This document shows positions 1 to 64,000 of a DNA stretch of 64,000 bases, one piece after another (positions within the stretch are counted from its first letter, which is position 1; every line of letters begins with the position of its first letter). Both the position numbers and the translations under genes were made by a program. The stretch lies in NCBI RefSeq assembly GCF_030246885.1, contig NZ_CP126739.1, forward strand, positions 2,108,001 through 2,172,000. The letters run 5' to 3'. The notes beneath the pieces are model-generated. The model searched no databases. It was not told the DNA's origin and saw nothing but the letters and a program-made list of their open reading frames with translations. The DNA comes from Microbacterium sp. zg-B185. GTDB lineage: Bacteria; Actinomycetota; Actinomycetes; Actinomycetales; Microbacteriaceae.

Positions 1-716
1 CCGAACACGTCCCGGTCGCCGCGCACGAGGCGGTACTGGCCCTCGCCCGTGACACGGCCCAGCGCGGAGCCGCGTTCGGAGTGGATGATCAGACCGGTGT
101 TGACCGGAAGGCCGCGTACCTCGTCGCCCGATGCGATCTCGCTCTCGTACAGGTCGCTGATGTCGTCCCCGGTGACGTCGATGGTGGCGATTCCGGTCCA
201 CCCGGAGTCCACCGCCTGCTCGGCCAGATACTCCTCGGCGGTGATCCCGAGTGAGGCGGCTTTCACACGCATGGGCAGGTCCTTGGACACGATCGTGACC
301 TGCTGCCCGTCCTGGGCCAGATGCATGGCGACGGCGAGTATGCGACTGTCGTTGTCGCCCAGCCGCATGCCGGAGGGCAGCACACCGGCGTCGGTGTTGT
401 TCAGTTCGACGCGCAGCGTGCCGTCTTCGCCCACCGGGACGGGGAAGTCGAGCCTGCCGTGCTCCACGCGCAGTTCGTCCAGGTGTCGGAGCGCCTGTCG
501 CGCGAAGTACCCGATCTCCGGGTCGTGCCGCTTGCCCTCGAGTTCGGTGACCACCACGACCGGAATCACGACATCGTGCTCGGCGAAGCGGAAGAACGCC
601 CGCGGATCGCTCAAGAGCACGGAGGTGTCCAGGACGTACGTGCGCAGGTCTTCCGACTGCTCGCCGACCTCGTCGAAATCCTGACGGTGCTGCTGCTCTG
701 GTGCTCGTGTGGTCAC
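1..716 (-). CDS. PhoH family protein with N-terminal PIN domain (partial, 3' end outside the window)
   Basis: The visible N-terminal 238 residues match the PIN domain of PIN-PhoH proteins, which join a PIN-type ribonuclease domain to a PhoH ATPase. Acidic PIN residues are in place: Asp30 in YVLDTSVLLSDP, then a Glu in VTELEGKRHDPEIG and the GDNDSRIL motif. The later part (IIHSERGSALGRVTGEG) is the linker before the ATPase. The ATPase itself would lie left of base 1. I chose the GTG start at 716 because a GGGAG motif lies about 8 bases upstream and the next residues lead directly into the PIN fold. In mycobacteria the related PhoH2 is an RNA helicase/RNase of a toxin-antitoxin type, but no antitoxin-like gene is visible upstream here. 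The family call is confident and the cellular role is inferred. Confidence 0.88.
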   Translation of the reverse strand, partial: MTTRAPEQQHRQDFDEVGEQSEDLRTYVLDTSVLLSDPRAFFRFAEHDVVIPVVVVTELEGKRHDPEIGYFARQALRHLDELRVEHGRLDFPVPVGEDGTLRVELNNTDAGVLPSGMRLGDNDSRILAVAMHLAQDGQQVTIVSKDLPMRVKAASLGITAEEYLAEQAVDSGWTGIATIDVTGDDISDLYESEIASGDEVRGLPVNTGLIIHSERGSALGRVTGEGQYRLVRGDRDVF

Positions 717-910
717 AACCCACTCCCGACCCGGGTGGGATCACCCGGCAGTCACGAGTCGACCAGGGGTCACGAGTCGCGATCCGTGAGGCCGACCCGA
801 CCGGGCACCTTGCCCGATGACTGAACGCTACGACCGGCGAAACGACAGTCCCGTCACCGACACGCTGCGCGATGTTGCGGCCGGATGAATTCCGTGTGGC
901 CGGGGAGTGC

Positions 911-2044
911 TCACCACGCCCGAGCGGACGAGAACGCAGCCAGCGCGTCACCGAACAGGCGGAGTGTGTCCGCACCGGTGCCGACGTGCGGCGAGACGCG
1001 GATCTGGCCGGAGCGGACGGTGACGGTGATGCCGTGGTTGGCCAGGGACGCCGCCAGCGGACCGACATCCTGCGGTGCGGGTGCGAGGGTGACGATGCCA
1101 GCGCGACGCTGCGGATCGCGCGGCGTGACGACCGGGATGTCGTAGCGGTCGGCGAAGAAGATGACGTCGGCGGCGCGCTCGGACAGCTCTGCGTCGATGC
1201 GTGCGATGCCCACGCCGCTGACGTGACGCAGCGCGGTCGCCAGCCGCGATGCCGCGAGCGCGTCGGGTCTGCTCACCGCGAACGCCTGGGCGGATGCCGC
1301 AGGCTGAGGCACGATGTCCAGCGGCAGGTCGCCGTCCACTCCGGCCCAGCCGGACAGGACGGGGGTGATCCGTTCGAGTGCCCGTTCGCCGTACCAGGCG
1401 AACGAGGCGCCGCGGCCGGCTCGCAGCCACTTGTAGCCGTTGACGCAGACCACGTCGGCGGCCGCGTAGTCCGCATCGACGGCGCCGAAACCCTGCATCG
1501 CGTCGACGATGAGGAGCCGGTCGCCGAGCACCTCGCGCAGCGCGGTGAGGTCGGTGCGGTAACCGGTGCGGAAGTCGACCAGGCTCACCGCCAGAGCGCG
1601 CGTGTCGTCGGTGAGCGCGTCGCGGACGAGATCGGGCGTGACGAACCCGTCGGCCGGCTCAAGCCACTGCAGGTCGAGCAAGCCGAGCGCGTCCGCGGCC
1701 CGCGTGGCGGTGACGGTGAGGCTCGGGAACTCCGCTCGCGAGAGCATCAGCGCACCGGAGAGCCCGTAGATGGCGTGCATCAGACCGTGCGTGGTGGACG
1801 GTTGGAGCACGACCTGCTCCGCGTCCGCAGCGAGCAGCCCCGCGGCCAGCTCTCGTGCCTGCAGCAGGTGCTCGCCGACCAGATCGAAGCCGGCGCGTCG
1901 ACCCGAGCCGAGCAGCTCGGCATCGGCTCGGACCTCGTCGCGCACCGCCGGCGACAGCGGCCCGTACGCGGCCCAGTCCAGATAACCGGGTTCGGCGTCG
2001 AACGAGGCCACGAAAGATTCCAGGTCCGTCACCGTCACCGTCAC
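911..2044 (-). CDS. PLP-dependent aminotransferase class V-fold protein
   Basis: A 377-residue enzyme of the aminotransferase class V (cysteine desulfurase/kynureninase-like) fold. The PLP-binding lysine is in VNGYKWLRAG, preceded by the cofactor aspartate region LLIVDAMQGFG and the STTHGL phosphate-binding segment. The C-terminal small domain ends in QIRVSPHVG, typical of the fold. There is no active-site cysteine loop like that of IscS/SufS, so a desulfurase role is unlikely. The substrate is unknown. The start is ambiguous because three in-frame GTG codons lie at 2044, 2038 and 2032. The CAGAAT just upstream would fit leaderless initiation at 2038. It is on the same strand as the prenyl transferase upstream, about 46 bases away. 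Confidence 0.82.
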   Translation of the reverse strand: MTVTVTDLESFVASFDAEPGYLDWAAYGPLSPAVRDEVRADAELLGSGRRAGFDLVGEHLLQARELAAGLLAADAEQVVLQPSTTHGLMHAIYGLSGALMLSRAEFPSLTVTATRAADALGLLDLQWLEPADGFVTPDLVRDALTDDTRALAVSLVDFRTGYRTDLTALREVLGDRLLIVDAMQGFGAVDADYAAADVVCVNGYKWLRAGRGASFAWYGERALERITPVLSGWAGVDGDLPLDIVPQPAASAQAFAVSRPDALAASRLATALRHVSGVGIARIDAELSERAADVIFFADRYDIPVVTPRDPQRRAGIVTLAPAPQDVGPLAASLANHGITVTVRSGQIRVSPHVGTGADTLRLFGDALAAFSSARAW

Positions 2045-2090
2045 ATTCTGCCACGTGCGGACGCTGCCGCTGGCACCGGGACGCCTCCGG

Positions 2091-2870
2091 TCAGCTGCCG
2101 TAGCGCCGATCCCGCGTCGCGTAGTCGCGGATCGCCCGGAGAAAGTCGACTTCCCGCAGGTCCGGCCCGAGAGCTTCGACGAAGTAGAACTCGCTGTGCG
2201 CGGACTGCCACAGCAGGAAGTCGCTCAAGCGCTGCTCGCCGGACGTGCGGATCACGAGGTCGGGGTCGGGCTGGCCGCCCGTGTACAGGTGCTCGCCGAT
2301 CTGCTCAGGGGTCAGGCTGGCGGCGAGTTGCTCCAGCGACCCGCCGTCCTCGTCGTGCTTGGCGATGATGCTGCGGACGGCGTCCACGATCTCGCCGCGC
2401 CCGCCGTAGCCCACCGCCAGGTTGACATGCAGACCGGTGTGATCCTTCGTCCGCTCCTCGGCTGTGGCGAGCACCCTCGCCAGATCCGGCGGCAGAACCT
2501 GCGACCGGCCCACGTGCTGCACGCGCCAGTCCCGCTCGTGAGAGAGCCCGTCCGCCAGTTCCGCGATGATCTCGATCAGGTCGGCGAGTTCCTGGCTGTC
2601 CCGCTTGCTCAGGTTGTCGGTGGAGAGCAGATACAGCGAGACCACCTGGACGCCGACGTCGTCGCACCATTTCAAGAAGTCGCGCATCTTCGCGGCGCCC
2701 GCGCGGTGGCCGTGCGCGGCGGAGTCGTAGCCGAGCTGCCGCGCCCAGCGGCGGTTGCCGTCGATCATCATGGCCACGTGCCGGGGAACGGGGGCGGCGG
2801 CAAGCTGTCGACGCAGACGATTGATGTACAGCCGGTAGAGAGGCCCTCTGCCTTCGCTCGACGCGGTCAC
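2091..2870 (-). CDS. cis-prenyl transferase (isoprenyl/undecaprenyl diphosphate synthase family, Rv1086-like)
   Basis: A 259-residue cis-prenyltransferase that adds isopentenyl diphosphate to an allylic primer to make Z-isoprenoid diphosphates for lipid carriers. The catalytic Asp37 lies in the signature HVAMMIDGNRRWA, and the C-terminal DLVIRTSGEQRLSDF and SEFYF motifs are intact. It lies next to a TrhA/hemolysin III gene. In Mycobacterium the same pairing is Rv1085c/Rv1086, where Rv1086 is a short-chain Z-farnesyl diphosphate synthase, so a short-chain product is possible. Sequence alone does not settle chain length. The GTG start at 2870 sits six bases after TAGCGT, fitting a leaderless mRNA. 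Confidence 0.92.
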   Translation of the reverse strand: MTASSEGRGPLYRLYINRLRRQLAAAPVPRHVAMMIDGNRRWARQLGYDSAAHGHRAGAAKMRDFLKWCDDVGVQVVSLYLLSTDNLSKRDSQELADLIEIIAELADGLSHERDWRVQHVGRSQVLPPDLARVLATAEERTKDHTGLHVNLAVGYGGRGEIVDAVRSIIAKHDEDGGSLEQLAASLTPEQIGEHLYTGGQPDPDLVIRTSGEQRLSDFLLWQSAHSEFYFVEALGPDLREVDFLRAIRDYATRDRRYGS

Positions 2871-2876
2871 ACGCCT

Positions 2877-2882
2877 ACGCTA
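2877..2882 (-). promoter_or_regulatory. -10 box of the prenyl transferase gene, leaderless type
   Basis: On the minus strand TAGCGT is followed by six bases and then the GTG at 2870. No Shine-Dalgarno sequence fits in this spacing, so transcription probably starts at the start codon. Confidence 0.6.
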
Positions 2883-2928
2883 CCTGCCGCGTGCCGCGCA
2901 CGTGCCCAGCGGGGCATGCGGCGCCGCG

Positions 2929-2934
2929 TAGGCT
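2929..2934 (+). promoter_or_regulatory. -10 box of trhA, leaderless type
   Basis: TAGGCT is followed by six bases and the GTG at 2941. It is divergent from the prenyl transferase -10 box about 47 bases away. Confidence 0.6.
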
Positions 2935-2940
2935 CGGAAT

Positions 2941-3690
2941 GTGGCCCGAAGCACAAGATCCGACGCCGGCGTGATCGAACCGGCGGACGAGGGCGCTGAC
3001 ATGCCGCAGCTCCCCCTTCTGGAGGCGGCCGAGGTCGACGCGACGATGGAGATCCGTCCGACGTGGCGCGGCTGGATCCACGCGGCGACGTTCCCCGTCG
3101 CGATCGTCGCCGGCATCCTCCTGATCGTCCTCGCGCAGGGTGCGCCGGCGAAGTGGGCGTGCGCCGTGTTCATGGTGACGTCGTTGCTGCTGTTCGGCAA
3201 TTCGGCGCTGTACCACCGCTTCGACTGGGGCCCCAGGACCAAGGCCGTCCTCAAGCGGATCGATCACGCCAACATCCTGCTGCTGATCGCCGGCACGTAC
3301 ACGCCGATCGCCGTCCTCGCGCTGCCCACGGACAAGGCGATCATCCTGCTGTCGCTGGTGTGGGGCGGGGCGATCGTCGGCATCCTGTTCCGGGTCTTCT
3401 GGATCGACGCCCCCCGGTGGCTGTACGTGGCCCTGTACCTGGTGCTCGGCTGGGCGGCGGTGATGTACATGATCGACCTGTTCCAGGCCAATTCGACCAT
3501 GATGACGCTGGTCCTGGCGGGCGGCGTGTTGTACACCGGCGGGGCGGTCGTCTACGCGCTCAAACGCCCGAATCCGTGGCCAGGGCACTTCGGCTTCCAC
3601 GAGATCTTCCACCTCTGCACGGTGCTGGCCTTCCTCTGCCACTGGACCGCCTGCCTGCTGATCGCACTGGCACCGGCCTACCACGGCTGA
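2941..3690 (+). CDS. trhA: Hemolysin III / TrhA family membrane protein
   Basis: A 249-residue integral membrane protein of the PAQR/hemolysin III family with about seven hydrophobic segments. The family motifs are present: SALYHRFDW near the second helix and the C-terminal FHEIFHLCTVLAFLCHW, whose conserved Ser, Asp and His residues bind zinc in PAQR proteins. In bacteria TrhA influences membrane lipid homeostasis and fluidity. The hemolysin name is historical. The GTG at 2941 is chosen because of the TAGGCT box six bases upstream. An in-frame ATG at 3001, preceded by GAGG, is an alternative that would remove 20 polar residues. It is transcribed divergently from the prenyl transferase. Confidence 0.9.
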   Translation: MARSTRSDAGVIEPADEGADMPQLPLLEAAEVDATMEIRPTWRGWIHAATFPVAIVAGILLIVLAQGAPAKWACAVFMVTSLLLFGNSALYHRFDWGPRTKAVLKRIDHANILLLIAGTYTPIAVLALPTDKAIILLSLVWGGAIVGILFRVFWIDAPRWLYVALYLVLGWAAVMYMIDLFQANSTMMTLVLAGGVLYTGGAVVYALKRPNPWPGHFGFHEIFHLCTVLAFLCHWTACLLIALAPAYHG

Positions 3691-3722
3691 TTGCGGCCGG
3701 AGTCCACCACCGTGACGGCGAC

Positions 3723-4046
3723 TCAGGCGTGCGGCGGCTTCGGGCTCGACGGTCCTTGGCCGGGGTCCTCCCCCGGTGCGCCGAAGTCGACGTCCTGGTC
3801 GTCGACGTCGGTGGCGCGGACCGCCGCAGCGGCCTGCTCCTCGGCATCCAACTCGGCATTGATGTCGGCGCGCACCCGGCCCCGGCGGATGCGCCGCATC
3901 ATGTCCCAGATGAGCGCCACCACCGCGAACGCGAGCAGCGCGATCACGACGAAACCCCACGGCCCGGGGGTGACGAGCGCAGGGTCCACGGTCGGCTCGG
4001 GCGTCGGCGTGGCCCCGGAGGCGAGGGCGGTGAACGCATTCAGCAT
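3723..4046 (-). CDS. Small single-pass membrane protein, actinobacterial, function unknown
   Basis: A 107-residue protein with one strong hydrophobic helix (about residues 31-50, GFVVIALLAFAVVALIWDM). A basic stretch RRIRRGRVR follows, then an acidic tail ending in a Gly/Pro/Ser-rich segment. The layout predicts N-out, C-in topology. The C-terminal half is highly charged and probably disordered. Mycobacteria have a small membrane protein (Rv1083) near mca, DUF4307 and trhA genes, and this gene may be its counterpart by position. It is convergent with trhA and divergent from the DUF4307 gene. The ATG at 4046 has GAGG eight bases upstream. No function can be assigned. Confidence 0.75.
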   Translation of the reverse strand: MLNAFTALASGATPTPEPTVDPALVTPGPWGFVVIALLAFAVVALIWDMMRRIRRGRVRADINAELDAEEQAAAAVRATDVDDQDVDFGAPGEDPGQGPSSPKPPHA

Positions 4047-4135
4047 GGGTGTGTCCTCGTTCCGCGCGAGAGCGCATAGCCTGGAGACTCCAGCCTAATC
4101 TTCACGGCGACGCACCATTCTTTCGACAGGGCCCC

Positions 4136-4528
4136 ATGACCACGCAGGACATGCTCGACGAGCGCTACGGGCGCACGCGATCACCTCGCAGGTCGTGGAC
4201 CATCGGCATCGTCGCCGCGATCGCCGTCATTCTGGTCGGGCTGTTCGCGTGGATGACGGTGGCCGGCACCCTCGATGATGTGCGCGCGGACGCCACCGGC
4301 TTCACCGTGCTGGATCCGCATGCGGTCGAGATCTCGTTCCAGATCACCGCGCCGGAGGGTCGCTCGGTCGCCTGCGCGCTGGAGGCGCAGGACGAGGAGC
4401 ACGGCGTGGTGGGGTGGAAGATCGTGGAATACCCGGCCTCCGAGCTGCGCTCACGCGCTTTCCGCGAGAAGATCCCGACGACCGCTCCGTCGACGACAGG
4501 TTTGGTCAACGCCTGCTGGGTGACGTAG
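4136..4528 (+). CDS. DUF4307 domain protein, membrane-anchored
   Basis: A 130-residue protein with a short cytoplasmic N-terminus (MTTQDMLDERYGR), one membrane helix (about residues 22-44) and a small extracytoplasmic beta-rich domain. This layout and the N-terminal LDERYGR motif are typical of the actinobacterial DUF4307 family. The extracytoplasmic part contains two cysteines (VACALEA and NACWVT), which could form a disulphide. The gene sits just upstream of greA, as in other actinobacteria. The function of DUF4307 is unknown. The ATG at 4136 is preferred because earlier in-frame codons lack a ribosome-binding site and MTTQDMLDERYG is the usual family N-terminus. Confidence 0.85.
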   Translation: MTTQDMLDERYGRTRSPRRSWTIGIVAAIAVILVGLFAWMTVAGTLDDVRADATGFTVLDPHAVEISFQITAPEGRSVACALEAQDEEHGVVGWKIVEYPASELRSRAFREKIPTTAPSTTGLVNACWVT

Positions 4529-4552
4529 TCTGATTCGACCGAAGTTGACATA

Positions 4553-4578
4553 CGCCCTGGCCGGAGCCGGGGCGTTTT
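4553..4578 (+). terminator. Hairpin terminator after the DUF4307 gene
   Basis: CGCCC and GGC pair with GCC and GGGCG around a CGGA loop, directly followed by TTTT. This looks like an intrinsic terminator between DUF4307 and greA, so greA likely has its own promoter or depends on readthrough. Confidence 0.55.
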
Positions 4579-4612
4579 GCCATACCGGCCCCTCTGACCG
4601 AAGGAGACACAC

Positions 4613-5104
4613 GTGTCCAACGACGCACCGGTGACGTTCCTGACCCAGGACGCGTACGACCGCCTCGTCGCCGAACTCGAGCGACTCTCGACGACGGGTC
4701 GCGAAGAGATCGCCAAGCGCATCGAGTCCGCGCGCGAAGAGGGCGACCTCAAGGAGAACGGCGGCTATCACGCCGCCAAGGACGAGCAGGGCAAGCAGGA
4801 AGCCCGCATCCGCACGCTTCAGCACCTGCTCAAGACGGCCACCGTCAGCGAGGCGCCGGAGAGCAACGGTGTGGTCGAACCCGGGACGGTCGTCACGGCC
4901 GTGGTCGCCGGCGGCGAAGAGGTCTTCCTGCTGGGCAACCGCGAGATCGCGGTCGACTCGGAGCTCGATGTCTACAGCGAGGCGTCGCCGCTCGGCGCGG
5001 CGATCCTCGGACTCAAGGAGGGCGAGAAGACCTCGTACACCGCGCCCAACGGCCGCAGCATCGCGGTCGAGGTCGTGAAGGTCGAGACGTACTCGGGCCA
5101 GTGA
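4613..5104 (+). CDS. greA: Transcription elongation factor GreA
   Basis: A 163-residue GreA. It rescues backtracked RNA polymerase by inserting its N-terminal coiled coil into the secondary channel and stimulating transcript cleavage. The conserved tip region is present (SAREEGDLKENGGYHAAKDEQ, here split by description only: the DLKENGGYH stretch carries the acidic residues), followed by the C-terminal FKBP-like domain ending in YTAPNGRSIAVEVV. The GTG start is preceded by AAGGAG six bases upstream. A hairpin terminator sits in front of the gene, and ilvA lies convergently downstream. Confidence 0.96.
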   Translation: MSNDAPVTFLTQDAYDRLVAELERLSTTGREEIAKRIESAREEGDLKENGGYHAAKDEQGKQEARIRTLQHLLKTATVSEAPESNGVVEPGTVVTAVVAGGEEVFLLGNREIAVDSELDVYSEASPLGAAILGLKEGEKTSYTAPNGRSIAVEVVKVETYSGQ

Positions 5105-5125
5105 GTCCGTCGCGCCGGACCGACC

Positions 5126-6352
5126 TCAGTCGGGTACGACGACCGGACTGAAACCGGCCGCCGACAGGACGGCGATGACGTGAGCCCGGTGCTCCTCGCC
5201 CCGCGTCTCCACGCTCAGCTGCAGGATGACCTCGCTGATCTGCAGTCCCTGACCGTGACGCGTGTGCATGACTTCGATCACGTTGGCCCCGGCCTGCGCG
5301 AGCAGTTCCGACACTCGCGCGAGCTGTCCCGGGCGATCCGGCAGCGGGATCCGCAGGCTCATGTAGCGACCTGATGCCGCCAGCCCGTGTGAGACGACCC
5401 GCTGCAGCAGCAGGGGGTCGATGTTGCCGCCGGACAGCACCGACACGGTCGGACCGGTCGGTGTCACCTTGCCCGCCAGGATTGCCGCGACCCCCACCGC
5501 GCCGGCGGGCTCGACCACCTGCTTGGCACGCTCGAGCAGCACCAGGAGGGCGCGGGCGATGTCATCGTCGGTGACGGTGACGACCTCGTCCACGAGCTGG
5601 CGGATGATCTCGAACGGGATGTCCCCCGGTCGGGCCACCGCGATCCCGTCCGCGATCGTCGGCAGCGTGTCGACCTGGAGCGGATGCCCGGCTGCGAGCG
5701 AGGACGGGTAGGCCGCGGAGTTCTCGGCCTGCACTCCGATGATCCGCACGGTCCGCCCGACCGCGGCAGCGCGCGCCTTGACCGCGGCCGCGACACCGGC
5801 GATGAGGCCTCCTCCGCCGATCCCGAGCAGCACCGTGTCCAGATCCGGCACCGCATCGAACAGCTCCAGGCCCAGCGTGCCCTGACCGACGATGATGTCG
5901 CGATGGTCGTACGGCGGGATCAGGACGGCACCCGTCCGTTCGGCGAACTCCGCTGCCAGGCGCAGCGGGGTCTCCACGGTGGCGCCGTCCAGGATGACGT
6001 CGGCACCGTACCCGCGGGTGGCCAGCAGCTTGGGTACCGGGACGCCGAGCGGCATGAAGATCGTGGCCGCGATGCCCAGAGCCTGCGCCGCCAGCGCGAC
6101 GCCCTGTGCGTGGTTGCCCGCCGACGCTGCCACGACCCCGCGCGCGCGCTCCTCGGCGGTCAGACGGGACAGCCGATAGGTCGCCCCACGGATCTTGAAG
6201 GACCCGGTCCGCTGCAGATTCTCCAGCTTGAGATGCACGGGCACGCCCATCAGCTCGGACAGGTGCAGCGACTGGTCGATGGGCGTGCGTGTGATCACGC
6301 CGTCGAGGAAGGCAGCGGCGTCCTCGAACTCCGCCAGGGTCGGGATACTCAA
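5126..6352 (-). CDS. ilvA: Threonine ammonia-lyase (threonine dehydratase)
   Basis: A 408-residue PLP enzyme that deaminates threonine to 2-oxobutanoate, the first step toward isoleucine. The PLP lysine lies in RTGSFKIRGA, the phosphate-binding loop is GIGGGGLIAG, and the catalytic domain spans about residues 1-320. A single ACT-like domain occupies about 330-408 (RIPLPDRPGQLARVSELLAQ), consistent with the short form with one regulatory domain. The start is TTG at 6352 with AAGGAAGG upstream. The TTGA overlaps the stop codon of the AI-2E-type transporter by four bases, implying coupled translation. A TTG start suggests modest expression. Whether it is feedback inhibited cannot be told from sequence. 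Confidence 0.93.
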   Translation of the reverse strand: MSIPTLAEFEDAAAFLDGVITRTPIDQSLHLSELMGVPVHLKLENLQRTGSFKIRGATYRLSRLTAEERARGVVAASAGNHAQGVALAAQALGIAATIFMPLGVPVPKLLATRGYGADVILDGATVETPLRLAAEFAERTGAVLIPPYDHRDIIVGQGTLGLELFDAVPDLDTVLLGIGGGGLIAGVAAAVKARAAAVGRTVRIIGVQAENSAAYPSSLAAGHPLQVDTLPTIADGIAVARPGDIPFEIIRQLVDEVVTVTDDDIARALLVLLERAKQVVEPAGAVGVAAILAGKVTPTGPTVSVLSGGNIDPLLLQRVVSHGLAASGRYMSLRIPLPDRPGQLARVSELLAQAGANVIEVMHTRHGQGLQISEVILQLSVETRGEEHRAHVIAVLSAAGFSPVVVPD

Positions 6353-7545
6353 GAACGAACCTTCCTTGGGCGGGGCACGGTCGTCCAGATCAGGTCGCGC
6401 GAGGACGCCCGCCCGCCGCCCTCCCACGTTCGACCGGTGATGTAGACGGCGAAGACATTGACGAAGGCGGCCAGCGGCACGGCGAACAGGGCCCCGGGGA
6501 TGCCGGCGATCAGAGCGCCGCCGGCCACCACCAGGACGACGGCGAGGGGGTGGACCTTGACGGCCGAGCCCATGAGCAGCGGCTGCAGGACGTGCCCCTC
6601 GATCTGCTGCACCGCCAGGACGACGACCAGCATCCACAGCGCGATCCAGGCGCCGTTGTACACCAGCGCCAAGAACACCGCCAGGGCACCGGTGACCACC
6701 GCGCCGACGATGGGGACGAACGCGCCGAGGAAGACCAGCACCGCGACGGGGATCGCCAGCGGAACCCCCAGCAGGAAGGCGCCGAGCCCGATGCCGACCG
6801 CGTCGATGGTGGCCACCAGCAGCTGGGTGCGCGAGTAGTTGACCACCATGACCCAGCCGGCGCGCGCGGCTCCGTCCACGGCGGGTCGGGCACGCTGCGG
6901 GAACAGCCGCGTGGTCCATCGCCAGATGCCCCCGCCGTCGGCGAGCAGGCACAGCAGGATGAACAGGGACAGCAGTGCTCCGACGGCGACGTGACCGAGC
7001 GTGGTCCCGAGCGCGAGAGCCCCGGACAGCAGGAGTTCCGCCTGCTCCTGCACAAGCGTCAGCGACTGGCCCAGCAGGTCATCGATCTGACTCGCGGTCA
7101 GGTGCAGCGGCCCATCGATCAGGTACTGACGGAACTGCTCGAGGGCCTCGACCGTGCGGGTCTGCACGGAGGACCACTCGCGGGTCACCTGCCAGATCAC
7201 CAGCCACAGCAGGCCGGCGACGATGGCCAGGGTGCCGAGGATCGATATCGCGATCGCAAGCCAGCGCGGCACCCGGTGTCGCAGCATCCACGCGAAGGCC
7301 GGCCACAGCAACGCGGTCACCAGGATGGAGATCAGCAGCGGGATGACCAGCAGCTTCAGCTGGATGACGAGCCAGATCGCGACGCCGACGGCCGCTGCCA
7401 CCACCAGAAAACGCCACGCGTACGCGGTCGCAACCCGAAGCCCGCGCGGAATGGTTCCCGACAACTCGGAGGTGACCACCCGATTGCGGTCCCGGAGTGC
7501 ATCGAAGAGGGAGCTTCGAGGCTGGTTGTCGGGGCCACTGCTCAT
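6349..7545 (-). CDS. AI-2E family transporter (PerM-like membrane protein)
   Basis: A 398-residue polytopic protein of the AI-2E/PerM family. Hydrophobic segments begin near residue 47. The C-terminal half contains the conserved LGAFVPIVGAVVTGALAVF and VQQIEGHVLQPLLMG motifs. Members are secondary transporters or exporters with substrates such as autoinducer-2 or cations, so the substrate here is open. The ATG at 7545 follows TAGACT by six bases, a leaderless arrangement. The -10 box overlaps the start of a large inverted repeat (7554-7610). The last codons overlap the ilvA start. Confidence 0.88.
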   Translation of the reverse strand: MSSGPDNQPRSSLFDALRDRNRVVTSELSGTIPRGLRVATAYAWRFLVVAAAVGVAIWLVIQLKLLVIPLLISILVTALLWPAFAWMLRHRVPRWLAIAISILGTLAIVAGLLWLVIWQVTREWSSVQTRTVEALEQFRQYLIDGPLHLTASQIDDLLGQSLTLVQEQAELLLSGALALGTTLGHVAVGALLSLFILLCLLADGGGIWRWTTRLFPQRARPAVDGAARAGWVMVVNYSRTQLLVATIDAVGIGLGAFLLGVPLAIPVAVLVFLGAFVPIVGAVVTGALAVFLALVYNGAWIALWMLVVVLAVQQIEGHVLQPLLMGSAVKVHPLAVVLVVAGGALIAGIPGALFAVPLAAFVNVFAVYITGRTWEGGGRASSRDLIWTTVPRPRKVRS

Positions 7546-7551
7546 CCCGCC

Positions 7552-7557
7552 AGTCTA
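7552..7557 (-). promoter_or_regulatory. -10 box of the AI-2E transporter gene, leaderless type
   Basis: Minus-strand TAGACT lies six bases before the ATG at 7545. Four of its bases are also part of the left arm of the inverted repeat that starts at 7554. Confidence 0.55.
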
Positions 7558-7644
7558 GAGTCGAGCCGGGTCAATGCCGCGAAGCGGCGTTGAGGCGGCT
7601 CGACTCTAGATCGAGTAGGCCGCGCAGCGGCCGCATCGAGATCC
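7554..7644. repeat. Two adjacent intergenic palindromes
   Basis: The first is a perfect 14-base inverted repeat (TCTAGAGTCGAGCC at 7554-7567 and its complement at 7597-7610). It encloses a second stem, CAATGCCGC/GCGGCGTTG with one mismatch, and a GAA loop. The second (7609-7644) has GGCCGC/GCGGCC arms flanked by TCGAGTA and a TCGAGATCC end. Its TCGA-rich ends resemble the element at 12040. They lie between the divergent AI-2E and YcaQ-like genes, so they are not simple terminators. Mini-element or regulatory roles are both open. Confidence 0.7.
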
Positions 7645-7693
7645 ACTCCCCCGCCGGCCGGATCCACGCCGCGGGCGTGTCGGACTCAGCCAC

Positions 7694-7699
7694 TAGGCT
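7694..7699 (+). promoter_or_regulatory. -10 box of the YcaQ-like gene, leaderless type
   Basis: TAGGCT is followed by seven bases and the GTG at 7707. No Shine-Dalgarno sequence is present. Confidence 0.6.
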
Positions 7700-7706
7700 T
7701 GCCGCC

Positions 7707-9014
7707 GTGAAGGAGTCGCTGAGCCTGCCGGAGGCGCGCCGGATCGCCCTGGCCGCTCAGGGTTTCGCGCAGCCCGCCCCGACGGTTGCCGGAACGCGGC
7801 AGCTGAATCTCGCCCTCACGCGGATGGCGACCCTGCAGATCGACTCGGTCAACGTCTTCGCTCGATCGCACTACATGCCGCTGTTCTCGCGGCTGGGGCC
7901 CTACGACACCGCGGCGCTGGACAAGCTCCTGTTCTCGCGGCGGGCACCGTACGTCGAATACTGGGCGCACGTCGCGTCGTTCATCCCCGCCGTCGACTGG
8001 GGTCTGTTCCGCTTTCGGATGGATGACCTGCGGGCGAAATACGGCAGCGAGCCGGACAGCTGGTACCAGACTCACCGCGAGATCGTGGATTGGGTTCGCG
8101 CCGAGCTGGCCGATCGCGGACCCCTTCGTCCGGCGCAGATCGAGCACGATGCCGGAACGACGGCGCGCGGACCGTGGTGGGACTGGGATGTCGTGAAGCG
8201 GGCGTTGGAGTATCTCTGGCTCTTCGGCGAGGTGGCCATCGCCGGGCGCCGCGGTTTCGAGCGACGCTACGGTCTGGCCGAGGATGTCGTGCCCGCCGAG
8301 GTGCTCGCCGCACCGGTACCCCGTGATCACGCCATTGCCGAGCTGATCGCGCGCGCCGCGAAAGCGTACGGGGTGGCCACGGCATCCGATCTCGCCGACT
8401 ACTGGCGCCTGAAAGACCGCGGCGCGGTGGTGTCCGCCATCCGCAACCTCGAGGACTCGGGGGTACTGCGGCCGGTCACCGTCCAGGGATGGCAGGCTGC
8501 GGGGCGACCCGCCAAAGCATGGATGCACAGCAGCGCCTCTGTGCCGCGGAGGGTGGATGCCGCGGCGATCCTGACCCCGTTCGATCCGGTGGTCTGGTTC
8601 CGCGACCGCGCGCAGCGCCTGTTCGACTTCGACTACCGCATCGAGATCTACACGCCCGCGCCGCGCCGACGCTACGGGTACTACTCGCTGCCTGTGCTGA
8701 TCGACGATGACATCGTCGGACGCGTGGACCTGAAGGCCGACCGCGGCGCCTCGACCCTGCTGGTCCAGTCCGCATGGTGGGAGCCTGATCACCCCACGGA
8801 TGCCGCCGCCCGCCTCGCCGACGTGCTCCGGGATGCCGCGCGCTGGCAGGGGCTGAACGCGGTCTCGGTCTCGCGGTGGGGGGACGCGGCCGATGATCTG
8901 GCCGGCGCGATGCCGGAGGCCCGGCGACACGAGGCCGGTGCCGCGGCGGCGATCCCGCTGGAGCGGGACGAACCGGCGCCGGAGGATCGAGCCGGCGCTA
9001 GCGTGGAGGCGTGA
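7707..9014 (+). CDS. YcaQ/AlkX-like DNA glycosylase, HTH_42 superfamily
   Basis: A 435-residue winged-helix protein of the HTH_42 superfamily. The family contains DNA glycosylases that unhook interstrand crosslinks: E. coli YcaQ (AlkX) with a Q-x-D catalytic motif and Streptomyces AlkZ with Q-x-Q. Here Gln44-Ile45-Asp46 (LQIDSVNVFARSHYMPL) gives the AlkX-type motif. Later conserved segments are WDWDVVKRALEYLWLFGEVAIAGR and the beta-barrel RLFDFDYRIEIYTPAPRRRYGYYSLP. The last about 30 residues are Ala/Glu-rich and probably disordered. A second HTH_42 gene lies at 9980-11074. The GTG start follows TAGGCT by seven bases. The stop overlaps the start of the next gene (GTGA). Confidence 0.88.
   Translation: MKESLSLPEARRIALAAQGFAQPAPTVAGTRQLNLALTRMATLQIDSVNVFARSHYMPLFSRLGPYDTAALDKLLFSRRAPYVEYWAHVASFIPAVDWGLFRFRMDDLRAKYGSEPDSWYQTHREIVDWVRAELADRGPLRPAQIEHDAGTTARGPWWDWDVVKRALEYLWLFGEVAIAGRRGFERRYGLAEDVVPAEVLAAPVPRDHAIAELIARAAKAYGVATASDLADYWRLKDRGAVVSAIRNLEDSGVLRPVTVQGWQAAGRPAKAWMHSSASVPRRVDAAAILTPFDPVVWFRDRAQRLFDFDYRIEIYTPAPRRRYGYYSLPVLIDDDIVGRVDLKADRGASTLLVQSAWWEPDHPTDAAARLADVLRDAARWQGLNAVSVSRWGDAADDLAGAMPEARRHEAGAAAAIPLERDEPAPEDRAGASVEA
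8999..9004 (+). promoter_or_regulatory. Internal -10 box for the 9011 gene
   Basis: TAGCGT lies inside the last codons of the YcaQ-like gene, six bases before the GTG at 9011. It would allow leaderless expression of the downstream gene in addition to coupling. Confidence 0.4.
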
Positions 9015-9949
9015 AGCGCACCGCGACCGTCTGGATCGCCGCGGGTGCAGCCGTCCTGCTGGTGATCGCCGGGGCGCTGGCCTGGTGGTCGCTCAGCCGG
9101 CCGCCCAGCGCGGAGGATGCCGCTCGCAGCTACCTCACCGCGCTCGCCGGGGGCGATTTCGCGACGATCGACGCCATGCGCGGCAACGACGTGGACGAGG
9201 ACGCCGAGCGGGTTCTGATGGACTCGTTCGCCGGCGCCGACGCGTACGCCTCGGAAACCCGAGTCGAGGAGATCACGACCGGCGCCGATGCGACGACTGT
9301 GCGCGCATCGGCCGTGATCGCCGGGGAGCGCCGCGAGGTGTCCTTCGCACTCCGAGACGACGGCGGCCGGTGGGAGCTCACCGGCGACTACCTGGCGTCT
9401 CTCGAGGTGACCGTGGTGTCCGCCGCGGGCACGCCGCTCGGGGATTCCGCGTGGGTGGGCGGTGCGCTGGCGCCGACGGCGCGCCCCATCCTGCTGCTGC
9501 CCGCCGAGTATCCGGTTCGCCCCGCGCCCCGCGGACTCCTGACCGGCGAAGCCTCCGTCGCGCTCAGCACCGACGAGCCCGCCGCTGTGCGCATCAACGC
9601 ATCCATCGCCCCGGACGCGACCGCTGCCGGCCAAGCGCAGCTGAACGCGTACGCGGACGCGTGCACGCAGCCGGCGTCCGCGGTGCCCCCCGACTGCGGC
9701 CTGCGGGTGCCCTGGGCGGCCGACCTGGCCACACTGGAGTCCATCGCCTTCCGGATCGAACAGCTGCCCGTGCTCGCCTTCGCCCCCGACCAGCGCACGT
9801 TCGCCGCAACCGGTGGCGTCGTGGTGGCCACCGCCACCGGGCTGACCTCTGACGGCGGTGCAACGAGCTTCACCTATCGCGCGGACGACTGGTCATTGCG
9901 TGGGACGGTGACTTTCCGCGGCGACGAGATGGTGCTCGCACTGGACTGA
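9011..9949 (+). CDS. Membrane-anchored extracytoplasmic protein, DUF4878-like, function unknown
   Basis: A 312-residue protein with an N-terminal membrane anchor (about residues 7-28, VWIAAGAAVLLVIAGALAWW). It is followed by AEDAARSYLTALAGGDFATIDAM, a helical pattern typical of DUF4878/NTF2-like extracytoplasmic domains of actinobacterial lipoprotein-like proteins. The remainder is beta-rich. Two cysteines (DACTQ and PDCGL) could form a disulphide. It overlaps the YcaQ-like gene by four bases, so co-expression is likely. No enzymatic motif was found. A cell-envelope role is inferred only from the anchor and domain type. Confidence 0.72.
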   Translation: MKRTATVWIAAGAAVLLVIAGALAWWSLSRPPSAEDAARSYLTALAGGDFATIDAMRGNDVDEDAERVLMDSFAGADAYASETRVEEITTGADATTVRASAVIAGERREVSFALRDDGGRWELTGDYLASLEVTVVSAAGTPLGDSAWVGGALAPTARPILLLPAEYPVRPAPRGLLTGEASVALSTDEPAAVRINASIAPDATAAGQAQLNAYADACTQPASAVPPDCGLRVPWAADLATLESIAFRIEQLPVLAFAPDQRTFAATGGVVVATATGLTSDGGATSFTYRADDWSLRGTVTFRGDEMVLALD

Positions 9950-9979
9950 CCGCCTCGGCCTGCCACCGCCGCTCCGGAG

Positions 9980-11074
9980 TCAGGATCCCGGGATGCCGGT
10001 CACCTCCAGCCCGAGCCAGGCGGCGAGATCCTGCACCTCCAGCTCCACCGCCGCCGCGACCTCGGCCGTGAACGGCTCGTCGTGATGGATGGCGGAGACG
10101 CGGAAGACCCCGGCTTTGCGGTCTGCCGCGGCATCCAGCTTTCCGATCAGCCGATCGCCGTGGAGGATCGGCAGCGCGAAGTACCCCCATCGGCGCTGCG
10201 CGGCGGGTTTGTACATCTCCACGACGTACTCGAAGTCGAACAGCTCCTGAGCGCGGGCACGGTCGAAGACCAGCCGGTCGAACGGCGAGAGCAGTGCGGT
10301 GCGCGGCTGGAAGGGATCGGGCGGGTGCAGCAGTGTCGGGTCAACGCGCCAACTGCCCGGGACTCCCTCCACCACGGCCTCCTCCCCCGCCGTCCCGACA
10401 TCCAGCGGCTCAACCGGCTGGCGTGGCGCCTTCGCGCGGGCCAGCCCGAGGTACCCCAGCCTCCGCTCGGCACGCAGGCGACCCGCCTCCTCCGCGGAGA
10501 GCTCGACGGTGTCGGTGGGGTAGACGCGCTCGGCGACATCCCATACCCGCTCCTTGCCCTCCCGGCCGGAGATCGCCACCTCGCCGCGGAGCACCAGGAA
10601 CTCGAGCATCTGGGTGACGTTCCTGTTGTTCGTCCAGCCCGTGGACTTCCAGCCGACCTGACTGGTGTCCGGGATCTGGCCCGTGCGCACAGGCCCCTCG
10701 CTGCGCAGTCGAGCGAGCACGTCGCGGCGGAAGCGGTCGTTGGCGGCCAGCCACTCGCGGTGCTGACGGTACGGTGGCCACGCGCGCATCAGCGGCCGGA
10801 AGAGCGCCAGGTCGGCCATCGGCCGGTAGAAGCCCGCCCACTCGAACACCGCGCGGTCGTCTTCGGTGACGCGCATCAGATCCGCCGCCTGGTAGGGCCA
10901 TCCGATCCGGCTCCACAGGATGTGGTCGGCGCTGGGAGCGACCGCCGCGGTCGGGTCGATGTTCACCAGAGACAGGCCGTCGACGGCTTCGACGATCCCA
11001 CCCGGACGATCTGCCGTGAGCAGCTGAGCGCGCACGGCGATGCGACGCGCCTCCTCGCGGGTGAGTCGATGCAT
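9980..11074 (-). CDS. Second HTH_42 (winged-helix, YcaQ/AlkZ superfamily) protein
   Basis: A 364-residue HTH_42 protein. It shares the overall architecture of the 7707 gene: an N-terminal LTREEARRIAVRAQLL helix, a central GEVAISGREGKERVW winged helix and a C-terminal barrel (AQELFDFEYVVEMYKPAAQRRWGYFALP). The catalytic-motif position reads Asn38-Ile39-Asp40 (LVNIDPTAAV) instead of Gln-x-Asp or Gln-x-Gln, so glycosylase activity may be altered or absent. The ATG at 11074 follows TATCCT by seven bases. Longer in-frame starts upstream lack support. It is convergent with the 9011 gene, with 30 bases between the ends. Confidence 0.84.
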   Translation of the reverse strand: MHRLTREEARRIAVRAQLLTADRPGGIVEAVDGLSLVNIDPTAAVAPSADHILWSRIGWPYQAADLMRVTEDDRAVFEWAGFYRPMADLALFRPLMRAWPPYRQHREWLAANDRFRRDVLARLRSEGPVRTGQIPDTSQVGWKSTGWTNNRNVTQMLEFLVLRGEVAISGREGKERVWDVAERVYPTDTVELSAEEAGRLRAERRLGYLGLARAKAPRQPVEPLDVGTAGEEAVVEGVPGSWRVDPTLLHPPDPFQPRTALLSPFDRLVFDRARAQELFDFEYVVEMYKPAAQRRWGYFALPILHGDRLIGKLDAAADRKAGVFRVSAIHHDEPFTAEVAAAVELEVQDLAAWLGLEVTGIPGS

Positions 11075-11081
11075 ACCGGCG

Positions 11082-11087
11082 AGGATA
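11082..11087 (-). promoter_or_regulatory. -10 box of the second HTH_42 gene, leaderless type
   Basis: Minus-strand TATCCT lies seven bases before the ATG at 11074. Confidence 0.6.
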
Positions 11088-11127
11088 GCGGTGGGCGACG
11101 ACGTGGCGGAGGCAGCGGGCCAGGGTC

Positions 11128-12015
11128 TTAGAACGTCCCGCCCATGGTCCTGAGCCGTTCGATCCGGTCGGGGATCGGCGGGTGGGTGGAGAACATCCGG
11201 GCCAGCGCATTGGGTTTCAGCGGATCCGCGATCCACAGGTGCGCCATCGACGTACTGGCTTTCTGCAGCGGGCGCCCGTACTCCGCGAGCTTGCCCAGCG
11301 CTGATGCGAGCGCGTCCGGATCCCGGGTGGTCATCGCGCTGGTGGCGTCGGCGAGATACTCGCGCTGACGCGAGATGGCCGCCTGGACAGCGCCTGCCAG
11401 CAGCGGGGCGACCAGGGCGGCCACCACACCGAAGACCACGAAGAGCAGCTGCGCCTGGTTGTTGCCGCTGCGACGGGCTCCCCCGAAGAACGCGAGGCGC
11501 AGGAACAGGTCGGCCAGGATGCCCACCGCGACGACCAGCCCGAAGACGATCAGCGAGACGCGGATGTCGTAATTGCGGATGTGTCCGAGCTCGTGGCCGA
11601 GCACGCCTTCGAGCTCGCGGTCGGTCATCAGTTCGAACAGGCCGGTCGTCACGGTGATCGAGGCCTCTTCGGGTTTGCGGCCGGTGGCGAACGCGTTCGG
11701 TGCCGGATCATCCACGACGTACAGCTTCGGCATCACCGTGCCGGTGGTGATGCACAGGTTCTCCACGATCCGGTAGTAGCGCGGGGCATCGCTGCGCTCC
11801 ACCTGGACGGCACCTGCCATCGCCAGAGCCTCGCGGTCCGCGAAGAAGTACTGGAAGGTCGCGTACCCGGCCGCGAACACGAGGATGAACGCGGTGATCC
11901 ACCAGTTGTTGCCGGCCAGCCAGCCGGCGAGGACACCGATCCCGCCCAGGAACAGTACGAAGCCGATCAGGATGAACCACGTGTTGCGCTTGTTGCGGGC
12001 GATGGCGGTGTACAT
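11128..12015 (-). CDS. htpX: M48 family zinc metalloprotease HtpX
   Basis: A 295-residue membrane protease of family M48B, involved in membrane protein quality control. Two N-terminal helices (about residues 13-58) precede the zinc site HELGH at 141-145. Further hydrophobic segments follow (about 153-175 and 188-210), then the downstream glutamate region REYLADATSAMTTRDPDALASAL and the C-terminal THPPIPDRIERL motif. The ATG at 12015 has GGAAA eight bases upstream. The lemA gene lies upstream on the same strand. HtpX and LemA genes are often paired. Confidence 0.94.
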   Translation of the reverse strand: MYTAIARNKRNTWFILIGFVLFLGGIGVLAGWLAGNNWWITAFILVFAAGYATFQYFFADREALAMAGAVQVERSDAPRYYRIVENLCITTGTVMPKLYVVDDPAPNAFATGRKPEEASITVTTGLFELMTDRELEGVLGHELGHIRNYDIRVSLIVFGLVVAVGILADLFLRLAFFGGARRSGNNQAQLLFVVFGVVAALVAPLLAGAVQAAISRQREYLADATSAMTTRDPDALASALGKLAEYGRPLQKASTSMAHLWIADPLKPNALARMFSTHPPIPDRIERLRTMGGTF

Positions 12016-12039
12016 CAGCGGTTTCCGCGGAGGCCCACG

Positions 12040-12076
12040 GGATCTCGATACGCCGTCCGCGGGGCGGCTACACGAG
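12040..12076. repeat. Intergenic palindromic element between lemA and htpX
   Basis: A GGATCTCGATACG end, a GCCG/CGGC stem with a GC-rich loop, and a CTACACGAG end. The GGATCTCGAT end and the CTAC-CGA end match the reverse complement of the element at 7609-7644, so they look like members of one dispersed family. It could act as a terminator-like barrier between the two genes. Confidence 0.5.
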
Positions 12077-12126
12077 CCTGACACTCGAGCGCATCATCGT
12101 GGCCTCGCACAGTGATCCGCTCGGCG

Positions 12127-12696
12127 TCAGAACTGAACCCGCGGCGGCTCCGCGATCGCCGCGCCGTCCACGACTTCGAAGAACTCGCGCTCGTGGAAGC
12201 CCAGGTTGCGGGCGAAGAGATTGTTCGGGAACACCTTGATCTTGGTGTTCAGCTCCCGCACGCCGCCGTTGTAGAACCGGCGGGACGCCTGGATCTTGTC
12301 CTCGGTATCGACGATGGACTGCTGCAGCTGCAGGAAGTTCTGGCTCGCCTGCAGCTGCGGATACGCTTCGGCGACTGCGAAAAGCGACTTCAGCGCCTGC
12401 TGCATGTGCCCTTCGGCCACACCCGCCTCGGCGGGACCCCCCGCCGTCAGCGTCTCAGCCCGGGCACGGGTGACATTCTCGAAGACGGCCTTCTCATGCG
12501 CCGCGTAGCCCTTGACGGCCTCGATCAGGTTGGGCAGCAGGTCGGCCCTGCGTTTCAGCTGGACTGTGATGTCGCTCCACGCCTCGTCGACGCGTACGTT
12601 CAGCGCGACGAGCGAGTTGTAGGTCGCCCACAGGTAGATGCCGACGATGACGACCAGCGCCACAACGATCAGTACTGGGATAAGCCATTCCCACAT
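12127..12696 (-). CDS. lemA: LemA family membrane protein
   Basis: A 189-residue LemA protein. It has an N-terminal membrane helix (about residues 4-24, WLIPVLIVVALVVIVGIYLW) followed by a long helical bundle with the hallmark sequences YNSLVALNVRVDEAWSDI, LKRRADLLPNLIEAVKGY and NTKIKVFPNNLFARNLGF. LemA proteins are membrane-tethered helical-bundle proteins of unclear function, often next to htpX as here (about 110 bases apart, same strand). The ATG at 12696 has GGAG upstream. Confidence 0.93.
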   Translation of the reverse strand: MWEWLIPVLIVVALVVIVGIYLWATYNSLVALNVRVDEAWSDITVQLKRRADLLPNLIEAVKGYAAHEKAVFENVTRARAETLTAGGPAEAGVAEGHMQQALKSLFAVAEAYPQLQASQNFLQLQQSIVDTEDKIQASRRFYNGGVRELNTKIKVFPNNLFARNLGFHEREFFEVVDGAAIAEPPRVQF

Positions 12697-12782
12697 AGCG
12701 TGCGACTCCGTTCGAGGTTTGTCTCATCCTAGCGAGGCGCACCGGGCTTCATGAGAGCCGTCTCACGACTCCCAGCCCATAC

Positions 12783-14093
12783 TCACCCGAGCACACGCCG
12801 GAGGTAGGGGTTGTCGAACATCCGGTCGGGGTCCAGCCGATCGCGCAAGGCGACGAACTCGTCGAACCGCGGGTATCGGCCCCGCAGCATCCCGGCGTCC
12901 AGCGAGTGCAGCTTGCCCCAGTGCGGGCGACCCTCGAACCCGATCATGATGTGCTCCACGGCCTCGAAATACTCCGCGTGATCCTCCCGCCAGTAGCGGT
13001 GCACGGCGATGTATCCGGACGCACGCCCGTGCGCGGTCGACATCCACACGTCATCGGCTGCGGCGAAGCGCACCTCGACCGGGAAGGCGATCCGCCACCC
13101 GCGGTCCTCGATCAGCGCGCGCACGGCCTCGAACGCGGGTCGGACGTTCCCGGCCGGCACCGCGAACTCCATCTCGCGGAAGCGGACGAATCGTTCTGTC
13201 GCGAAGACGCGGGCCGAGGCATCCGTGAATTCGCGATCGCTCCACACTCTGGCTGAGAGCCGGTTGATCGCCGGCGCCGCGGCCGGGACCGTCCGCGCGA
13301 TGCTGCAGGCGAGCTGGTGGGCCAGGCCACCGACGGCGACGTCGTCGACCCATCTGCGCAGCGGCGGCAGCGGGTGACGCACGGCGCTCTCCGGCAGGCG
13401 CGTGTTGGTCTTGGTCATCGCCAGCTCGGTGTGCGGAAACCAGTAGAACTCGAAGTGATCGGACGCCGCGACGAGCGAGTCCAGACTGCCCAAGACCGCA
13501 TCCAACGGCTCAGGGCGCTCCACCGCGTGCAGCAGGAAGGCGGGCACGCACTGCAGCGTCACTTCCACCAGGATGCCCAGCGCACCCAGACCCAGAGCGA
13601 CGGCCCCGAGCAGGTCGGTGTTCTCGTTCTCATCCACCGTGAGCAGGTCACCGCCCGCAGTGATCAGCGTCACGCCGGTCACCTGCGTGGCCAGGCCGCC
13701 GAAGCGCGCCCCGGTGCCGTGCGTGCCGGTCGAGATCGCCCCGGCGATGGATTGACGATCGATGTCCCCCAGGTTGGGCATGGCCAGTCCATACGGCGCC
13801 AGCAGCTTCGGCACCTGATGCAGCCGCGTGCCGGCGCGCAGGGTGACCCGTGCGCGGTCACGGTCCACTGAGACGAGCCCGGTCAGGTCGGTCAGATCCA
13901 GCAGCACGCCGGGGGCCAACGCGATGCCGGTGAAGCTGTGACCGGCGCCGACCGCCTTGAGCGGCATCCCGCGCGCAGCGGCGGCCTGGACGGAGCGCTG
14001 CACGGCGGCGGTCGAGGCGGGCGCTTCGACCCGCTGCGGCCGGACGGTCTCGGTGCGACTCCAGTTGTGCCACGTTCCGCCGAGACGGGTCAC
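12783..14093 (-). CDS. FAD-linked oxidase, D-arabinono-1,4-lactone oxidase / L-gulonolactone oxidase family
   Basis: A 436-residue flavoprotein of the VAO/PCMH fold with a C-terminal ALO domain. The FAD-binding domain has GAGHSFTGIALA, whose His can link covalently to FAD, followed by SIAGAISTGTHGTG. The ALO domain has GRPHWGKLHSLD and ends in FDNPYLRRVLG, both hallmarks of aldonolactone oxidases. The likely reaction is oxidation of a sugar or polyol lactone using oxygen or another acceptor, with the substrate not defined. The GTG at 14093 overlaps the upstream stop codon (GTGA), so it is translationally coupled to the PLP enzyme gene. Confidence 0.88.
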   Translation of the reverse strand: MTRLGGTWHNWSRTETVRPQRVEAPASTAAVQRSVQAAAARGMPLKAVGAGHSFTGIALAPGVLLDLTDLTGLVSVDRDRARVTLRAGTRLHQVPKLLAPYGLAMPNLGDIDRQSIAGAISTGTHGTGARFGGLATQVTGVTLITAGGDLLTVDENENTDLLGAVALGLGALGILVEVTLQCVPAFLLHAVERPEPLDAVLGSLDSLVAASDHFEFYWFPHTELAMTKTNTRLPESAVRHPLPPLRRWVDDVAVGGLAHQLACSIARTVPAAAPAINRLSARVWSDREFTDASARVFATERFVRFREMEFAVPAGNVRPAFEAVRALIEDRGWRIAFPVEVRFAAADDVWMSTAHGRASGYIAVHRYWREDHAEYFEAVEHIMIGFEGRPHWGKLHSLDAGMLRGRYPRFDEFVALRDRLDPDRMFDNPYLRRVLG

Positions 14094-15319
14094 AGGAAAG
14101 CCTTCCCCTCGCCCCGGTAGGTGGGCGCTTCGCCGACCGCTCGTCCGTCCTCCACCAACCGGTAGCGCTCCACCCGCTCGGCCAGCTCTCCGCTCTTGGC
14201 ATGACGGAACCACACCCGGTCGCCGACGGCGAGCGATCGTGCGGAATCCCCCCGCAGCGGGGTCTGCACCTCGCCGGCCCCTTCGCGCGCCAGCATGGTC
14301 AACCCCGCCGGCCACACCGGCATCGGCTGGCGCGAGGCCAGCGGCGGGCCGGACGCGATCCAGCCGCCGCCGAGGACCGTCGCGATCTCCGGCATCGGCT
14401 TTCGCACGACCTCGAGGCCGAACGCGGCCGCCGGCGCCGGATCGAACGCGCGATAGCCGTCGAAGAGATGACCGGCCAGCAGCCCGCTCCCCGCGGTCAA
14501 CTCGGTGACGGCCAGATCGGATGCGGTCAGCTCGAGCGATCCGGTTCCCCCGCCGTTGACGAACTCCAGCGGGGCGATGTCCCGCAGCGCCGACACGACG
14601 ACGGCCCGCCGTTCCAGGAGCTCCTGTGCGGAGCGGCGCTGCATCCAGCGGATGATGCCGTCCCCGGCGCCGGTGGCATCTCCCTGGCCCGCTATCTGCG
14701 CCTCGTACATCATGAGACCGACCAGGCGGAAGCCGCGCCGAGCAGCGATCGCGCGAGCGAGGCCGGCCACTTCGCCCGGCTCGTGCAGCGGCGAACGCCG
14801 CACACCGATGTGCCCCAACCCGGGAGCGCGCCACGATGCATCGGCGTCGATGGCGACGCGGATCGTCGCACGCGCTGCGGGGGCCGCCACTGCATCGACC
14901 AGATCCAGCTGCGCGAGGTCGTCCACCATCAGGGTGACCCGGGATGCGGCCCGGTCATCGGCGGCCAGGCGGGCGATCGCAGCGCGGTCCGCCGTCGGGT
15001 ACCCCATCACCACGTCGTCATGCTCTTCAGCGAGCCAGAGCGCCTCGGGAAGGGCGAAGGCGAGGATGCCGGAATATCCGGGCAGTGCGAGCACGGCATC
15101 GAGCACGTCCCGCACGCGGACCGATTTGCTGGCGACGCGGATCGGTACCCCGGCGGCCCGCACCAGCATGTCGAGGGCGTTGTATCGCAGGGCGGGAAGA
15201 CTCAGCGCTGCAACCGGCCCGGAGATCTCCGCGACGGCAGCGTCCACCGACCTCCAGTAGACGGCGGGGTCCGCCCAGGGCGTCCCCGAGCCGGCGGTGG
15301 AGAGCAGGTCGATCGTCAC
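14090..15319 (-). CDS. Alanine racemase N-domain / D-threonine aldolase-like PLP enzyme (amino acid deaminase/aldolase)
   Basis: A 409-residue fold-type III PLP protein. The cofactor lysine is in IRVASKSVRVRDVL. Downstream motifs are YPTADRAAIARLAADD and EFVNGGGTGSLELT, as in the amino acid deaminase/aldolase family related to D-threonine aldolase. The C-terminal part is the D-Ser-dehydratase-like beta domain (VGDRVWFRHAKSGELAERV). Two starts are possible: GTG 15319, with GGAGAA nine bases upstream, and GTG 15349, eight bases after TAGGCT at 15358-15363. I chose 15319. The 3' end overlaps the FAD oxidase start by four bases, suggesting a shared pathway, perhaps amino-polyol or hydroxy-amino-acid turnover. 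Confidence 0.85.
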   Translation of the reverse strand: MTIDLLSTAGSGTPWADPAVYWRSVDAAVAEISGPVAALSLPALRYNALDMLVRAAGVPIRVASKSVRVRDVLDAVLALPGYSGILAFALPEALWLAEEHDDVVMGYPTADRAAIARLAADDRAASRVTLMVDDLAQLDLVDAVAAPAARATIRVAIDADASWRAPGLGHIGVRRSPLHEPGEVAGLARAIAARRGFRLVGLMMYEAQIAGQGDATGAGDGIIRWMQRRSAQELLERRAVVVSALRDIAPLEFVNGGGTGSLELTASDLAVTELTAGSGLLAGHLFDGYRAFDPAPAAAFGLEVVRKPMPEIATVLGGGWIASGPPLASRQPMPVWPAGLTMLAREGAGEVQTPLRGDSARSLAVGDRVWFRHAKSGELAERVERYRLVEDGRAVGEAPTYRGEGKAFL

Positions 15320-15357
15320 GGCATCACGTTCTCCGGCGAGGGGAAGCACATGGCGTA

Positions 15358-15363
15358 AGCCTA
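15358..15363 (-). promoter_or_regulatory. -10 box upstream of the D-threonine-aldolase-like gene
   Basis: Minus-strand TAGGCT. Transcription would start near 15350. This gives either a nearly leaderless GTG at 15349 or a leader of about 32 bases to the GTG at 15319. Confidence 0.5.
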
Positions 15364-15411
15364 GGGCTGCGCCGGAAAGGGTTCCGCACACCGTCCTGCG
15401 GATGGTGCGAG

Positions 15412-15453
15412 GAACCGTACCCCCGGTGGGATTCGAACCCACACTTGGGCGAT
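15412..15453. repeat. Attachment-site copy: 3' half of the tRNA(UAA) gene, left end of the island
   Basis: A perfect 42-base match to 17736-17777, in the same orientation. It covers the 3' half of the tRNA from the anticodon loop through the T arm and acceptor strand, plus six bases beyond the 3' end. The missing 5' half and the break in the anticodon loop are what tyrosine-integrase recombination into a tRNA gene produces. An imperfect inverted repeat (AGAGGGTTGC with GCAACaCCCTCT) follows at 15454-15485. Confidence 0.85.
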
Positions 15454-15667
15454 AGAGGGTTGCGAATCACTCGGCAACACCCTCTCCCTACGTGGCGTGG
15501 CGGCCACGGCTCCGTGCACACAAGACAGCAGCCCGCACGCGCCTCTGTCGACCATCCGGGAGACCACGCGCCGCGGTGTGCTGGAAGGAAGACGGGTGGC
15601 CCCCCTCCGGGAATCGGGGGAATCCCCGAAGAGAGGCTGACACCTGTCGGCGTCGCCAGGCGTCGTG

Positions 15668-15727
15668 CAACATTTGACGCCCCGCGTCCATTCACCTGGG
15701 GGCGAAGGACGCGGGGCGTTGATGTTG
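15668..15727. terminator. Long hairpin downstream of the tiny peptide gene
   Basis: Perfect 13-base arms (ACGCCCCGCGTCC at 15677-15689 and its complement at 15707-15719) are extended by outer CAACAT/ATGTTG arms. On the minus strand the hairpin begins 11 bases after the peptide stop codon, as expected for its terminator. Confidence 0.65.
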
Positions 15728-15737
15728 AAACTCGTGA

Positions 15738-15791
15738 TCACCTCCACCAGCTCATGAGCCAGCGTAGGAACCCCCAGAGTTCAGCGAACAT
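15738..15791 (-). CDS. Putative 17-residue Trp-rich hydrophobic peptide
   Basis: The peptide reads MFAELWGFLRWLMSWWR, with four tryptophans, two arginines and one acidic residue. The ATG is preceded by GGGGAGG with a five-base gap, the strongest ribosome-binding site in this region. A long hairpin follows the TGA. Together these look like a real short gene. The composition resembles small membrane-active peptides such as type I toxins, but a leader peptide is also possible. I know no family match. It lies inside the tRNA-flanked island, downstream of the HEPN-like gene on the same strand. Confidence 0.45.
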   Translation of the reverse strand: MFAELWGFLRWLMSWWR

Positions 15792-16012
15792 GTCGACCTC
15801 CCCACCGTTGTCGTATGAGTTCCGATCATCCGGTACCACGCTCCTGCACCTCAATACCTCCGTCTCCCCAGAAAACCCCTCCGCACCGAAGCGGACAGTA
15901 GGGGATGCGCGGTGCGGGGTACGCGGAGATACGTCGTCGTCGTCGAGTGGACGCCGTGGCCGCCGACCAACGTCGCGTGGCGGAACGCGGTGAGCCGACG
16001 ACAGTGCGTGCC

Positions 16013-16501
16013 TCAATCGTCCTCGGTGAGTCCCTCGTAGAACCCGACGACCGTTCGGAGGGTTGGCACCACCGCCGCCTGGGACAGATGTGCACGGTAG
16101 TAGGGCCTGCGATCAGTCTGGTTCTTCCGTGGCGCCTCGAGTTCTTCCTCGACGTCGCCGAAGTCCGACCATCGCATCATCGCGCCGGTAACCACCGCAA
16201 GCCCCGGATGCAGATGATCGCTCGGAGACAGCTCACCGAAGGCTGACTCCACCACCAGCGAGTGGGTATTCACGTTGCGCACTAGGTTCAGCGCACCAGT
16301 GAGCTGACCGTCCGGCGTTCCGTCGACGGCATCCCAATAGACGTTCTTGAGCCGTTTATGCAAGGCATCCTGTACCCGGTACACCAGCGCCAGTGCGGAT
16401 TCCACGGCCCGGCGCCGGCTGTCAGCATCCGTCGCTACGTCCAGTACCTCCGCGTGGAACGTGATGTCGTCCAGCATCGTTTGGATTTGTCGTTCGAGCA
16501 C
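16013..16501 (-). CDS. Hypothetical protein with possible HEPN-type RNase motif
   Basis: A 162-residue, mostly helical protein that I cannot place in a named family. The segment LNLVRNVNTHSLVVES contains Arg75-Asn-Val-Asn-Thr-His80, matching the R-x4-6-H motif of HEPN ribonucleases found in toxin-antitoxin and phage-defence systems. The helical N-terminal half (YRVQDALHKRLKNVYWDAV) would fit a HEPN bundle. The GTG at 16501 is chosen because TACGAT lies seven bases upstream. A longer reading frame would run back through the hairpin repeat. It sits in the tRNA-flanked island. A defence or toxin role is inference. Confidence 0.6.
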   Translation of the reverse strand: MLERQIQTMLDDITFHAEVLDVATDADSRRRAVESALALVYRVQDALHKRLKNVYWDAVDGTPDGQLTGALNLVRNVNTHSLVVESAFGELSPSDHLHPGLAVVTGAMMRWSDFGDVEEELEAPRKNQTDRRPYYRAHLSQAAVVPTLRTVVGFYEGLTEDD

Positions 16502-16508
16502 ACGTCGA

Positions 16509-16514
16509 ATCGTA
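16509..16514 (-). promoter_or_regulatory. -10 box of the HEPN-like gene, leaderless type
   Basis: Minus-strand TACGAT lies seven bases before the GTG at 16501 and starts about 24 bases downstream of the hairpin repeat at 16538-16593. Confidence 0.5.
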
Positions 16515-16537
16515 GGGCGGTCGACCCCATAGCGGCT

Positions 16538-16593
16538 ACGACGAATAACGCCCCCGAACCCACCCAATAAGGGGTGAGCCCGAGGGCGTCAGG
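16538..16593. repeat. 56-base hairpin repeat, copy 1
   Basis: Shared with 17505-17560. The outer arms ACGCCC/GGGCGT and inner arms CACCC/GGGTG are conserved between copies, while the six-base loop differs (AATAAG here, GGTGAA in the other copy). It lies between the zinc-ribbon gene and the HEPN-like gene and may terminate the former. Confidence 0.75.
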
Positions 16594-16686
16594 AGCCAAT
16601 GTTGCCAGCCTCGCCGGGCACGGAGGACGGCGAGGATCTAGATCGGGACCCCAGTTCAATGCATTCGGCAGCGAGCTATTGGTCCT

Positions 16687-16830
16687 TCAGAGGCTCAGGC
16701 GGACATCGTGAGCTGGCGGAGAAGGAACCTCCCACGAGTGGTCACACTTCTTGCACTCGAATGCGGCGCGAACCGCCACGCGGGCGTCCATGGCTTCGAT
16801 GTTGTGCGAGCCGCACTCAGGGCAGGTCAT
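16687..16830 (-). CDS. Small zinc-ribbon protein
   Basis: A 47-residue protein with two CxxC knuckles: CPECGSHNIEAMD near the N-terminus and FECKKCDHSWEV, giving a classic zinc-ribbon. The ATG at 16830 starts MTCPECGSH. A longer frame upstream adds only 13 residues without a motif. CACACT lies six bases before the ATG and may serve as a poor -10 box. Such proteins bind nucleic acid or act as small adaptors, and nothing in the sequence fixes the role. It lies in the island between the membrane protein and the HEPN-like gene. Confidence 0.6.
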   Translation of the reverse strand: MTCPECGSHNIEAMDARVAVRAAFECKKCDHSWEVPSPPAHDVRLSL

Positions 16831-16933
16831 GCACTCAGTGTGCCAGCGACGGGTCACACCCGGGTCCACCCGCTGAATGTTCTGAGTTGCCGGCGGGGAT
16901 GGGAGAACCCAACTGACCGATGCGGTGCTCCGT

Positions 16934-17419
16934 CTAAATCTGCGCTGGTCGCTCGCTCGGCCTCAGCGGCTGTTCTGGGGCATCGAAGGGCGCATGTGTG
17001 CGGTGATAGCAGCGCGAGAAGTACGCGTTGGAAGAAGGTAGGAACTGCAGCACGACGGCCACCACATTTATGGCCGCAGCGATACAGTTCAGCGCAGTCA
17101 CATACCCGAAATGGAAAGTGATGACCGCGAGGCCCAGTCCGGCCAGCGCCGTGAGGACTGTACGGGCCCAAACGTGGCCGCGGAGCATGAACCACGCGAA
17201 CACCAGTCGGGCCAGGCTCCAGGCCGCAAGCAGCACCCCGATCCCCGCTGCCCTCTCGCTGTGGCTGGCCGGCACCGCGAGCAGATGGCCTGGGGAGGGG
17301 ACCGCGGAAAACAGGAGTACCGCGCTGACCAGACCTACCGCCGTGCCCAATATCCACAACCCAGACGCCCATGTCACGGCACGGGGGTGACCTTGGTGGT
17401 CTGCATCGCTCGTGGGCAT
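16934..17419 (-). CDS. Island membrane protein, four predicted helices, function unknown
   Basis: A 161-residue protein with about four hydrophobic segments: TWASGLWILGTAVGLVSAVLL, GIGVLLAAWSLARLVFAWFML, VLTALAGLGLAVITFHFGYV and ALNCIAAAINVVAVVLQFL. A short polar C-terminal tail follows. No conserved motif was recognised. The ATG at 17419 follows GGAGG by only three bases. It is the first gene of the island's minus-strand series after hairpin repeat copy 2. Some DoxX-like or DUF-type four-helix membrane proteins look similar, but I cannot assign one. Confidence 0.62.
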   Translation of the reverse strand: MPTSDADHQGHPRAVTWASGLWILGTAVGLVSAVLLFSAVPSPGHLLAVPASHSERAAGIGVLLAAWSLARLVFAWFMLRGHVWARTVLTALAGLGLAVITFHFGYVTALNCIAAAINVVAVVLQFLPSSNAYFSRCYHRTHAPFDAPEQPLRPSERPAQI

Positions 17420-17504
17420 GATCCTCCAGCAGATTCCCGGCCGACCCTACCCGGTTGATCGCAAGATACCCCGATTCGCATATGAGGACAACGATGGCGG
17501 GCAC

Positions 17505-17560
17505 ACGACGAAAGACGCCCCCGAACCCACCCGGTGAAGGGTGAGCCCGAGGGCGTCAGG
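17505..17560. repeat. 56-base hairpin repeat, copy 2
   Basis: Matches 16538-16593 except in the loop and at a few positions. It is upstream of the island membrane protein on the minus strand. Confidence 0.75.
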
Positions 17561-17679
17561 GCGTTCAGAGTAAGCGTTCGATTGGGGGCACAAGCGACCG
17601 ACTACATCCAGATTCTGCACGAGGGACCCGACCGACTTCAACGCTCGCGATGTTCGCTGAAAACAGCGAGTAAATAGCG

Positions 17680-17717
17680 AATGCGCCCCATCCGGCCGGA
17701 GCCAGTTGGGGCGCATT
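17680..17717 (-). terminator. Hairpin downstream of the tRNA(UAA) gene
   Basis: Perfect 11-base arms AATGCGCCCCA (17680-17690) and its complement (17707-17717), lying 25 bases past the tRNA 3' end on its strand. Confidence 0.6.
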
Positions 17718-17735
17718 GCGCGGAATCACGCGGGA

Positions 17736-17777
17736 GAACCGTACCCCCGGTGGGATTCGAACCCACACTTGGGCGAT
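17736..17777. repeat. Attachment-site copy within the intact tRNA gene, right end of the island
   Basis: Perfect 42-base direct repeat of 15412-15453. Here it is joined to the 5' half of the tRNA, so the gene is whole. Confidence 0.85.
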
Positions 17778-17815
17778 TTTAAGTCGCCTGCCTCTGCCGG
17801 TTGGGCTACGGGGGC
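17742..17815 (-). tRNA. tRNA with UAA anticodon (tRNA-Leu by codon), short variable loop
   Basis: A 74-base cloverleaf. The acceptor GCCCCCG pairs with CGGGGGT (G1-U72 wobble), the discriminator is A, and CCA is not encoded. The anticodon stem GGCGA/TCGCC holds the loop CTTAAAA, giving anticodon TAA. The T arm is GTGGG-TTCGAAT-CCCAC. The variable region is only about five bases, whereas bacterial tRNA-Leu normally has a long variable arm. The decoding assignment therefore follows the anticodon, and aminoacylation identity is less certain. Its 3' half is the attachment site of the island. Confidence 0.85.
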
Positions 17816-17845
17816 GTGCACGCGGGCCCGCCTCCACGGTACCGG

Positions 17846-19255
17846 TCAGCCGCGTGCGGAGACCTGCTTGGGTGCATCCGCCACGACGGGCGCCTTGACG
17901 GGAGCCGCCTCGACGGGCTGCGGCGTGCGCGGGCGAGCGGCGAATTCTTCGAAGACGTACCGCGGATCCTGGACGGCCTGCAGATTGACCAGGTCGCGGC
18001 CCAGCCACAGGTTGTTCCACCAGCCCCACACGACCCGGAACTTGCGCTCCCACGACGGCATCGCCAGGCCGTGGTATCCACGGTGCGCGACCCACGCGAT
18101 GAACCCCTTGAGTGCGAGGTTGCCGGATTGGAAGACGCCGTTGTACAGACCGAGGCCGGCGACCGCGCCCAGGTTCTTGTGGAAATACTCACGCGGCAGC
18201 TCGCCGCGCAGGACCGCCACGAGGTTCTTGGCGAGCAGCTTTGCCTGGCGGACGGCGTGCTGCGCGTTCGGAACACAGTATCCGCCGACGCCACCGCCGG
18301 ACAGGTCGGGAACGGCCGAGACATCCCCTGCTGCCCAGGCGCCCTCGACGATCTCGTCGTCGGTGCCCACGCGGAGGTCGGCGCGGGTCTGGATGCGACC
18401 GCGTTCCTCGACGGGCAGGTCTCCGCCGCGGACGACGGTCGGGTTGGCCATGACGCCGGCAGTCCAGATGATCAGGTCGCTCGGAATCACCTCCCCGGTG
18501 GACAGCTCGACGTTGCCGCCGAGGGCGCCGGTGACCTGGGTGTCCAGGTGCACGTAGGCGGCGCGCTTGGCGAGATCCTTCAGCACCCATTCGCTGGTCT
18601 TCAGCGACACCTCGGGCATGATCCGGCCCATCGCCTCGATGAGGTGGAAGTGCGTGTCGTCGAAGGTGATCTCCGGGTAGCGCGCCACCAGCGACGACGC
18701 CAGGGAACGCAGTTCTGCGAACACCTCGATTCCCGCGAACCCGCCGCCGACCACGACGACCGTCAGCAGACGGTCCCGCTCGGGTCCGGGCGGAAGCGTG
18801 GAGGCCTTGTCGAAGTTGGACATCAGGCGGTCGCGGATCGCGACCGCCTCCTCGATCGTCTTGAGTCCGATCGCGTTGTCGGCGATGCCCGGGATCGGGA
18901 ACGTGCGCGAGACGGCCCCGGCGGTGACCACGATCTGGTCGTACTCGAGTTCGTAGGGCGCACCGGCGATCGGGGTGATCGTGGCGACTCTGTTCGCGTG
19001 GCTGATCCCGGTCACCTTGGCGGCGACCACCGTGGTGCGCTTGAGGTGGCGGCGCAGCGCGACGACGGAGTGCCGGGCTTCGATGGATCCGGCCGCGACC
19101 TCGGGCAGGAACGGCTGGTAGGTCATGTACGGCAACGGGTCGACGATGGTCACCTCGGCCTCGCCCTTGCGCAGATGCTTCTCGAGCTTCCAGGCAGTGT
19201 AGAAGCCCGCGTAGCCGCCACCGACTATGAGGATTTTTGGCACGGTGTTGCTCAC
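17846..19255 (-). CDS. ndh: Type II NADH dehydrogenase (NDH-2)
   Basis: A 469-residue flavoprotein that oxidises NADH and reduces menaquinone without pumping protons, at the inner face of the membrane. The N-terminal FAD-binding GGGYAGFYTAWKLE and the second dinucleotide-binding VVVVGGGFAGIEVFAEL are intact. The C-terminal third has SGGGVGGYCVPNAQHAVRQA, typical of NDH-2, and an amphipathic region near FRVVWGWWNNLWLGRDLVN for membrane contact. About 40 Pro/Ala-rich residues follow at the end. The GTG at 19255 has AGGAG about ten bases upstream. It lies 20 bases after the protease gene on the same strand. Confidence 0.94.
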   Translation of the reverse strand: MSNTVPKILIVGGGYAGFYTAWKLEKHLRKGEAEVTIVDPLPYMTYQPFLPEVAAGSIEARHSVVALRRHLKRTTVVAAKVTGISHANRVATITPIAGAPYELEYDQIVVTAGAVSRTFPIPGIADNAIGLKTIEEAVAIRDRLMSNFDKASTLPPGPERDRLLTVVVVGGGFAGIEVFAELRSLASSLVARYPEITFDDTHFHLIEAMGRIMPEVSLKTSEWVLKDLAKRAAYVHLDTQVTGALGGNVELSTGEVIPSDLIIWTAGVMANPTVVRGGDLPVEERGRIQTRADLRVGTDDEIVEGAWAAGDVSAVPDLSGGGVGGYCVPNAQHAVRQAKLLAKNLVAVLRGELPREYFHKNLGAVAGLGLYNGVFQSGNLALKGFIAWVAHRGYHGLAMPSWERKFRVVWGWWNNLWLGRDLVNLQAVQDPRYVFEEFAARPRTPQPVEAAPVKAPVVADAPKQVSARG

Positions 19256-19275
19256 GTGGGGAGTACTCCTGGGGA

Positions 19276-20544
19276 TCAGCGGCTCGGCGCCCGTGACGCC
19301 AATCGGATACGTCGGACAGCTGCGATGACGCCGAGAGCCACAAGTATAGCGGTGGCTGATCCCCCCATCAGCGGCAGCGTGCCATAGAGCAGCGAATCCG
19401 TCGAGGGCAGCAGCGGGGTGGAGACCCGGCGTGCGGCATCCGAGGGGGGCAGCGGCGGCACCTCGACAGGCTTGACCGTCGGGGCCGGCTCGGGGTCGGT
19501 CTCGGCACGACGGTAGAGGCGGATCCACTCCTCCAGGCTGCCCATGGGGTTGGCGGTGACCGCGGGCACGTTCGCCGAGACGGCCGCCGCGGCATCCACG
19601 AGTCCGTACCCGTACAGCGGATCTGGCACCGCCCGTGCGGATGCCACGGGCCGGGCGGTGCGGATGATGCGGTTGATGACGTTGGCGGCGTCCAGATCCG
19701 GGTGGGCGGCGCGCACGAGCGCCGCGACGCCGGCTACGATCGGCGCGGCGCCGCTGGTGCCGTTCCACAGCACGAGCCGGCCGTCGGCAGACACCCCGAC
19801 GAGATCCTCACTCGGTGCCGAGACGCCGATGGTGATGCCCTGGGTGGATGCCTCGAGACTCGCCCGCCCGGACGGATCGACGCCGGCCACCGTCAGCACG
19901 CCGGGGATCGTTGCCGGCGCGCCGACGCGGGACGTGCCGCTGCCCCGGTTTCCGGCGGCGACGACGACGACGACGTCGTGTTCGTGGGCGTACAGGAACG
20001 CGGAGTCCCAGCTCTTGTCCCAGTCCAGTGTGTTGGTGGTCAGCGACAGGTTGATCACGTCGGCGCCGTTGTCGACCGACCACCGGATCGCCTCGGCGAT
20101 CTGCTCCGTGAAGGGCACCTTCGCGGACGACCCGAAGCCGACCGATACCGAGAGCAGCTCCGCCTGCGGCGCGACGCCGATCATCCCGGTCGACGGGCCG
20201 GTGCCGCGTGCGGCGGCCAGCGAGGCCACCCAGCTGCCGTGATTGGAGTCCACGGCGCCGACCGGCGCGCGACCGTCCGGTGCGCCCGTTCCCGACACGT
20301 CGGTCCCGCCGACCACCGCGCCCTCGAACTCCGCCGGACCGCGAGCGATCCCGGTGTCGATGATCGCGATCCGCACTCCCGCGCCCCGAGTGGTGGCCCA
20401 CGCCGCCTTGACGCCGTAGTCGTCGAGCCAGTACTCCGCGGCGCGCACCGGATCCTGCGCGGATGCGTCCGGGATCACGGCCGACCCGGTCAGCAGCACC
20501 ACGGCCAGCGCGGAGGCGCAGACGGCCAGCAACGGCCGGATCAT
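19276..20544 (-). CDS. Secreted, membrane-anchored subtilisin-like serine protease (S8, mycosin-like)
   Basis: A 422-residue protease precursor. A signal peptide (about residues 1-29) precedes an S8 domain with the complete catalytic triad: Asp63 in IAIIDTG, His102 in DSNHGSWVA and Ser264 in NGTSGAAPIVAGVAAL, plus oxyanion Asn199 in AAGNRGSG. A Pro-rich linker and one C-terminal membrane helix (about 390-412) finish the protein. This layout is that of the mycosins of type VII secretion, yet no ESX gene is nearby. The ATG overlaps the DUF501 stop codon by four bases, so the two are coupled. Confidence 0.9.
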   Translation of the reverse strand: MIRPLLAVCASALAVVLLTGSAVIPDASAQDPVRAAEYWLDDYGVKAAWATTRGAGVRIAIIDTGIARGPAEFEGAVVGGTDVSGTGAPDGRAPVGAVDSNHGSWVASLAAARGTGPSTGMIGVAPQAELLSVSVGFGSSAKVPFTEQIAEAIRWSVDNGADVINLSLTTNTLDWDKSWDSAFLYAHEHDVVVVVAAGNRGSGTSRVGAPATIPGVLTVAGVDPSGRASLEASTQGITIGVSAPSEDLVGVSADGRLVLWNGTSGAAPIVAGVAALVRAAHPDLDAANVINRIIRTARPVASARAVPDPLYGYGLVDAAAAVSANVPAVTANPMGSLEEWIRLYRRAETDPEPAPTVKPVEVPPLPPSDAARRVSTPLLPSTDSLLYGTLPLMGGSATAILVALGVIAAVRRIRLASRAPSR

Positions 20545-21059
20545 GCACCGCCTCCCGGTTCGGCGCATACGCAGCGCAGCGGCGACCACGAGGACAGCGC
20601 CAGTGCGCGGTCGCCGATCGGGTTCACGCCGGGTCCCGCCGCGAGCGAATGCGCCACCAGCGCGTGCAGGCACTTGATCCGGGTGGGCATGCCCCCGGCC
20701 GAGATCCCGGAGATCTCCTCGACCGCACCGAACCCCGCACGGTCGCGCAGGTACGCCTCGTGGGCGCGCTGGTACGCGTCGGCGAGGTCGGAGTCCGCCT
20801 CCAGGTCGTCGCTCAGCGCGCGCATCACCTGCCCCGCCTCCAGCCCCGACATGGCGGCGGTCGCGGCCGGGTGAGTCAGGTAGTAGAACGTCGGAAACGG
20901 CGTTCCGTCCTCGAGGCGAGGTGCCGTGGCCGCCACCGTCGGGTTGCCGCACACGCAGCGCGCGGCGATCCCCACGACGCCGCGGGCGGGTCGCCCGAGC
21001 TGGGCACGCAGGACGCGCAGATCAGTCTCACGAACGGGCGGGAACGGCGGGGTGGTCAC
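20541..21059 (-). CDS. DUF501 domain protein
   Basis: A 172-residue protein matching DUF501. It has the N-terminal LGRPARGVVGIAARCVCGNP, the central FYYLTHPAATAAMSGLEAGQVM, and the C-terminal TRIKCLHALVAHSLAAGPGVNPIGD with conserved Cys and His residues that could bind a metal. The gene order eno, ftsB/divIC, DUF501 is conserved in actinobacteria and is kept here. Function is unknown, and the neighbourhood suggests a link to cell division or envelope work. The GTG start is at 21059. Confidence 0.9.
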   Translation of the reverse strand: MTTPPFPPVRETDLRVLRAQLGRPARGVVGIAARCVCGNPTVAATAPRLEDGTPFPTFYYLTHPAATAAMSGLEAGQVMRALSDDLEADSDLADAYQRAHEAYLRDRAGFGAVEEISGISAGGMPTRIKCLHALVAHSLAAGPGVNPIGDRALALSSWSPLRCVCAEPGGGA

Positions 21060-21116
21060 GCCGCCCAGGGTACCGTTCCGCGGCTGGGACGACGCTGGCC
21101 GCCGGTGCCGCCGAGG

Positions 21117-21671
21117 TCACGGAGTGCCGGCCGGCGTCTCTTCCGGCGCGATGTCGGGAACCCCGATGGAGGGCGGCGCGACGGTCTGGGCCATCCCCGC
21201 CTCCGTCACGGAGCGGACGAACTGCGCCATCCAGTCCGTGCGGGTCTGCTCGACATCGCCGCTGACGGCCGCCTGCTCCTGTGGGACCAGCGCCGCGGGA
21301 AGGTCGTTGTCCACCAGGTAGACGACCTCGCCGGGCTTGACGTAGTAGAGCCGCTCCCGCGCCTGCGTGGTGATGTAGGCCGGGTCGGTCCAGCGGTCGC
21401 GCTGCGCTTCCAGGTCGGCGACGTCCTCCCGGCTGACCTGCACCGCGGCCTGCAGCGCCGCGATCTGCTGGCGCTGGTCCACGTACGTGCCGATCGTCGG
21501 CACGAGGACGAACGCGGCCAGGACCACGAGTCCGAGCATGATGACCATGAATCCGGACAGGCGGATGCCGCCGAGCCAGCCCCGCACGTCCACGGGCTGC
21601 CGCGCTGCGGTGCGGCGGGGAGCCCGTTCCGGGCGGGCGGCGCGAGAGGGGGGAGCCGTCATCTTGGCCAC
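21117..21671 (-). CDS. FtsB/DivIC family septum formation initiator
   Basis: A 184-residue bitopic membrane protein. A basic N-terminal tail is followed by one membrane helix (about residues 38-60, GFMVIMLGLVVLAAFVLVP), a coiled coil (YVDQRQQIAALQAAVQVSREDVADLEAQR) and the hallmark DPAYITTQARERLYYVKPGEVVYLV. FtsB-type proteins join FtsL and FtsQ in the divisome. The start is GTG 21671 with a purine-rich GAGGGGGAG upstream. ATG 21662 is an alternative. It lies between eno and DUF501 on the same strand. Confidence 0.9.
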   Translation of the reverse strand: MAKMTAPPSRAARPERAPRRTAARQPVDVRGWLGGIRLSGFMVIMLGLVVLAAFVLVPTIGTYVDQRQQIAALQAAVQVSREDVADLEAQRDRWTDPAYITTQARERLYYVKPGEVVYLVDNDLPAALVPQEQAAVSGDVEQTRTDWMAQFVRSVTEAGMAQTVAPPSIGVPDIAPEETPAGTP

Positions 21672-21723
21672 GGCTCCCCCTCTCGTTCACTCGCCGGCAC
21701 GCGGCGATTCGGTCTGCGGTGCG

Positions 21724-23786
<2,063 letters not shown>

Positions 23787-23836
23787 CGCTCCACTTTCGC
23801 TGGCCGCCGCGGGCACGTCAAGGGCGTCCGCGCGGG

Positions 23837-24838
23837 TCAGCTATGGACGCGTCCGACCAGCGCCTGCAGCAATCGCGCCCCTGTCTCGGCGTCGTCGACC
23901 GTGACGACGAACCGCTTGCCGTTGCGGCGCGTGACCTCGATGGCTGCCCCTCGCCGCTGCACGACGCCGAAACGGCGATCGGGGCTCAGCCGCAGCCCCC
24001 AGCCGCCGAACTCCCCCATCGGATCGACGAACACGCACGAGACGGACGCCACCTCGTGGATCGGCACGCGCAGCCTTGGGAGGCCGAGCACCGAGTCCAC
24101 GCGAAGTCCGGTCGCGTCGACCCGCACGCGGAACGCGACATTCGCGGCCGTGAGCGCGAACACCAGCACCGTGACCATCGTCAGCGTCCAGCAGGTGGCC
24201 GCTGACGCACCGGTGATCCATGCCACGAGCGCGCTCACGCCGACCGCCCCCACGGCTATGGCGAGGGCGATCACCACACCGGGCGCCACGCTCGTCGTCC
24301 GCAGCCACACCGCGCGCTCATCTTGCTCGAGCGGCAACGCCGCCGCGGGCTCATCCGCCGCGCGGGTGTCACTCTGTGCGGGCTGTGCGAACCACGCGAC
24401 CACACCCACGAGGACTCCTGCGGCGACGGACCCGATCATGCTCCAGCCCATGGTGGGCGGCTCCGCGCCGCCCGCAGGCCCCGCCTGCATGGCGAAGGTC
24501 CAGGTGGCGGCGGTGACCACCAAGGCCGATGTCCCTGCGGCAACCGCGCCCATCAGCCGGTAGGTGGCGCCTCGGCCCCCACTGCGCAGGCCGGGCAGGG
24601 TCGTCAGGCCGATCAGCGCGGAGACGCCGATGCCGAATCCGACCGTCACCAAGGGCTGCGTCCAGACCGGGGCGAAGCCGTCGGCCTCGCCTGCGCCGTT
24701 CCAGTGCATCGCGATCGTCGCGGGCATCACCGGAAGCAACGCCAGCTGAATCACCACGCCGACCAGGGCGATCGCCCCCGGAACGATGAGCGCGACGATC
24801 ACGAAGCGGCGGATGGCAGGGACAGCGTCAGCGGTCAC
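23837..24838 (-). CDS. DUF1648 multi-helix membrane protein
   Basis: A 333-residue membrane protein with about seven hydrophobic segments. The N-terminal LPVMPATIAMHWNGAGEADGF is the DUF1648 signature (a helix followed by HWN-G--DG). The last about 100 residues are soluble and PH-like (RVDSVLGLPRLRVPIHEVASV). The gene overlaps the GntR regulator gene by 11 bases. DUF1648 proteins, like B. subtilis SdpI, are often paired with small GntR or ArsR regulators and linked to envelope stress or immunity to peptide toxins. That role is inference here. Confidence 0.85.
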   Translation of the reverse strand: MTADAVPAIRRFVIVALIVPGAIALVGVVIQLALLPVMPATIAMHWNGAGEADGFAPVWTQPLVTVGFGIGVSALIGLTTLPGLRSGGRGATYRLMGAVAAGTSALVVTAATWTFAMQAGPAGGAEPPTMGWSMIGSVAAGVLVGVVAWFAQPAQSDTRAADEPAAALPLEQDERAVWLRTTSVAPGVVIALAIAVGAVGVSALVAWITGASAATCWTLTMVTVLVFALTAANVAFRVRVDATGLRVDSVLGLPRLRVPIHEVASVSCVFVDPMGEFGGWGLRLSPDRRFGVVQRRGAAIEVTRRNGKRFVVTVDDAETGARLLQALVGRVHS

Positions 24839-25184
24839 GGGCGATCTCCTTCACAAGAGAGGCAAGAGTGTCGGTCGAGAGGCCGAGCGCACGGGCGCGG
24901 TCGACGAGGGAGGCGATGTCGTCGTGGAGCTGCGCGAGCGGGGCGGCGGCGGCGGTCACGACCGCTCCCCTGCCGCGTCGCATATCGACGAGTCCTTCGT
25001 CGCGCAGATCCTGGTATGCGTGCAGGACGGTGTGGAGGTTGACACCCAGCGCGTCCGCGACATCCCGAGCAGAGGGCAGGCGGTCGCCGGGGAGCAGACG
25101 TCCGGCCGCAGCATCCGCTCGGACAGACGCGGCGACCTGCGCGAACAGGGGTTCCTCGCTTGACGGGTCCACTCTCAGCAGCAT
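24828..25184 (-). CDS. GntR family regulator, YtrA-type
   Basis: A 118-residue repressor-like protein. The winged helix spans about residues 9-75 (EPLFAQVAASVRADAAAGRLLPGDRLPSARDVADALGVNLHTVLHAYQDLRDEGLV). A short helical tail instead of a large effector domain is the YtrA subfamily trait. ATG 25184 follows TAGAAT by six bases, and a palindrome (25199-25215) sits just upstream, so autoregulation of this gene and the DUF1648 partner is likely. The 3' end overlaps DUF1648 by 11 bases. Confidence 0.92.
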   Translation of the reverse strand: MLLRVDPSSEEPLFAQVAASVRADAAAGRLLPGDRLPSARDVADALGVNLHTVLHAYQDLRDEGLVDMRRGRGAVVTAAAAPLAQLHDDIASLVDRARALGLSTDTLASLVKEIARDR

Positions 25185-25190
25185 GCTCTG

Positions 25191-25215
25191 ATTCTATAAC
25201 AACTAGAACAGTTGT
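25191..25215 (-). promoter_or_regulatory. Leaderless promoter and GntR operator
   Basis: Minus-strand TAGAAT (25191-25196) is the -10 box, six bases before the ATG at 25184. A perfect inverted repeat ACAACT-agaac-AGTTGT (25199-25215) lies just upstream, in the -35/-10 spacer. It is the obvious binding site for the adjacent GntR protein. The divergent DUF4442 gene starts 56 bases further on and may share the control. Confidence 0.7.
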
Positions 25216-25270
25216 AGAGAACGCACAGCCGATGGCTGGCGGAGCGCGGAATTCCGGCACACTGCCACCT

Positions 25271-25738
25271 ATGCGAGTCACTCCCCGCCGCCTGGCCTGG
25301 GGCATGAGCCTGTGGGCGCCGAACCTGTTCTCGGGCATCCGCGTCAAGCGCTTCGCCGACGACTGGACGAGCGCCACCGTAGAGCTTCACGTGAACGTCC
25401 TGACCCGCAACTACGTCAAGACGGCCTTCGGCGGCTCGATGTCGGCGATGACCGACCCGTACTTCTTCATGCTCGTGATGCACCAGCTAGGGCGCGAGTA
25501 CGTCGTCTGGGACAGCCGTGGTGAGATCGAGTTCGTGAAGCCCGGGCGCGGGGTGCTGACGGCGCACTTCGGAGTGCCACCGGGCAAGGCCGCCGAGCTG
25601 CGCGAGCGCGCGCGGGGCGGCGCCAAGGTGCTGGAGTGGTTCGAGACCGAGATCACGGATGCCTCGGGCGATGTCGTCGCGCGCGTACGGCGCCAGGTCT
25701 ACGTGCGCGAGAAGAAGCGCGTCACCCAGGCTGCATGA
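25271..25738 (+). CDS. DUF4442 hot-dog fold protein, putative thioesterase
   Basis: A 155-residue protein of the DUF4442/PaaI-like hot-dog superfamily. The conserved pattern is RNYVKTAFGGSMSAMTDPYFFMLVMHQLG, with the Asp near the expected catalytic position, followed by strands WDSRGEIEFVKPGRGVLTAHF and RVRRQVYVREKK. A thioesterase acting on acyl-CoA is the usual guess, and the substrate is unknown. The ATG at 25271 begins MRVTPRRLAWG. CACACT seven bases upstream is a weak -10 candidate. Confidence 0.85.
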   Translation: MRVTPRRLAWGMSLWAPNLFSGIRVKRFADDWTSATVELHVNVLTRNYVKTAFGGSMSAMTDPYFFMLVMHQLGREYVVWDSRGEIEFVKPGRGVLTAHFGVPPGKAAELRERARGGAKVLEWFETEITDASGDVVARVRRQVYVREKKRVTQAA

Positions 25739-25757
25739 CGGGTCGCGCCACGCTGCG

Positions 25758-26285
25758 TCAGCCCTCGACCGGAAGCCCCGTGTCGCGGACGAGGTAGATC
25801 CACGGGAATGCCCGGCATCCGACCTGCCAGCCCGCAGCCTCATCCGCCGCCAGAGACGTGCGCCACAGGATGCGGCGATGCTCCCACTGCGTGCCGGTGA
25901 AGACCATGCGATGCGACAGCATGCCCGCTTCGACGGTGTGCCATCCGGTCCGGCCGGCGATCTCGAGCTCAGCCATCTCGTCGAACGCGGTGATCGGACC
26001 GAGCCAGCGCTCCGTCTCGCCGGTGACCGCCGATTCGCTCTGCGCGCCGAAGCGCTGTTGCGCGGCCTGCCGCGTCATGCCGAGCTCTGCACCGATCAGC
26101 GCCCAGCTCGCCCCTCCGGCGCGCGCGGCGCTGACCGAGCGCTGCAGCAGCGTCCGCGCCTCCTCCTCGGCGCGAGCGCTCGCCGCGATGAGCGCCAGGT
26201 GGTCCGCTACGCGCAGCGTGCCCTCGTCATCGACCTGCGCGGCGGTGAGAATCGCCCGGCCCACGGCATCCGCGAGTTCGCTCAT
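25758..26285 (-). CDS. Putative helix-turn-helix DNA-binding protein
   Basis: A 175-residue protein. A helix-turn-helix is visible near residues 58-80 (ASWALIGAELGMTRQAAQQRFG), the pattern seen in small actinobacterial regulators that recognise repeated half-sites. The N-terminal helix (AEEEARTLLQRSVSAARAGG) may dimerise. The C-terminal 90 residues are beta-rich with several Trp and may form an effector or interaction domain. The ATG overlaps the stop of the membrane protein gene by four bases. The repeated TTGTCAA/TTGACAA sites upstream of that gene are candidate binding sites. Confidence 0.68.
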   Translation of the reverse strand: MSELADAVGRAILTAAQVDDEGTLRVADHLALIAASARAEEEARTLLQRSVSAARAGGASWALIGAELGMTRQAAQQRFGAQSESAVTGETERWLGPITAFDEMAELEIAGRTGWHTVEAGMLSHRMVFTGTQWEHRRILWRTSLAADEAAGWQVGCRAFPWIYLVRDTGLPVEG

Positions 26286-26536
26286 CGGTGGGCGTCCTGG
26301 CTGGGCAGCCAGGACGCGCGAGGACCGGCACGACGGATGCCGTTGCCGAAGCCCCAGAAGTACGCGCCGACGGCCATCAGTCCGATGCCGGCGCCCTGCA
26401 CGAGCCCTCCCCAGAATCCGCTCCACTCGAGCACTATGGCCACGAGGAGGAGGGCGGCGCCCGCGATGATCGCCGCGATCGCCCAGACGACGATGCGGCC
26501 GAAGACAGCCGACTTCTGGTTTCCGTTATCCGTCAT
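26282..26536 (-). CDS. Small membrane protein, two helices, partner of the HTH protein
   Basis: An 84-residue protein with two hydrophobic segments (about residues 15-38, FGRIVVWAIAAIIAGAALLL, and 42-63, WGGLVQGAGIGLMAVGAYFW). A short polar tail follows. No family was recognised. The start is ATG 26536, seven bases after TACCTT. A TTG at 26545 is in frame but overlaps that box. It overlaps the HTH gene by ATGA. It is the first gene of a two-gene operon whose promoter is covered by repeated TTGWCAA half-sites. Confidence 0.7.
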   Translation of the reverse strand: MTDNGNQKSAVFGRIVVWAIAAIIAGAALLLVAIVLEWSGFWGGLVQGAGIGLMAVGAYFWGFGNGIRRAGPRASWLPSQDAHR

Positions 26537-26538
26537 GG

Positions 26539-26586
26539 TTGTCAAGGTACGCTTGACAATCCCCTGCTGTCAACCTTCGATTGACA
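26539..26586 (-). promoter_or_regulatory. Promoter with four TTGWCAA half-sites
   Basis: Two inverted repeats: TTGTCAAG (26539-26546) with CTTGACAA (26552-26559), and TGTCAA (26568-26573) with TTGACA (26581-26586). On the minus strand one TTGACA is also a consensus -35 box, 18 bases before TACCTT, which is seven bases before the ATG at 26536. A regulator bound here would block the promoter. Confidence 0.65.
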
Positions 26587-26823
26587 ACCGCCCCGGGAGG
26601 GGTCCCGTACGGGATGGCGTACGCGAGCCCGCACCCACGCTCCCTACGGCATCCCTCACGTCTTTCACCATCTGGGGCGAGCCGCCCCGGGGCGTCCTCG
26701 CGGGTCATTCGGGTTCGCTTACCAACCTGTCCCGACCAAGCCCGACGCCCCGCCCAGCGGGCATACGGCGGTCGCAGCCCTCATAGGTGAGGCGCGGCCG
26801 CGGTGAAAGGTCAGGGGTGAGAG

Positions 26824-28113
26824 TCACGTCAGGGGTTTGATCTCCAGCGTGCCCACCTCTGCCCCGGCAGGCACCGTCGCGAAGGCGGAGTAGCCGTCGG
26901 ATGCCGCGCGGTCCAGGAGTGCCTTGAGGTTCTTGGTCCGGTGCTCCAGACGCACCCGCGCTCCCCCGGCGACGAGCGCGGCCTTGTGGGCGAGCAGCTC
27001 CGGCGGGGGCACGTCACGGTCGTGGACGAGCACGACGGATACTCCGGCGGCGTCATCGGCGGTCTGGAGGAGGTCCACGATCCGCTCGAAGCCGATCGAG
27101 AAGCCGACCGCCGGAACGTCCTGACCGAGGAACCGGCCGATCATGCCGTCGTAGCGCCCGCCCCCGCCGAGCGAATAGTCCACCGACGGGTGCGCGAGCT
27201 CGAAGATCGTGCCGGTGTAGTACCCCATCCCGCGCACGAGGAAAGGATCGAACACGAGCGGGATGCGCGCGTCGCCTGGCGCGCGGGCGGCCGACACCGC
27301 GTCGCCGATGGCCACCAGATCCGACACGATCGCGTCGGGTGCACCGTCGGGCAGGACGCTGCGGATCGGCCGCTCTCCGTACGGGTCGTACTCCACCAGC
27401 GGGGGCCGGTGCAGGAATCCGGAGAACTCCTCCACCGCATCGGGCGTCGCGCCGCGCTCCCGGAGCTCCCCGATCACCCCACCCGGCCCCATCTTGTCCA
27501 GCTTGTCGATCGTGATGAGCACGCCCGGCCGCTCCTCGGCGGTGAACCCGAAGCCGTCGAGCATCCAATCCAGCATCCGGCGGTCGTTGATCCGCACGGT
27601 GGCGCCGTCCAGACCCAGGGCGTCGACCGCGTCGAGCGTCGCGACGATCAATTCCGCCTCGGCACGGGGTGACGCATCGCCCAGGATGTCGATGTCGCAC
27701 TGGACGAACTGGCGATACCGGCCCTTCTGCGGCCGTTCGGCCCGCCACACCGGCGCGATCTGAACGGCGCGGAACACGGCGGGCAGCTCGGCGCGGTGGC
27801 TGGCGTAGAACCTGGCCAGCGGCACCGTCAGGTCGTAGCGGAGGCCGAGGTCGGCCAGCGCTGCCGGGTCATCGGCCGCGGCGCGGATCGCGTCCGCGTC
27901 CAGCCCGCGCTTGAGCACGTTGTAGGCGAGCTTCTCGTTATCGCCGCCGATTCCGGCGTGCAGACGGGAGTACTCCTCCATCACCGGGGTCTCGATCTCG
28001 TCGAAGCCGTGCGCGCGATAGCGCTCCCGGATGACGGAGAGAACGCGCTCGCGGCGCGCTTTCTCGGCGGGAAGGAAGTCGCGCATGCCGCGAGGAGGGT
28101 TGACCGATGCCAC
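26824..28113 (-). CDS. hisS: Histidyl-tRNA synthetase
   Basis: A 429-residue class II aminoacyl-tRNA synthetase that charges tRNA-His. Visible motifs are N-terminal PPRGMRDFLP, motif 2 (FRAVQIAPVWRAERPQKGRYRQFVQCDID), the histidine-specific LVRGMGYYTGTIFELAH and motif 3 GFSIGFERIVDLL. A C-terminal anticodon-binding domain follows (VVLVHDRDVPPPELLAHKAALV). The GTG at 28113 lies four bases after the mazG stop codon, so the two are likely co-transcribed. Over 200 bases of GC-rich non-coding sequence follow the stop codon. Confidence 0.97.
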   Translation of the reverse strand: MASVNPPRGMRDFLPAEKARRERVLSVIRERYRAHGFDEIETPVMEEYSRLHAGIGGDNEKLAYNVLKRGLDADAIRAAADDPAALADLGLRYDLTVPLARFYASHRAELPAVFRAVQIAPVWRAERPQKGRYRQFVQCDIDILGDASPRAEAELIVATLDAVDALGLDGATVRINDRRMLDWMLDGFGFTAEERPGVLITIDKLDKMGPGGVIGELRERGATPDAVEEFSGFLHRPPLVEYDPYGERPIRSVLPDGAPDAIVSDLVAIGDAVSAARAPGDARIPLVFDPFLVRGMGYYTGTIFELAHPSVDYSLGGGGRYDGMIGRFLGQDVPAVGFSIGFERIVDLLQTADDAAGVSVVLVHDRDVPPPELLAHKAALVAGGARVRLEHRTKNLKALLDRAASDGYSAFATVPAGAEVGTLEIKPLT

Positions 28114-28117
28114 GCCC

Positions 28118-28843
28118 CTATTGTCCCAGGTCCGCCTCGGCGTCCCGCACCGCGGACTGCAGCGTGCGCAGACGCTCGCGCAGCGCGCGTTCGGCGTCCC
28201 ACCCGTTCGCGCGCGCCACGGCGACCAGCCCCAGCAGTGCCTCACCCAGCTCGGCCTCCGAGCGCGGACCGGCGGCGACGGCATCCGCTGCCGTCAGGCC
28301 CACACCGACCCCCACCGCGGACGCCTTGCCGATCAGCTTCTGGGCGAGCGCCAGCGACGGCATCCGCTGTGAGACGCCGTCCAGCACGCTCGTGCGCTCG
28401 TGCTTCTCCGCCGCTTTGGCGGCGTTCCACAGCACGAGGACCTGCTCCGGCGTCTCCGCCACCTCGCCGGCGAACACATGCGGATGCCGGTGCACCATCT
28501 TCTCGGTCAGGCTGCGCGCGACGTCGTCGATGTCGAACGGATCCTCCGGATGACGTGCGGCGATCTCGGCGTGGAACAGAACTTGCCAGAGCAGGTCGCC
28601 CAGTTCCTCGCGCAGCTCGGCGCGCGAACCGTTCTCGACGGCATCGATCAGCTCGGCGCTCTCCTCCACCAGGTAGGGCACGAGCGCACGGTGATCGACC
28701 TGCTGCGTCCAGACGCACCGGTCGCGCACCGCGTGCATCGTCTCCGCCGCATTGCGGAGCGGATCGCCGCCGCGGCGCGGATCCGGCGCGCGGTCGCCAC
28801 GGCCGGGCTCAGGGATGGTGGGCTGGGGGAAAGCATCGGTCAC
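28118..28843 (-). CDS. mazG: MazG family nucleoside triphosphate pyrophosphohydrolase
   Basis: A 241-residue all-alpha NTP pyrophosphohydrolase that removes non-canonical or oxidised nucleoside triphosphates. The magnesium-binding pattern YLVEESAELIDAVENGSRAELREELGDLLWQVLFHA has the EExxE and ExxD acidic residues. The second half resembles the weaker second MazG region. The about 30 N-terminal residues are Pro/Arg-rich. The GTG at 28843 overlaps the nhaA stop (GTGA), and hisS follows four bases after the stop. Confidence 0.93.
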   Translation of the reverse strand: MTDAFPQPTIPEPGRGDRAPDPRRGGDPLRNAAETMHAVRDRCVWTQQVDHRALVPYLVEESAELIDAVENGSRAELREELGDLLWQVLFHAEIAARHPEDPFDIDDVARSLTEKMVHRHPHVFAGEVAETPEQVLVLWNAAKAAEKHERTSVLDGVSQRMPSLALAQKLIGKASAVGVGVGLTAADAVAAGPRSEAELGEALLGLVAVARANGWDAERALRERLRTLQSAVRDAEADLGQ

Positions 28844-30009
28844 GCGGGAGCCTCCGTCGGGGTCGCGGCGGCGAGGCGCCGGTAGTGGCGGGCGCGCCAT
28901 GAGACGAGCACTCCGGAGAGCACGAGGGCGACCATCGACCCGGCCAGGACGCCCAGGATCGCCTCGTCGCGCACCAGCGGCGAGTCGGCGAAGGCCAGGT
29001 TCGCCAGAAGCAGCGACACGGTGAAGCCGATGCCGCCCAGCGCTCCCGCAGCGACCAGGTCGCCGAGCGGCAGCTTCTGGTCGCGGTCGCCCGCCCCGAT
29101 CCGCTGCGCCGCCCACCCCGCCCCGACGATGCCGATGATCTTTCCCAGCGGCAGTGCGACCAGGATCGCCCAGAACGCCGGGGACAGCTGGGAGGCCGCC
29201 ACCTGCGGGATCGGCACCAGCGCGGCCGCGAACGCGAAGATCGGGAGCACGAGCGCATTCACCCACGGCTCGATCGCGTGGCGCACCCGCAGGGCAGGCG
29301 TCTGCGCCATCGCCAGCCCCAGGAGCACTCCGGCGATCGTGGCGTGCACCCCCGAGGCGAGCACCAGCACCCAGGTGGCGGCGGCCAGGAGGACGAGCAG
29401 CACGACGACCAGCGCTCGCGCTCGGGTGTCGAGCACACGACTCAGGATCGCGAAGGCGACGACCGCGAGAAGCGCCAAGGCGAGCATGCCGAAATTCACA
29501 TCCGTCGCGAACAGCACCGCTATGAACACGATCCCCACGATGTCGTCGAGGATTGCAAGCGCGAGCAGGAACACCCGTACCGTCGAGGGCAGGCCGCGTC
29601 CGAAGACAGCCAGCACGCCGAGGGCGAAGGCGATGTCCGTGGCCGTCGGGATCGGCCAGCCCTCCTCGACACCGCTGCCGGCCGCGATCGCCAGATAGAT
29701 GCCGATCGGAATGAGCACTCCGCCGGCCGCGGCGATCGCCGGCTGTATCGCGCGCCGGAAACTGCGCAGCTCGCCCCGTGTCAGCTCGTACTGCAGCTCG
29801 ACGGACACGGCGAAGAAGAAGATCGCGAGCAGCCCATCCGACACCCAGTGCGCGAGCGAGAGGTCCGCGACTGTTCCGGGGATTCCGACGTGCGTCAGCG
29901 AGAACTGGATGACCGCAGCGCCGATCGGCGAGTTGGCGACGATGAGGCCGGCGATCGCGGCCAGCAGCAACAGGATCGCGGGAAAGCGCACGGACCGCAG
30001 CAGTGCCAT
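28840..30009 (-). CDS. nhaA: Na+/H+ antiporter NhaA
   Basis: A 389-residue sodium/proton antiporter with about 12 hydrophobic segments. It exchanges internal Na+ for external H+ and supports pH and salt homeostasis. The ion-binding aspartates are present as Asp155-Asp156 in ALAILDDIVGIVF, with the preceding PTATDIAFALGVLAVFGRGLP and the early FFFAVSVELQYELTRGELR motif. The ATG at 30009 has GGAG upstream. A TAGCAT -10 box at 30094-30099 predicts a leader of about 80 bases. The 3' end is coupled to mazG. Confidence 0.95.
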   Translation of the reverse strand: MALLRSVRFPAILLLLAAIAGLIVANSPIGAAVIQFSLTHVGIPGTVADLSLAHWVSDGLLAIFFFAVSVELQYELTRGELRSFRRAIQPAIAAAGGVLIPIGIYLAIAAGSGVEEGWPIPTATDIAFALGVLAVFGRGLPSTVRVFLLALAILDDIVGIVFIAVLFATDVNFGMLALALLAVVAFAILSRVLDTRARALVVVLLVLLAAATWVLVLASGVHATIAGVLLGLAMAQTPALRVRHAIEPWVNALVLPIFAFAAALVPIPQVAASQLSPAFWAILVALPLGKIIGIVGAGWAAQRIGAGDRDQKLPLGDLVAAGALGGIGFTVSLLLANLAFADSPLVRDEAILGVLAGSMVALVLSGVLVSWRARHYRRLAAATPTEAPA

Positions 30010-30183
30010 GGTTCTCCGTCCGGTCCGAGGCGAGCTCGTCCGCCGCCGCGCCGATCCAGGTGCGGGCGTCGAGCACTCGACGCATCGCCATCATGCTACC
30101 CAGCGGCGGACGCGATCCTTCCGCCGGTCTGCAGAACACCGGCTGACGGGCGCGTCGCTGCCGGGCTGTTCCCTCGGCGCGGG

Positions 30184-30189
30184 TACTTT
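30184..30189 (+). promoter_or_regulatory. -10 box of the small CxxC protein gene, leaderless type
   Basis: TACTTT lies seven bases before the ATG at 30197. Confidence 0.5.
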
Positions 30190-30196
30190 GGGCGCC

Positions 30197-30394
30197 ATGA
30201 CCAGGACATGGGACGACACCGGCGTGGCCACGCAGCTCACCGAGACGTGCCCGGTGTGCGAATCGACCCGGGTGCGTGAACGGGAGCATGACTGGTTCGT
30301 GCTGGAACTCGAACGCGGCGACGAAGTGCGTAGGGAAAGCAGCGACGTCGATGTCGAGTTCAGCTGCGCAGCCTGTGCATCGCGCTGGCGCTGA
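30197..30394 (+). CDS. Small two-CxxC (zinc-ribbon-like) protein
   Basis: A 65-residue protein with one CxxC near the N-terminus (ETCPVCESTRV) and another at the C-terminus (FSCAACASRWR), bracketing an acidic middle (LELERGDEVRRESSDVDVE). The pairs probably bind one zinc. Small proteins of this kind are common in Microbacteriaceae but have no assigned function. The ATG at 30197 is supported by TACTTT seven bases upstream and by the position of the first CxxC. It is divergent from nhaA. Confidence 0.68.
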   Translation: MTRTWDDTGVATQLTETCPVCESTRVREREHDWFVLELERGDEVRRESSDVDVEFSCAACASRWR

Positions 30395-30430
30395 GCCCTC
30401 GGCATCCGACACCGCCGCAGCGTCGGCTCG

Positions 30431-31030
30431 TCAGTCCAGCCGGATGTCGCGCTCGTGGCGGGCGAGGCTGCGTCCGTAGCGCTCGGTGAGCTGGATCATC
30501 AGGTCGGGGGTCTCGCGGTCGAGGCCGAACACGTAGCCGGGGAAGTCCAGCTCCTTCTGCGCCGCCCAGATCTCCTCGTGCCGTTCGGGGGGCAGGATCA
30601 GCGCCGGATCTCCCACCGCGACCCACCCGATCGGAACCACGCTGTGCGGCGGCAGCACGGAGCGCAGATGCACGACGGCGTTGATGCGCACCTCGCTGCG
30701 CTCGCCGATGCGCGCGCCGTTGAAGACGCGGGTGCCGGTGGCCAGGAACACCTCCTCGCCGATCGTCGCGCCCGAGATGCTCGCCATCGGGCCGACCAGC
30801 GTGTGCGCGCCGATGTGGACCGCGTTGGTGGCGCTCGCCCGGATCAGGGCGTTCTCCATCACGATGACGTTCGCAGCGAGGGTGATCGGGCCTCCCTCGG
30901 CTGTGATGACGGCGCCGTGCAGCACCTGGCAGTCCGCGCCGATCTGGACGTCGCCGCTGATGACGGCGGTCGGCGCGATCACCGCGTCGGGATGGATGCG
31001 GGGCTTGGCCCCGAGATGCTCGAACTGCAC
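30431..31030 (-). CDS. Gamma carbonic anhydrase-like hexapeptide-repeat protein
   Basis: A 199-residue left-handed beta-helix protein with repeating hexapeptides (IHPDAVIAPTAVISGDVQIG and later IGEEVFLATGTRVFNGARIG), then a C-terminal helical segment. The fold matches the gamma carbonic anhydrase/YrdA/PaaY group. Zinc-binding histidines appear at VLHGAVI, AVHIGAHTLVG and VHLRSVL but do not line up perfectly with Cam, so activity is uncertain. The GTG at 31030 has GAGGAGG six bases upstream. Confidence 0.82.
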   Translation of the reverse strand: MQFEHLGAKPRIHPDAVIAPTAVISGDVQIGADCQVLHGAVITAEGGPITLAANVIVMENALIRASATNAVHIGAHTLVGPMASISGATIGEEVFLATGTRVFNGARIGERSEVRINAVVHLRSVLPPHSVVPIGWVAVGDPALILPPERHEEIWAAQKELDFPGYVFGLDRETPDLMIQLTERYGRSLARHERDIRLD

Positions 31031-31237
31031 GCGTGTCCTCCTCGATCAGGGTCAGCGTAGCGCCGACGTGTCGGCGACTCCGCGGATTGCGGCGTGACTG
31101 TTCGCCTGCATGTTCGATACTGAGCAGGCCCAGCTCCCCGATCGGACCGCATTCCTTCGTATCTCTATGCTATTATGGAGGCAACGAAGCGCACGTGCCC
31201 AACAGCGCAGAACCGGCAGAACCGATGTGGAGATCCC

Positions 31238-32593
31238 ATGGGGCACGTGGTCGGCAGCGACGGACCCGGGGCGTGGAGAGAACTCGACGACCTCGTCACC
31301 CGGGTCGTCGAGAATCGCGCCGCGATCGCTTCGCTTCAGGCCGACGAAGCATCACTCCTGGCAGATGCCGTCGACCTCATGATCTCCCGCACCGAAGAGC
31401 GCCGGGTCGAGGGCCGCCCGCGGACTGACAGCGACCTGCCGCTTCGCGAGATCTGCGCGGAGCTCGGCGCCGCCATGCGGATGAGCGATCGAACCGTTCA
31501 GGCTCGCATCGGCGACGCGACCACACTCCTGACCTCCTTCCGAGCGACCCACGATGCGGGGAGGGCCGGCCTGATCGACGCTGGACACGTGGCGGCGATT
31601 CGCGACGCGGGAGCAGGGATCGCCGATGCTGCGGAACGCGCCCGTTACGAACGTCAGATGCTCGAGGCTGCAGCACACGAAAGCCCCGGGCGGCTGCGTG
31701 TTCTCGGACGAGTGGTGGCGGCACGCATCGACCCCGCATCCATCGATGAACGTCACCGCGTGGCGCGGGCGAGTCGTGACGTGCGCGTGATCGGTCTTGA
31801 GGACGGCATGGCGCGCCTGATCGCGGATCTCCCGGCGGTGCCGGCGTACGCGATCTGGGACCGGCTCACCCAGATGGCGCACACCGTGCGCGACCCGGGC
31901 CTCGCCGCGCCTGATATCTGCGCGGACGACCCGTGCACCGTGGGCGCTTCCGCGAATCCACCCCCGCTCGACTGTCGCTCGATAGGCGAGCTGCGGGCCG
32001 ACATCCTCGCCGATATCCTCCTGACCGCGACGCCGACCGCCCACGGCGACCGGGATGCGCTCGCCGCGATCTGCGGCCGGGTTCAGGTGATCGTCCCCGT
32101 TCTGACAGCGGCCGGCCTCAGTGACCAGCCCGCACTCCTGGCCGGTCAGGGGCCCATCGACTCCGCGACCGCGCGACGACTTGCTGCAGACGCTCCCGGC
32201 TGGGACCGCGTGATGATCCACCCGCACACGGGGATACCGCTCGCCGTCGACCGCTACCGTCCGAGCGCCGAACTCCGCCGGTTTCTGGCCGTGCGCGATG
32301 AGCACTGCCGGTTCCCCGGATGCCGGATGCCGGTGTGGCGCTGTGATCTGGATCACACGACCGATGCCGCGCGCGGCGGAGTGACCAGCCATGAGAACCT
32401 GGCGAACCTGTGCCGCCGTCACCACACTCTCAAGCACGCCTCGGAGTGGAAGGTCACGCAGGTCGGTAGCGGCGTCCTGGAGTGGACGAGCCCGACGCTG
32501 CGTCGCTACACCGACCGGCCACCGAGTACCGTCAGCTTCGTACCGGAATCCGCCTTCGCGCTGTCGCCCGACGGCGTCCCACCGCCCTTCTGA
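31238..32593 (+). CDS. DUF222 / HNH endonuclease domain protein (REP13E12-like)
   Basis: A 451-residue protein. The N-terminal about 300 residues are the helical DUF222 domain. The C-terminal HNH nuclease motif is complete: HCRFPGCRMPVWRCDLDHTTDAARGG, then NLANLCRRHHTLKH. This architecture is the actinobacterial 13E12 repeat family, usually present in several copies per genome in Microbacteriaceae. The biological role is unknown, and some are linked to mobile DNA. ATG 31238 is preceded by GGAG with a five-base gap. An in-frame ATG at 31175 is possible. A TATGCT/TATTAT region near 31165 is the likely -10. Confidence 0.88.
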   Translation: MGHVVGSDGPGAWRELDDLVTRVVENRAAIASLQADEASLLADAVDLMISRTEERRVEGRPRTDSDLPLREICAELGAAMRMSDRTVQARIGDATTLLTSFRATHDAGRAGLIDAGHVAAIRDAGAGIADAAERARYERQMLEAAAHESPGRLRVLGRVVAARIDPASIDERHRVARASRDVRVIGLEDGMARLIADLPAVPAYAIWDRLTQMAHTVRDPGLAAPDICADDPCTVGASANPPPLDCRSIGELRADILADILLTATPTAHGDRDALAAICGRVQVIVPVLTAAGLSDQPALLAGQGPIDSATARRLAADAPGWDRVMIHPHTGIPLAVDRYRPSAELRRFLAVRDEHCRFPGCRMPVWRCDLDHTTDAARGGVTSHENLANLCRRHHTLKHASEWKVTQVGSGVLEWTSPTLRRYTDRPPSTVSFVPESAFALSPDGVPPPF

Positions 32594-32603
32594 GCGGATG
32601 CGT

Positions 32604-32622
32604 CAGGCCGCACCTCGGCCTG
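32604..32622. terminator. Hairpin between convergent genes
   Basis: CAGGCCG and CGGCCTG arms around CACCT, 11 bases after the DUF222/HNH stop codon. It could serve both strands. Confidence 0.45.
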
Positions 32623-32651
32623 CGACCCCCGCTCGCGCTCGGCTCTCAATC

Positions 32652-33359
32652 TCAGCGCACCTTGCGGGGCTGCTTCAGGCCGAGCATGTACGGCATCCCC
32701 TGGCCCACCGCCGCAAACGTGCTCCCCAGGCGCGCGCGCCAGGACGCCGCGCGCGGCGGCGGCAGCGTTCCGTCCAGGTCCGCGACGTCGACGAAGTACG
32801 CGCGGACCGTTCCGATCCCTTCGAGGTTCGGGGAGATCTCGCGCACGGGCTCCGGAAACGACGCCTCGTCCGTGCGGTAGAGCTCCTCGGAGATCAGAAC
32901 GTACTCGGGGATGTCGACCGAGTTCTTCAGCAGACGATGCACGAGGATCACGTCGATGCCGACGAGTTTGATCCGCCCCCGGATCGTCTGGGTGGCCACC
33001 TCGCCGACGTGCGCCACGAACTTGAGCTTCAGTTCGGCCGCCTCGCGGCAGCCCACGCAGGGGCACAGGTTGGCCGCGACGTACTGCCGCTCGAGGTGGA
33101 AGGCTCGATGCATGGCCACGGCCACGTGAAGGATGTCGGTGATCGTCGTGTCGGGATCGCGCGCACCGGTCGGGCGCGAGAGGAACGCGGCGTCGCCTTC
33201 GATCTCGACCAGATCGAAGCCGCGCGCTGCCTCGATCATCCGTTCCAGCATCCGAGCGGTATTGACCTCGGCGTGTGCAAGCGTCAATCGATGCGAACCC
33301 ATGTACTGGGTGTACCCGCCGATATCGGCGATCAGCAGCGCCGCGCGCTCGGATGTCAT
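32652..33359 (-). CDS. DUF2652 / class III nucleotidyl cyclase-like protein
   Basis: A 235-residue protein resembling the class III adenylate/guanylate cyclase catalytic fold. The first metal aspartate is Asp12 in LLIADIGGYTQYM and the second is Asp56 in VEIEGDAAF. The segment matching the transition-state motif reads GIDVILVHRLLK: the Arg is present but the usual Asn is replaced, so activity may be altered. A CPCVGC cluster (Cys99, 101, 104) could bind metal. It lies 42 bases downstream of the MFS gene with a cyclic-nucleotide-binding domain, suggesting a functional pair. ATG 33359 has GAGG close upstream. Confidence 0.78.
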   Translation of the reverse strand: MTSERAALLIADIGGYTQYMGSHRLTLAHAEVNTARMLERMIEAARGFDLVEIEGDAAFLSRPTGARDPDTTITDILHVAVAMHRAFHLERQYVAANLCPCVGCREAAELKLKFVAHVGEVATQTIRGRIKLVGIDVILVHRLLKNSVDIPEYVLISEELYRTDEASFPEPVREISPNLEGIGTVRAYFVDVADLDGTLPPPRAASWRARLGSTFAAVGQGMPYMLGLKQPRKVR

Positions 33360-33401
33360 GCCTCACAATCCCATCAACGCCCGGGTATCTCAACAGGGGA
33401 T

Positions 33402-35093
33402 TCAGGACGTGGTCGGGGGTTCGTCGAACGACTCCTTCGGAGCGAAACGGTCCAGCCGGTCTTGGACTCCCACCTCGGCCGCCCGGGCACTGGGCGTATA
33501 GCCGAGGACGACCGAGACGAACCGGTCGGCGGCCAGTGCGCGCAGCTCGAGCGCGGTTGCGGCCACAACGCTCGCCGTGCGGCGCGTGCGCCTCAGCAAC
33601 GCGATCTCGCCGAACCCGTCCCCCGGACCCAGCGTCGCCACGACCCGCCCGTCGCCCACCACTTCGGCCTCGCCCGACTCGATCACGTAGTAGCGGTCGC
33701 CGACCTCTCCCTGCGTGAGGACCGCCTGGCCGGCGGGCACCGTGACCGTCTCGAGTCCACGCGCCAGCTGCTCGATCGCGGGTAGCGGCAGCGGCGCCAG
33801 CATCGGCACCCGCTGCAGCAGCCCGATGTCCACGTCGAGGTTGTCGACGGACCGGTCCAGCCGTCGCAGGCGCCACCAGGAAGCGACCGCGAGAACGGGG
33901 CAGACCAGGCCGATCCCGATCAAGGCGGCTTCTACCCCGAGCCACCCGATCACAGCCGGCGCGAGGATGGCCCCGAGCCCGATGGACACGGCGACGAGGC
34001 TCTCCAGCACGCCGAACACTCGGGCCAGCACCGCGTCGGGTGCCAGCCGCGCGATCAGCGTGAACCCGGCCACATCGATCAGGGCGTTGCCGACACCGAC
34101 GAAGGCCAGCAGACCCAGTGCGGCGATCTCCTGCGGAAAGACACCCACGAGAGCGATGGGCAGTCCCCAGAGGGCGACACCGATTGCGAACCAGGCGGCC
34201 AGCCGCCCCGTCCCGACGAGCAGGGAGGCCCCGAGGGAGCCGAGCACGGCTCCCGCTCCGACCGCGGCCATGAGCGCACCCACGCCCGGATCTCCGGTGC
34301 CGAGCAGCTCGATCGCGACGACGACGGAGAACACGGTCAGCGCCCCCCGCGTCAGGGACTGTGCCGCCGCCAGACCCAGGATCAGCAGCAGATCGCGGTT
34401 CTGCACGGCCGCGCGGATGCCCTCGAGCGCTTCGCGACCCAGATCCGGGCGACGCGGTGCCGCCGGGCGCGGCGGCGCGTCGTAGCGGACCCGCAGCAGC
34501 AGCAGCGCCGCCCAGAACGAAGCGGCCGCCGCCACGGCGAACACGACGGACACGTCCGTGAACGCCAGCAGCACCGCGGCCAGCAGGGGTCCGACCAGGG
34601 TCGCGATCGAGTCGAGCATCCCGCGAACCACGTTGGCGCTGGCCAGCTCGTGCCCGGTGCGGCACAGGGTCGGCAGGAGTGCGGAGTGTGCGGGGCGGAA
34701 CAGAGTGGCCGCGATCGTGGAGAGCACCGCCAGCGTGTAGACCAGAAGGATCGGGCCGGCCAGGGCGACCACGACTGCCGCGACAGCCGTCGCGACCCCG
34801 CGCAACGTCGAGACCACGACGAGCACCCGCTCCCGGCGTCCGCGATCGGCGAATGGGGACAGCAGCGGCGCGAGCAGTGCCGAGGGGAGCATGCGCAGCA
34901 GCCCCACCAGACCGAGCGCGAGGGCACCCCCGTCGTCGTAGGCGACGATGCCGAGCGCGACGGTGAAGGCCCACTCCGCGGTCCACGCGCCGAGAAAACT
35001 CAGCTGGGCGCGACGCAGGTTGTGGTTGCGCCAGTTGCTCGTGAAGGCGCAGCCGGCCTCACGGAGCCGGCGGCGGCTCGCCCCAAGGCCCAT
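33402..35093 (-). CDS. MFS transporter fused to a C-terminal cyclic nucleotide-binding domain
   Basis: A 563-residue fusion. Residues about 25-400 form a major facilitator with about 12 helices, and LSPFADRGRRERVLVV is the loop 2-3 motif. Residues about 425-535 form a CNMP-binding domain with GDRYYVIESGEAEVV and the phosphate-binding cassette GFGEIALLRRTRRTASV, whose Glu and Arg contact the nucleotide in CRP-like domains. The transporter may thus be gated by cAMP or cGMP. The ATG at 35093 follows TAGAGT by six bases. The neighbouring cyclase-like gene downstream could make the ligand. The exported solute is unknown. Confidence 0.9.
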   Translation of the reverse strand: MGLGASRRRLREAGCAFTSNWRNHNLRRAQLSFLGAWTAEWAFTVALGIVAYDDGGALALGLVGLLRMLPSALLAPLLSPFADRGRRERVLVVVSTLRGVATAVAAVVVALAGPILLVYTLAVLSTIAATLFRPAHSALLPTLCRTGHELASANVVRGMLDSIATLVGPLLAAVLLAFTDVSVVFAVAAAASFWAALLLLRVRYDAPPRPAAPRRPDLGREALEGIRAAVQNRDLLLILGLAAAQSLTRGALTVFSVVVAIELLGTGDPGVGALMAAVGAGAVLGSLGASLLVGTGRLAAWFAIGVALWGLPIALVGVFPQEIAALGLLAFVGVGNALIDVAGFTLIARLAPDAVLARVFGVLESLVAVSIGLGAILAPAVIGWLGVEAALIGIGLVCPVLAVASWWRLRRLDRSVDNLDVDIGLLQRVPMLAPLPLPAIEQLARGLETVTVPAGQAVLTQGEVGDRYYVIESGEAEVVGDGRVVATLGPGDGFGEIALLRRTRRTASVVAATALELRALAADRFVSVVLGYTPSARAAEVGVQDRLDRFAPKESFDEPPTTS

Positions 35094-35099
35094 GGGCAG

Positions 35100-35105
35100 A
35101 CTCTA
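35100..35105 (-). promoter_or_regulatory. -10 box of the MFS-cNMP gene, leaderless type
   Basis: Minus-strand TAGAGT lies six bases before the ATG at 35093. Confidence 0.55.
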
Positions 35106-35194
35106 AGGCCTGCCCGACCGTCACAGCCAGCGGCAGTTCCACGCTGCAGCCCAAGGCGCTCCGACGCGAGCGCGACCCTCGTACCGCCCGTGCG

Positions 35195-38100
35195 TCAGGC
35201 GTCCGCCGGAGCGTCCGCGGCCGCCGTCGCGCCACGGATCGCCTCGGCGCTCCTCTCAGCGGTCGGCGCGGGCGCGGGCAGCGGGAACAGCTGGTCCAGC
35301 AGCTGGCGGACCCAGGCGATCAGATCCGCATCCGAGACCCGCTCGCCGCCGGCGCGCGGCATCGGGATGACGATGGCCTCGCCACCGGCCATGACCTTCG
35401 AGCTGGGATACAGCCGTTGCAGGCGCACGCGCATCGAATCGGGAAGGTTCGCCGGTGCGATCCGCAGGTTCGGGCCCATGGCGACGATGTCCGCCAGTCC
35501 GGACTGGGCGGCGCGCCGTCGCAGTCGGGCCACCGCGAGCAGGCCCTCGGCCTCGGCCGGCAGCTCACCGTAGCGATCGCGCAGCTCGTCGACGACCTCG
35601 TCGAGGGCATCTTCCTTGGCGGTGGCGGATGCCGCGGCCGACAGCTTCTGGTAAGCCTCCAGTCGCAGTCGCTCGCTGTCGATGTACGACTCCGGGATAC
35701 GGGCCTGCACGGGCAGCTCCAGGCGCAGTTCGGTTGGCCCCTCGGTGTCCTCGCCGCGGAACGTGGCCACGGCCTCGCCGATCATCCGCAGGTACAGGTC
35801 GAAGCCGACGCCGGCGATGTGCCCGGCCTGCTCGGCGCCGAGCAGGTTGCCCGCGCCGCGCAGCTCGAGATCCTTCAGGGCGACCTGCATCCCGCTGCCG
35901 AGGTCGTTGTTGACGGCGATGGTCTCCAGCCGGTCGGCCGCCGTCTCGGACAGCGGCTTGTTCTCGTCGTACAGGAAGTAGGCGTAGGCGCGCTCGCGGG
36001 CACGGCCGACCCGTCCGCGCAGCTGGTGCAGCTGGGACAGACCGTACTTGTCGGCCCTGTCGATGATGATCGTGTTGGCGTTGGCGATGTCCAGCCCGGT
36101 CTCGATGATCGTGGTGGACACCAGGACGTCGGCGCGTCTCTCCCAGAAATCGTCCACGACCTGCTCGAGGGCGTGCTCCCCCATCTGACCGTGCGCCACC
36201 GCGATGCGAGCTTCGGGGACGAGCTCGGCCAGGTGGGCGGCGACCCGCTGGATCGAGGAGACCCGGTTGTGCACGTAGAAGATCTGTCCCTCGCGGAGGA
36301 GCTCGCGGCGGATCGCGGCGGCGATCTGCTTGTCGTTGCGCGCCCCGACGTACGTCAGGATCGGATGCCGGTCCTCGGGCGGGGTCTGCAGGGTCGACAT
36401 CTCGCGGATGCCGGTCACCGCCATCTCGAGCGTGCGCGGGATGGGGGTGGCGCTCATCGCGAGGATGTCGACGTTGGTCTTGAGCTTCTTCAGCTTGTCC
36501 TTGTGCTCGACGCCGAACCGCTGCTCCTCGTCGATGATCAGCAGCCCGAGGTCTTTGAAGATCACGCCCTCGGTGAGGATCCGGTGCGTTCCGATGACCA
36601 TGTCCACCGTGCCGTCGGTGATGCCGGCGAGGGTGGCACGGGCTTCCTTGTCGGTCTGGAATCGGGACAGTGCGCGCACCTGCACCGGGAACCCGGCGAA
36701 GCGCTCGGTGAAGGTCTCGATGTGCTGCTTGACCAGCAGCGTCGTGGGCACCAGCATCGCGACCTGCTTGCCGTCCTGGATCGCCTTGAAGGCGGCGCGG
36801 ACCGCCACCTCCGTCTTGCCGAATCCGACGTCGCCGGACAGCAGCCGGTCCATCGGGATGGGCTTTTCCATGTCCGCTTTGATCTCGTCGATGGTCTGCA
36901 GCTGATCGGGTGTCTCGGCGAACGGGAACGCCTCCTCGAGCTCGCGCTGCCAGGGCGTGTCCGGACCGAATGCGTAGCCCTTCGCGGCCATGCGCGCGGA
37001 GTAGAGCTTGACGAGTTCGACGGCGATGTCACGGACCGCCCTGCGTGCTTTGCCCTTCGCCTGGGACCAGTCGCTGCCGCCCATCTTCGACAGGGTGGGC
37101 GCCTCGCCGCCGACGTATTTGGAGAGCAGATCGAGCTGATCGGTCGGCACGAACAGCTTGTCGCCGGGGTAGCCTCGCTTGGCCGGCGCGTACTCGAGCA
37201 CCAGATACTCCCGCACGCTCTTGACCGGATTACGTCCGCCGCTGGAGACCTCCCGCTGGGTGAGCTCGACGAATCGGCCGATGCCGTGCGTCACGTGCAC
37301 GACGTAGTCACCGGCCTTCAGCTGGAGCGGATCGACCACATTGCGACGACGCGAGGCCAGCTTCTTGACCAGGCGCTGGTCGCTGCCGATGGTCCGCCCG
37401 TAGAACTCGGACTCGGTCAGCACCGCGAGGTTGGCATCGGCGGACTCGAACCCGCGCTCCAAGGTGGACAGCACCACGTGCGCCACGCCGGGCTCGGGTG
37501 GCTCGAGGACGTCATCGACGCGGCGGGCCGCGATCCCGCGTTCGGCCAGCACGTCACGCGCGCGCTCGACCAGCCCGGCGCCGGATGCCGTGACCACGAC
37601 CCGCCAGCCATCGGCCAGGAGCGCGCCGACGTGTGCGGTGGCGCCGTCGACGTTGCCCTGGAATGAGGGCACCGACGCCCCCCGTACGCGGATCTCCGCC
37701 CCGGCACCGACGCCGGAGGATTCCAGAAGTCCCTCGTCCGAGGCATCCGCGGCACCGGAGTCGAACGCGCTCAGCGTCCACCAGACGATGCCGTGCCGGC
37801 CGGCGTCGGCGCGCAGCTCCGGCAGGCTGACGAAGTCCCCCGACCCGATATCGACAGGGCTGGCCGCGCCGGCCGTGGCCGCGCTCCAGGCGGCTTCCAA
37901 GAACTCACGGTTCGTCTCCAGCAGCGTGACCGCCCGGGTGACCGAGCGCTCCGGGTCCACCAGGGCGATGGCCGATCCTTCCGGCAGATAGTCCACCACC
38001 GTGACGATGTCATCGACGAGGGCGGGGATCAGCGACTCCATGCCCTCGGCCGGAATCCCCTCCGCCATCTTCTCGAGCATTCCGCGGATGCCGGGGAAGC

Positions 38101-38854
38101 CGTCTTGGAGCTGACGGGCGCGATCGCGCACAGCCTGGGTCAGCAGAAGCTCGCGGCTGGCCGGCAGCTCGACGGCCGGGACATCCCCGGGCAGCGAACG
38201 CTGGTCGGCGACCGAGAACGCCCGGATCTGGTCGACCTCGTCGCCGAAGAACTCGACCCGGTAGGGGTGGTCGGCGATCGGAGGGAACACATCGAGGATG
38301 CCGCCGCGCAACGCGAACTCGCCGCGCCGCGAGACCATGTCCACCCGGTGATAGGCCAGCTCGACCAGACGCGCCGAGACATCGGTCAGGTCGTGCCCGC
38401 GCTCGCCGACGGCCAGGTGCACCTCCCCGGCGTCGGCCAGACCGGCGGCGAGGGGCTGCAATGCCCCGCGCACGGACGAGGTGACCACCAGCGGCGTCTT
38501 CCCGTCCCAGCGCGCGATCCGCCGCAGGACATCCAGGCGCCGGCCGACCGTCTCCGGGCTGGGGCTCAGTCGCTCGTGCGGCAATGTCTCCCACGCCGGG
38601 AAGTGCAGCACTTCGGCACCGGGAAGCAGCGCCTCCAGGGCGGGACCGAGCGATTCCGCCCTGCGGCCGGTGGGCGCGACGACGAACAGGGCGCCGACGC
38701 GGCCGCCCGCTCGCCGCTTCTCGAGCAGCGACGCGAGCAGCGGTGCGCCGAGCCCCTCGACGAGCGAGAAGTCGGCATCCACGGATGCCGCGGCAACCGC
38801 ATCCCGGAACGACTCCGCCTGCTCGAGGGCGCGCACGATCCCGGGAACTGTCAC
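35195..38854 (-). CDS. mfd: Transcription-repair coupling factor Mfd
   Basis: A 1219-residue ATP-dependent DNA translocase that removes RNA polymerase stalled at lesions and recruits UvrA. In order: UvrB-homology region (about 1-350), RNA polymerase interaction domain (YVVHVTHGIGRFVELTQRE), helicase domain 1 with DVGFGKTEVAVRAAF (Walker A) and LLIIDEEQRFGVEHK (Walker B), and helicase domain 2 with QLHQLRGRVGRARERAYAY. The C-terminal inhibitory TRCF domain (LRLELPVQARIPESYI) finishes it. The GTG at 38854 is six bases after TAGACT. Full length, no defect seen. Confidence 0.97.
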   Translation of the reverse strand: MTVPGIVRALEQAESFRDAVAAASVDADFSLVEGLGAPLLASLLEKRRAGGRVGALFVVAPTGRRAESLGPALEALLPGAEVLHFPAWETLPHERLSPSPETVGRRLDVLRRIARWDGKTPLVVTSSVRGALQPLAAGLADAGEVHLAVGERGHDLTDVSARLVELAYHRVDMVSRRGEFALRGGILDVFPPIADHPYRVEFFGDEVDQIRAFSVADQRSLPGDVPAVELPASRELLLTQAVRDRARQLQDGFPGIRGMLEKMAEGIPAEGMESLIPALVDDIVTVVDYLPEGSAIALVDPERSVTRAVTLLETNREFLEAAWSAATAGAASPVDIGSGDFVSLPELRADAGRHGIVWWTLSAFDSGAADASDEGLLESSGVGAGAEIRVRGASVPSFQGNVDGATAHVGALLADGWRVVVTASGAGLVERARDVLAERGIAARRVDDVLEPPEPGVAHVVLSTLERGFESADANLAVLTESEFYGRTIGSDQRLVKKLASRRRNVVDPLQLKAGDYVVHVTHGIGRFVELTQREVSSGGRNPVKSVREYLVLEYAPAKRGYPGDKLFVPTDQLDLLSKYVGGEAPTLSKMGGSDWSQAKGKARRAVRDIAVELVKLYSARMAAKGYAFGPDTPWQRELEEAFPFAETPDQLQTIDEIKADMEKPIPMDRLLSGDVGFGKTEVAVRAAFKAIQDGKQVAMLVPTTLLVKQHIETFTERFAGFPVQVRALSRFQTDKEARATLAGITDGTVDMVIGTHRILTEGVIFKDLGLLIIDEEQRFGVEHKDKLKKLKTNVDILAMSATPIPRTLEMAVTGIREMSTLQTPPEDRHPILTYVGARNDKQIAAAIRRELLREGQIFYVHNRVSSIQRVAAHLAELVPEARIAVAHGQMGEHALEQVVDDFWERRADVLVSTTIIETGLDIANANTIIIDRADKYGLSQLHQLRGRVGRARERAYAYFLYDENKPLSETAADRLETIAVNNDLGSGMQVALKDLELRGAGNLLGAEQAGHIAGVGFDLYLRMIGEAVATFRGEDTEGPTELRLELPVQARIPESYIDSERLRLEAYQKLSAAASATAKEDALDEVVDELRDRYGELPAEAEGLLAVARLRRRAAQSGLADIVAMGPNLRIAPANLPDSMRVRLQRLYPSSKVMAGGEAIVIPMPRAGGERVSDADLIAWVRQLLDQLFPLPAPAPTAERSAEAIRGATAAADAPADA

Positions 38855-38860
38855 CGGACG

Positions 38861-38866
38861 AGTCTA
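38861..38866 (-). promoter_or_regulatory. -10 box of mfd, leaderless type
   Basis: Minus-strand TAGACT lies six bases before the GTG at 38854. Confidence 0.6.
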
Positions 38867-38999
38867 CGGCCGATGACGGACACCGTGCCTTCCGCGGGGC
38901 CGCCCACCGGGCCGACCCGGGCATCCGGCCCGCCCCGACCCGCGGACGCGACAGGGCCGCCCGGCGGCGCCAGCGCCCGGATCGAAGGCGCGGGGCTCA

Positions 39000-39005
39000 T
39001 AGGAT
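39000..39005 (+). promoter_or_regulatory. -10 box of the 39013 gene, leaderless type
   Basis: TAGGAT lies seven bases before the GTG at 39013. An ATG at 39004 overlaps the box and so is an unlikely start. Confidence 0.5.
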
Positions 39006-39012
39006 GAGTGCC

Positions 39013-39612
39013 GTGAGCGACCCTGCGACGCCCAGCCGACCGATCCCGCACGCGCCGTCCTACCCCGGTGCGCCGTCGCTGCCGCCCACGGCTGGCCCGT
39101 ACACCCCGCCCTATGCGGCCCCCGAGCACGTGTCCGGGCCGCCGCAAGGTTTCGCGCCACCCCCCGGCTATGCCGCACCGCTCCAGGGGTACGGCCCGTA
39201 CGCGCCGCCCGCGCCCCGCCGCCTAGCAGGGCGCCGCTGGCTCGGCACCGTCGCCTTCTGGCTGGCCATGACCGCGGCCCTGGGGGCGACCGCGCTCGGC
39301 GCCGTCGCGGCCTACAACATCGGGCTCGGCACCGGCCGGGACCTCGCGCTCAGTCCCGGTGACATCGACTTCGACTGGTCCATCCTCACCCCGGTGCGCG
39401 AATGGGTGCTCATCGGCGAGCTCGCGTTCTGGGCCGGCACGGTGCTGGGCATCTGGGCGCTCGTGCAGGGCATCGTCGCGACCGTCAAGAACCGCGGACG
39501 AGGATGGGCCATCGCCGCGATCGTGATCGCCGCGATCGGCCCGGTCGCGTTCAGCATCGGCGTCCAGGGCCTCCTCGCGGCGGGGTTCGCCACCGGCGCG
39601 TCGCTGTCCTGA
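39013..39612 (+). CDS. Pro/Tyr-rich membrane protein, DUF4190-like
   Basis: A 199-residue protein. The first about 65 residues are rich in Pro, Gly and Tyr (PSYPGAPSLPPTAGPYTPPY) and probably disordered. Three or so membrane helices follow (about 75-100, 128-150 and 160-190). AFWAGTVLGIWALVQGIVATVKNRGRGWAI resembles DUF4190. Such proteins are common in actinobacterial envelopes and have no assigned role. The GTG at 39013 is preferred over the ATG at 39004 because TAGGAT gives a seven-base spacing. It is divergent from mfd and convergent with pth. Confidence 0.75.
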   Translation: MSDPATPSRPIPHAPSYPGAPSLPPTAGPYTPPYAAPEHVSGPPQGFAPPPGYAAPLQGYGPYAPPAPRRLAGRRWLGTVAFWLAMTAALGATALGAVAAYNIGLGTGRDLALSPGDIDFDWSILTPVREWVLIGELAFWAGTVLGIWALVQGIVATVKNRGRGWAIAAIVIAAIGPVAFSIGVQGLLAAGFATGASLS

Positions 39613-39625
39613 CCCCGGCCCGGGG

Positions 39626-40210
39626 CTACGTGCGCGGCGCGTGGTGCTTCTGCTGCGCCGCCAGCAATCCCTCATCGACCAGCTGCTCGACGGCATCGGC
39701 GGCGTCCGCCAGCAGGATCGGCAGGTTCTTGCGCTCCGCGGCGCCGAACGGGTCCAGCACCCACTCCGCGGGATCCTGGCGGCCGTCGGGGCGGCCGATG
39801 CCCACGCGCACGCGGGCGAAATCGGGGGTGTCGAGTGCTTTGGCGACGTCGCGGACGCCGTTGTGGCCGCCGTGTCCGCCACCGACCTTGAGTTTGATCA
39901 CGTCGAACGGGATGTCCAGCTCGTCGTGCACGACCACGACGTGCTCGGGGTCCACACCGTAGAACCGGGCGAGCCCCGCCACCGGTCCCCCGGAGACGTT
40001 CATGAACGTGTTCGGCTTGGCCAGCACGAGCTTCGCACCGCCGGGGCGCAGCCAGGTCTCGGCGACGCGTGCGTTGGCCTTATGCACGCGGAAGCTCTCG
40101 CCGCGACGCGCGGCCAACTTGTCCAGGACCATCTGCCCCACGTTGTGCCGGGTCGGCGCGTAGCGCGGTCCGGGGTTGCCCAGACCGACGATCAGCCACG
40201 TGTCTGCCAT
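39626..40210 (-). CDS. pth: Peptidyl-tRNA hydrolase
   Basis: A 194-residue hydrolase that releases peptides from prematurely dropped peptidyl-tRNA. Conserved residues are the catalytic His in [11 protein letters not shown], Asn in [12 protein letters not shown], Asp in [10 protein letters not shown] and the [11 protein letters not shown] motif. The first residues [14 protein letters not shown] mark the ATG at 40210. It follows rplY on the same strand, a pairing frequent in bacteria, with a hairpin between them. Confidence 0.97.
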
Positions 40211-40267
40211 GACCTCATCCTGCCGCGTGAGTGCCCGGCGGCGCCGGGCGGTCAGTTCCGTCCAGAA

Positions 40268-40303
40268 CAGGAAAGGGGGCACGGAATCCGCACCCCCTTC
40301 CTG
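40268..40303 (-). terminator. Hairpin between rplY and pth
   Basis: CAGGAAAGGGGG pairs with CCCCCTTCCTG (one bulged A) around a 13-base loop, nine bases past the rplY stop codon on the minus strand. It may attenuate or terminate before pth. Confidence 0.55.
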
Positions 40304-40312
40304 AAATCGGTT

Positions 40313-40963
40313 CTACTCGGAGGCCGAACCGGACTCTTCGGACTCTTCGGACTGCTCGGCGGCCAGGGCGGCGTCCGCCTCGGCGATCTCGTCCTCGGCG
40401 GCGAGTGTGGACGACGGGATCGAGACCGCGACGATCAGCGTCTCGGGGTCGACCGCCAGCGATGCACCCTTCGGAAGCTTCAGGTCGGCCGCCGTGATGT
40501 GAACGCCCTCCTCCAGGCCCTCGACGTCGACCTCGATGCGCTCGGGGATGTGGGTGGCCTCCACCTCCAGCAGCACGGTGTTCGCGTCCTGCGCCGCGAT
40601 GGTGCCGGGCGCGGACTCGCCGATGACCGAGATGGGCACGTCGACCTGGATCTTCTCGCCCTTGCGCACGACCAGCAGGTCGATGTGCTCGATGATCTGG
40701 TGCACCGGGTCCTTCTGCACGTCCTTGACCAGCGTGAGGTGCTGCGTGCCCTCGACGTCCAGCTCGAGCAACGCGTTGGCGCGACGGATCAGCAACGCGA
40801 CCTGGTGGCCCGGAAGCGCGACGTGCACCGGGGTGGTGCCGTGCCCGTAGATGACGGCGGGGATCTTGCCGGCGGCGCGCAGGCGACGTGCGAAGCCCTT
40901 GCCGAAGTTCTCGCGAACCTCGGCGTGAACCTTGGAGTCGATCTCTTTGGTGTCAGTAGACAT
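40313..40963 (-). CDS. rplY: 50S ribosomal protein bL25 (Ctc form)
   Basis: A 216-residue protein of the long bL25/Ctc type that binds 5S rRNA. The N-terminal L25 domain has VRENFGKGFARRLRAAGKIPAVIYG and VQKDPVHQIIEHIDLL. The C-terminal TL5-like domain has THIPERIEVDVEGLEEG. An acidic Glu/Ser tail ends the protein. The ATG at 40963 has AAGGAG four bases upstream. The TAGACT at 41153-41158 would give a leader of about 185 bases, unusually long for this region. Confidence 0.96.
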   Translation of the reverse strand: MSTDTKEIDSKVHAEVRENFGKGFARRLRAAGKIPAVIYGHGTTPVHVALPGHQVALLIRRANALLELDVEGTQHLTLVKDVQKDPVHQIIEHIDLLVVRKGEKIQVDVPISVIGESAPGTIAAQDANTVLLEVEATHIPERIEVDVEGLEEGVHITAADLKLPKGASLAVDPETLIVAVSIPSSTLAAEDEIAEADAALAAEQSEESEESGSASE

Positions 40964-41207
40964 GGTTCTCCTTGCGGGCACACGGCCCGGTCTGATGTCG
41001 GGCCCACTGGCCCGGGTATGGGGGTCTGCATTCGACTCGAACGCGAGCGCGTGAGGAAAGCCGTGAGCCTGCATCACTGCGTCGATCACGGATGCCGCAT
41101 CCGGCCGGTCAGGCCGGCGCGAGTCATCCCTCGCCGAAGTTCAAGGTCCCAGTCTATCAGCGGCCCCGCTACGATGAGGACGCCCCATTTCGCCACCCGG
41201 AGGATCC

Positions 41208-41333
41208 ATGCTCGACACGCAGCTCGCCACCTCGATCCTCGTCGGCACGGTCGCCGCCATCGCCGGACTGGGCCTGATCGGCACCGTCCTGGCCTTCTGG
41301 TCGCTGGGGCGCGCCGGCTACCGCAAGGACTGA
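41208..41333 (+). CDS. Small single-helix membrane protein, 41 residues
   Basis: The protein has a short N-terminus (MLDTQLATS), one long hydrophobic helix (ILVGTVAAIAGLGLIGTVLAFW) and a short basic tail ending GRAGYRKD. The ATG has GGAGG four bases upstream, and TACGAT about 35 bases further upstream can serve as -10, so this looks real despite its size. Its stop overlaps the 3' end of gntK on the other strand by 16 bases. No family was recognised. Confidence 0.6.
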   Translation: MLDTQLATSILVGTVAAIAGLGLIGTVLAFWSLGRAGYRKD

Positions 41334-41830
41334 CGCAGCCGCGCCGCGATGTCCGCGACGAGGTCCCCGGGCGGTGCGGACACGTCTGCGCGCAGGCCGG
41401 TCTCGTCCTGGGCCAGCGGCTCCAGTGTGGCGAACTGCGACTCCAGCAGGGCAGCCGGCATGAAGTGATCGGCTCGCGCGTCCGCGCGCTGTCGCAGCAG
41501 CTCGCGGGAGCCGTCGAGGTGCACGAACACCACCGTCGGCTCGACCGCGCGGATCCGGTCGCGGTACTCCCGGCGCAGCGCGCTGCACGCCATCACCAGA
41601 CCCGTTCGCCGATGCCCGGCGAACTGCTCGCCGACGGCATCCAGCCACGGCCGGCGGTCGATGTCGGCCAGCGGGATCCCCGCCGCCATCTTCGCCCGGT
41701 TCGCGTCCGAGTGCAGGTCGTCCGCGTCCACGAAAGGGACCCGCATCGTCCGGGCGAGGGCCGCCCCGACGGTGGACTTGCCGGCCGCCGATACCCCCAT
41801 GACGCAGACCAGCGGGGTTTCCGGGATCAC
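41318..41830 (-). CDS. gntK: Gluconokinase
   Basis: A 170-residue P-loop kinase phosphorylating gluconate to 6-phosphogluconate. It has the Walker A VMGVSAAGKST at about 10-20, then FVDADDLHSDANRAKMAAGIPL and the ACSALRREYRDRIR motif typical of gluconokinases. VHLDGSRELLRQRADARADHFMP is the lid region. The GTG at 41830 has GGGAG five bases upstream and overlaps the stop of a 30-codon upstream ORF. The 6-phosphogluconate dehydrogenase gene starts divergently about 250 bases away and uses its product. Confidence 0.93.
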   Translation of the reverse strand: MIPETPLVCVMGVSAAGKSTVGAALARTMRVPFVDADDLHSDANRAKMAAGIPLADIDRRPWLDAVGEQFAGHRRTGLVMACSALRREYRDRIRAVEPTVVFVHLDGSRELLRQRADARADHFMPAALLESQFATLEPLAQDETGLRADVSAPPGDLVADIAARLRQSLR

Positions 41831-41919
41831 CGCTGCTCCCTCATCGCATCGGCAGCCGGCCGGCCCGCTCCGGCGAGCACCGCCGACGCGAGACGGGCGA
41901 GGTGGCACGGTTCGGGCAT
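41827..41919 (-). CDS. Possible 30-residue leader ORF coupled to gntK
   Basis: ATG 41919 lies six bases after TAGCAT. The frame runs 30 codons and stops at a TGA that overlaps the gntK GTG (GTGA). The peptide begins MPEPCHLARLASAVL and has no known match. Position and overlap suggest translational coupling or a leader peptide controlling gntK. It could also be chance in this GC-rich sequence. Confidence 0.35.
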   Translation of the reverse strand: MPEPCHLARLASAVLAGAGRPAADAMREQR

Positions 41920-41925
41920 CCTCCG

Positions 41926-41931
41926 ATGCTA
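41926..41931 (-). promoter_or_regulatory. -10 box upstream of the gntK leader ORF
   Basis: Minus-strand TAGCAT, six bases before the ATG at 41919. Confidence 0.45.
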
Positions 41932-42079
41932 TCCGGCGGTGATGCTGCCGCCGCGGGGACCGCGTGGTCGCGGCGGCGCGAGAACCTCCCGTGGGCGCCC
42001 GACGTCCCTATGCTGATCTGGTGGGCGCGTGGCCCGCTGCCCACCTTCGCAACAAACCTCTGGCCCCTAAGGAGTAGGC

Positions 42080-43669
42080 GTGTCCTCGAACGAGAAGTCG
42101 GCAGAGACGAACATTTCCCACGACCGTGAGGACGCCCCCGACTCCGCGCCGCAGCACACCGCGGCACCGGCGCCGGAGGACGTCCCACTCGAGATTGGGG
42201 ACGCGCAGCGCCCCGGGGTGCCGAGCGTAGGTCCCGCCAACATCGGTGTGGTCGGTCTCGCGGTGATGGGCTCGAACCTCGCCCGCAACCTCGCCAGCCG
42301 CATCGGCAACACCGTGGCGATCCACAACCGCAGCCGCGGAAAGACCGATCTGCTGCTCGCCGAGCACCCGGAGGCCGGGTTCGTGCCCTCCTACGACTAC
42401 GAGGAGTTCGCCGCGTCGCTGCAGAAGCCGCGGACGGCCATCATCATGGTCAAGGCCGGTGCCGCCACGGATGCCGTCATCGACGCGCTGGTGGGCGTGT
42501 TCGAACCGGGCGACATCATCGTCGACGGTGGCAACGCGCTGTTCACGGACACGATCCGTCGCGAGAAGGCGGTCCGCGAGACCGGCATCAACTTCGTCGG
42601 CATGGGCGTGTCAGGCGGCGAGGAAGGTGCGCTGCTGGGCCCGTCGCTGATGCCCGGCGGTTCGGACGAGTCCTGGCAGACGCTGGGTCCGATCCTGAAG
42701 TCCATCGCCGCGATCGCCGAGGGCGAGCCGTGCGTGACCCACGTCGGACACGACGGCGCCGGCCACTTCGTGAAGATGGTGCACAACGGCATCGAATACG
42801 CGGACATGCAGCTGATCGCCGAGGCATACGATCTGATCCGTCGCGGCACCGGCCGGACGCCGGCGCAGATCGCGGAGGTGTTCGCCGCGTGGAACGAGGG
42901 CGAACTGGAGTCGTACCTGATCGAGATCACCGCCGAGGTGCTCAGGCAGGTCGACGCGGAGACCGGGCAGGCGCTGGTCGATGTCATCCTCGACCAGGCC
43001 GGCGCCAAGGGCACCGGGGCATGGACGGTGCAGACCGCGCTGAACCTCGGCGTGCCGGTCTCGGGAATCGCCGAAGCGGTGTTCGCCCGTTCGCTCTCCA
43101 GCCACCCCGAGCAGCGCGCCGTGTCCGCCGACCTGCCCGGACCGACCGAGGCCCTGTCCGTCGCCGACCAGGACGCGTTCATCGAGGACGTGCGCCTGGC
43201 CCTGTACGCGTCCAAGTTCGTCGCCTACTCTCAGGGTTTCGACGAGATTCGCGCCGGCGCGGCGGAGTACGACTGGGCGATCGACCTGGGGGCCATCTCG
43301 AAGATCTGGCGCGGCGGCTGCATCATCCGCGCGCAGTTCCTCAACCGCATCGCCGACGCGTACGCGCAGACGCCCGACCTGCCGGTTCTGCTCACCGCAC
43401 CGTACTTCGTGGACGCCCTCACGCGTGCACAGGACTCGTGGCGCCGGATCGTCGCGACCGCGGCGGCGGCCGGCATCCCCGCCCCCGCGTTCTCCTCCTC
43501 GCTGTCGTACTACGACGGGCTGCGCGCGAAGCGCCTGCCGGCGGCCTTGATCCAGGGCCAGCGCGACTTCTTCGGGGCGCACACCTACAAGCGCATCGAC
43601 AAGCCCGGCACCTTCCACACGCTCTGGTCCGGCGACCGCAGCGAGATCGAGGCCGAGGACACGCACTGA
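42080..43669 (+). CDS. gnd: NADP-dependent 6-phosphogluconate dehydrogenase, decarboxylating
   Basis: A 529-residue enzyme of the pentose phosphate pathway, 6-phosphogluconate to ribulose 5-phosphate plus CO2. Residues 1-50 are an acidic, Pro/Ala-rich extension not seen in the usual 470-480-residue enzymes. The core starts with IGVVGLAVMGSNLARN, keeps the substrate loop VDGGNALF, MGVSGGEEGA and the catalytic HFVKMVHNGIEYADMQ, and ends SRDF-like with QRDFFGAHTYKR. The GTG at 42080 has AAGGAG five bases upstream. It is divergent from gntK, which supplies 6-phosphogluconate. Confidence 0.96.
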   Translation: MSSNEKSAETNISHDREDAPDSAPQHTAAPAPEDVPLEIGDAQRPGVPSVGPANIGVVGLAVMGSNLARNLASRIGNTVAIHNRSRGKTDLLLAEHPEAGFVPSYDYEEFAASLQKPRTAIIMVKAGAATDAVIDALVGVFEPGDIIVDGGNALFTDTIRREKAVRETGINFVGMGVSGGEEGALLGPSLMPGGSDESWQTLGPILKSIAAIAEGEPCVTHVGHDGAGHFVKMVHNGIEYADMQLIAEAYDLIRRGTGRTPAQIAEVFAAWNEGELESYLIEITAEVLRQVDAETGQALVDVILDQAGAKGTGAWTVQTALNLGVPVSGIAEAVFARSLSSHPEQRAVSADLPGPTEALSVADQDAFIEDVRLALYASKFVAYSQGFDEIRAGAAEYDWAIDLGAISKIWRGGCIIRAQFLNRIADAYAQTPDLPVLLTAPYFVDALTRAQDSWRRIVATAAAAGIPAPAFSSSLSYYDGLRAKRLPAALIQGQRDFFGAHTYKRIDKPGTFHTLWSGDRSEIEAEDTH

Positions 43670-43686
43670 CGTTCGGCGGCGCCCGC

Positions 43687-45012
43687 TCAGTCCGGTCTGA
43701 TGTTGTGGTTCCGGCGGAACACGTTCGCGGGGTCCCACTCGCGCTTCACCGCGGCAAGGCGCGCCATCGTGTCGGCTGAGAACATGTGCGAGACCAGGCC
43801 GGGCTCGGTGGACATCGTGAAGTTGCCGTAGAACCCGTCGCCGAGCGCCTCGATGGCGTCCCAGTCCGCAGCGATCCGCGAGCGCCCGGCGTCATCGAGC
43901 ATCCCGGGGATGTCGAAGGCCATCGCCATGGCGAACCACGTGGCGTCGCGGGCCGGGAACGCAGTCGCCTCCTGTGGGACATCGCCATACGCGCCGCCCA
44001 GCGAACGCAGCAGCAGCACCGACGCCGGGTTCGCCGCTCGGAAGGACGCAAGCCGCCCGATGGCGTCCTCGCTCAGTTCACGCAGGAGCGTGTTGCCTCC
44101 GATCAGGCCGGGCATCGGCTGATCGGCCTCTGCCGGCGGCGCCTCGATCAGGATGCCCGGATAGGAGCGCGCCCCGAATTCGACCGCTTCCACGCCGTCC
44201 AGAGCGAGAAGCGGCGCGAGCGCGGCGCGGGCGGCGGCTTCGTCAGCGCCCGCCCAGCATGCCGAAACGCTCGCGCCGGCTGCAGCGTTCGGATCCATCG
44301 GCGGGACGTCCATGTACGTGACCGTCAGCTCCCGTGGGGCCCGCTTCATGACCTCCCGCAGGGCACGCAGCATGGGCTCGGCCGGACCGGTCACGGCCAG
44401 CGTGGCGAACACGACCGCGGGCAGTTCGTGCGCGCGGAAGTCGAAGCGCGTGACAACGCCGAAGTTGCCTCCCCCACCCCGCAGCGCCCACATCAGCTCG
44501 GGATGCGAGGCATCGGTCGCCTCGATCAGCGCACCCGCTGCGCTGACGATCTGGACCCCGACAAGCTGGTCCGCGGCCAGGCCCCACGACCGCACCATCC
44601 AGCCGATGCCTCCGCCGAGGGTGAGGCCGCCGACACCGACCGAAGCGGTGTCGCCCGAGCTGAGACCGAGCCCGTGCTGGGCGAGCACTCCGGCGACGTG
44701 CCCCCAGACCGCGCCGCCGCCCACCCGCACGAGCGTGCCGTCCACCTCCACCTCGCTCAGCGCGGCGAGGTCCAGGGTCAACCCGCCGGGGAGTGCGCCC
44801 CAGGCGCTGTGACCGCCGCCGCGCACCGCGATCGGGACGCCCTCCGCTGAGGCCCAGCGCACCGCCGCCGCCACGTCGTCGACCGAGGCGGCGCGCACGA
44901 TCACATCCGGCTGGCCGACGCCGGAATGGAAGTGCCGCGCCGCCTCCCAACCGTCATCCCCCGGAGCCAGAGCGCGTCCGGGCAGTTCAGAAATCAGCCC
45001 ATCGATTCGCAT
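43687..45012 (-). CDS. FAD-binding oxidoreductase, berberine bridge enzyme-like
   Basis: A 441-residue VAO-family flavoprotein. The covalent-FAD His is in VRGGGHSAWGAL. The segment that carries the second, cysteinyl FAD link in bicovalent enzymes reads GDTASVGVGGLTLGGGIGW with no Cys, so a single covalent bond is expected. The C-terminal BBE motif is WDPANVFRRNHNI, which is standard. The substrate is unknown. The ATG at 45012 follows TATCGT by seven bases. Sixteen bases separate its stop codon from the gnd stop. Confidence 0.9.
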   Translation of the reverse strand: MRIDGLISELPGRALAPGDDGWEAARHFHSGVGQPDVIVRAASVDDVAAAVRWASAEGVPIAVRGGGHSAWGALPGGLTLDLAALSEVEVDGTLVRVGGGAVWGHVAGVLAQHGLGLSSGDTASVGVGGLTLGGGIGWMVRSWGLAADQLVGVQIVSAAGALIEATDASHPELMWALRGGGGNFGVVTRFDFRAHELPAVVFATLAVTGPAEPMLRALREVMKRAPRELTVTYMDVPPMDPNAAAGASVSACWAGADEAAARAALAPLLALDGVEAVEFGARSYPGILIEAPPAEADQPMPGLIGGNTLLRELSEDAIGRLASFRAANPASVLLLRSLGGAYGDVPQEATAFPARDATWFAMAMAFDIPGMLDDAGRSRIAADWDAIEALGDGFYGNFTMSTEPGLVSHMFSADTMARLAAVKREWDPANVFRRNHNIRPD

Positions 45013-45019
45013 CGCACAG

Positions 45020-45025
45020 ACGATA
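45020..45025 (-). promoter_or_regulatory. -10 box of the BBE-like gene, leaderless type
   Basis: Minus-strand TATCGT lies seven bases before the ATG at 45012. Confidence 0.55.
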
Positions 45026-45036
45026 CCGGAGGGGCC

Positions 45037-45060
45037 CGACACGGGTCGAGACCCGTGTCG
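45037..45060. terminator. Perfect palindrome between corA and the BBE-like gene
   Basis: Arms CGACACGGGTC and GACCCGTGTCG around GA, four bases past the corA stop codon on the minus strand. No T-run follows. It may terminate corA or be one of the region's dispersed palindromes. Confidence 0.5.
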
Positions 45061-45064
45061 ACGG

Positions 45065-46075
45065 CTAGAGCCAGCCGCGGCGCTTGAAGATCGCGTACAG
45101 CGTCACGCTGGTGCACAGCATCGCCAGCAGAGCCAGCGGATAGCCGAAGGTCCAGTGCAGCTCCGGCATGTTGTCGAAGTTCATGCCGTAGATGGTGCCG
45201 ACCAGAGTCGGAGCGAACAGGATCGCTGCCCAGCCGGAGACCTTCTTGACCTGTTCGTTCTGCTGCAGCCCGGCCTCGGTCATGCGCCGCATCGCCTCGT
45301 TGTTCTGCTGCTCCACCAGGCTGGTGTGGATGGTGAGGGCATTGTCGAGGGTGTGCCGGAAAGCATCGACGCGGTCGACGATGTGCCCGGCCCGATCGCC
45401 GAGCTCCCGGAATGCGGGCGCGTCGCGTCCGTCCGCCTCGTCGGCGAACAGCACTTGCAACCGCTCGAAGATGTCCAGTAGCGGCGAGGTGGCGTGCTGC
45501 AGGTCGATCACCTCCCGCTGGAGTCCGAAGATGCGCCGGGACACGTCCGGCACCTGGGAGAACAGCTCCTGCTCGATCTCGTCGATGTCGTTCTCCACGC
45601 CGTCAACGACCGGTCCGTACGCGTCCAGGACCCGGCTCAGCAGCGCCCACACGATGCCGTACGTGCCCTTCGCGAGGATCGTCGGATGCTCTTCGAGCTC
45701 CGCCCGCACACCTCGGACGTCGATGTCGTCATCCTGCACCGTGACGATGAAGTCGTCCCCGACGAAGAAGTCGACCTCCGCGAACTCGACGGTCTCGGTC
45801 TCATCGACGTACGCGGCCGGCTGCACCACGAGGAACGACATGCGGCCGAATCGTTCGAACTTCGCACGCTGGTGCCCGCGCAGGCTGTCCTTGACGGCGA
45901 GCGGGTGCAGATCCAGCAGCGTCTGCAGCTCACCCAGCTCGCCGGCATCCGGTGAGCGCAGCCCGATCCACACCATGCCGCCCTCCGCGCGTGCCTGCCG
46001 GATCGCCTCGGCGGGCGGGGCGCCTTCGCCGATGCGTGTACTGCCGACATACACCGCGGAATCGATCAGAGCCAT
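45065..46075 (-). CDS. corA: CorA family magnesium/cobalt transporter
   Basis: A 336-residue pentameric divalent-cation channel subunit. A large cytoplasmic domain (about 1-275) with LDAYGPVVDGVENDIDEIE and the long stalk helix precede two C-terminal membrane helices. The selectivity signature YGMNFDNMPE lies between them. A basic KRRGWL tail ends it. I chose ATG 46075 because AAGGTGG lies five bases upstream. A GTG at 46084 is the in-frame alternative. It is divergent from the epimerase gene. Confidence 0.93.
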   Translation of the reverse strand: MALIDSAVYVGSTRIGEGAPPAEAIRQARAEGGMVWIGLRSPDAGELGELQTLLDLHPLAVKDSLRGHQRAKFERFGRMSFLVVQPAAYVDETETVEFAEVDFFVGDDFIVTVQDDDIDVRGVRAELEEHPTILAKGTYGIVWALLSRVLDAYGPVVDGVENDIDEIEQELFSQVPDVSRRIFGLQREVIDLQHATSPLLDIFERLQVLFADEADGRDAPAFRELGDRAGHIVDRVDAFRHTLDNALTIHTSLVEQQNNEAMRRMTEAGLQQNEQVKKVSGWAAILFAPTLVGTIYGMNFDNMPELHWTFGYPLALLAMLCTSVTLYAIFKRRGWL

Positions 46076-46106
46076 GCGTGCCACCTTAAGCGCCGGAGCC
46101 GGCCGC

Positions 46107-46112
46107 TAGGGT
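46107..46112 (+). promoter_or_regulatory. -10 box of the epimerase gene, leaderless type
   Basis: TAGGGT lies six bases before the ATG at 46119. Confidence 0.5.
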
Positions 46113-46118
46113 CAGTGC

Positions 46119-47108
46119 ATGGCAGCCACCCGCATCCTTTTCCTCGGCGGCACCGGCACGATCAGCTCGGCCTGCGTCCGCCGCTCCCTGCTCCTCGGCC
46201 ACGACGTCACGGTGCTGAATCGGGGCTCTGGGCGCAGACCCGTGCCCGACGGCGTGCGGGAACTGGTCGCAGACATCCGCGATGCCGATGCGGTGCAGCG
46301 CGCGGTCGGCCAGGACCGGTTCGATGTGATCGCCCAGTTCCTCGCCTTCACACCGCAGCACGTGCAGTCCGATCTGGCCGGATTCGAGGGGCACTGCGGT
46401 CAGTACGTGTTCATCAGTTCGGCATCCGCCTATCAGAAGCCGCCGCAACGGCTTCCCGTCACCGAGTCCACGCCGCTGCGCAACCCGTTCTGGCAGTACT
46501 CCCGCGACAAGATCGCCTGCGAGGATCTTCTCGTCGAGGCATACCGCGATCGCGGATTCCCGGTGACCATCGTGCGTCCGTCGCACACGTACGACGAGCG
46601 GCTGCTGCCCACGATGGGCGGCTGGACGGACATCTCCCGCATGCGCCGGGGTAAGCCCGTGGTGATCCACGGCGACGGGACCAGCCTGTGGACGCTCACC
46701 CACAGCGACGACTTCGCGGTGGGCTTCACCGGCCTGCTCGCCAACCCGGCCGCGATCGGCGAGGCCTTCACCATCACCGGCACTCACGCGCCCACCTGGA
46801 ACCAGATCTACCGATGGCTGGCGGATGCCGCCGGCGTGCCGGACCCGGACTTCGTGCACGTCGCTTCGGAGGCGATCGCCGCCCGCTCTGCGGAGCTCGG
46901 GCCGGGCCTGCTCGGAGACAAGTCGCATTCGATGCTCTTCGACATCGGCAAGGTCACCGCGCTGGTCCCCGAGTTCCGCACCACCATCACGTTCGACGAG
47001 GGTGCGCGCCGCATTCTCGCCCATTTCGACGCGCACCCCGCGGAACAGGCCGTGGACGCGGAGCGGGACGCCGTTTTCGACGGATTGGCCGCCTACGCCC
47101 GCTCCTGA
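46119..47108 (+). CDS. NAD-dependent epimerase/dehydratase family protein (extended SDR)
   Basis: A 329-residue extended short-chain dehydrogenase. The NAD-binding GGTGTISSACVRRSLL differs slightly from the classic GxxGxxG. The catalytic YxxxK is QYSRDK, preceded by the Ser in YVFISSASAY. The substrate-domain RPSHTYDERLLP is typical of UDP-sugar-epimerase-like proteins. The substrate is unknown. The ATG follows TAGGGT by six bases. It is divergent from corA. Confidence 0.88.
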   Translation: MAATRILFLGGTGTISSACVRRSLLLGHDVTVLNRGSGRRPVPDGVRELVADIRDADAVQRAVGQDRFDVIAQFLAFTPQHVQSDLAGFEGHCGQYVFISSASAYQKPPQRLPVTESTPLRNPFWQYSRDKIACEDLLVEAYRDRGFPVTIVRPSHTYDERLLPTMGGWTDISRMRRGKPVVIHGDGTSLWTLTHSDDFAVGFTGLLANPAAIGEAFTITGTHAPTWNQIYRWLADAAGVPDPDFVHVASEAIAARSAELGPGLLGDKSHSMLFDIGKVTALVPEFRTTITFDEGARRILAHFDAHPAEQAVDAERDAVFDGLAAYARS

Positions 47109-47125
47109 CCCCTCCGGCCGGATCT

Positions 47126-47164
47126 CACAGCCACTGCATAGCTGGCTCCACAGGAACTGCATAG
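47126..47164 (+). promoter_or_regulatory. Direct repeat upstream of the response regulator
   Basis: CACAGCCACTGCATAG (47126-47141) and CACAGGAACTGCATAG (47149-47164) match at 14 of 16 positions with a 23-base period. OmpR-type regulators often bind such tandem sites, so autoregulation is likely. Confidence 0.55.
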
Positions 47165-47185
47165 GTGAGCGAGCACAATGGCCTC

Positions 47186-47920
47186 ATGGCCGCCACAGCT
47201 CTCGCCCCCGCACTCCGCCGCCCGGACGGCACCGCCCTGCGCGTGCTCGTCGTGGATGACGAGCAGATGCTCACCGATCTGCTGTCCATGGCGCTGCGCA
47301 TGGAGGGCTGGGAGGTCCGCACCGCCGGCTCCGGATTCGAGGCGCTTCAGGCCGCGCGCGACTTCCAGCCGGATGCGATGGTCCTGGACGTCATGATGCC
47401 CGACCTCGACGGGATGGCCGTGCTGCAGCGCCTGCGCCATTCGGGCAACGACGTGCCCGTGCTCTTCCTCACCGCCAAGGACGCCGTGGCCGACCGTGTC
47501 GCGGGGCTCACGGCCGGCGGGGATGACTACGTCACCAAGCCGTTCAGCCTCGAAGAGGTCGTGGCGCGTCTGCGCGGGCTGATGCGTCGTGCCGGCACCG
47601 CCCAGTCCGCCGACGCCGAGCCGATCCTGCGCGTCGGCGACCTCACCCTGAACGAGGACAGCCACGAGGTCGAGCGCGGCGGCGACCAGATCGAACTGAC
47701 CGCCACCGAATTCGAGCTGCTGCGCTTCCTCATGCGCAACCAGCGTCGCGTCGTGTCGAAGGCGCAGATCCTCGACCGCGTCTGGCACTACGACTTCGGC
47801 GGACGCTCCAGCGTCGTGGAGCTGTACATCTCGTACCTGCGGAAGAAGATCGACCAGGGTCGCGAACCGCTGATCCACACCGTTCGCGGCGTCGGGTACA
47901 TGATCAAGGCCCCGCAGTGA
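47186..47920 (+). CDS. OmpR/PhoB family response regulator
   Basis: A 244-residue two-domain regulator. The receiver domain has VVDDEQML, the phosphoacceptor Asp68 in VLDVMMPDLDG, and Lys118 in VTKPFS. The C-terminal winged helix has TEFELLRFLMRNQRRVVSKAQILDRVWHYDFGG and SVVELYISYLRKKI. ATG 47186 is chosen because the GTG at 47165 immediately follows a repeat that likely holds regulatory or -10 sequence. It overlaps the kinase start by four bases. A direct repeat upstream (47126-47164) is its probable binding site. The closest mycobacterial types are TcrA/MprA-like, by inference. Confidence 0.93.
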   Translation: MAATALAPALRRPDGTALRVLVVDDEQMLTDLLSMALRMEGWEVRTAGSGFEALQAARDFQPDAMVLDVMMPDLDGMAVLQRLRHSGNDVPVLFLTAKDAVADRVAGLTAGGDDYVTKPFSLEEVVARLRGLMRRAGTAQSADAEPILRVGDLTLNEDSHEVERGGDQIELTATEFELLRFLMRNQRRVVSKAQILDRVWHYDFGGRSSVVELYISYLRKKIDQGREPLIHTVRGVGYMIKAPQ

Positions 47921-49503
47921 CCGCAGCCCCCGCCACGGGTCCGGTACCGCTCGCGGCGCCCCCGACGGACGCCGACGACGACGCTCGTGACGAGGCACCG
48001 CCCCCTGCGCCGCGGCGCGCACGTCATCGGTGGAGTCTGCAGACGCGTCTGATGGCGACGGTCATCGGCATCGTCTCCCTCATCCTGGTGATCGTCGCGA
48101 TCGCGACCAGCGCCGCCCTGGGCCGCGTCCTGGAAGCGAACCTCGACGCCCGCCTGGAGAACGCCGCCCAGCAGGCCGGTCAGTCCCTGCAGACGCCCCA
48201 GTTCCCGCTCACCGTCCGGGATGCATTCGACGTACTGGCCGAAGGTCCGCAGGAACCGGGCTTCCTCTTCGTCGTCCAGTCGGTCAGCGGCGGGGTGTCC
48301 GGCGCGTACATCGGCGGCGACGGCGAGGTCGTCCGTCTCAGCGACGACCAGATCGCCGGTGTCGTGGACGCGATCGACGAGGGCGGTTTCACGACCATCT
48401 CGCTGGGGGATGACATCGGCGATTACCGCATCCGCCTGGTGCAGGGAGACAACTTCATCGGGATCGCGGGACTGCCGGTCTCGGAGGTGCGCAGCACGAT
48501 CGCGGCCACGCTGACGACCATCACCCTGGTCACCGCGGGAGGTCTGCTCCTGCTGGCCGCGGCCATCGCGTTCGTGATCCGCGCAGGGCTCAAGCCGCTG
48601 CGTGCAGTGGCCGACACCGCGACGCGCGTGGCCGCCCTGCCGCTGGCCGAGGGCGCCGTCTCGATCACCGAGCGCGTGCCGGACGATGAGACGGACGAGC
48701 ACACCGAGATCGGACGCGTCGGGCACGCGCTGAACACGCTCCTGGACCACGTCGGCGAGTCGCTGGACGCCCGCCAGCGCAACGAGGAGCGGATGCGTCG
48801 ATTCGTGGCCGACGCCAGCCATGAGCTGCGCACGCCGCTGGCCTCCATCCGCGGCTACTCCGAGCTGTCGCTGCGCGCGCTGCGCCACGGGGATGCCGCG
48901 TCGGAGGATCAGAACACCGTGACGTCGCTGGAGCGCATCCAGGCGCAGTCGATCCGGATGACCCGGCTCGTCGAGGACCTGCTGCTGCTGGCCCGACTGG
49001 ACGAAGGGCAGGAGCTCGTCTACGGCACCGTCGACCTGTCGCGACTGGCGATCGAGGCGATCGCCGATGTGCGCCCTGCGGGCCCGGATCACCGGTGGGA
49101 GCTCGATGTCGGCGAGGAGCCGGTGGTCATCACGGGCGACGCCGCCCGGCTGCACCAGGTGCTGGGCAATCTGCTCGCCAATGCGCGCACGCACACGCCG
49201 GCGGGCACCCACGTGACGCTCACGGTGGCGCGCGAGGGGACGGATGCCGTGATCCGCGTCCACGATGACGGTCCCGGCGTGGATCCGGCGATCGCCGACG
49301 AGCTGTTCGACCGGTTCTCCCGAGCCGACCGCTCACGCGCCCGCCAGACCGGCGGCACCGGGTTGGGCCTTTCCATCGCGCGGGCGATCGTGGCCGCGCA
49401 CGGCGGCGCTCTGACCGTGCGCAGCAGCCCTGGAGACACCACGTTCGAGGTGCGGCTGCCGGTCACCCCGCCCGCTGCCGCTGCGGAGGTCAGTACCCGC
49501 TGA
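47917..49503 (+). CDS. Sensor histidine kinase
   Basis: A 528-residue membrane kinase. A Pro/Ala/Asp-rich N-terminus is followed by TM1 (about 45-68), an extracytoplasmic sensor region (about 70-195), TM2 (about 196-222) and a HAMP region. The dimerisation domain has His302 in ADASHELRTPLASIRGY. The ATPase domain has an N box LGNLLANARTHTP, G1 HDDGPGVDP, F box FDRF and G2 GGTGLGLSI. The GTG start overlaps the regulator stop (GTGA). The last 14 bases overlap the convergent ferredoxin-reductase-type gene. The signal sensed is unknown. Confidence 0.94.
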   Translation: MTAAPATGPVPLAAPPTDADDDARDEAPPPAPRRARHRWSLQTRLMATVIGIVSLILVIVAIATSAALGRVLEANLDARLENAAQQAGQSLQTPQFPLTVRDAFDVLAEGPQEPGFLFVVQSVSGGVSGAYIGGDGEVVRLSDDQIAGVVDAIDEGGFTTISLGDDIGDYRIRLVQGDNFIGIAGLPVSEVRSTIAATLTTITLVTAGGLLLLAAAIAFVIRAGLKPLRAVADTATRVAALPLAEGAVSITERVPDDETDEHTEIGRVGHALNTLLDHVGESLDARQRNEERMRRFVADASHELRTPLASIRGYSELSLRALRHGDAASEDQNTVTSLERIQAQSIRMTRLVEDLLLLARLDEGQELVYGTVDLSRLAIEAIADVRPAGPDHRWELDVGEEPVVITGDAARLHQVLGNLLANARTHTPAGTHVTLTVAREGTDAVIRVHDDGPGVDPAIADELFDRFSRADRSRARQTGGTGLGLSIARAIVAAHGGALTVRSSPGDTTFEVRLPVTPPAAAAEVSTR

Positions 49504-51061
49504 AGGCGTCGGTGGTGATGGAGCGCGCCCGCTCGAGCGCGGGAGCGAGCTCCGCGATCAGCCCGGCGGGACCCGAGATGTAGGCGTGGCGGGCGGCGAT
49601 GTCGGGCACGACCTGCAGCAGGCCCTCCGCGTCGAGGCGGACACCGCGGGCCCACAGCCAGTGGCGCGGCAGGTCCCGCGGCTGGTCGCGCGTGAAGACC
49701 ACGACCGGCACACCGGATGCCTCCAGCTCCTCGCGGAACGCGAGCTCGGCCGCTTCGGCGGCGACGTACACCAGGACGACGTCGCGGTCTTCGCCGGCAA
49801 GGCGCGCATGCCGCAGCTGCGAGACGAACGGCGTGATCCCGATGCCGGCGGCGACCATCAACACCGCGCTGGTGGGCTTCTTCGGGAGGACGAAATCTCC
49901 CCACACTCCGGTGACGGCCAGAGCATCCCCCGTGGAGATCTGGGCCAGGGCCTTCTTGTACGAGCTCTGCGATTTCGCGCCGGGCACCTCGCGGAAGGCC
50001 ACCGACAGCAGCGGCAGGTCTTCGGGTGCCGAGGCGATGCTGAACTCACGGCGAGTCCCCCGCGCGTCGGGATGGCGGTGCGGCACGTCCAACTCCAGGT
50101 ACTGACCGGGGATGAATGCGAGACGGCGACGCGCCCGGAAGGTCAGCAGGTGCACCGTCGGAGTCAGCAGCACGCGCGACTCCAGGGCCAGCTTCACCGC
50201 CGAGCGGGCGGAGAACGCGAACACGAACGCCAGCAGGTTGCCGATCAGCAGAGCGCGCTCCTGGCCGAGGCTGATCGCACCGAGGTCGATCGGCCACCCC
50301 ACCAGCACGCCGACCAGACCGGCGACGGTGAACTGCTGCCACCGGCGCGGCGGCAGGGTCAGCGGCTCGGAGAGCATGAATGCGCCGAGGAACAGGATCG
50401 GCGAGGACCACAGCAGCGGCCACAGCACATCGCCGATCTGCACCGGCAGTCCTGCGGCCTGATACTGCGCCGACGTGCGCAGCACGCCGACCGCCACCGC
50501 AGCGACGACGAAGACCGCGATGACGCGCACCTTCTCGGTGCGCACCAGCACCGCCAGGCCGAGGAGGATCACCGGCCCGGCCAGCACCGGCGTGCCGACC
50601 CACCACGACGATGCCCCCAGGCTGGGCACCGCGACAGCCACGACGGTCAGCACGGTCGCGCCCACGGCGGCCGGATTGAAGATGTGCCGTCCGCGCCAGG
50701 CCAGCACGTATTTGGAGAGGGATGCCGCGGCCGCGGCGAGCGCGATCCCGGCCAGCCCGGCCGGATCGAGCGTGGGGCGCAGCACGAACAGCAGTATCGC
50801 CGCTGTGATCAGCGAGGACTCCAGCCGCCAGGGCAGCCGCACGACCGCCTGGGCGGCGGCATCCACACCGGCGCACACCACGGTCAGCACCACGGCCGTC
50901 ACCAGCAGCTCCACCGGTGTCGGCGCCACCAGCCCGAAGACCGAGGCGATCAGCGCCAGGACGGACAGTGCGCCCAGAGCGAGCAGCGCGAGCCGGTACA
51001 TCGAGACGCGTCCGAGCACCGCGAAGACGCGATTCCACAGCGAGGTGAAGGTTCCGATCAC
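49490..51061 (-). CDS. NqrB/RnfD-like membrane domain fused to an FAD/NAD(P) ferredoxin-reductase domain
   Basis: A 523-residue fusion. Residues about 15-290 hold about nine membrane helices of the RnfD/NqrB type (HIFNPAAVGATVLTVVA and LWSSPILFLGAFMLSEPLT). Residues about 295-523 form a ferredoxin-NADP reductase domain with FAD-binding RREFSIASAPED, nucleotide-binding MVAAGIGITPFVSQLRH and a C-terminal YISGPAGLI. It would pass electrons from cytoplasmic NAD(P)H across the membrane to flavins outside. The GTG at 51061 overlaps the apbE stop codon. With ApbE and the FMN lipoprotein it forms a flavin-based electron-transfer operon. Confidence 0.9.
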   Translation of the reverse strand: MIGTFTSLWNRVFAVLGRVSMYRLALLALGALSVLALIASVFGLVAPTPVELLVTAVVLTVVCAGVDAAAQAVVRLPWRLESSLITAAILLFVLRPTLDPAGLAGIALAAAAASLSKYVLAWRGRHIFNPAAVGATVLTVVAVAVPSLGASSWWVGTPVLAGPVILLGLAVLVRTEKVRVIAVFVVAAVAVGVLRTSAQYQAAGLPVQIGDVLWPLLWSSPILFLGAFMLSEPLTLPPRRWQQFTVAGLVGVLVGWPIDLGAISLGQERALLIGNLLAFVFAFSARSAVKLALESRVLLTPTVHLLTFRARRRLAFIPGQYLELDVPHRHPDARGTRREFSIASAPEDLPLLSVAFREVPGAKSQSSYKKALAQISTGDALAVTGVWGDFVLPKKPTSAVLMVAAGIGITPFVSQLRHARLAGEDRDVVLVYVAAEAAELAFREELEASGVPVVVFTRDQPRDLPRHWLWARGVRLDAEGLLQVVPDIAARHAYISGPAGLIAELAPALERARSITTDAFSGY

Positions 51062-51972
51062 GCGAACAACTCTGCCGTACTGCCGGGCGACCACTCGACG
51101 CGGCCGTCCGTGCTCATGCGCACCCACTCGACACGCCATTGCGCGGCCAGCTGGGGGCCTCCGTCGAAGAACAGTGCGGTGGCGATCGCGTCGGCGCGCA
51201 TCGCGGGGCTCGGCTGCGAAGCCGGGGCGATCGCCCAGGTGGCCGCGATGGTGCGCACCGGCTCCCCCGTGCGCGCATCCAGCACGTGGTGCAGGCCCTC
51301 GCCCCAGCTGCGCCGGTTCGTCGCCGAGGCGCACAGCGCGGCATCCGTCACCTCGACGACCCCGATCGCGCGCCGCGCGTCGTACGGGTGCTCCAGTCCG
51401 ATGCGGTGCGGGCCGCCGCGCACGACCATGTCCCCGCTCGCGTCGACGACCAGGCCGTCCCGCGTCCACGGCTCGAGCGCCTCGGCGACCCGATCCACCA
51501 GACGCCCCTTCCCGAGGGCGCCGACGTCCAGGACGGCCGGCTCGGTCAGGCGCAGCATCCCGCCATCCCACGAGAGCACGTCCTGCCAGTTCGCCGGCGC
51601 GGGTGCGGCGCCCCGGTCGACCAGACGGTACCCGGCGTCATACCCGCGCGCCTCCAGCGAGGCTCCCACCAGTGGGTTGACGGCGCCGGCTGTGGCCGCG
51701 CTGAGCGCATCGAACGCGTCGAGCATGGCGGAGGCATCGGGCGGTGCCGGCACCGCCGCCGCGCCGCCGGCCAGCGCCGCGACCAGCGAGTCGCTGCGGA
51801 ATCGCGACCACTGTCGGTCGAACTCCGCGATCACGCCGAGGACGGCCGCGCGGGCGCGTGCGTCGAGCGGCGCGGGTGTCTCGATCTGCCAGCGGGTGCC
51901 GATCGCGTCGAATCGCCAGACGGCAGGCCTCGCGGCGCCGGCAGACCGTCCGGCGTCATCCGGTGGTGCCAT
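51058..51972 (-). CDS. apbE: FAD:protein FMN transferase (ApbE)
   Basis: A 304-residue flavin transferase that links FMN to Thr/Ser of target proteins outside the membrane. Diagnostic segments are DVGALGKGRLVDRVAEAL, VDASGDMVVRGG and HHVLDARTGEPVRTI. No clear signal peptide is seen at the annotated N-terminus (MAPPDDAGRSAGAARPAVW), which is unusual for an enzyme expected to work outside. It lies between the FMN-binding lipoprotein and the NqrB-like reductase, its probable partners. The 3' end overlaps the reductase start by four bases. Confidence 0.9.
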   Translation of the reverse strand: MAPPDDAGRSAGAARPAVWRFDAIGTRWQIETPAPLDARARAAVLGVIAEFDRQWSRFRSDSLVAALAGGAAAVPAPPDASAMLDAFDALSAATAGAVNPLVGASLEARGYDAGYRLVDRGAAPAPANWQDVLSWDGGMLRLTEPAVLDVGALGKGRLVDRVAEALEPWTRDGLVVDASGDMVVRGGPHRIGLEHPYDARRAIGVVEVTDAALCASATNRRSWGEGLHHVLDARTGEPVRTIAATWAIAPASQPSPAMRADAIATALFFDGGPQLAAQWRVEWVRMSTDGRVEWSPGSTAELFA

Positions 51973-51981
51973 GGCGAGCCG

Positions 51982-52473
51982 CTACGCCGCAGCTTCGGAC
52001 TTGATCGTCTCGATCGCCTGGTTGAAGCCGCCGCTGGTCAGCGACGATCCGGCGACCCTGCTGACCGCGATCTCGTCGATGTCCCTTCCCACCACGGCGT
52101 CGGCGATCCCGCCGATGAAGCGCCCTTGATACTCTTCGGATTCGCGCTTCTGGGGATCCCCGACGACGGACACCTCCGCGATCACATCGTCCTCCAGGGT
52201 GACGGTGACCGTGATCGTCTCGACCGATTCGGGTGTGGCGTAGGAGCCGTCGGCGGTGTACGTGCCGTCCGCGTACGTGCTGTCCCCGGACGGGGCTGCC
52301 GGCTCGGAGGCGCCCGAGCCCGGGGCGGAGCTTCGGCTCGGGCCGGCAGCGGGTGCCTCGGTGCCGCCCCCGGCGTCCGTGGGGGCGCACCCGGCGAGGG
52401 CGAACGTCGCGGCCACGGCGGCCACGCCTGCCCCGATGCGGAGGGGGCGCGGTACTGCGTCGGTGCGGATCAT
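51982..52473 (-). CDS. FMN-binding domain lipoprotein
   Basis: A 163-residue lipoprotein. The signal peptide ends in the lipobox LAGC (Cys29). A Ser/Pro/Ala-rich linker follows, then an FMN_bind domain beginning about residue 65 (YADGTYTADGSYATPESVETITVTVTL). The position of the flavin-attachment motif DxxSGATxTS reads SRVAGSSLTSGG, so Ser replaces the usual Thr acceptor. ATG 52473 has AGGAGG six bases upstream. It is the first gene of the operon and likely the extracytoplasmic electron carrier fed by the NqrB-like reductase. Confidence 0.88.
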   Translation of the reverse strand: MIRTDAVPRPLRIGAGVAAVAATFALAGCAPTDAGGGTEAPAAGPSRSSAPGSGASEPAAPSGDSTYADGTYTADGSYATPESVETITVTVTLEDDVIAEVSVVGDPQKRESEEYQGRFIGGIADAVVGRDIDEIAVSRVAGSSLTSGGFNQAIETIKSEAAA

Positions 52474-52565
52474 GGTGGTCCTCCTGCGATGCCTGACGGT
52501 GGGTGCGGATGCGAGAACTGTTCCCGACCAACCTATGGAGCGTCGTTGAACGCAGCCTGAACAGG

Positions 52566-55268
52566 TCACCCCCGCCCGCGCCGGCCCCGGCGGAGCGCTT
52601 TGAGAGCCTCGATCGCCAGGAAGATGACGATCGACAGCGCGATCGGCGGGCCCCAAGACCACACCGCGAGCGGACGGGAGCCGAACAGGTCGTTCATGAA
52701 CGGCACGTAGGTGTAGATGAGCTGGACCACCACCAGCGCGAGCGCCGACCACCACACCGCCGGGTTGCCGCGGAGCACGTCGACGGTCAGGCTGGACCGG
52801 CTCAGGAACCGGCAGTTGAACAGATACGCGAGCTGTCCGAGCGCCAGCATCGCGACCGCTTCGGTGCGCGCATAGGCGATATCGGTGCCGCCCGCGACCG
52901 CGCCGTAGAACACCCCGAGCGTGGCGCCGCCGATCAGCAGCGAGACGAGGAAGACGAACCCGAGCTCGCGGGCGGAGACGATCGACCCGCCGGGGGCGCG
53001 CGGCGGCCGGGTCATGATGCCCCGCTCGGCCGGTTCGTAGGCGAGAGCGAGCGAGAGCGTCAGCCCGGTCACCATGTTGACCCAGAGCACTTGCACCGGT
53101 GTGAGCGGCAGCGCGAGCCCGAACACGACCGCCACGAGGATGACCAGTGCCTGCGCACCGTTGGTGGGCAGCAGGAACACCACGGACTTGCGCAGGTTGT
53201 CGTAGATCCGGCGCCCCTCGCGGACCGCCGCGCGGATGGTGGCGAAGTTGTCGTCCGCGAGGACGATCTCGGCGGCCTCCTTGGTCGCCTCGGTGCCCTT
53301 GATGCCCATCGCGATCCCGATGTCGGCCCGCGTCAGCGCGGGGGCGTCGTTGACCCCGTCCCCGGTCATCGCCACGACCTCGCCATGCGCCTGCAGACCG
53401 CGGACGATGCGGATCTTGTGCTCCGGGCTGGTGCGGGCGAAGACGTCGACGTCGCGGACCACCGCCTTCAGCTGCTCCTGCGTCATCGCCTCAAGTTCGG
53501 CCCCCGTGAGTACGCGCGCGTCGGCGTCGTGCACGATGCCCATCTCGCGGCTGATCGCCAGGGCGGTGCCGGCGTGGTCGCCGGTGATCATCTTCACGCG
53601 GATGCCGGCGGCGTGGCAGTCCGCGATCGCGTCGACGGCCTCCGGGCGTGGCGGGTCCAGGATGCCCCAGACGCCCAGGAACTCCAGTCCGTGCAGATCG
53701 TCCAGGCTGACCACCTCGCGGGTCCGATCCACCGGCAGGCGGGCCGCTGCCAGCACCCGCAGCCCTGCGCCGCCCAGCTCTGCGACCTCGGCATCCCAGC
53801 GCTCCACGTCCAGCGGCTCCCGGCCGGCCGCACCGCGCTGGCTCGTCGATCGCTCCAGCAGACGGTCCGGCGCCCCCTTCACCAGAACGGCGCGCGAGCC
53901 GTCCGCTGCCTCGTCCAGGGTCGCCATGAGCTTGTGCGCCGAGTCGAACGGCACCACATCGACCCGCCGGATGCCGGCGGAGCTGACACCGCCTTTCAGC
54001 GCGACGACCTTCAGCGCGCCTTCGGTGGGCTCCCCGACCAGGCTCCAGCCCCCGTCCGCGGTGTCGCGGACCAGATGCGCGTCGTTGCACAGCGTCGCGA
54101 CCGACAGCATGGCCGCCACGTCTGCGCCGGGCGGCTGCCCGTGGTCGGCGAGGATCTCGCCGTCCGGGTCGTAGCCCAGGCCGGTGACCTCGTAGTCGCC
54201 GACGGGTGTGACGATGCGCCGCACGGTCATCTCGTTCTTGGTCAGCGTGCCGGTCTTGTCCGAGCAGATCGTGGTCACCGAACCCAGCGCTTCGACGGCC
54301 GGCAGCTTGCGGGTGATGGCGTTCTGACGCGCCATCTGCTGCACGCCGATCGCCAAGGTGATCGTCACCAGCGCGGGCAGCCCTTCCGGGATGGCTGCCA
54401 CCGCGAAGCCGATCGTCGCCGAGATCAGCTCGGCGAACGGCATCCCGTGCCCGAACCGTCCGATCACGAGCATGAGCACCGCCATGCCGAGGATGACCAG
54501 CGTGAGCTTCTTGCCGAAGTCATCCAGCTGCTTGGTCAGCGGGGTGGCCAGGGAGCCGGCATCCCCGACGAGTTCCTGGATCTTTCCGATCTCGGTCGCG
54601 GTGCCGGTTCCGGTCACGATCCCCCGGCCCTGCCCGGCAGAGACGATGGTGCCGGAGAAGGCCATGGAGGCTCGGTCTCCGACGCCGGCCTCCAGGGGCA
54701 CCGGGTCCACCGCCTTGGATGCGGGCACGGATTCGCCGGTCAACGCGGACTCGTCGATGCGCAGCTGGACCGCCTGGAAGAGGCGCACATCCGCCGGCAC
54801 CTTGTCGCCCGGGGCCAGGCGGATGACATCGCCCGGCACCAGCTCAGCAGCGGGCACGGTCATCCACCGACCATCGCGACGGGCGCGAGCGTCGGCGGAG
54901 AGCATTCCGCGGATGCCGGCGAGCGCCGACTCTGCGCGGCCTTCCTGGGCGAAGCCGATCACGGCGTTGATGACCGCCACGGTGATGATCACCCAGAAAT
55001 CCAGCCAGTCGCCCATGATCGCCTTGACGGCAGCGGCGCCCAGCAGGATGTAGATCAGCGTGTCGTTGAAGTGCATCAGGAAACGCAGGATCGCGGGTCT
55101 GCGCGGCGGCGGGGGCAATTCGTTGCGCCCGACGTCCTGCAGACGCGCTGCCGCCTCGACGGCGGTCAGACCCGCGGTGTCCGTGCGCAGTGCGCGCTCG
55201 ACCTCCGGCACCGTCCGTGCGAACGGACGATCGACGGCCAGGGTCGCTGCCTGTGCCGGGAGTGTCAT
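52566..55268 (-). CDS. P-type ATPase, P2 (Ca2+-type) cation transporter
   Basis: A 900-residue pump. The actuator motif is TGES at 177-180, the fourth helix has [10 protein letters not shown] (293-300), the phosphorylation site is Asp337 in [11 protein letters not shown], and the hinge is [12 protein letters not shown]. About ten membrane helices are present, with the C-terminal set ending near [14 protein letters not shown] and the overall layout match the P2A/SERCA-like group that moves Ca2+ or Mn2+, though ion choice cannot be fixed. The ATG is at 55268, 16 bases after the prs stop codon. Confidence 0.92.
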
Positions 55269-55284
55269 GGATGCACCCGCCGCG

Positions 55285-56319
55285 CTATGCGGCCCCGTCG
55301 AACATGCTCGTGACCGACCCGTCTTCGAACACCTCGTGGATGGCCCGAGCCAGCAGCGGCGCGATCGGCAGGATCGTCAGCGCGGGGAACAGCTTGTGCT
55401 CCGGGATCGGCACGGTATCGGTGACGACCACTTCGTCGATGGCCACCGACTGCAGGCGCTCCGAGGCCGGGTCGCTGAAGATCGCATGCGTGGCCGCGAC
55501 GATGACGCGTTCGGCGCCGCTCTTCTTGAGCGCCTCCGCGGCCTTGACGATCGTGCCGCCGGTGTCGATCATGTCGTCGACGAGGAGGCAGACCCGGCCC
55601 TCCACCTGACCGACGATCTCGTTCACGGTGACCTGGTTGGCGACCTTCGGGTCGCGACGCTTGTGGATGATCGCGAGCGGGGCGCCGAGGCTGTCAGACC
55701 AGGTGTCGGCCACCCGCACGCGGCCGGTGTCCGGCGAGACCACGGTCAGCTTTGCGCGGTCCTCCGGCGAGAGCGTGCGCTGGAAGTACTCCAGCAGCAC
55801 CGGCTTGGCGAAGAGGTGGTCGACGGGGCCGTCGAAGAACCCCTGGATCTGCGCGGCGTGCAGGTCGACGCTCATCACGCGGTCTGCTCCGGCGGTCTTG
55901 AGCAGATCCGCGACCAGACGCGCGCTGATCGGCTCGCGCCCGCGGCTCTTCTTGTCCTGGCGCGAGTACGGGTAGTACGGCGCGACAACGGTGATCCGCT
56001 TCGCGGACGCGCGCTTGGCCGCATCCAGCATGATCAGCGTCTCCATGAGCCACTCGTTGACCGGCGGGCCGAAGCTCTGGATCAGGAAGAAGTCGCAGCC
56101 GCGGATGGACACCTCGAACCGGGTGAGGATCTCGCCCGACGCGAAGGTGCGGTACTCGGTGGGCACCAGCTCGGTCCCGATGGCCGCGGCGACGTCCCTG
56201 GAAAGTGCCGGGTGCGAGCGCCCACCGGCGACGACCAGGCGCTTCTTCGTCTTGGCCACCAGACCGGGGGCGATGTCGTTATCGCGATCGAGATCAACCG
56301 TTTTCCGCTTGCGCGCCAT
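55285..56319 (-). CDS. prs: Ribose-phosphate pyrophosphokinase (PRPP synthetase)
   Basis: A 344-residue enzyme making phosphoribosyl pyrophosphate from ribose 5-phosphate and ATP. It has the ATP site YYPYSRQDKKSRGREPISAR, the conserved DLHAAQIQGFFDGPVDHL and the PRPP-binding loop VDDMIDTGGTIVKAA. It is slightly longer at the N-terminus (MARKRKTVDLDRDND) than the usual about 315 residues. The ATG at 56319 lies inside the 3' end of glmU, overlapping by 26 bases, so translation is coupled. Confidence 0.96.
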   Translation of the reverse strand: MARKRKTVDLDRDNDIAPGLVAKTKKRLVVAGGRSHPALSRDVAAAIGTELVPTEYRTFASGEILTRFEVSIRGCDFFLIQSFGPPVNEWLMETLIMLDAAKRASAKRITVVAPYYPYSRQDKKSRGREPISARLVADLLKTAGADRVMSVDLHAAQIQGFFDGPVDHLFAKPVLLEYFQRTLSPEDRAKLTVVSPDTGRVRVADTWSDSLGAPLAIIHKRRDPKVANQVTVNEIVGQVEGRVCLLVDDMIDTGGTIVKAAEALKKSGAERVIVAATHAIFSDPASERLQSVAIDEVVVTDTVPIPEHKLFPALTILPIAPLLARAIHEVFEDGSVTSMFDGAA

Positions 56320-57766
56320 CGTCTGCCTTCTGTGCCGACCGGGCCTTGGCCGCGACGTCCGCCGCGCCGGTTCCCGCTCTGTTGGTCTCGACCCATCCCT
56401 CGACGTTGCGTTGGGGGGCCACGCTGAGCGCCAGTGCCCCGGGCGGCACGTCCTTTCGGATCACCGCGCCGGCCCCGGTCTTCGCGCCTGCTCCGATCCT
56501 AACCGGCGCCACGAACACGTTGTGCGACCCGGTGTGGACCTCGTCGCCGATCTGGGTGCGGTGCTTGGTGAGATCGTCGTAGTTGGCGGTGATCGCCCCG
56601 GCCCCCAGATTCACGCCCGTGCCGATCGTGGTGTCGCCGATGTAGGACAGGTGCGGCACCTTGCTGCGCTCGCCGATCGTGGAGTTCTTGGTCTCGACGA
56701 ACGTGCCGATCTTGCCCCGGTCGCCCAGGACGGTGTTCGGCCGCAGGTACGCGAACGGGCCGACCGTGGCGCCGGCGCCGATGACGGCCAGAGTCGCATC
56801 GGTGCGCGTCACCGACGCGTTCTCGCCGACCTCGCAGTCCACCAGGCTGGTGTCGGGCCCGACCGTGGCGCCGGCGGCGATCGAGGTCGCGCGGAGGATG
56901 TGCGTGTTCGGCAGCACCGTGACATCCGGCGCGAGCGATGCGGTCACATCGATCCAGGTGGTGGCCGGGTCGAGGATCATCGCCCCCTCCAGCTGCCACC
57001 TGCGCACCGTGCGGGCGTTCAGCAGCCGCGCCGCTTCGGACAGCTGGACGCGATCGTTCACCCCGAGCGCGGCGGTCGCCTCCGTCGCCTGCGAGACACC
57101 CACCGCCAAGCGCGAATCGCGCAACAGCGCCACCACGTCCGTCAGGTAACGCTCGCCCTGGGCGTTGGCGCTGCCGACCAGGGCGATGTGCCGGCGCAGC
57201 GGCTCCGCCTGGAACACGTACACCCCCGCGTTGATCTCGGTGACGGATGCCTCATCGTCGGTGGCGTCCTTCTGCTCGACGATGCGCTGCACGCCTCCGG
57301 CCGAGTCGCGGATGACACGGCCGTATCCGGTCGGGTCGGCCACGACGGCGCTGAGCACGGTGGCCGCGGCACCGCTCTCGCGGTGGGTGCGGATCAAGCG
57401 CGCCAGAGTCTGGTCATCCAGCAGCGGCACATCGCCGCTGAGCACCAGCACATCGCCGCTGAAGTCGGGCAGCTGAGCCAGTGCCACCTCGACGGCGCGA
57501 CCCGTGCCGGGGACCTCGTCCTGATCGACGACCACGATCTCCGGTGAGATGTCCAGGACGACATCGGCGACGAGGTCGCGCTCGTGCCGGACCACGACCA
57601 GCACCTTCTGCGGGTCGAGCGCGCGCGCGGTGTCCAGGACGTGGCCGAGCAGCGGACGCCCGCCGATCCGGTGCAGAACCTTCGGCAGACTCGATTTCAT
57701 CCGCGTGCCCTGACCCGCGGCGAGGATGATGACGGCCAGCTGGGGCGCGGTGATGTTCTCGGACAT
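56294..57766 (-). CDS. glmU: Bifunctional GlmU: UDP-N-acetylglucosamine pyrophosphorylase / glucosamine-1-phosphate acetyltransferase
   Basis: A 490-residue enzyme making UDP-GlcNAc for peptidoglycan. The N-terminal uridyltransferase has VIILAAGQGTRMKSSLPKVLH and LSGDVPLLD. The C-terminal left-handed beta-helix has FVETKNSTIGERSKVPHLSYIGD and the catalytic acetyltransferase His region. An Ala/Asp-rich tail follows. The ATG at 57766 starts two bases after the tRNA-Gln gene, so GGCGGAG of the tRNA is the only ribosome-binding-site-like sequence. Cleavage at the tRNA 3' end would leave glmU mRNA essentially leaderless. Confidence 0.96.
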   Translation of the reverse strand: MSENITAPQLAVIILAAGQGTRMKSSLPKVLHRIGGRPLLGHVLDTARALDPQKVLVVVRHERDLVADVVLDISPEIVVVDQDEVPGTGRAVEVALAQLPDFSGDVLVLSGDVPLLDDQTLARLIRTHRESGAAATVLSAVVADPTGYGRVIRDSAGGVQRIVEQKDATDDEASVTEINAGVYVFQAEPLRRHIALVGSANAQGERYLTDVVALLRDSRLAVGVSQATEATAALGVNDRVQLSEAARLLNARTVRRWQLEGAMILDPATTWIDVTASLAPDVTVLPNTHILRATSIAAGATVGPDTSLVDCEVGENASVTRTDATLAVIGAGATVGPFAYLRPNTVLGDRGKIGTFVETKNSTIGERSKVPHLSYIGDTTIGTGVNLGAGAITANYDDLTKHRTQIGDEVHTGSHNVFVAPVRIGAGAKTGAGAVIRKDVPPGALALSVAPQRNVEGWVETNRAGTGAADVAAKARSAQKADDGAQAENG

Positions 57767-57767
57767 G

Positions 57768-57839
57768 CTCCGCCGCCAGGATTCGAACCTAGACCTAACA
57801 GCTCCAAAGGCTGTCGTGCTGCCATTACACCACGGCGGA
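57768..57839 (-). tRNA. tRNA-Gln (anticodon UUG)
   Basis: A 72-base cloverleaf on the minus strand. The acceptor TCCGCCG pairs with CGGCGGA, the discriminator is G, and CCA is not encoded. Anticodon stem ACAGC/GCTGT holds loop CTTTGGA, giving TTG for Gln. The D arm is GGTGTAATGGCAGCAC and the T loop is TTCGAAT. It lies directly upstream of glmU, as in other actinobacteria. Confidence 0.95.
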
Positions 57840-57929
57840 CCGCGACCCCCGCCTGCACAGGGAGCGGCCGCCCGATAAGTCTGCCAGACGCCCGCTGAAG
57901 CTCCGCGTGCCGGCGGGGCGGCCGACCAC

Positions 57930-57935
57930 GATAAT
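57930..57935 (+). promoter_or_regulatory. -10 box of the MarR gene, leaderless type
   Basis: GATAAT lies six bases before the ATG at 57942. The spacer GAGGAC could also act as a close Shine-Dalgarno sequence. Confidence 0.45.
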
Positions 57936-57941
57936 GAGGAC

Positions 57942-58439
57942 ATGGCTCAGGAGACGGACGAGGTCGACCGGATCGTCGGAGCGTGGACGGCGCAGCGTCC
58001 CGACCTGGACTTCTCGCCGCTCGAGGTGCTCTCGCGCGTCGATCGGCTCTCCCGCCACCTGGACCGTGCCCGTCGCGACGCCTTCCGGCGCAGCGACCTC
58101 GAGCCGTGGGACTGGGACGTGCTGTCCGCCCTGCGCCGCGCCGGCGAGCCGTTCCAGCTGAGCCCGAAGCAGCTGCTGCAGCAGACGCTGGTCTCCAGCG
58201 GAACGATGACCAACCGCATCGACCGACTGGTCGGACGAGGTCTCGTGCACCGTGAGGCCGACCCGGACGACGGGCGCAGCATCCTGGTGACCCTCACCGA
58301 GGACGGCCGGATCCGCGTGGATGCCGCGATCACCCGCCTCGTGGACGCGGAGGCTCTGCTGCTGGCCTCACTGTCCCGCTCGGATCGCGAGCGTCTGGCG
58401 GGACTGCTGCGCAAGCTCAGCCTGGGGTTCGACGTCTGA
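57942..58439 (+). CDS. MarR family transcriptional regulator
   Basis: A 165-residue winged-helix regulator. An N-terminal dimerisation helix is followed by the DNA-binding segment LSPKQLLQQTLVSSGTMTNRIDRLVGRGLVHREADPDDGRSILVTLT, a textbook MarR recognition helix and wing. The C-terminal helices DAEALLLASLSRSDRERLAGLLRKL close the dimer. The ATG at 57942 follows GATAAT. The SDR gene starts 34 bases downstream with its own -10 box. Small aromatic or redox ligands are typical, but the ligand is unknown here. Confidence 0.92.
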   Translation: MAQETDEVDRIVGAWTAQRPDLDFSPLEVLSRVDRLSRHLDRARRDAFRRSDLEPWDWDVLSALRRAGEPFQLSPKQLLQQTLVSSGTMTNRIDRLVGRGLVHREADPDDGRSILVTLTEDGRIRVDAAITRLVDAEALLLASLSRSDRERLAGLLRKLSLGFDV

Positions 58440-58462
58440 GGGGACGCACAGGCGTCCGGGCG

Positions 58463-58468
58463 TAGAAT
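58463..58468 (+). promoter_or_regulatory. -10 box of the SDR gene, leaderless type
   Basis: TAGAAT lies five bases before the GTG at 58474. Confidence 0.5.
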
Positions 58469-58473
58469 TCTGT

Positions 58474-59976
58474 GTGCCCTTCTCCGATCAGCGACCCGCC
58501 TCGCCCGCGCCCGAATCCGCCGATCACGGCCCCAGCGGCATCGACCCGTCCGAGTTGGCGATCACGCTGCGGGTGCTTGCGCAGCTGGACGAGGTGGATC
58601 AGCAGCATCCCGACTACCGGACCGTGCGGCACGCCACGGCGAACATGTTCAAGTCGGCCAAGAAGGTGCGACGGCTGGAGAAGCGCGCGCTCATCGCCGA
58701 CGCGGACCGCTCGGTGGTCGCGGCCACCGCCACCGGCGCACCCGACCGGATCGATGACGAGACGCGCGGCATTCCGCTGGCGATCACCTCCGGCTCGTCT
58801 TCGGCGGGGACGCTGATCAAAGCGCGCGCCTGCTATATCTGCAAGCAGCCGTACACGCACGTGGACGCGTTCTACCACCAGCTGTGCCCGACCTGCGCGG
58901 CGATGAGCCACGCCAAGCGGGAGGCGCGCACGGACCTGACCGGCCGCCGCGCGCTGCTGACCGGAGGCCGCGCCAAGATCGGCATGTACATCGCCCTGCG
59001 GCTGCTCCGCGACGGCGCGCACACGACGATCACGACGCGCTTCCCCCGCGACGCCGTGCGCCGCTTCACCAGCCTGCCCGACTCGGCGGAGTGGATCGAC
59101 CGGCTCCGCGTGGTGGGAATCGACTTGCGCGATCCTGCCCAGGTGATCGGCCTGGCCCAATCCGTGGCCGCGCAGGGACCGCTGGACATCCTCATCAACA
59201 ACGCCACCCAAACGGTGCGACGCTCTCCCGGCGCGTACCAGCCCCTGGTCGACGCGGAGCTGGCGCCGCTGCCGGACGGCCCGCTGCCCGAGCTGGTGAC
59301 GTTCGGGCACACCAACGATGCCCACCCGCTCGCCCTGGCCCAGTCCGTCAGCGCACATCCGATCCTGGCCGCGGCGGCCACGCGTGCCGAAGAGCTGACC
59401 GAGCAGGCGATGGCTGCCGGCTCGAGCTCGCTGGACCGTCTCGCCGCCGGAACGGCGATCGACGCCGGGGGGCTGCTGCCGGACCTGGAGGACTCGAACT
59501 CGTGGACTCAGCACGTGCAGCAGGTGGATCCGCTGGAGATGCTGGAAGTGCAGCTGGCGAACACCACCGCCCCGTTCCTGCTGGTATCGCAGCTGCGTCC
59601 GTCGCTGGCGGCCAGTCCGGCCCGGCGGACATACGTGGTGAACGTGAGCGCCATGGAGGGCGTGTTCGGTCGCGGGTACAAGGGTCCGGGCCACCCGCAC
59701 ACGAACATGGCCAAGGCGGCCGTGAACATGCTGACCCGCACCAGCGCCCGCGAGATGTTCGAGACCGACGGCATCCTGATGACCAGCGTCGACACCGGCT
59801 GGATCACCGACGAGCGCCCGCACCCCACGAAGGTGCGCCTCGCCGAGGAGGGCTTCCACGCGCCGCTGGATCTCGTAGACGGCGCAGCGCGCGTGTACGA
59901 CCCGATCGTGCGCGGCGAGGCCGGCGAGGACATCTTCGGCGTCTTCCTGAAGGACTACGCGGTCGGCAGCTGGTGA
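58474..59976 (+). CDS. SDR family oxidoreductase with N-terminal zinc-ribbon region
   Basis: A 500-residue protein. Residues 1-115 are helical and polar. Residues 118-143 hold two CxxC knuckles (Cys120/123 and Cys138/141, in ARACYICKQPY and QLCPTC), likely a zinc site. The SDR domain starts near 155 with ALLTGGRAKIG (NAD-binding) and has INNATQ. The catalytic Ser is at about 392 (VNVSAMEG), but the YxxxK position reads Thr410-N-M-A-Lys414, so the canonical Tyr is missing. This is an unusual architecture. The GTG at 58474 follows TAGAAT by five bases. The stop overlaps the next gene (GTGA). Confidence 0.85.
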   Translation: MPFSDQRPASPAPESADHGPSGIDPSELAITLRVLAQLDEVDQQHPDYRTVRHATANMFKSAKKVRRLEKRALIADADRSVVAATATGAPDRIDDETRGIPLAITSGSSSAGTLIKARACYICKQPYTHVDAFYHQLCPTCAAMSHAKREARTDLTGRRALLTGGRAKIGMYIALRLLRDGAHTTITTRFPRDAVRRFTSLPDSAEWIDRLRVVGIDLRDPAQVIGLAQSVAAQGPLDILINNATQTVRRSPGAYQPLVDAELAPLPDGPLPELVTFGHTNDAHPLALAQSVSAHPILAAAATRAEELTEQAMAAGSSSLDRLAAGTAIDAGGLLPDLEDSNSWTQHVQQVDPLEMLEVQLANTTAPFLLVSQLRPSLAASPARRTYVVNVSAMEGVFGRGYKGPGHPHTNMAKAAVNMLTRTSAREMFETDGILMTSVDTGWITDERPHPTKVRLAEEGFHAPLDLVDGAARVYDPIVRGEAGEDIFGVFLKDYAVGSW

Positions 59977-60200
59977 ACCCGGCCGAGTTCCTGCGGCACG
60001 CGCCGATCGGCACGCGCGTCGTGGTCCGCTCCCTGCTCGGGGACGGCGGGGCAACGGATGCGCTCGGCTATCTGCGATCGAAGGATGCCGACACCGTCGT
60101 CGTGGAGACCCGGCGCGGGCGCGAATCCGTCGCCCTGGCGGCCGTGATCGCGGCCAAGGCGGTGCCGCCGCCGCCGGATCCGCGGCTCCGCCGCACCTAG
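59973..60200 (+). CDS. Small SH3-like protein, acetyltransferase-associated domain
   Basis: A 75-residue protein, GTG start overlapping the SDR stop. The pattern GTRVVVRSLLGDGGATDALGYL, DADTVVVETRRGRESVAL and the C-terminal AAKAVPPPP matches the SH3-like domain found at the N-terminus of many actinobacterial GNAT acetyltransferases, here on its own. No acetyltransferase follows in frame or in the next gene. Role unknown, possibly working with the SDR protein. Confidence 0.65.
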   Translation: MNPAEFLRHAPIGTRVVVRSLLGDGGATDALGYLRSKDADTVVVETRRGRESVALAAVIAAKAVPPPPDPRLRRT

Positions 60201-60229
60201 CGGCGGCAGGCCAGGCGCCCACCGCCGCT

Positions 60230-60235
60230 TAGGCT
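60230..60235 (+). promoter_or_regulatory. -10 box of the ABC-F gene, leaderless type
   Basis: TAGGCT lies six bases before the ATG at 60242, with a GGGAGG spacer. Confidence 0.5.
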
Positions 60236-60241
60236 GGGAGG

Positions 60242-62023
60242 ATGGCCCATCTCCTCGGCGGCGAGCACCTGCACGTGGAGTTCCCCGCGAAAGTCGTCCT
60301 GGACGACGTGACCGTGGGAGTCGACGGCGGCGACCGCATCGGCATCGTCGGACGCAACGGCGACGGCAAATCCACCCTCATGAAGGTGCTGACCGGCCGG
60401 TTGCAGCCCGACTCCGGCCGTGTCACGATGCGCGGCGGCGTGCGCGTCGGGATGCTGGCCCAGGACGACGACCTGCCCGATGACGAGACCGTGCGCCACG
60501 CGATCGTCGGCGATCGCCCCGAGCACGAGTGGCTCGGTGACGCACGCGTGCGCGACGTGCTGGACGGTCTGCTGCGGGACGTGCCGCTGGACACCGTCGT
60601 GTCCGCCCTGTCCGGCGGTCAGCGCCGACGGGTGGGTCTGGCCCGTCTGCTCGTGGGCGACTGGGACGTCATCGCCCTGGACGAGCCCACCAACCACCTG
60701 GACGTGGAAGGCATCGCCTGGCTCGCCGAGCACCTCGCGCAGCGGTGGGCGCGCAACGCGGGCGGCCTGCTGCTGGTCACCCACGATCGGTGGTTCCTGG
60801 ATGCCGTGTGCACGCGCATGTGGGAGGTCCACGACGGCACGGTCGATCCGTTCGAGGGCGGTTACGCCGCGTACGTGCTGCAGCGTGTCGAGCGACAGCG
60901 CCAGTCCAACGTGGCCGAGACCAAACGCCGCAACATCCTTCGCAAGGAACTGGCGTGGCTGCGCCGCGGGGCGCCGGCGCGCACCTCCAAACCGAAGTTC
61001 CGCATCGAGGCGGCCACCCAGCTGATCGAGGACGAGCCGCCGCCGCGTGACAACGTGGAACTGGCCAAACTCGCCACCGCACGCCTCGGCAAGGACGTCG
61101 TGGACCTGCTCGACGCCGGCGTGGACTACGGCGCCGGTCCGATCCTCAAGGACGTCGAGTGGCGCATCGCGCCTGGCGAGCGCACCGGCATCCTGGGACC
61201 GAACGGTGCTGGCAAATCGACGCTGCTGGGCCTGGTGGCCGGGACGGTGGAGCCGACGTCCGGACGTGTCAAGCGCGGCAAGACGGTGAAGGTGGCCACC
61301 CTGAGCCAGCGCCTGACCGAACTGGATCAGTACGCGGACGAGCGGGTCCGGGACGTGCTGGCGCTGCAGAAGACCTCGTACGTCACGGGCGGCAAGGAAC
61401 TGACTCCCACCCAACTGCTGGAACGGCTCGGGTTCCGCTCCTCGGAGCTGTCCACGCCGGTGCGCGACCTCTCCGGCGGGCAGAAGCGGCGCCTGCAGCT
61501 GCTGCTGGTGCTGCTGGACGAGCCGAACGTGCTGATCCTGGACGAGCCGTCCAACGATCTGGACACGGACATGCTCGCCGCCCTCGAGGACCTGCTGGAC
61601 TCATGGCCCGGAACGCTGCTGGTCGTCTCGCACGACCGGTACCTGATCGAGCGCGTCACCGACCAGCAGTACGCGATCGAGGGGCAGGGCATGCGGCACC
61701 TGCCGGGGGGTGTCGAGGAGTACCTGCGCCGCCGCGCGGCCGCACGCGATGCGCCCGCCGCGGCGCTCTCGTCGTCGCCGGCCACAGGCGCCGGCCTGGC
61801 CGGGGCCGACCGGCGCGCCGCCGAGAAGGAGCTCAGCGCGATCGAGCGGCAGATGACGAAGCTGACGCAGCGGATCGCGGCCGCGCACGCCGACCTGGCT
61901 GCGCACGACCAGTCGGACTACGTCGCGATCGGCAAGCGGAACGCTCAACTGCAGACGATGAAAGCCGACCTCGGCGACCTCGAGGAGCGCTGGCTCGAGC
62001 TCGGCGAATCGCTCGGCCACTGA
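60242..62023 (+). CDS. ABC-F family ATPase, Uup-like
   Basis: A 593-residue soluble protein with two ATP-binding cassettes and no membrane segment. Cassette 1 has GRNGDGKST and signature LSGGQRRRVGLARLL. Cassette 2 has GPNGAGKST and LSGGQKRRLQLLLVLLDEPNVLILDEPSNDLD. A basic interdomain linker (RRNILRKELAWLRRGAPARTSKPKF) and a C-terminal coiled coil (AEKELSAIERQMTKLTQRIAAAHADL) fit the Uup group, which acts on the ribosome or on branched DNA. The ATG follows TAGGCT. The next gene is convergent with an inverted repeat between. Confidence 0.93.
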   Translation: MAHLLGGEHLHVEFPAKVVLDDVTVGVDGGDRIGIVGRNGDGKSTLMKVLTGRLQPDSGRVTMRGGVRVGMLAQDDDLPDDETVRHAIVGDRPEHEWLGDARVRDVLDGLLRDVPLDTVVSALSGGQRRRVGLARLLVGDWDVIALDEPTNHLDVEGIAWLAEHLAQRWARNAGGLLLVTHDRWFLDAVCTRMWEVHDGTVDPFEGGYAAYVLQRVERQRQSNVAETKRRNILRKELAWLRRGAPARTSKPKFRIEAATQLIEDEPPPRDNVELAKLATARLGKDVVDLLDAGVDYGAGPILKDVEWRIAPGERTGILGPNGAGKSTLLGLVAGTVEPTSGRVKRGKTVKVATLSQRLTELDQYADERVRDVLALQKTSYVTGGKELTPTQLLERLGFRSSELSTPVRDLSGGQKRRLQLLLVLLDEPNVLILDEPSNDLDTDMLAALEDLLDSWPGTLLVVSHDRYLIERVTDQQYAIEGQGMRHLPGGVEEYLRRRAAARDAPAAALSSSPATGAGLAGADRRAAEKELSAIERQMTKLTQRIAAAHADLAAHDQSDYVAIGKRNAQLQTMKADLGDLEERWLELGESLGH

Positions 62024-62040
62024 CCGGTCCCGCCTGCACC

Positions 62041-62109
62041 GCGAGACGGGATAGGCGCCGCGAGCCCGAGTCCGTGGATCCCGGTCTGGTGGCGCGTATC
62101 CCGTCTCGC
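62041..62109. terminator. Inverted repeat between convergent genes
   Basis: Perfect 13-base arms GCGAGACGGGATA (62041-62053) and TATCCCGTCTCGC (62097-62109) enclose a 43-base loop with further GGCGC pairing. It may terminate both strands, or be another member of the region's dispersed palindromes. Confidence 0.5.
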
Positions 62110-62125
62110 GGGGGATCGCCGCGGC

Positions 62126-63043
62126 TTAGATCAACCCGTTCTCAGTGAGCCACTGCGTGGCGATCTCGTCGGGGTTCAGCTCATCGACAGTGCTCTGGAC
62201 GTTGAGCGCCACCAGCCCCTCGGGCGTGAGCGCGGCGCTGATCGCGTTGAGGATCTCTGCGGCACCGTCCGGCAGCTCACCGCTCACGAGCGGAACGACG
62301 TTCGAGGCGAGGAACAGTCCCTCGGGGTCTTCGAGGACCACGAGGTCGTTCGTCTGGATGGCCGGGTCGGCCGTGTAGATGTTCGCGACCTGGATCGTGC
62401 CGGCCAGCAGCGCGTCCAGCGTGGTGGTCGCCGTCGGCGAGAACCCGACGGTCACCCCGTAGGTCTCGAGCAGGCCGCTGGGGCCGTACGGGCGTTCGGC
62501 CAGCTCGGGCGGTCCACCCAGCGTCAGCGCCGTGCTGACGCTCGCCAGGTCGCCGATCTCCACCAGCGAATTCGCGTCGGCGAACGCCTTGGTCACCGTG
62601 TACGAGTCCTGATCCGTGGCGGTGGACTGCTCGAGCACGGACAGCCCCTCCGGCAGCACGTCCGGCAGCGCGGCGTAGACGTCCTCGGAGGTGCGCGCCT
62701 CGGTCTCGGGGTCGAAGAACTGGAGGAGGTTTCCGGTGTACTCGGGGATGAGCGTGATCTCGCCGGATTCCACGGCGGGCATGTAGCTGTCGCGTTGGCC
62801 GGCGTTGAATCCGTCGCGCGAGACCTCGAAGCCGGCGTTCTCGAGCGCCTGCGCGTAGATCTCGGCGATGATCGCGTTCGAGTAGTACTCGGCCGAGCCG
62901 ATGGCGATCACGTCGCCGCCGGCTTCCGCGGCTCCGGTGTCGTCCGCGAGCGGGTCACCCGACGAGCAGCCGGTCGCGACGAGCGCGACGCCCGCCAGAA
63001 TGGCCGCGGCGAACGCGACCCGGGACTTGCGTGCTGTGAACAT
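62126..63043 (-). CDS. ABC transporter substrate-binding lipoprotein, OpuAC/OsmF type (quaternary amine)
   Basis: A 305-residue lipoprotein with lipobox VATGC (Cys26). The mature part has GSAEYYSNAIIAEIYAQALENAGFEV, ITLIPEYTGNLLQFF and GFSPTATTTLDALLAGTIQVANIYTADPAI, as in the OpuAC/ProX-like proteins of osmoprotectant uptake systems. The ligand is probably glycine betaine, choline or a related amine. The aromatic cage is not obvious, so the exact ligand is open. It lies 33 bases after the permease gene on the same strand, the last gene of the transport operon. Confidence 0.9.
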   Translation of the reverse strand: MFTARKSRVAFAAAILAGVALVATGCSSGDPLADDTGAAEAGGDVIAIGSAEYYSNAIIAEIYAQALENAGFEVSRDGFNAGQRDSYMPAVESGEITLIPEYTGNLLQFFDPETEARTSEDVYAALPDVLPEGLSVLEQSTATDQDSYTVTKAFADANSLVEIGDLASVSTALTLGGPPELAERPYGPSGLLETYGVTVGFSPTATTTLDALLAGTIQVANIYTADPAIQTNDLVVLEDPEGLFLASNVVPLVSGELPDGAAEILNAISAALTPEGLVALNVQSTVDELNPDEIATQWLTENGLI

Positions 63044-63076
63044 GATGTTTCCTTCGGGGTTGGGGACTGTGTGACT

Positions 63077-63814
63077 TCAGGCGCGAGCGGTGGCGGCGGC
63101 GCGAGCGGTCGCCGATCTGTTCGGACGAGAACGATCTTCGGATTGCGCGGCACGGATGCCGGCCGGCTCGGAGGCGCGCTGCAGCAGCGCGAAGACGCCG
63201 TCCAGGACGAGGGCGAGCGCGGCGACGAGCAGCGCGCCGCCCAGGACCACCTCGAATCGTCGCAGCGGGATGCCGGCCAGGATGTACTGCCCCAGCCCAC
63301 CGAGGTTGACGTAGGCGGCGATCGTGACGGTCGCGACGACCTGGAGCGTGGCCGAGCGCAGACCGGCGATCAGCAGGGTCAGGCCCAGCGGGGCCTCCAC
63401 GCGCCAGAGGATCTGCCACTCGGTCATGCCCATCGATCGCGCGGCGTCGATCACCCTGCGGTCGATCGCCTCGAATCCCGCGTACGCCCCCGCGAGGATC
63501 GACGGGATCGCCAGGAGGACGAACGTGATGACCGCCGCCTCGGTGGTGCGCAGCACTCCGATGAGCAGCACCAGCAGCACGAGCAGACCGAACGACGGGA
63601 TCGCCCTGGCCGCACCCGAGAGCGCGACTGCGACGTCGCGGCCTTTTCCGGTGTGGCCGATCAGCCAGCCCAGCGGGATGGCGATCGCCGCCGCGATCAG
63701 CACGGAGAGGAAGGTGTAGAACAGCTGCTGAGCGAGGGCCACCGGGATGGGCGCGAGGCCGCGGCCCGGATCGCCCGAGAAGATCCACGAGATCGCATCG
63801 ACGATGAGGTTCAC
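63077..63814 (-). CDS. ABC transporter permease, OpuAB/ProW family
   Basis: A 245-residue permease with about five to six membrane helices. The ATPase-coupling EAA loop is IDRRVIDAARSMGMTEWQILWRVEAPLGLTLL. An Arg/Ala-rich tail of about 25 residues ends it. The GTG at 63814 overlaps the stop of the upstream permease (GTGA). With the binding protein downstream it forms an osmoprotectant importer. Confidence 0.92.
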   Translation of the reverse strand: MNLIVDAISWIFSGDPGRGLAPIPVALAQQLFYTFLSVLIAAAIAIPLGWLIGHTGKGRDVAVALSGAARAIPSFGLLVLLVLLIGVLRTTEAAVITFVLLAIPSILAGAYAGFEAIDRRVIDAARSMGMTEWQILWRVEAPLGLTLLIAGLRSATLQVVATVTIAAYVNLGGLGQYILAGIPLRRFEVVLGGALLVAALALVLDGVFALLQRASEPAGIRAAQSEDRSRPNRSATARAAATARA

Positions 63815-64000
63815 GCGACGCTCACCTCCAGCGCGGGCGCGCCGCGCCGCGCGCGCCGCCGCTGCGTCCGCGTCCACGGCATCAGCACCCGCCCGGCCGC
63901 GATCAGCAGGCCGTCGATCACCAGGGCGATCAGCAGCACGGCGAGGATGCCGGCGAGGACCTCGGGGATGATGCGGCGCTGCGAACCGTTCGTGAACAGG
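63811..64000 (-). CDS. Second ABC permease, C-terminal part only (partial)
   Basis: The reading frame entering from base 64000 encodes 62 residues: a helix EVLAGILAVLLIALVIDGLLIAAG, then VLMPWTRTQRRRARRGAP and a short tail. A single hydrophobic segment followed by a basic tail fits the C-terminus of an OpuAB-type permease, and paired permeases are usual for these importers. The start lies outside the window. The stop overlaps the next permease start by four bases. Confidence 0.72.
   Translation of the reverse strand, partial: LFTNGSQRRIIPEVLAGILAVLLIALVIDGLLIAAGRVLMPWTRTQRRRARRGAPALEVSVA

What the first reader, a model, noticed from the sequence alone, without database searches (positions are those of the whole stretch)
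15412..17777. A 2.3 kb island bounded by a perfect 42-base duplication of a tRNA 3' half
15412-15453 and 17736-17777 are identical over 42 bases, and the second copy is the 3' half of an intact tRNA gene with anticodon UAA. The break point is in the anticodon loop, a usual crossover site for tyrosine integrases. The segment between has no core gene and no integrase, so it looks like a decayed or trans-mobilised integrative element.
Basis: partly seen in the sequence, partly recalled or inferred. Interest (0 to 1): 0.75.

Follow-up and report, generated by a model that had tools for sequence, protein, structure and literature searches.

The report
Prophage stump at a leucine tRNA
A short stretch of DNA beside a leucine tRNA gene looks like the leftover of a virus that once inserted itself there: both insertion scars and the tail end of the virus's insertion gene remain, which makes it a clear but ordinary genomic fossil.

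Summary
The 42-base repeat is real and exact: the last 37 bases of an intact tRNA-Leu(UAA) gene plus 5 bases downstream, with no third copy in the genome. Many genus relatives, including the closest one examined, have a compact site without the island. Three relatives carry 45-47 kb segments between this tRNA and a displaced 36-39 base copy of its 3' end; the one typed (G188) has phage head, tail and packaging genes. In all three a tyrosine integrase gene ends next to the tRNA. The island also keeps, without mismatch, a 21-base motif that stands near both ends of the complete elements; its partner at the other end is missing. So the island is a deletion remnant of an element with this tRNA-Leu-associated integrase, most likely a siphovirus-type prophage. 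Another genome (G262) holds a second decayed example at the same tRNA. Three small reading frames of unknown function remain. The closest resident relative of this integrase is 35% identical, so mobilisation in trans is not supported, though not excluded. A known kind of thing; interest is low to moderate.

The parts
17741..17815 (-). intact tRNA-Leu(UAA), the integration target, restored
   Evidence: ARAGORN, Rfam tRNA 59.1 bits
17736..17777 (-). att core copy at the tRNA (attL)
   Evidence: 42 of 42 identical to the other copy
15412..15453 (-). displaced att core copy, the former tRNA 3' end (attR)
   Evidence: the flank beyond it matches the tRNA-proximal flank of relative G190
15454..17735 (.). 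island between the cores, 63.6% GC against 69.4% and 69.5% in the flanks
   Evidence: matched at length only in its own genome among 198 genus genomes
17586..17677 (+). frame-broken 3' end of a tyrosine integrase gene, about 30 codons
   Evidence: matches the ends of integrase genes beside tRNA-Leu(UAA) in G188 and G039 and in viral contigs L157, L144, L145
17660..17680 (+). 21-base motif AAAACAGCGAGTAAATAGCGA, inferred integrase arm-type site
   Evidence: 0 mismatches; present near both ends of three complete elements
17677..17721 (+). hairpin, terminator-like, between motif and core
   Evidence: -31.9 kcal/mol, z -4.1
16934..17419 (-). 161-aa reading frame, hydrophobic by eye, unknown function
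   Evidence: 4 other relatives, 54-64% identical
16687..16869 (-). 60-aa zinc-ribbon-like reading frame
   Evidence: matches below the curated cut-offs only
16013..16477 (-). 154-aa reading frame (184 aa from a TTG start), no relatives found
   Evidence: only itself among 403 candidates
16538..16593 (-). 56-base hairpin repeat, copy 1
   Evidence: 89% identical to copy 2; z -5.6
17505..17560 (-). 56-base hairpin repeat, copy 2
   Evidence: z -4.8

Best explanation
The segment is the stump of an integrated element. A tyrosine integrase recombined the element's attP, which carried a copy of the 3' end of tRNA-Leu(UAA), with the host tRNA gene. This restored the tRNA at one end and displaced its old 3' end to the other. 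Later deletions removed nearly all of the element, leaving about 30 codons of integrase, one flanking motif, a hairpin and three small reading frames. The progenitor was most likely a 45-47 kb siphovirus-type prophage like those at this tRNA in relatives. Shown by sequence: exact core repeat, compact sites in relatives, complete elements with nearly the same core edge, integrase remnant, one motif copy. Inferred: that the motif is an arm-type site, that the progenitor was a prophage, that deletion made the island small, and that it no longer excises.
For: Exact 42-base core, two copies in the genome. Flank-to-flank join matches the closest relative G190 without mismatch across the tRNA. Of 57 fetched loci with the tRNA in this orientation, 34 have the racemase-like gene within 500 bases, and 4 more lack it but have the next gene within 163 bases. 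G188, G039 and G057 hold 44.9, 45.8 and 47.1 kb between the tRNA and a second 39-, 36- and 37-base copy of its end. The four integrases most like that of G039 are the ones beside tRNA-Leu(UAA) among 30 loci fetched. Nine of ten G188 proteins tested matched PHROGs, among them terminase, portal, major head and tape measure. Integrase-end match at window 17601-17712, E 4e-11 with G188. Motif: 8 sites in 6 of 366 genomes, control 0. GC lower than the flanks.
Against: No phage structural gene is left, and apart from the integrase end no part of the island resembles the four elements (best other hit E 0.004), so the kind of progenitor is inferred. The DNA next to the displaced core is not shared with them either. 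The three frames have no phage relatives. G342, with the same integrase at the same tRNA, shows neither the motif nor a second tRNA copy in the 18.5 kb fetched. One of 200 shuffles of the remnant region also reached E 1e-3.
Confidence: 0.84

Rival explanations
1. A small integrative element or satellite, not a full prophage, used the same integrase family; the three small genes are its own cargo, and mainly the integrase was lost.
For: The small frames do not resemble the complete prophages and the 161-aa frame is intact with relatives at 54-64%.
Against: The complete elements found at this tRNA with this integrase are 45-47 kb, and the three viral contigs with 72% identical integrases are 44-47 kb; no small complete element was seen.
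Confidence: 0.11
2. The island is still mobilised in trans by a related integrase, resident or brought by a phage.
For: Identical cores and one motif copy without mismatch.
Against: The closest resident relative is 35% identical. The second motif, found 82-115 bases inside the far core in complete elements, is absent within 15001-18000 at up to 6 mismatches. Only one of 198 genus genomes, its own, holds the island at length.
Confidence: 0.03
3. The tRNA end was copied by a process without integrase, such as a local duplication, and the segment between is ordinary host DNA.
For: Short extra copies of the tRNA end also lie beside this tRNA in G190, G156 and G180.
Against: It explains neither the integrase remnant and motif at the tRNA-proximal end nor the core edge within 2 bases of that of the complete elements.
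Confidence: 0.01

Closest known systems
Genomic islands and prophages in tRNA genes of the Islander type, anticodon-centred att class (PMC4383910, passages seen)
   Same: Intact tRNA, displaced 3' fragment in the same orientation, core edge at the anticodon loop.
   Different: Islander requires an integrase gene; here only its 3' end is left, so by that filter it would be rejected.
Tyrosine-integrase prophages of Microbacterium at tRNA-Leu(UAA) (G188, G039, G057; named records for two of these)
   Same: Same tRNA, core edge within 2 bases, integrase 3' end and motif next to the tRNA.
   Different: 2.3 kb instead of 45-47 kb; no phage genes, no second motif, integrase broken.
Grounded or cryptic prophages (PMC6379469, abstract and section list seen)
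   Same: Integrated element that lost its excision functions and eroded.
   Different: Erosion here is almost complete.
CIMEs, cis-mobilisable elements derived from ICEs (recalled, from no call)
   Same: Two att sites without a recombinase gene.
   Different: CIMEs derive from conjugative elements; the one relative whose proteins were typed is a prophage, and one motif copy is lost here.

Membership tests
Element integrated at a tRNA gene by a tyrosine integrase | intact tRNA plus displaced 3' fragment in the same orientation | tested here: met
Element integrated at a tRNA gene by a tyrosine integrase | site without the element in relatives | tested here: met
   G190; 34 of 57 comparable loci compact by the racemase-like gene
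Element integrated at a tRNA gene by a tyrosine integrase | integrase gene inside | tested here: not met
   only a frame-broken 3' end remains
Element integrated at a tRNA gene by a tyrosine integrase | excision or integration observed | not testable with these tools
   needs reads or PCR
tRNA-Leu(UAA) prophage family of this genus | integrase 3' end next to the tRNA | tested here: met
   remnant only
tRNA-Leu(UAA) prophage family of this genus | 21-base motif near both cores | tested here: inconclusive
   present at one end only; G342 also lacks it in the piece fetched
tRNA-Leu(UAA) prophage family of this genus | phage structural genes | tested here: not met
   no phage-family match for three frames, only weak unknown-function matches for the zinc-ribbon frame
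Trans-mobilisable island (CIME-like) | complete att sites and a helper integrase | tested here: inconclusive
   cores identical, far motif missing, no close resident helper

The most novel reading that the evidence does not exclude
The 2.3 kb stump is kept because it still works as a parasite of related phages: identical cores and one intact integrase-binding motif let an incoming tRNA-Leu phage excise and carry it, with the 161-aa and zinc-ribbon proteins acting on that phage.
Probability: 0.03. Interest if true: 0.65.

Novelty: new member of a known kind. Interest (0 to 1): 0.27.

Why it matters
It points to tRNA-Leu(UAA) as a repeated prophage integration site in this genus and gives the likely attP layout of these phages (integrase end, motif, hairpin, tRNA core, second motif), which helps to place prophage ends. 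It also shows how small a traceable prophage remnant can become, and that filters requiring an integrase gene miss such stumps.

Tried and rejected
The 161-aa protein matched no phage and no plasmid record; the 184-aa frame matched no phage record and its 154-aa form no viral contig. A DNA search of the island with its ends in the phage records gave 33 records; the 20 listed cover only the tRNA stretch. The 161-aa protein has matches at E up to 1e-3 in 18 of 366 genus genomes, its own included; the 17 others are 27-39% identical. The nine of them fetched as loci show no tRNA and no relative of the four integrases in 2.0-3.5 kb, so no shared element was recovered. A defence cassette was considered: PADLOC gave no hit for two of three frames and only weak zinc-ribbon matches for the third. 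Trans-mobilisation and simple duplication: see rivals. Structure prediction was not run: at most 5 sequences for the 161-aa protein, one for the 154-aa one.

Full report
Observation. The copies at 15412-15453 and 17736-17777 are identical over 42 bases. The second lies in tRNA-Leu(UAA), 17741-17815, minus strand. The shared block covers five bases outside the tRNA 3' end and the last 37 bases of the gene, ending at the last base of the anticodon loop. A 34-base core of it with up to 3 mismatches occurs twice in the 3.57 Mb genome, the reversed control not at all. The island between is 2282 bases with 63.6% GC; flanks 69.4% and 69.5%.

Empty sites. The tRNA lies between an NADH-dehydrogenase-like gene (Pfam Pyr_redox_2) and an alanine-racemase-like gene whose Pfam match is just below the cut-off. 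I fetched 81 loci of genus relatives: 35 whose match reached the tRNA, 2 with island matches and 3 by rank, 1 decayed case, and 40 more by rank (one contig that was too short was skipped). Many more genomes were not fetched. In 57 of the 81 the tRNA has the orientation seen here. In 34 of these 57 the racemase-like gene ends within 500 bases of the tRNA, and in 4 more it was not found but the next gene, lemA-like, is within 163 bases. Of the other 19, two are the prophages of G188 and G039, one is G262, two have neither gene in the piece fetched, and 14 have 0.7-6.3 kb without a tRNA copy of 20 bases or more and without an integrase relative; I did not explain these 14. In 24 of 81 the tRNA is inverted and does not bear on the question. 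Joining the two flanks of the island gives a sequence that matches the closest relative examined, G190 (91% over the neighbouring gene), without mismatch across the tRNA and on into both flanks. In 198 genus genomes the island matched at length only itself; 11 other genomes gave pieces of 28-112 bases.

Complete elements at the same tRNA. Two of these pieces, in G188 and G039, lie at the end of an integrase gene (PF00589) beside tRNA-Leu(UAA). A search of 366 genus genomes with the G039 integrase gave matches at E 1e-20 or better in 112. Of 30 loci fetched there, the four best (G039 itself, G188 72%, G342 72%, G057 58%) lie beside tRNA-Leu(UAA); the other 26 lie beside tRNA-Lys, -Thr, -Gly, -Pro or -Met genes or have no tRNA in the fetched DNA. 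G188, G039 and G057 have a second copy of the tRNA end (39, 36 and 37 bases, 100%) 44.9, 45.8 and 47.1 kb away; its inner edge is at tRNA position 37, 38 and 35 from the 3' end, against 37 here. For G342 only 18.5 kb was fetched and no copy was found. The racemase-like gene follows beyond the far copy in G188 and G039 and was not found in 60 kb of G057. Of ten G188 proteins compared with PHROGs nine matched (integrase, metallo-protease, two helicases, terminase, portal, head protease, major head protein, tape measure) and one did not; the siphovirus type is inferred from these, and the other elements were not typed. The best phage records have integrases about 41% identical, in Gordonia and Arthrobacter phages.

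The integrase remnant. Window 17601-17712 matches G188 (73%, 113 columns, E 4e-11), 17601-17688 matches G039 (76%, 92 columns, E 2e-9), and 17624-17701 matches viral contig L157 (80%, 79 columns, E 1e-11), where their integrase genes end; the match with L144 starts at 17586. The window has single-base insertions and a deletion against them, so the frame is broken. In this search of 208 of 213 fetched loci (five that hold the window's own DNA were left out) the other hits were at further integrase ends, at the decayed site of G262, at the far motif of G039, and one 36-base hairpin match elsewhere in G166. One of 200 shuffles (of dinucleotide blocks) also reached E 1e-3. A tblastn search with the four integrases found no match in the window at E 0.01, so the evidence for the remnant is at the DNA level, by place, and by the three-frame reading.

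The 21-base motif. AAAACAGCGAGTAAATAGCGA overlaps the integrase stop codon in G188 and G039 and, with 2 mismatches, in G057. A second copy in the same direction stands 82-115 bases inside the far core, with 4, 0 and 2 mismatches. That copy is outside the integrase gene, so its conservation speaks for a role as DNA. G342 has none at up to 5 mismatches in the piece fetched. In 366 genus genomes with up to 2 mismatches it occurs at 8 sites in 6 genomes, control 0; besides the window and the elements named these are G174, at an integrase beside tRNA-Gly, and G262. Viral contig L157 shows the uninterrupted layout: integrase end, motif, hairpin, tRNA-end core, about 115 bases, a second motif with 4 mismatches, and no tRNA gene in the 18.8 kb fetched. 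By place and direction I take the motif for an arm-type integrase-binding site (inference). The window has the first copy without mismatch (17660-17680) and no second within 15001-18000 at up to 6 mismatches.

A second fossil. G262 has 8.6 kb between tRNA-Leu(UAA) and the racemase-like gene, with a broken integrase fragment (residues about 208-385), one motif with 1 mismatch, and a 24-base tRNA-end copy 126 bases from the tRNA. G188 has a further tRNA-end copy (37 of 38 bases) 1.5 kb beyond its prophage. So this tRNA appears to have been hit repeatedly.

What is left inside. Three reading frames on the minus strand: one of 154 aa (184 from a TTG start) without relatives, a 60-aa zinc-ribbon-like frame with matches below the curated cut-offs, and a 161-aa protein with four other relatives at 54-64% identity among 5.8 billion proteins. 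A 56-base hairpin repeat flanks the latter two (16538-16593 and 17505-17560, 89% identical; the only two matches in the genome). The integrase remnant starts about 25 bases beyond the second copy, so a deletion end near that hairpin is possible (inference). Apart from the remnant, no frame matched the four elements better than E 0.004.

Mechanism. Integration at the tRNA by a tyrosine integrase, followed by loss of the integrase and nearly all of the element, accounts together for core repeat, compact sites, integrase end and single motif. Without its integrase the island cannot excise unaided, and the missing far motif makes excision with help unlikely (both inferred). The closest resident relative of the integrase is 35% identical. 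The perfect repeat and the absence from G190 suggest integration after the split from G190, or loss there; the calls cannot tell which.

Known context. A restored tRNA with a displaced fragment is the signature used by Islander, which counts 2083 of 3919 islands as anticodon-centred and rejects candidates without an integrase (PMC4383910, passages seen). Erosion of trapped prophages is the subject of PMC6379469 (abstract and section list), and tRNA fragments left by integrated elements that of PMC9897764 (abstract and section list). One search for Microbacterium, prophage, attachment site and tRNA-Leu (three of four terms) found 36 papers and listed 12, none with Microbacterium in the title; I opened none of those 12, so I make no claim that this site is unpublished.

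Noticed in passing
L044 11839-11875, L046 11946-11969 (window orientation); L183 7728-7761 and 7891-7918: Short extra copies of the tRNA-Leu end ending in the T-arm (positions 18-24) lie close to the tRNA in G190, G156 and G180; in G190 the copy is part of a longer local duplication. They may be remnants of another integrase class.
   Followed up: partly
24 of 81 fetched loci, e.g. L174, L175, L181: The tRNA-Leu(UAA) gene is inverted relative to the same neighbouring genes, so this small locus has flipped within the genus.
   Followed up: no
L173 (G262) 9216-9758, 11963, 12042-12065: A second decayed element at the same tRNA: broken integrase, motif and a 24-base tRNA-end copy.
   Followed up: partly
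G188, window orientation of the stretch: 13030-13067 and 14600-14638: A further tRNA-end copy 1.5 kb beyond the prophage, as if an older small remnant lay next to a newer prophage.
   Followed up: partly
window 16538-16593 and 17505-17560: A strong 56-base hairpin occurs only twice in the genome, at both sides of the 161-aa and zinc-ribbon frames.
   Followed up: partly
L055, L056, L058, L059, L061, L063, L068, L176: About 2-6 kb between tRNA and racemase-like gene without a detectable tRNA copy or integrase relative.
   Followed up: no
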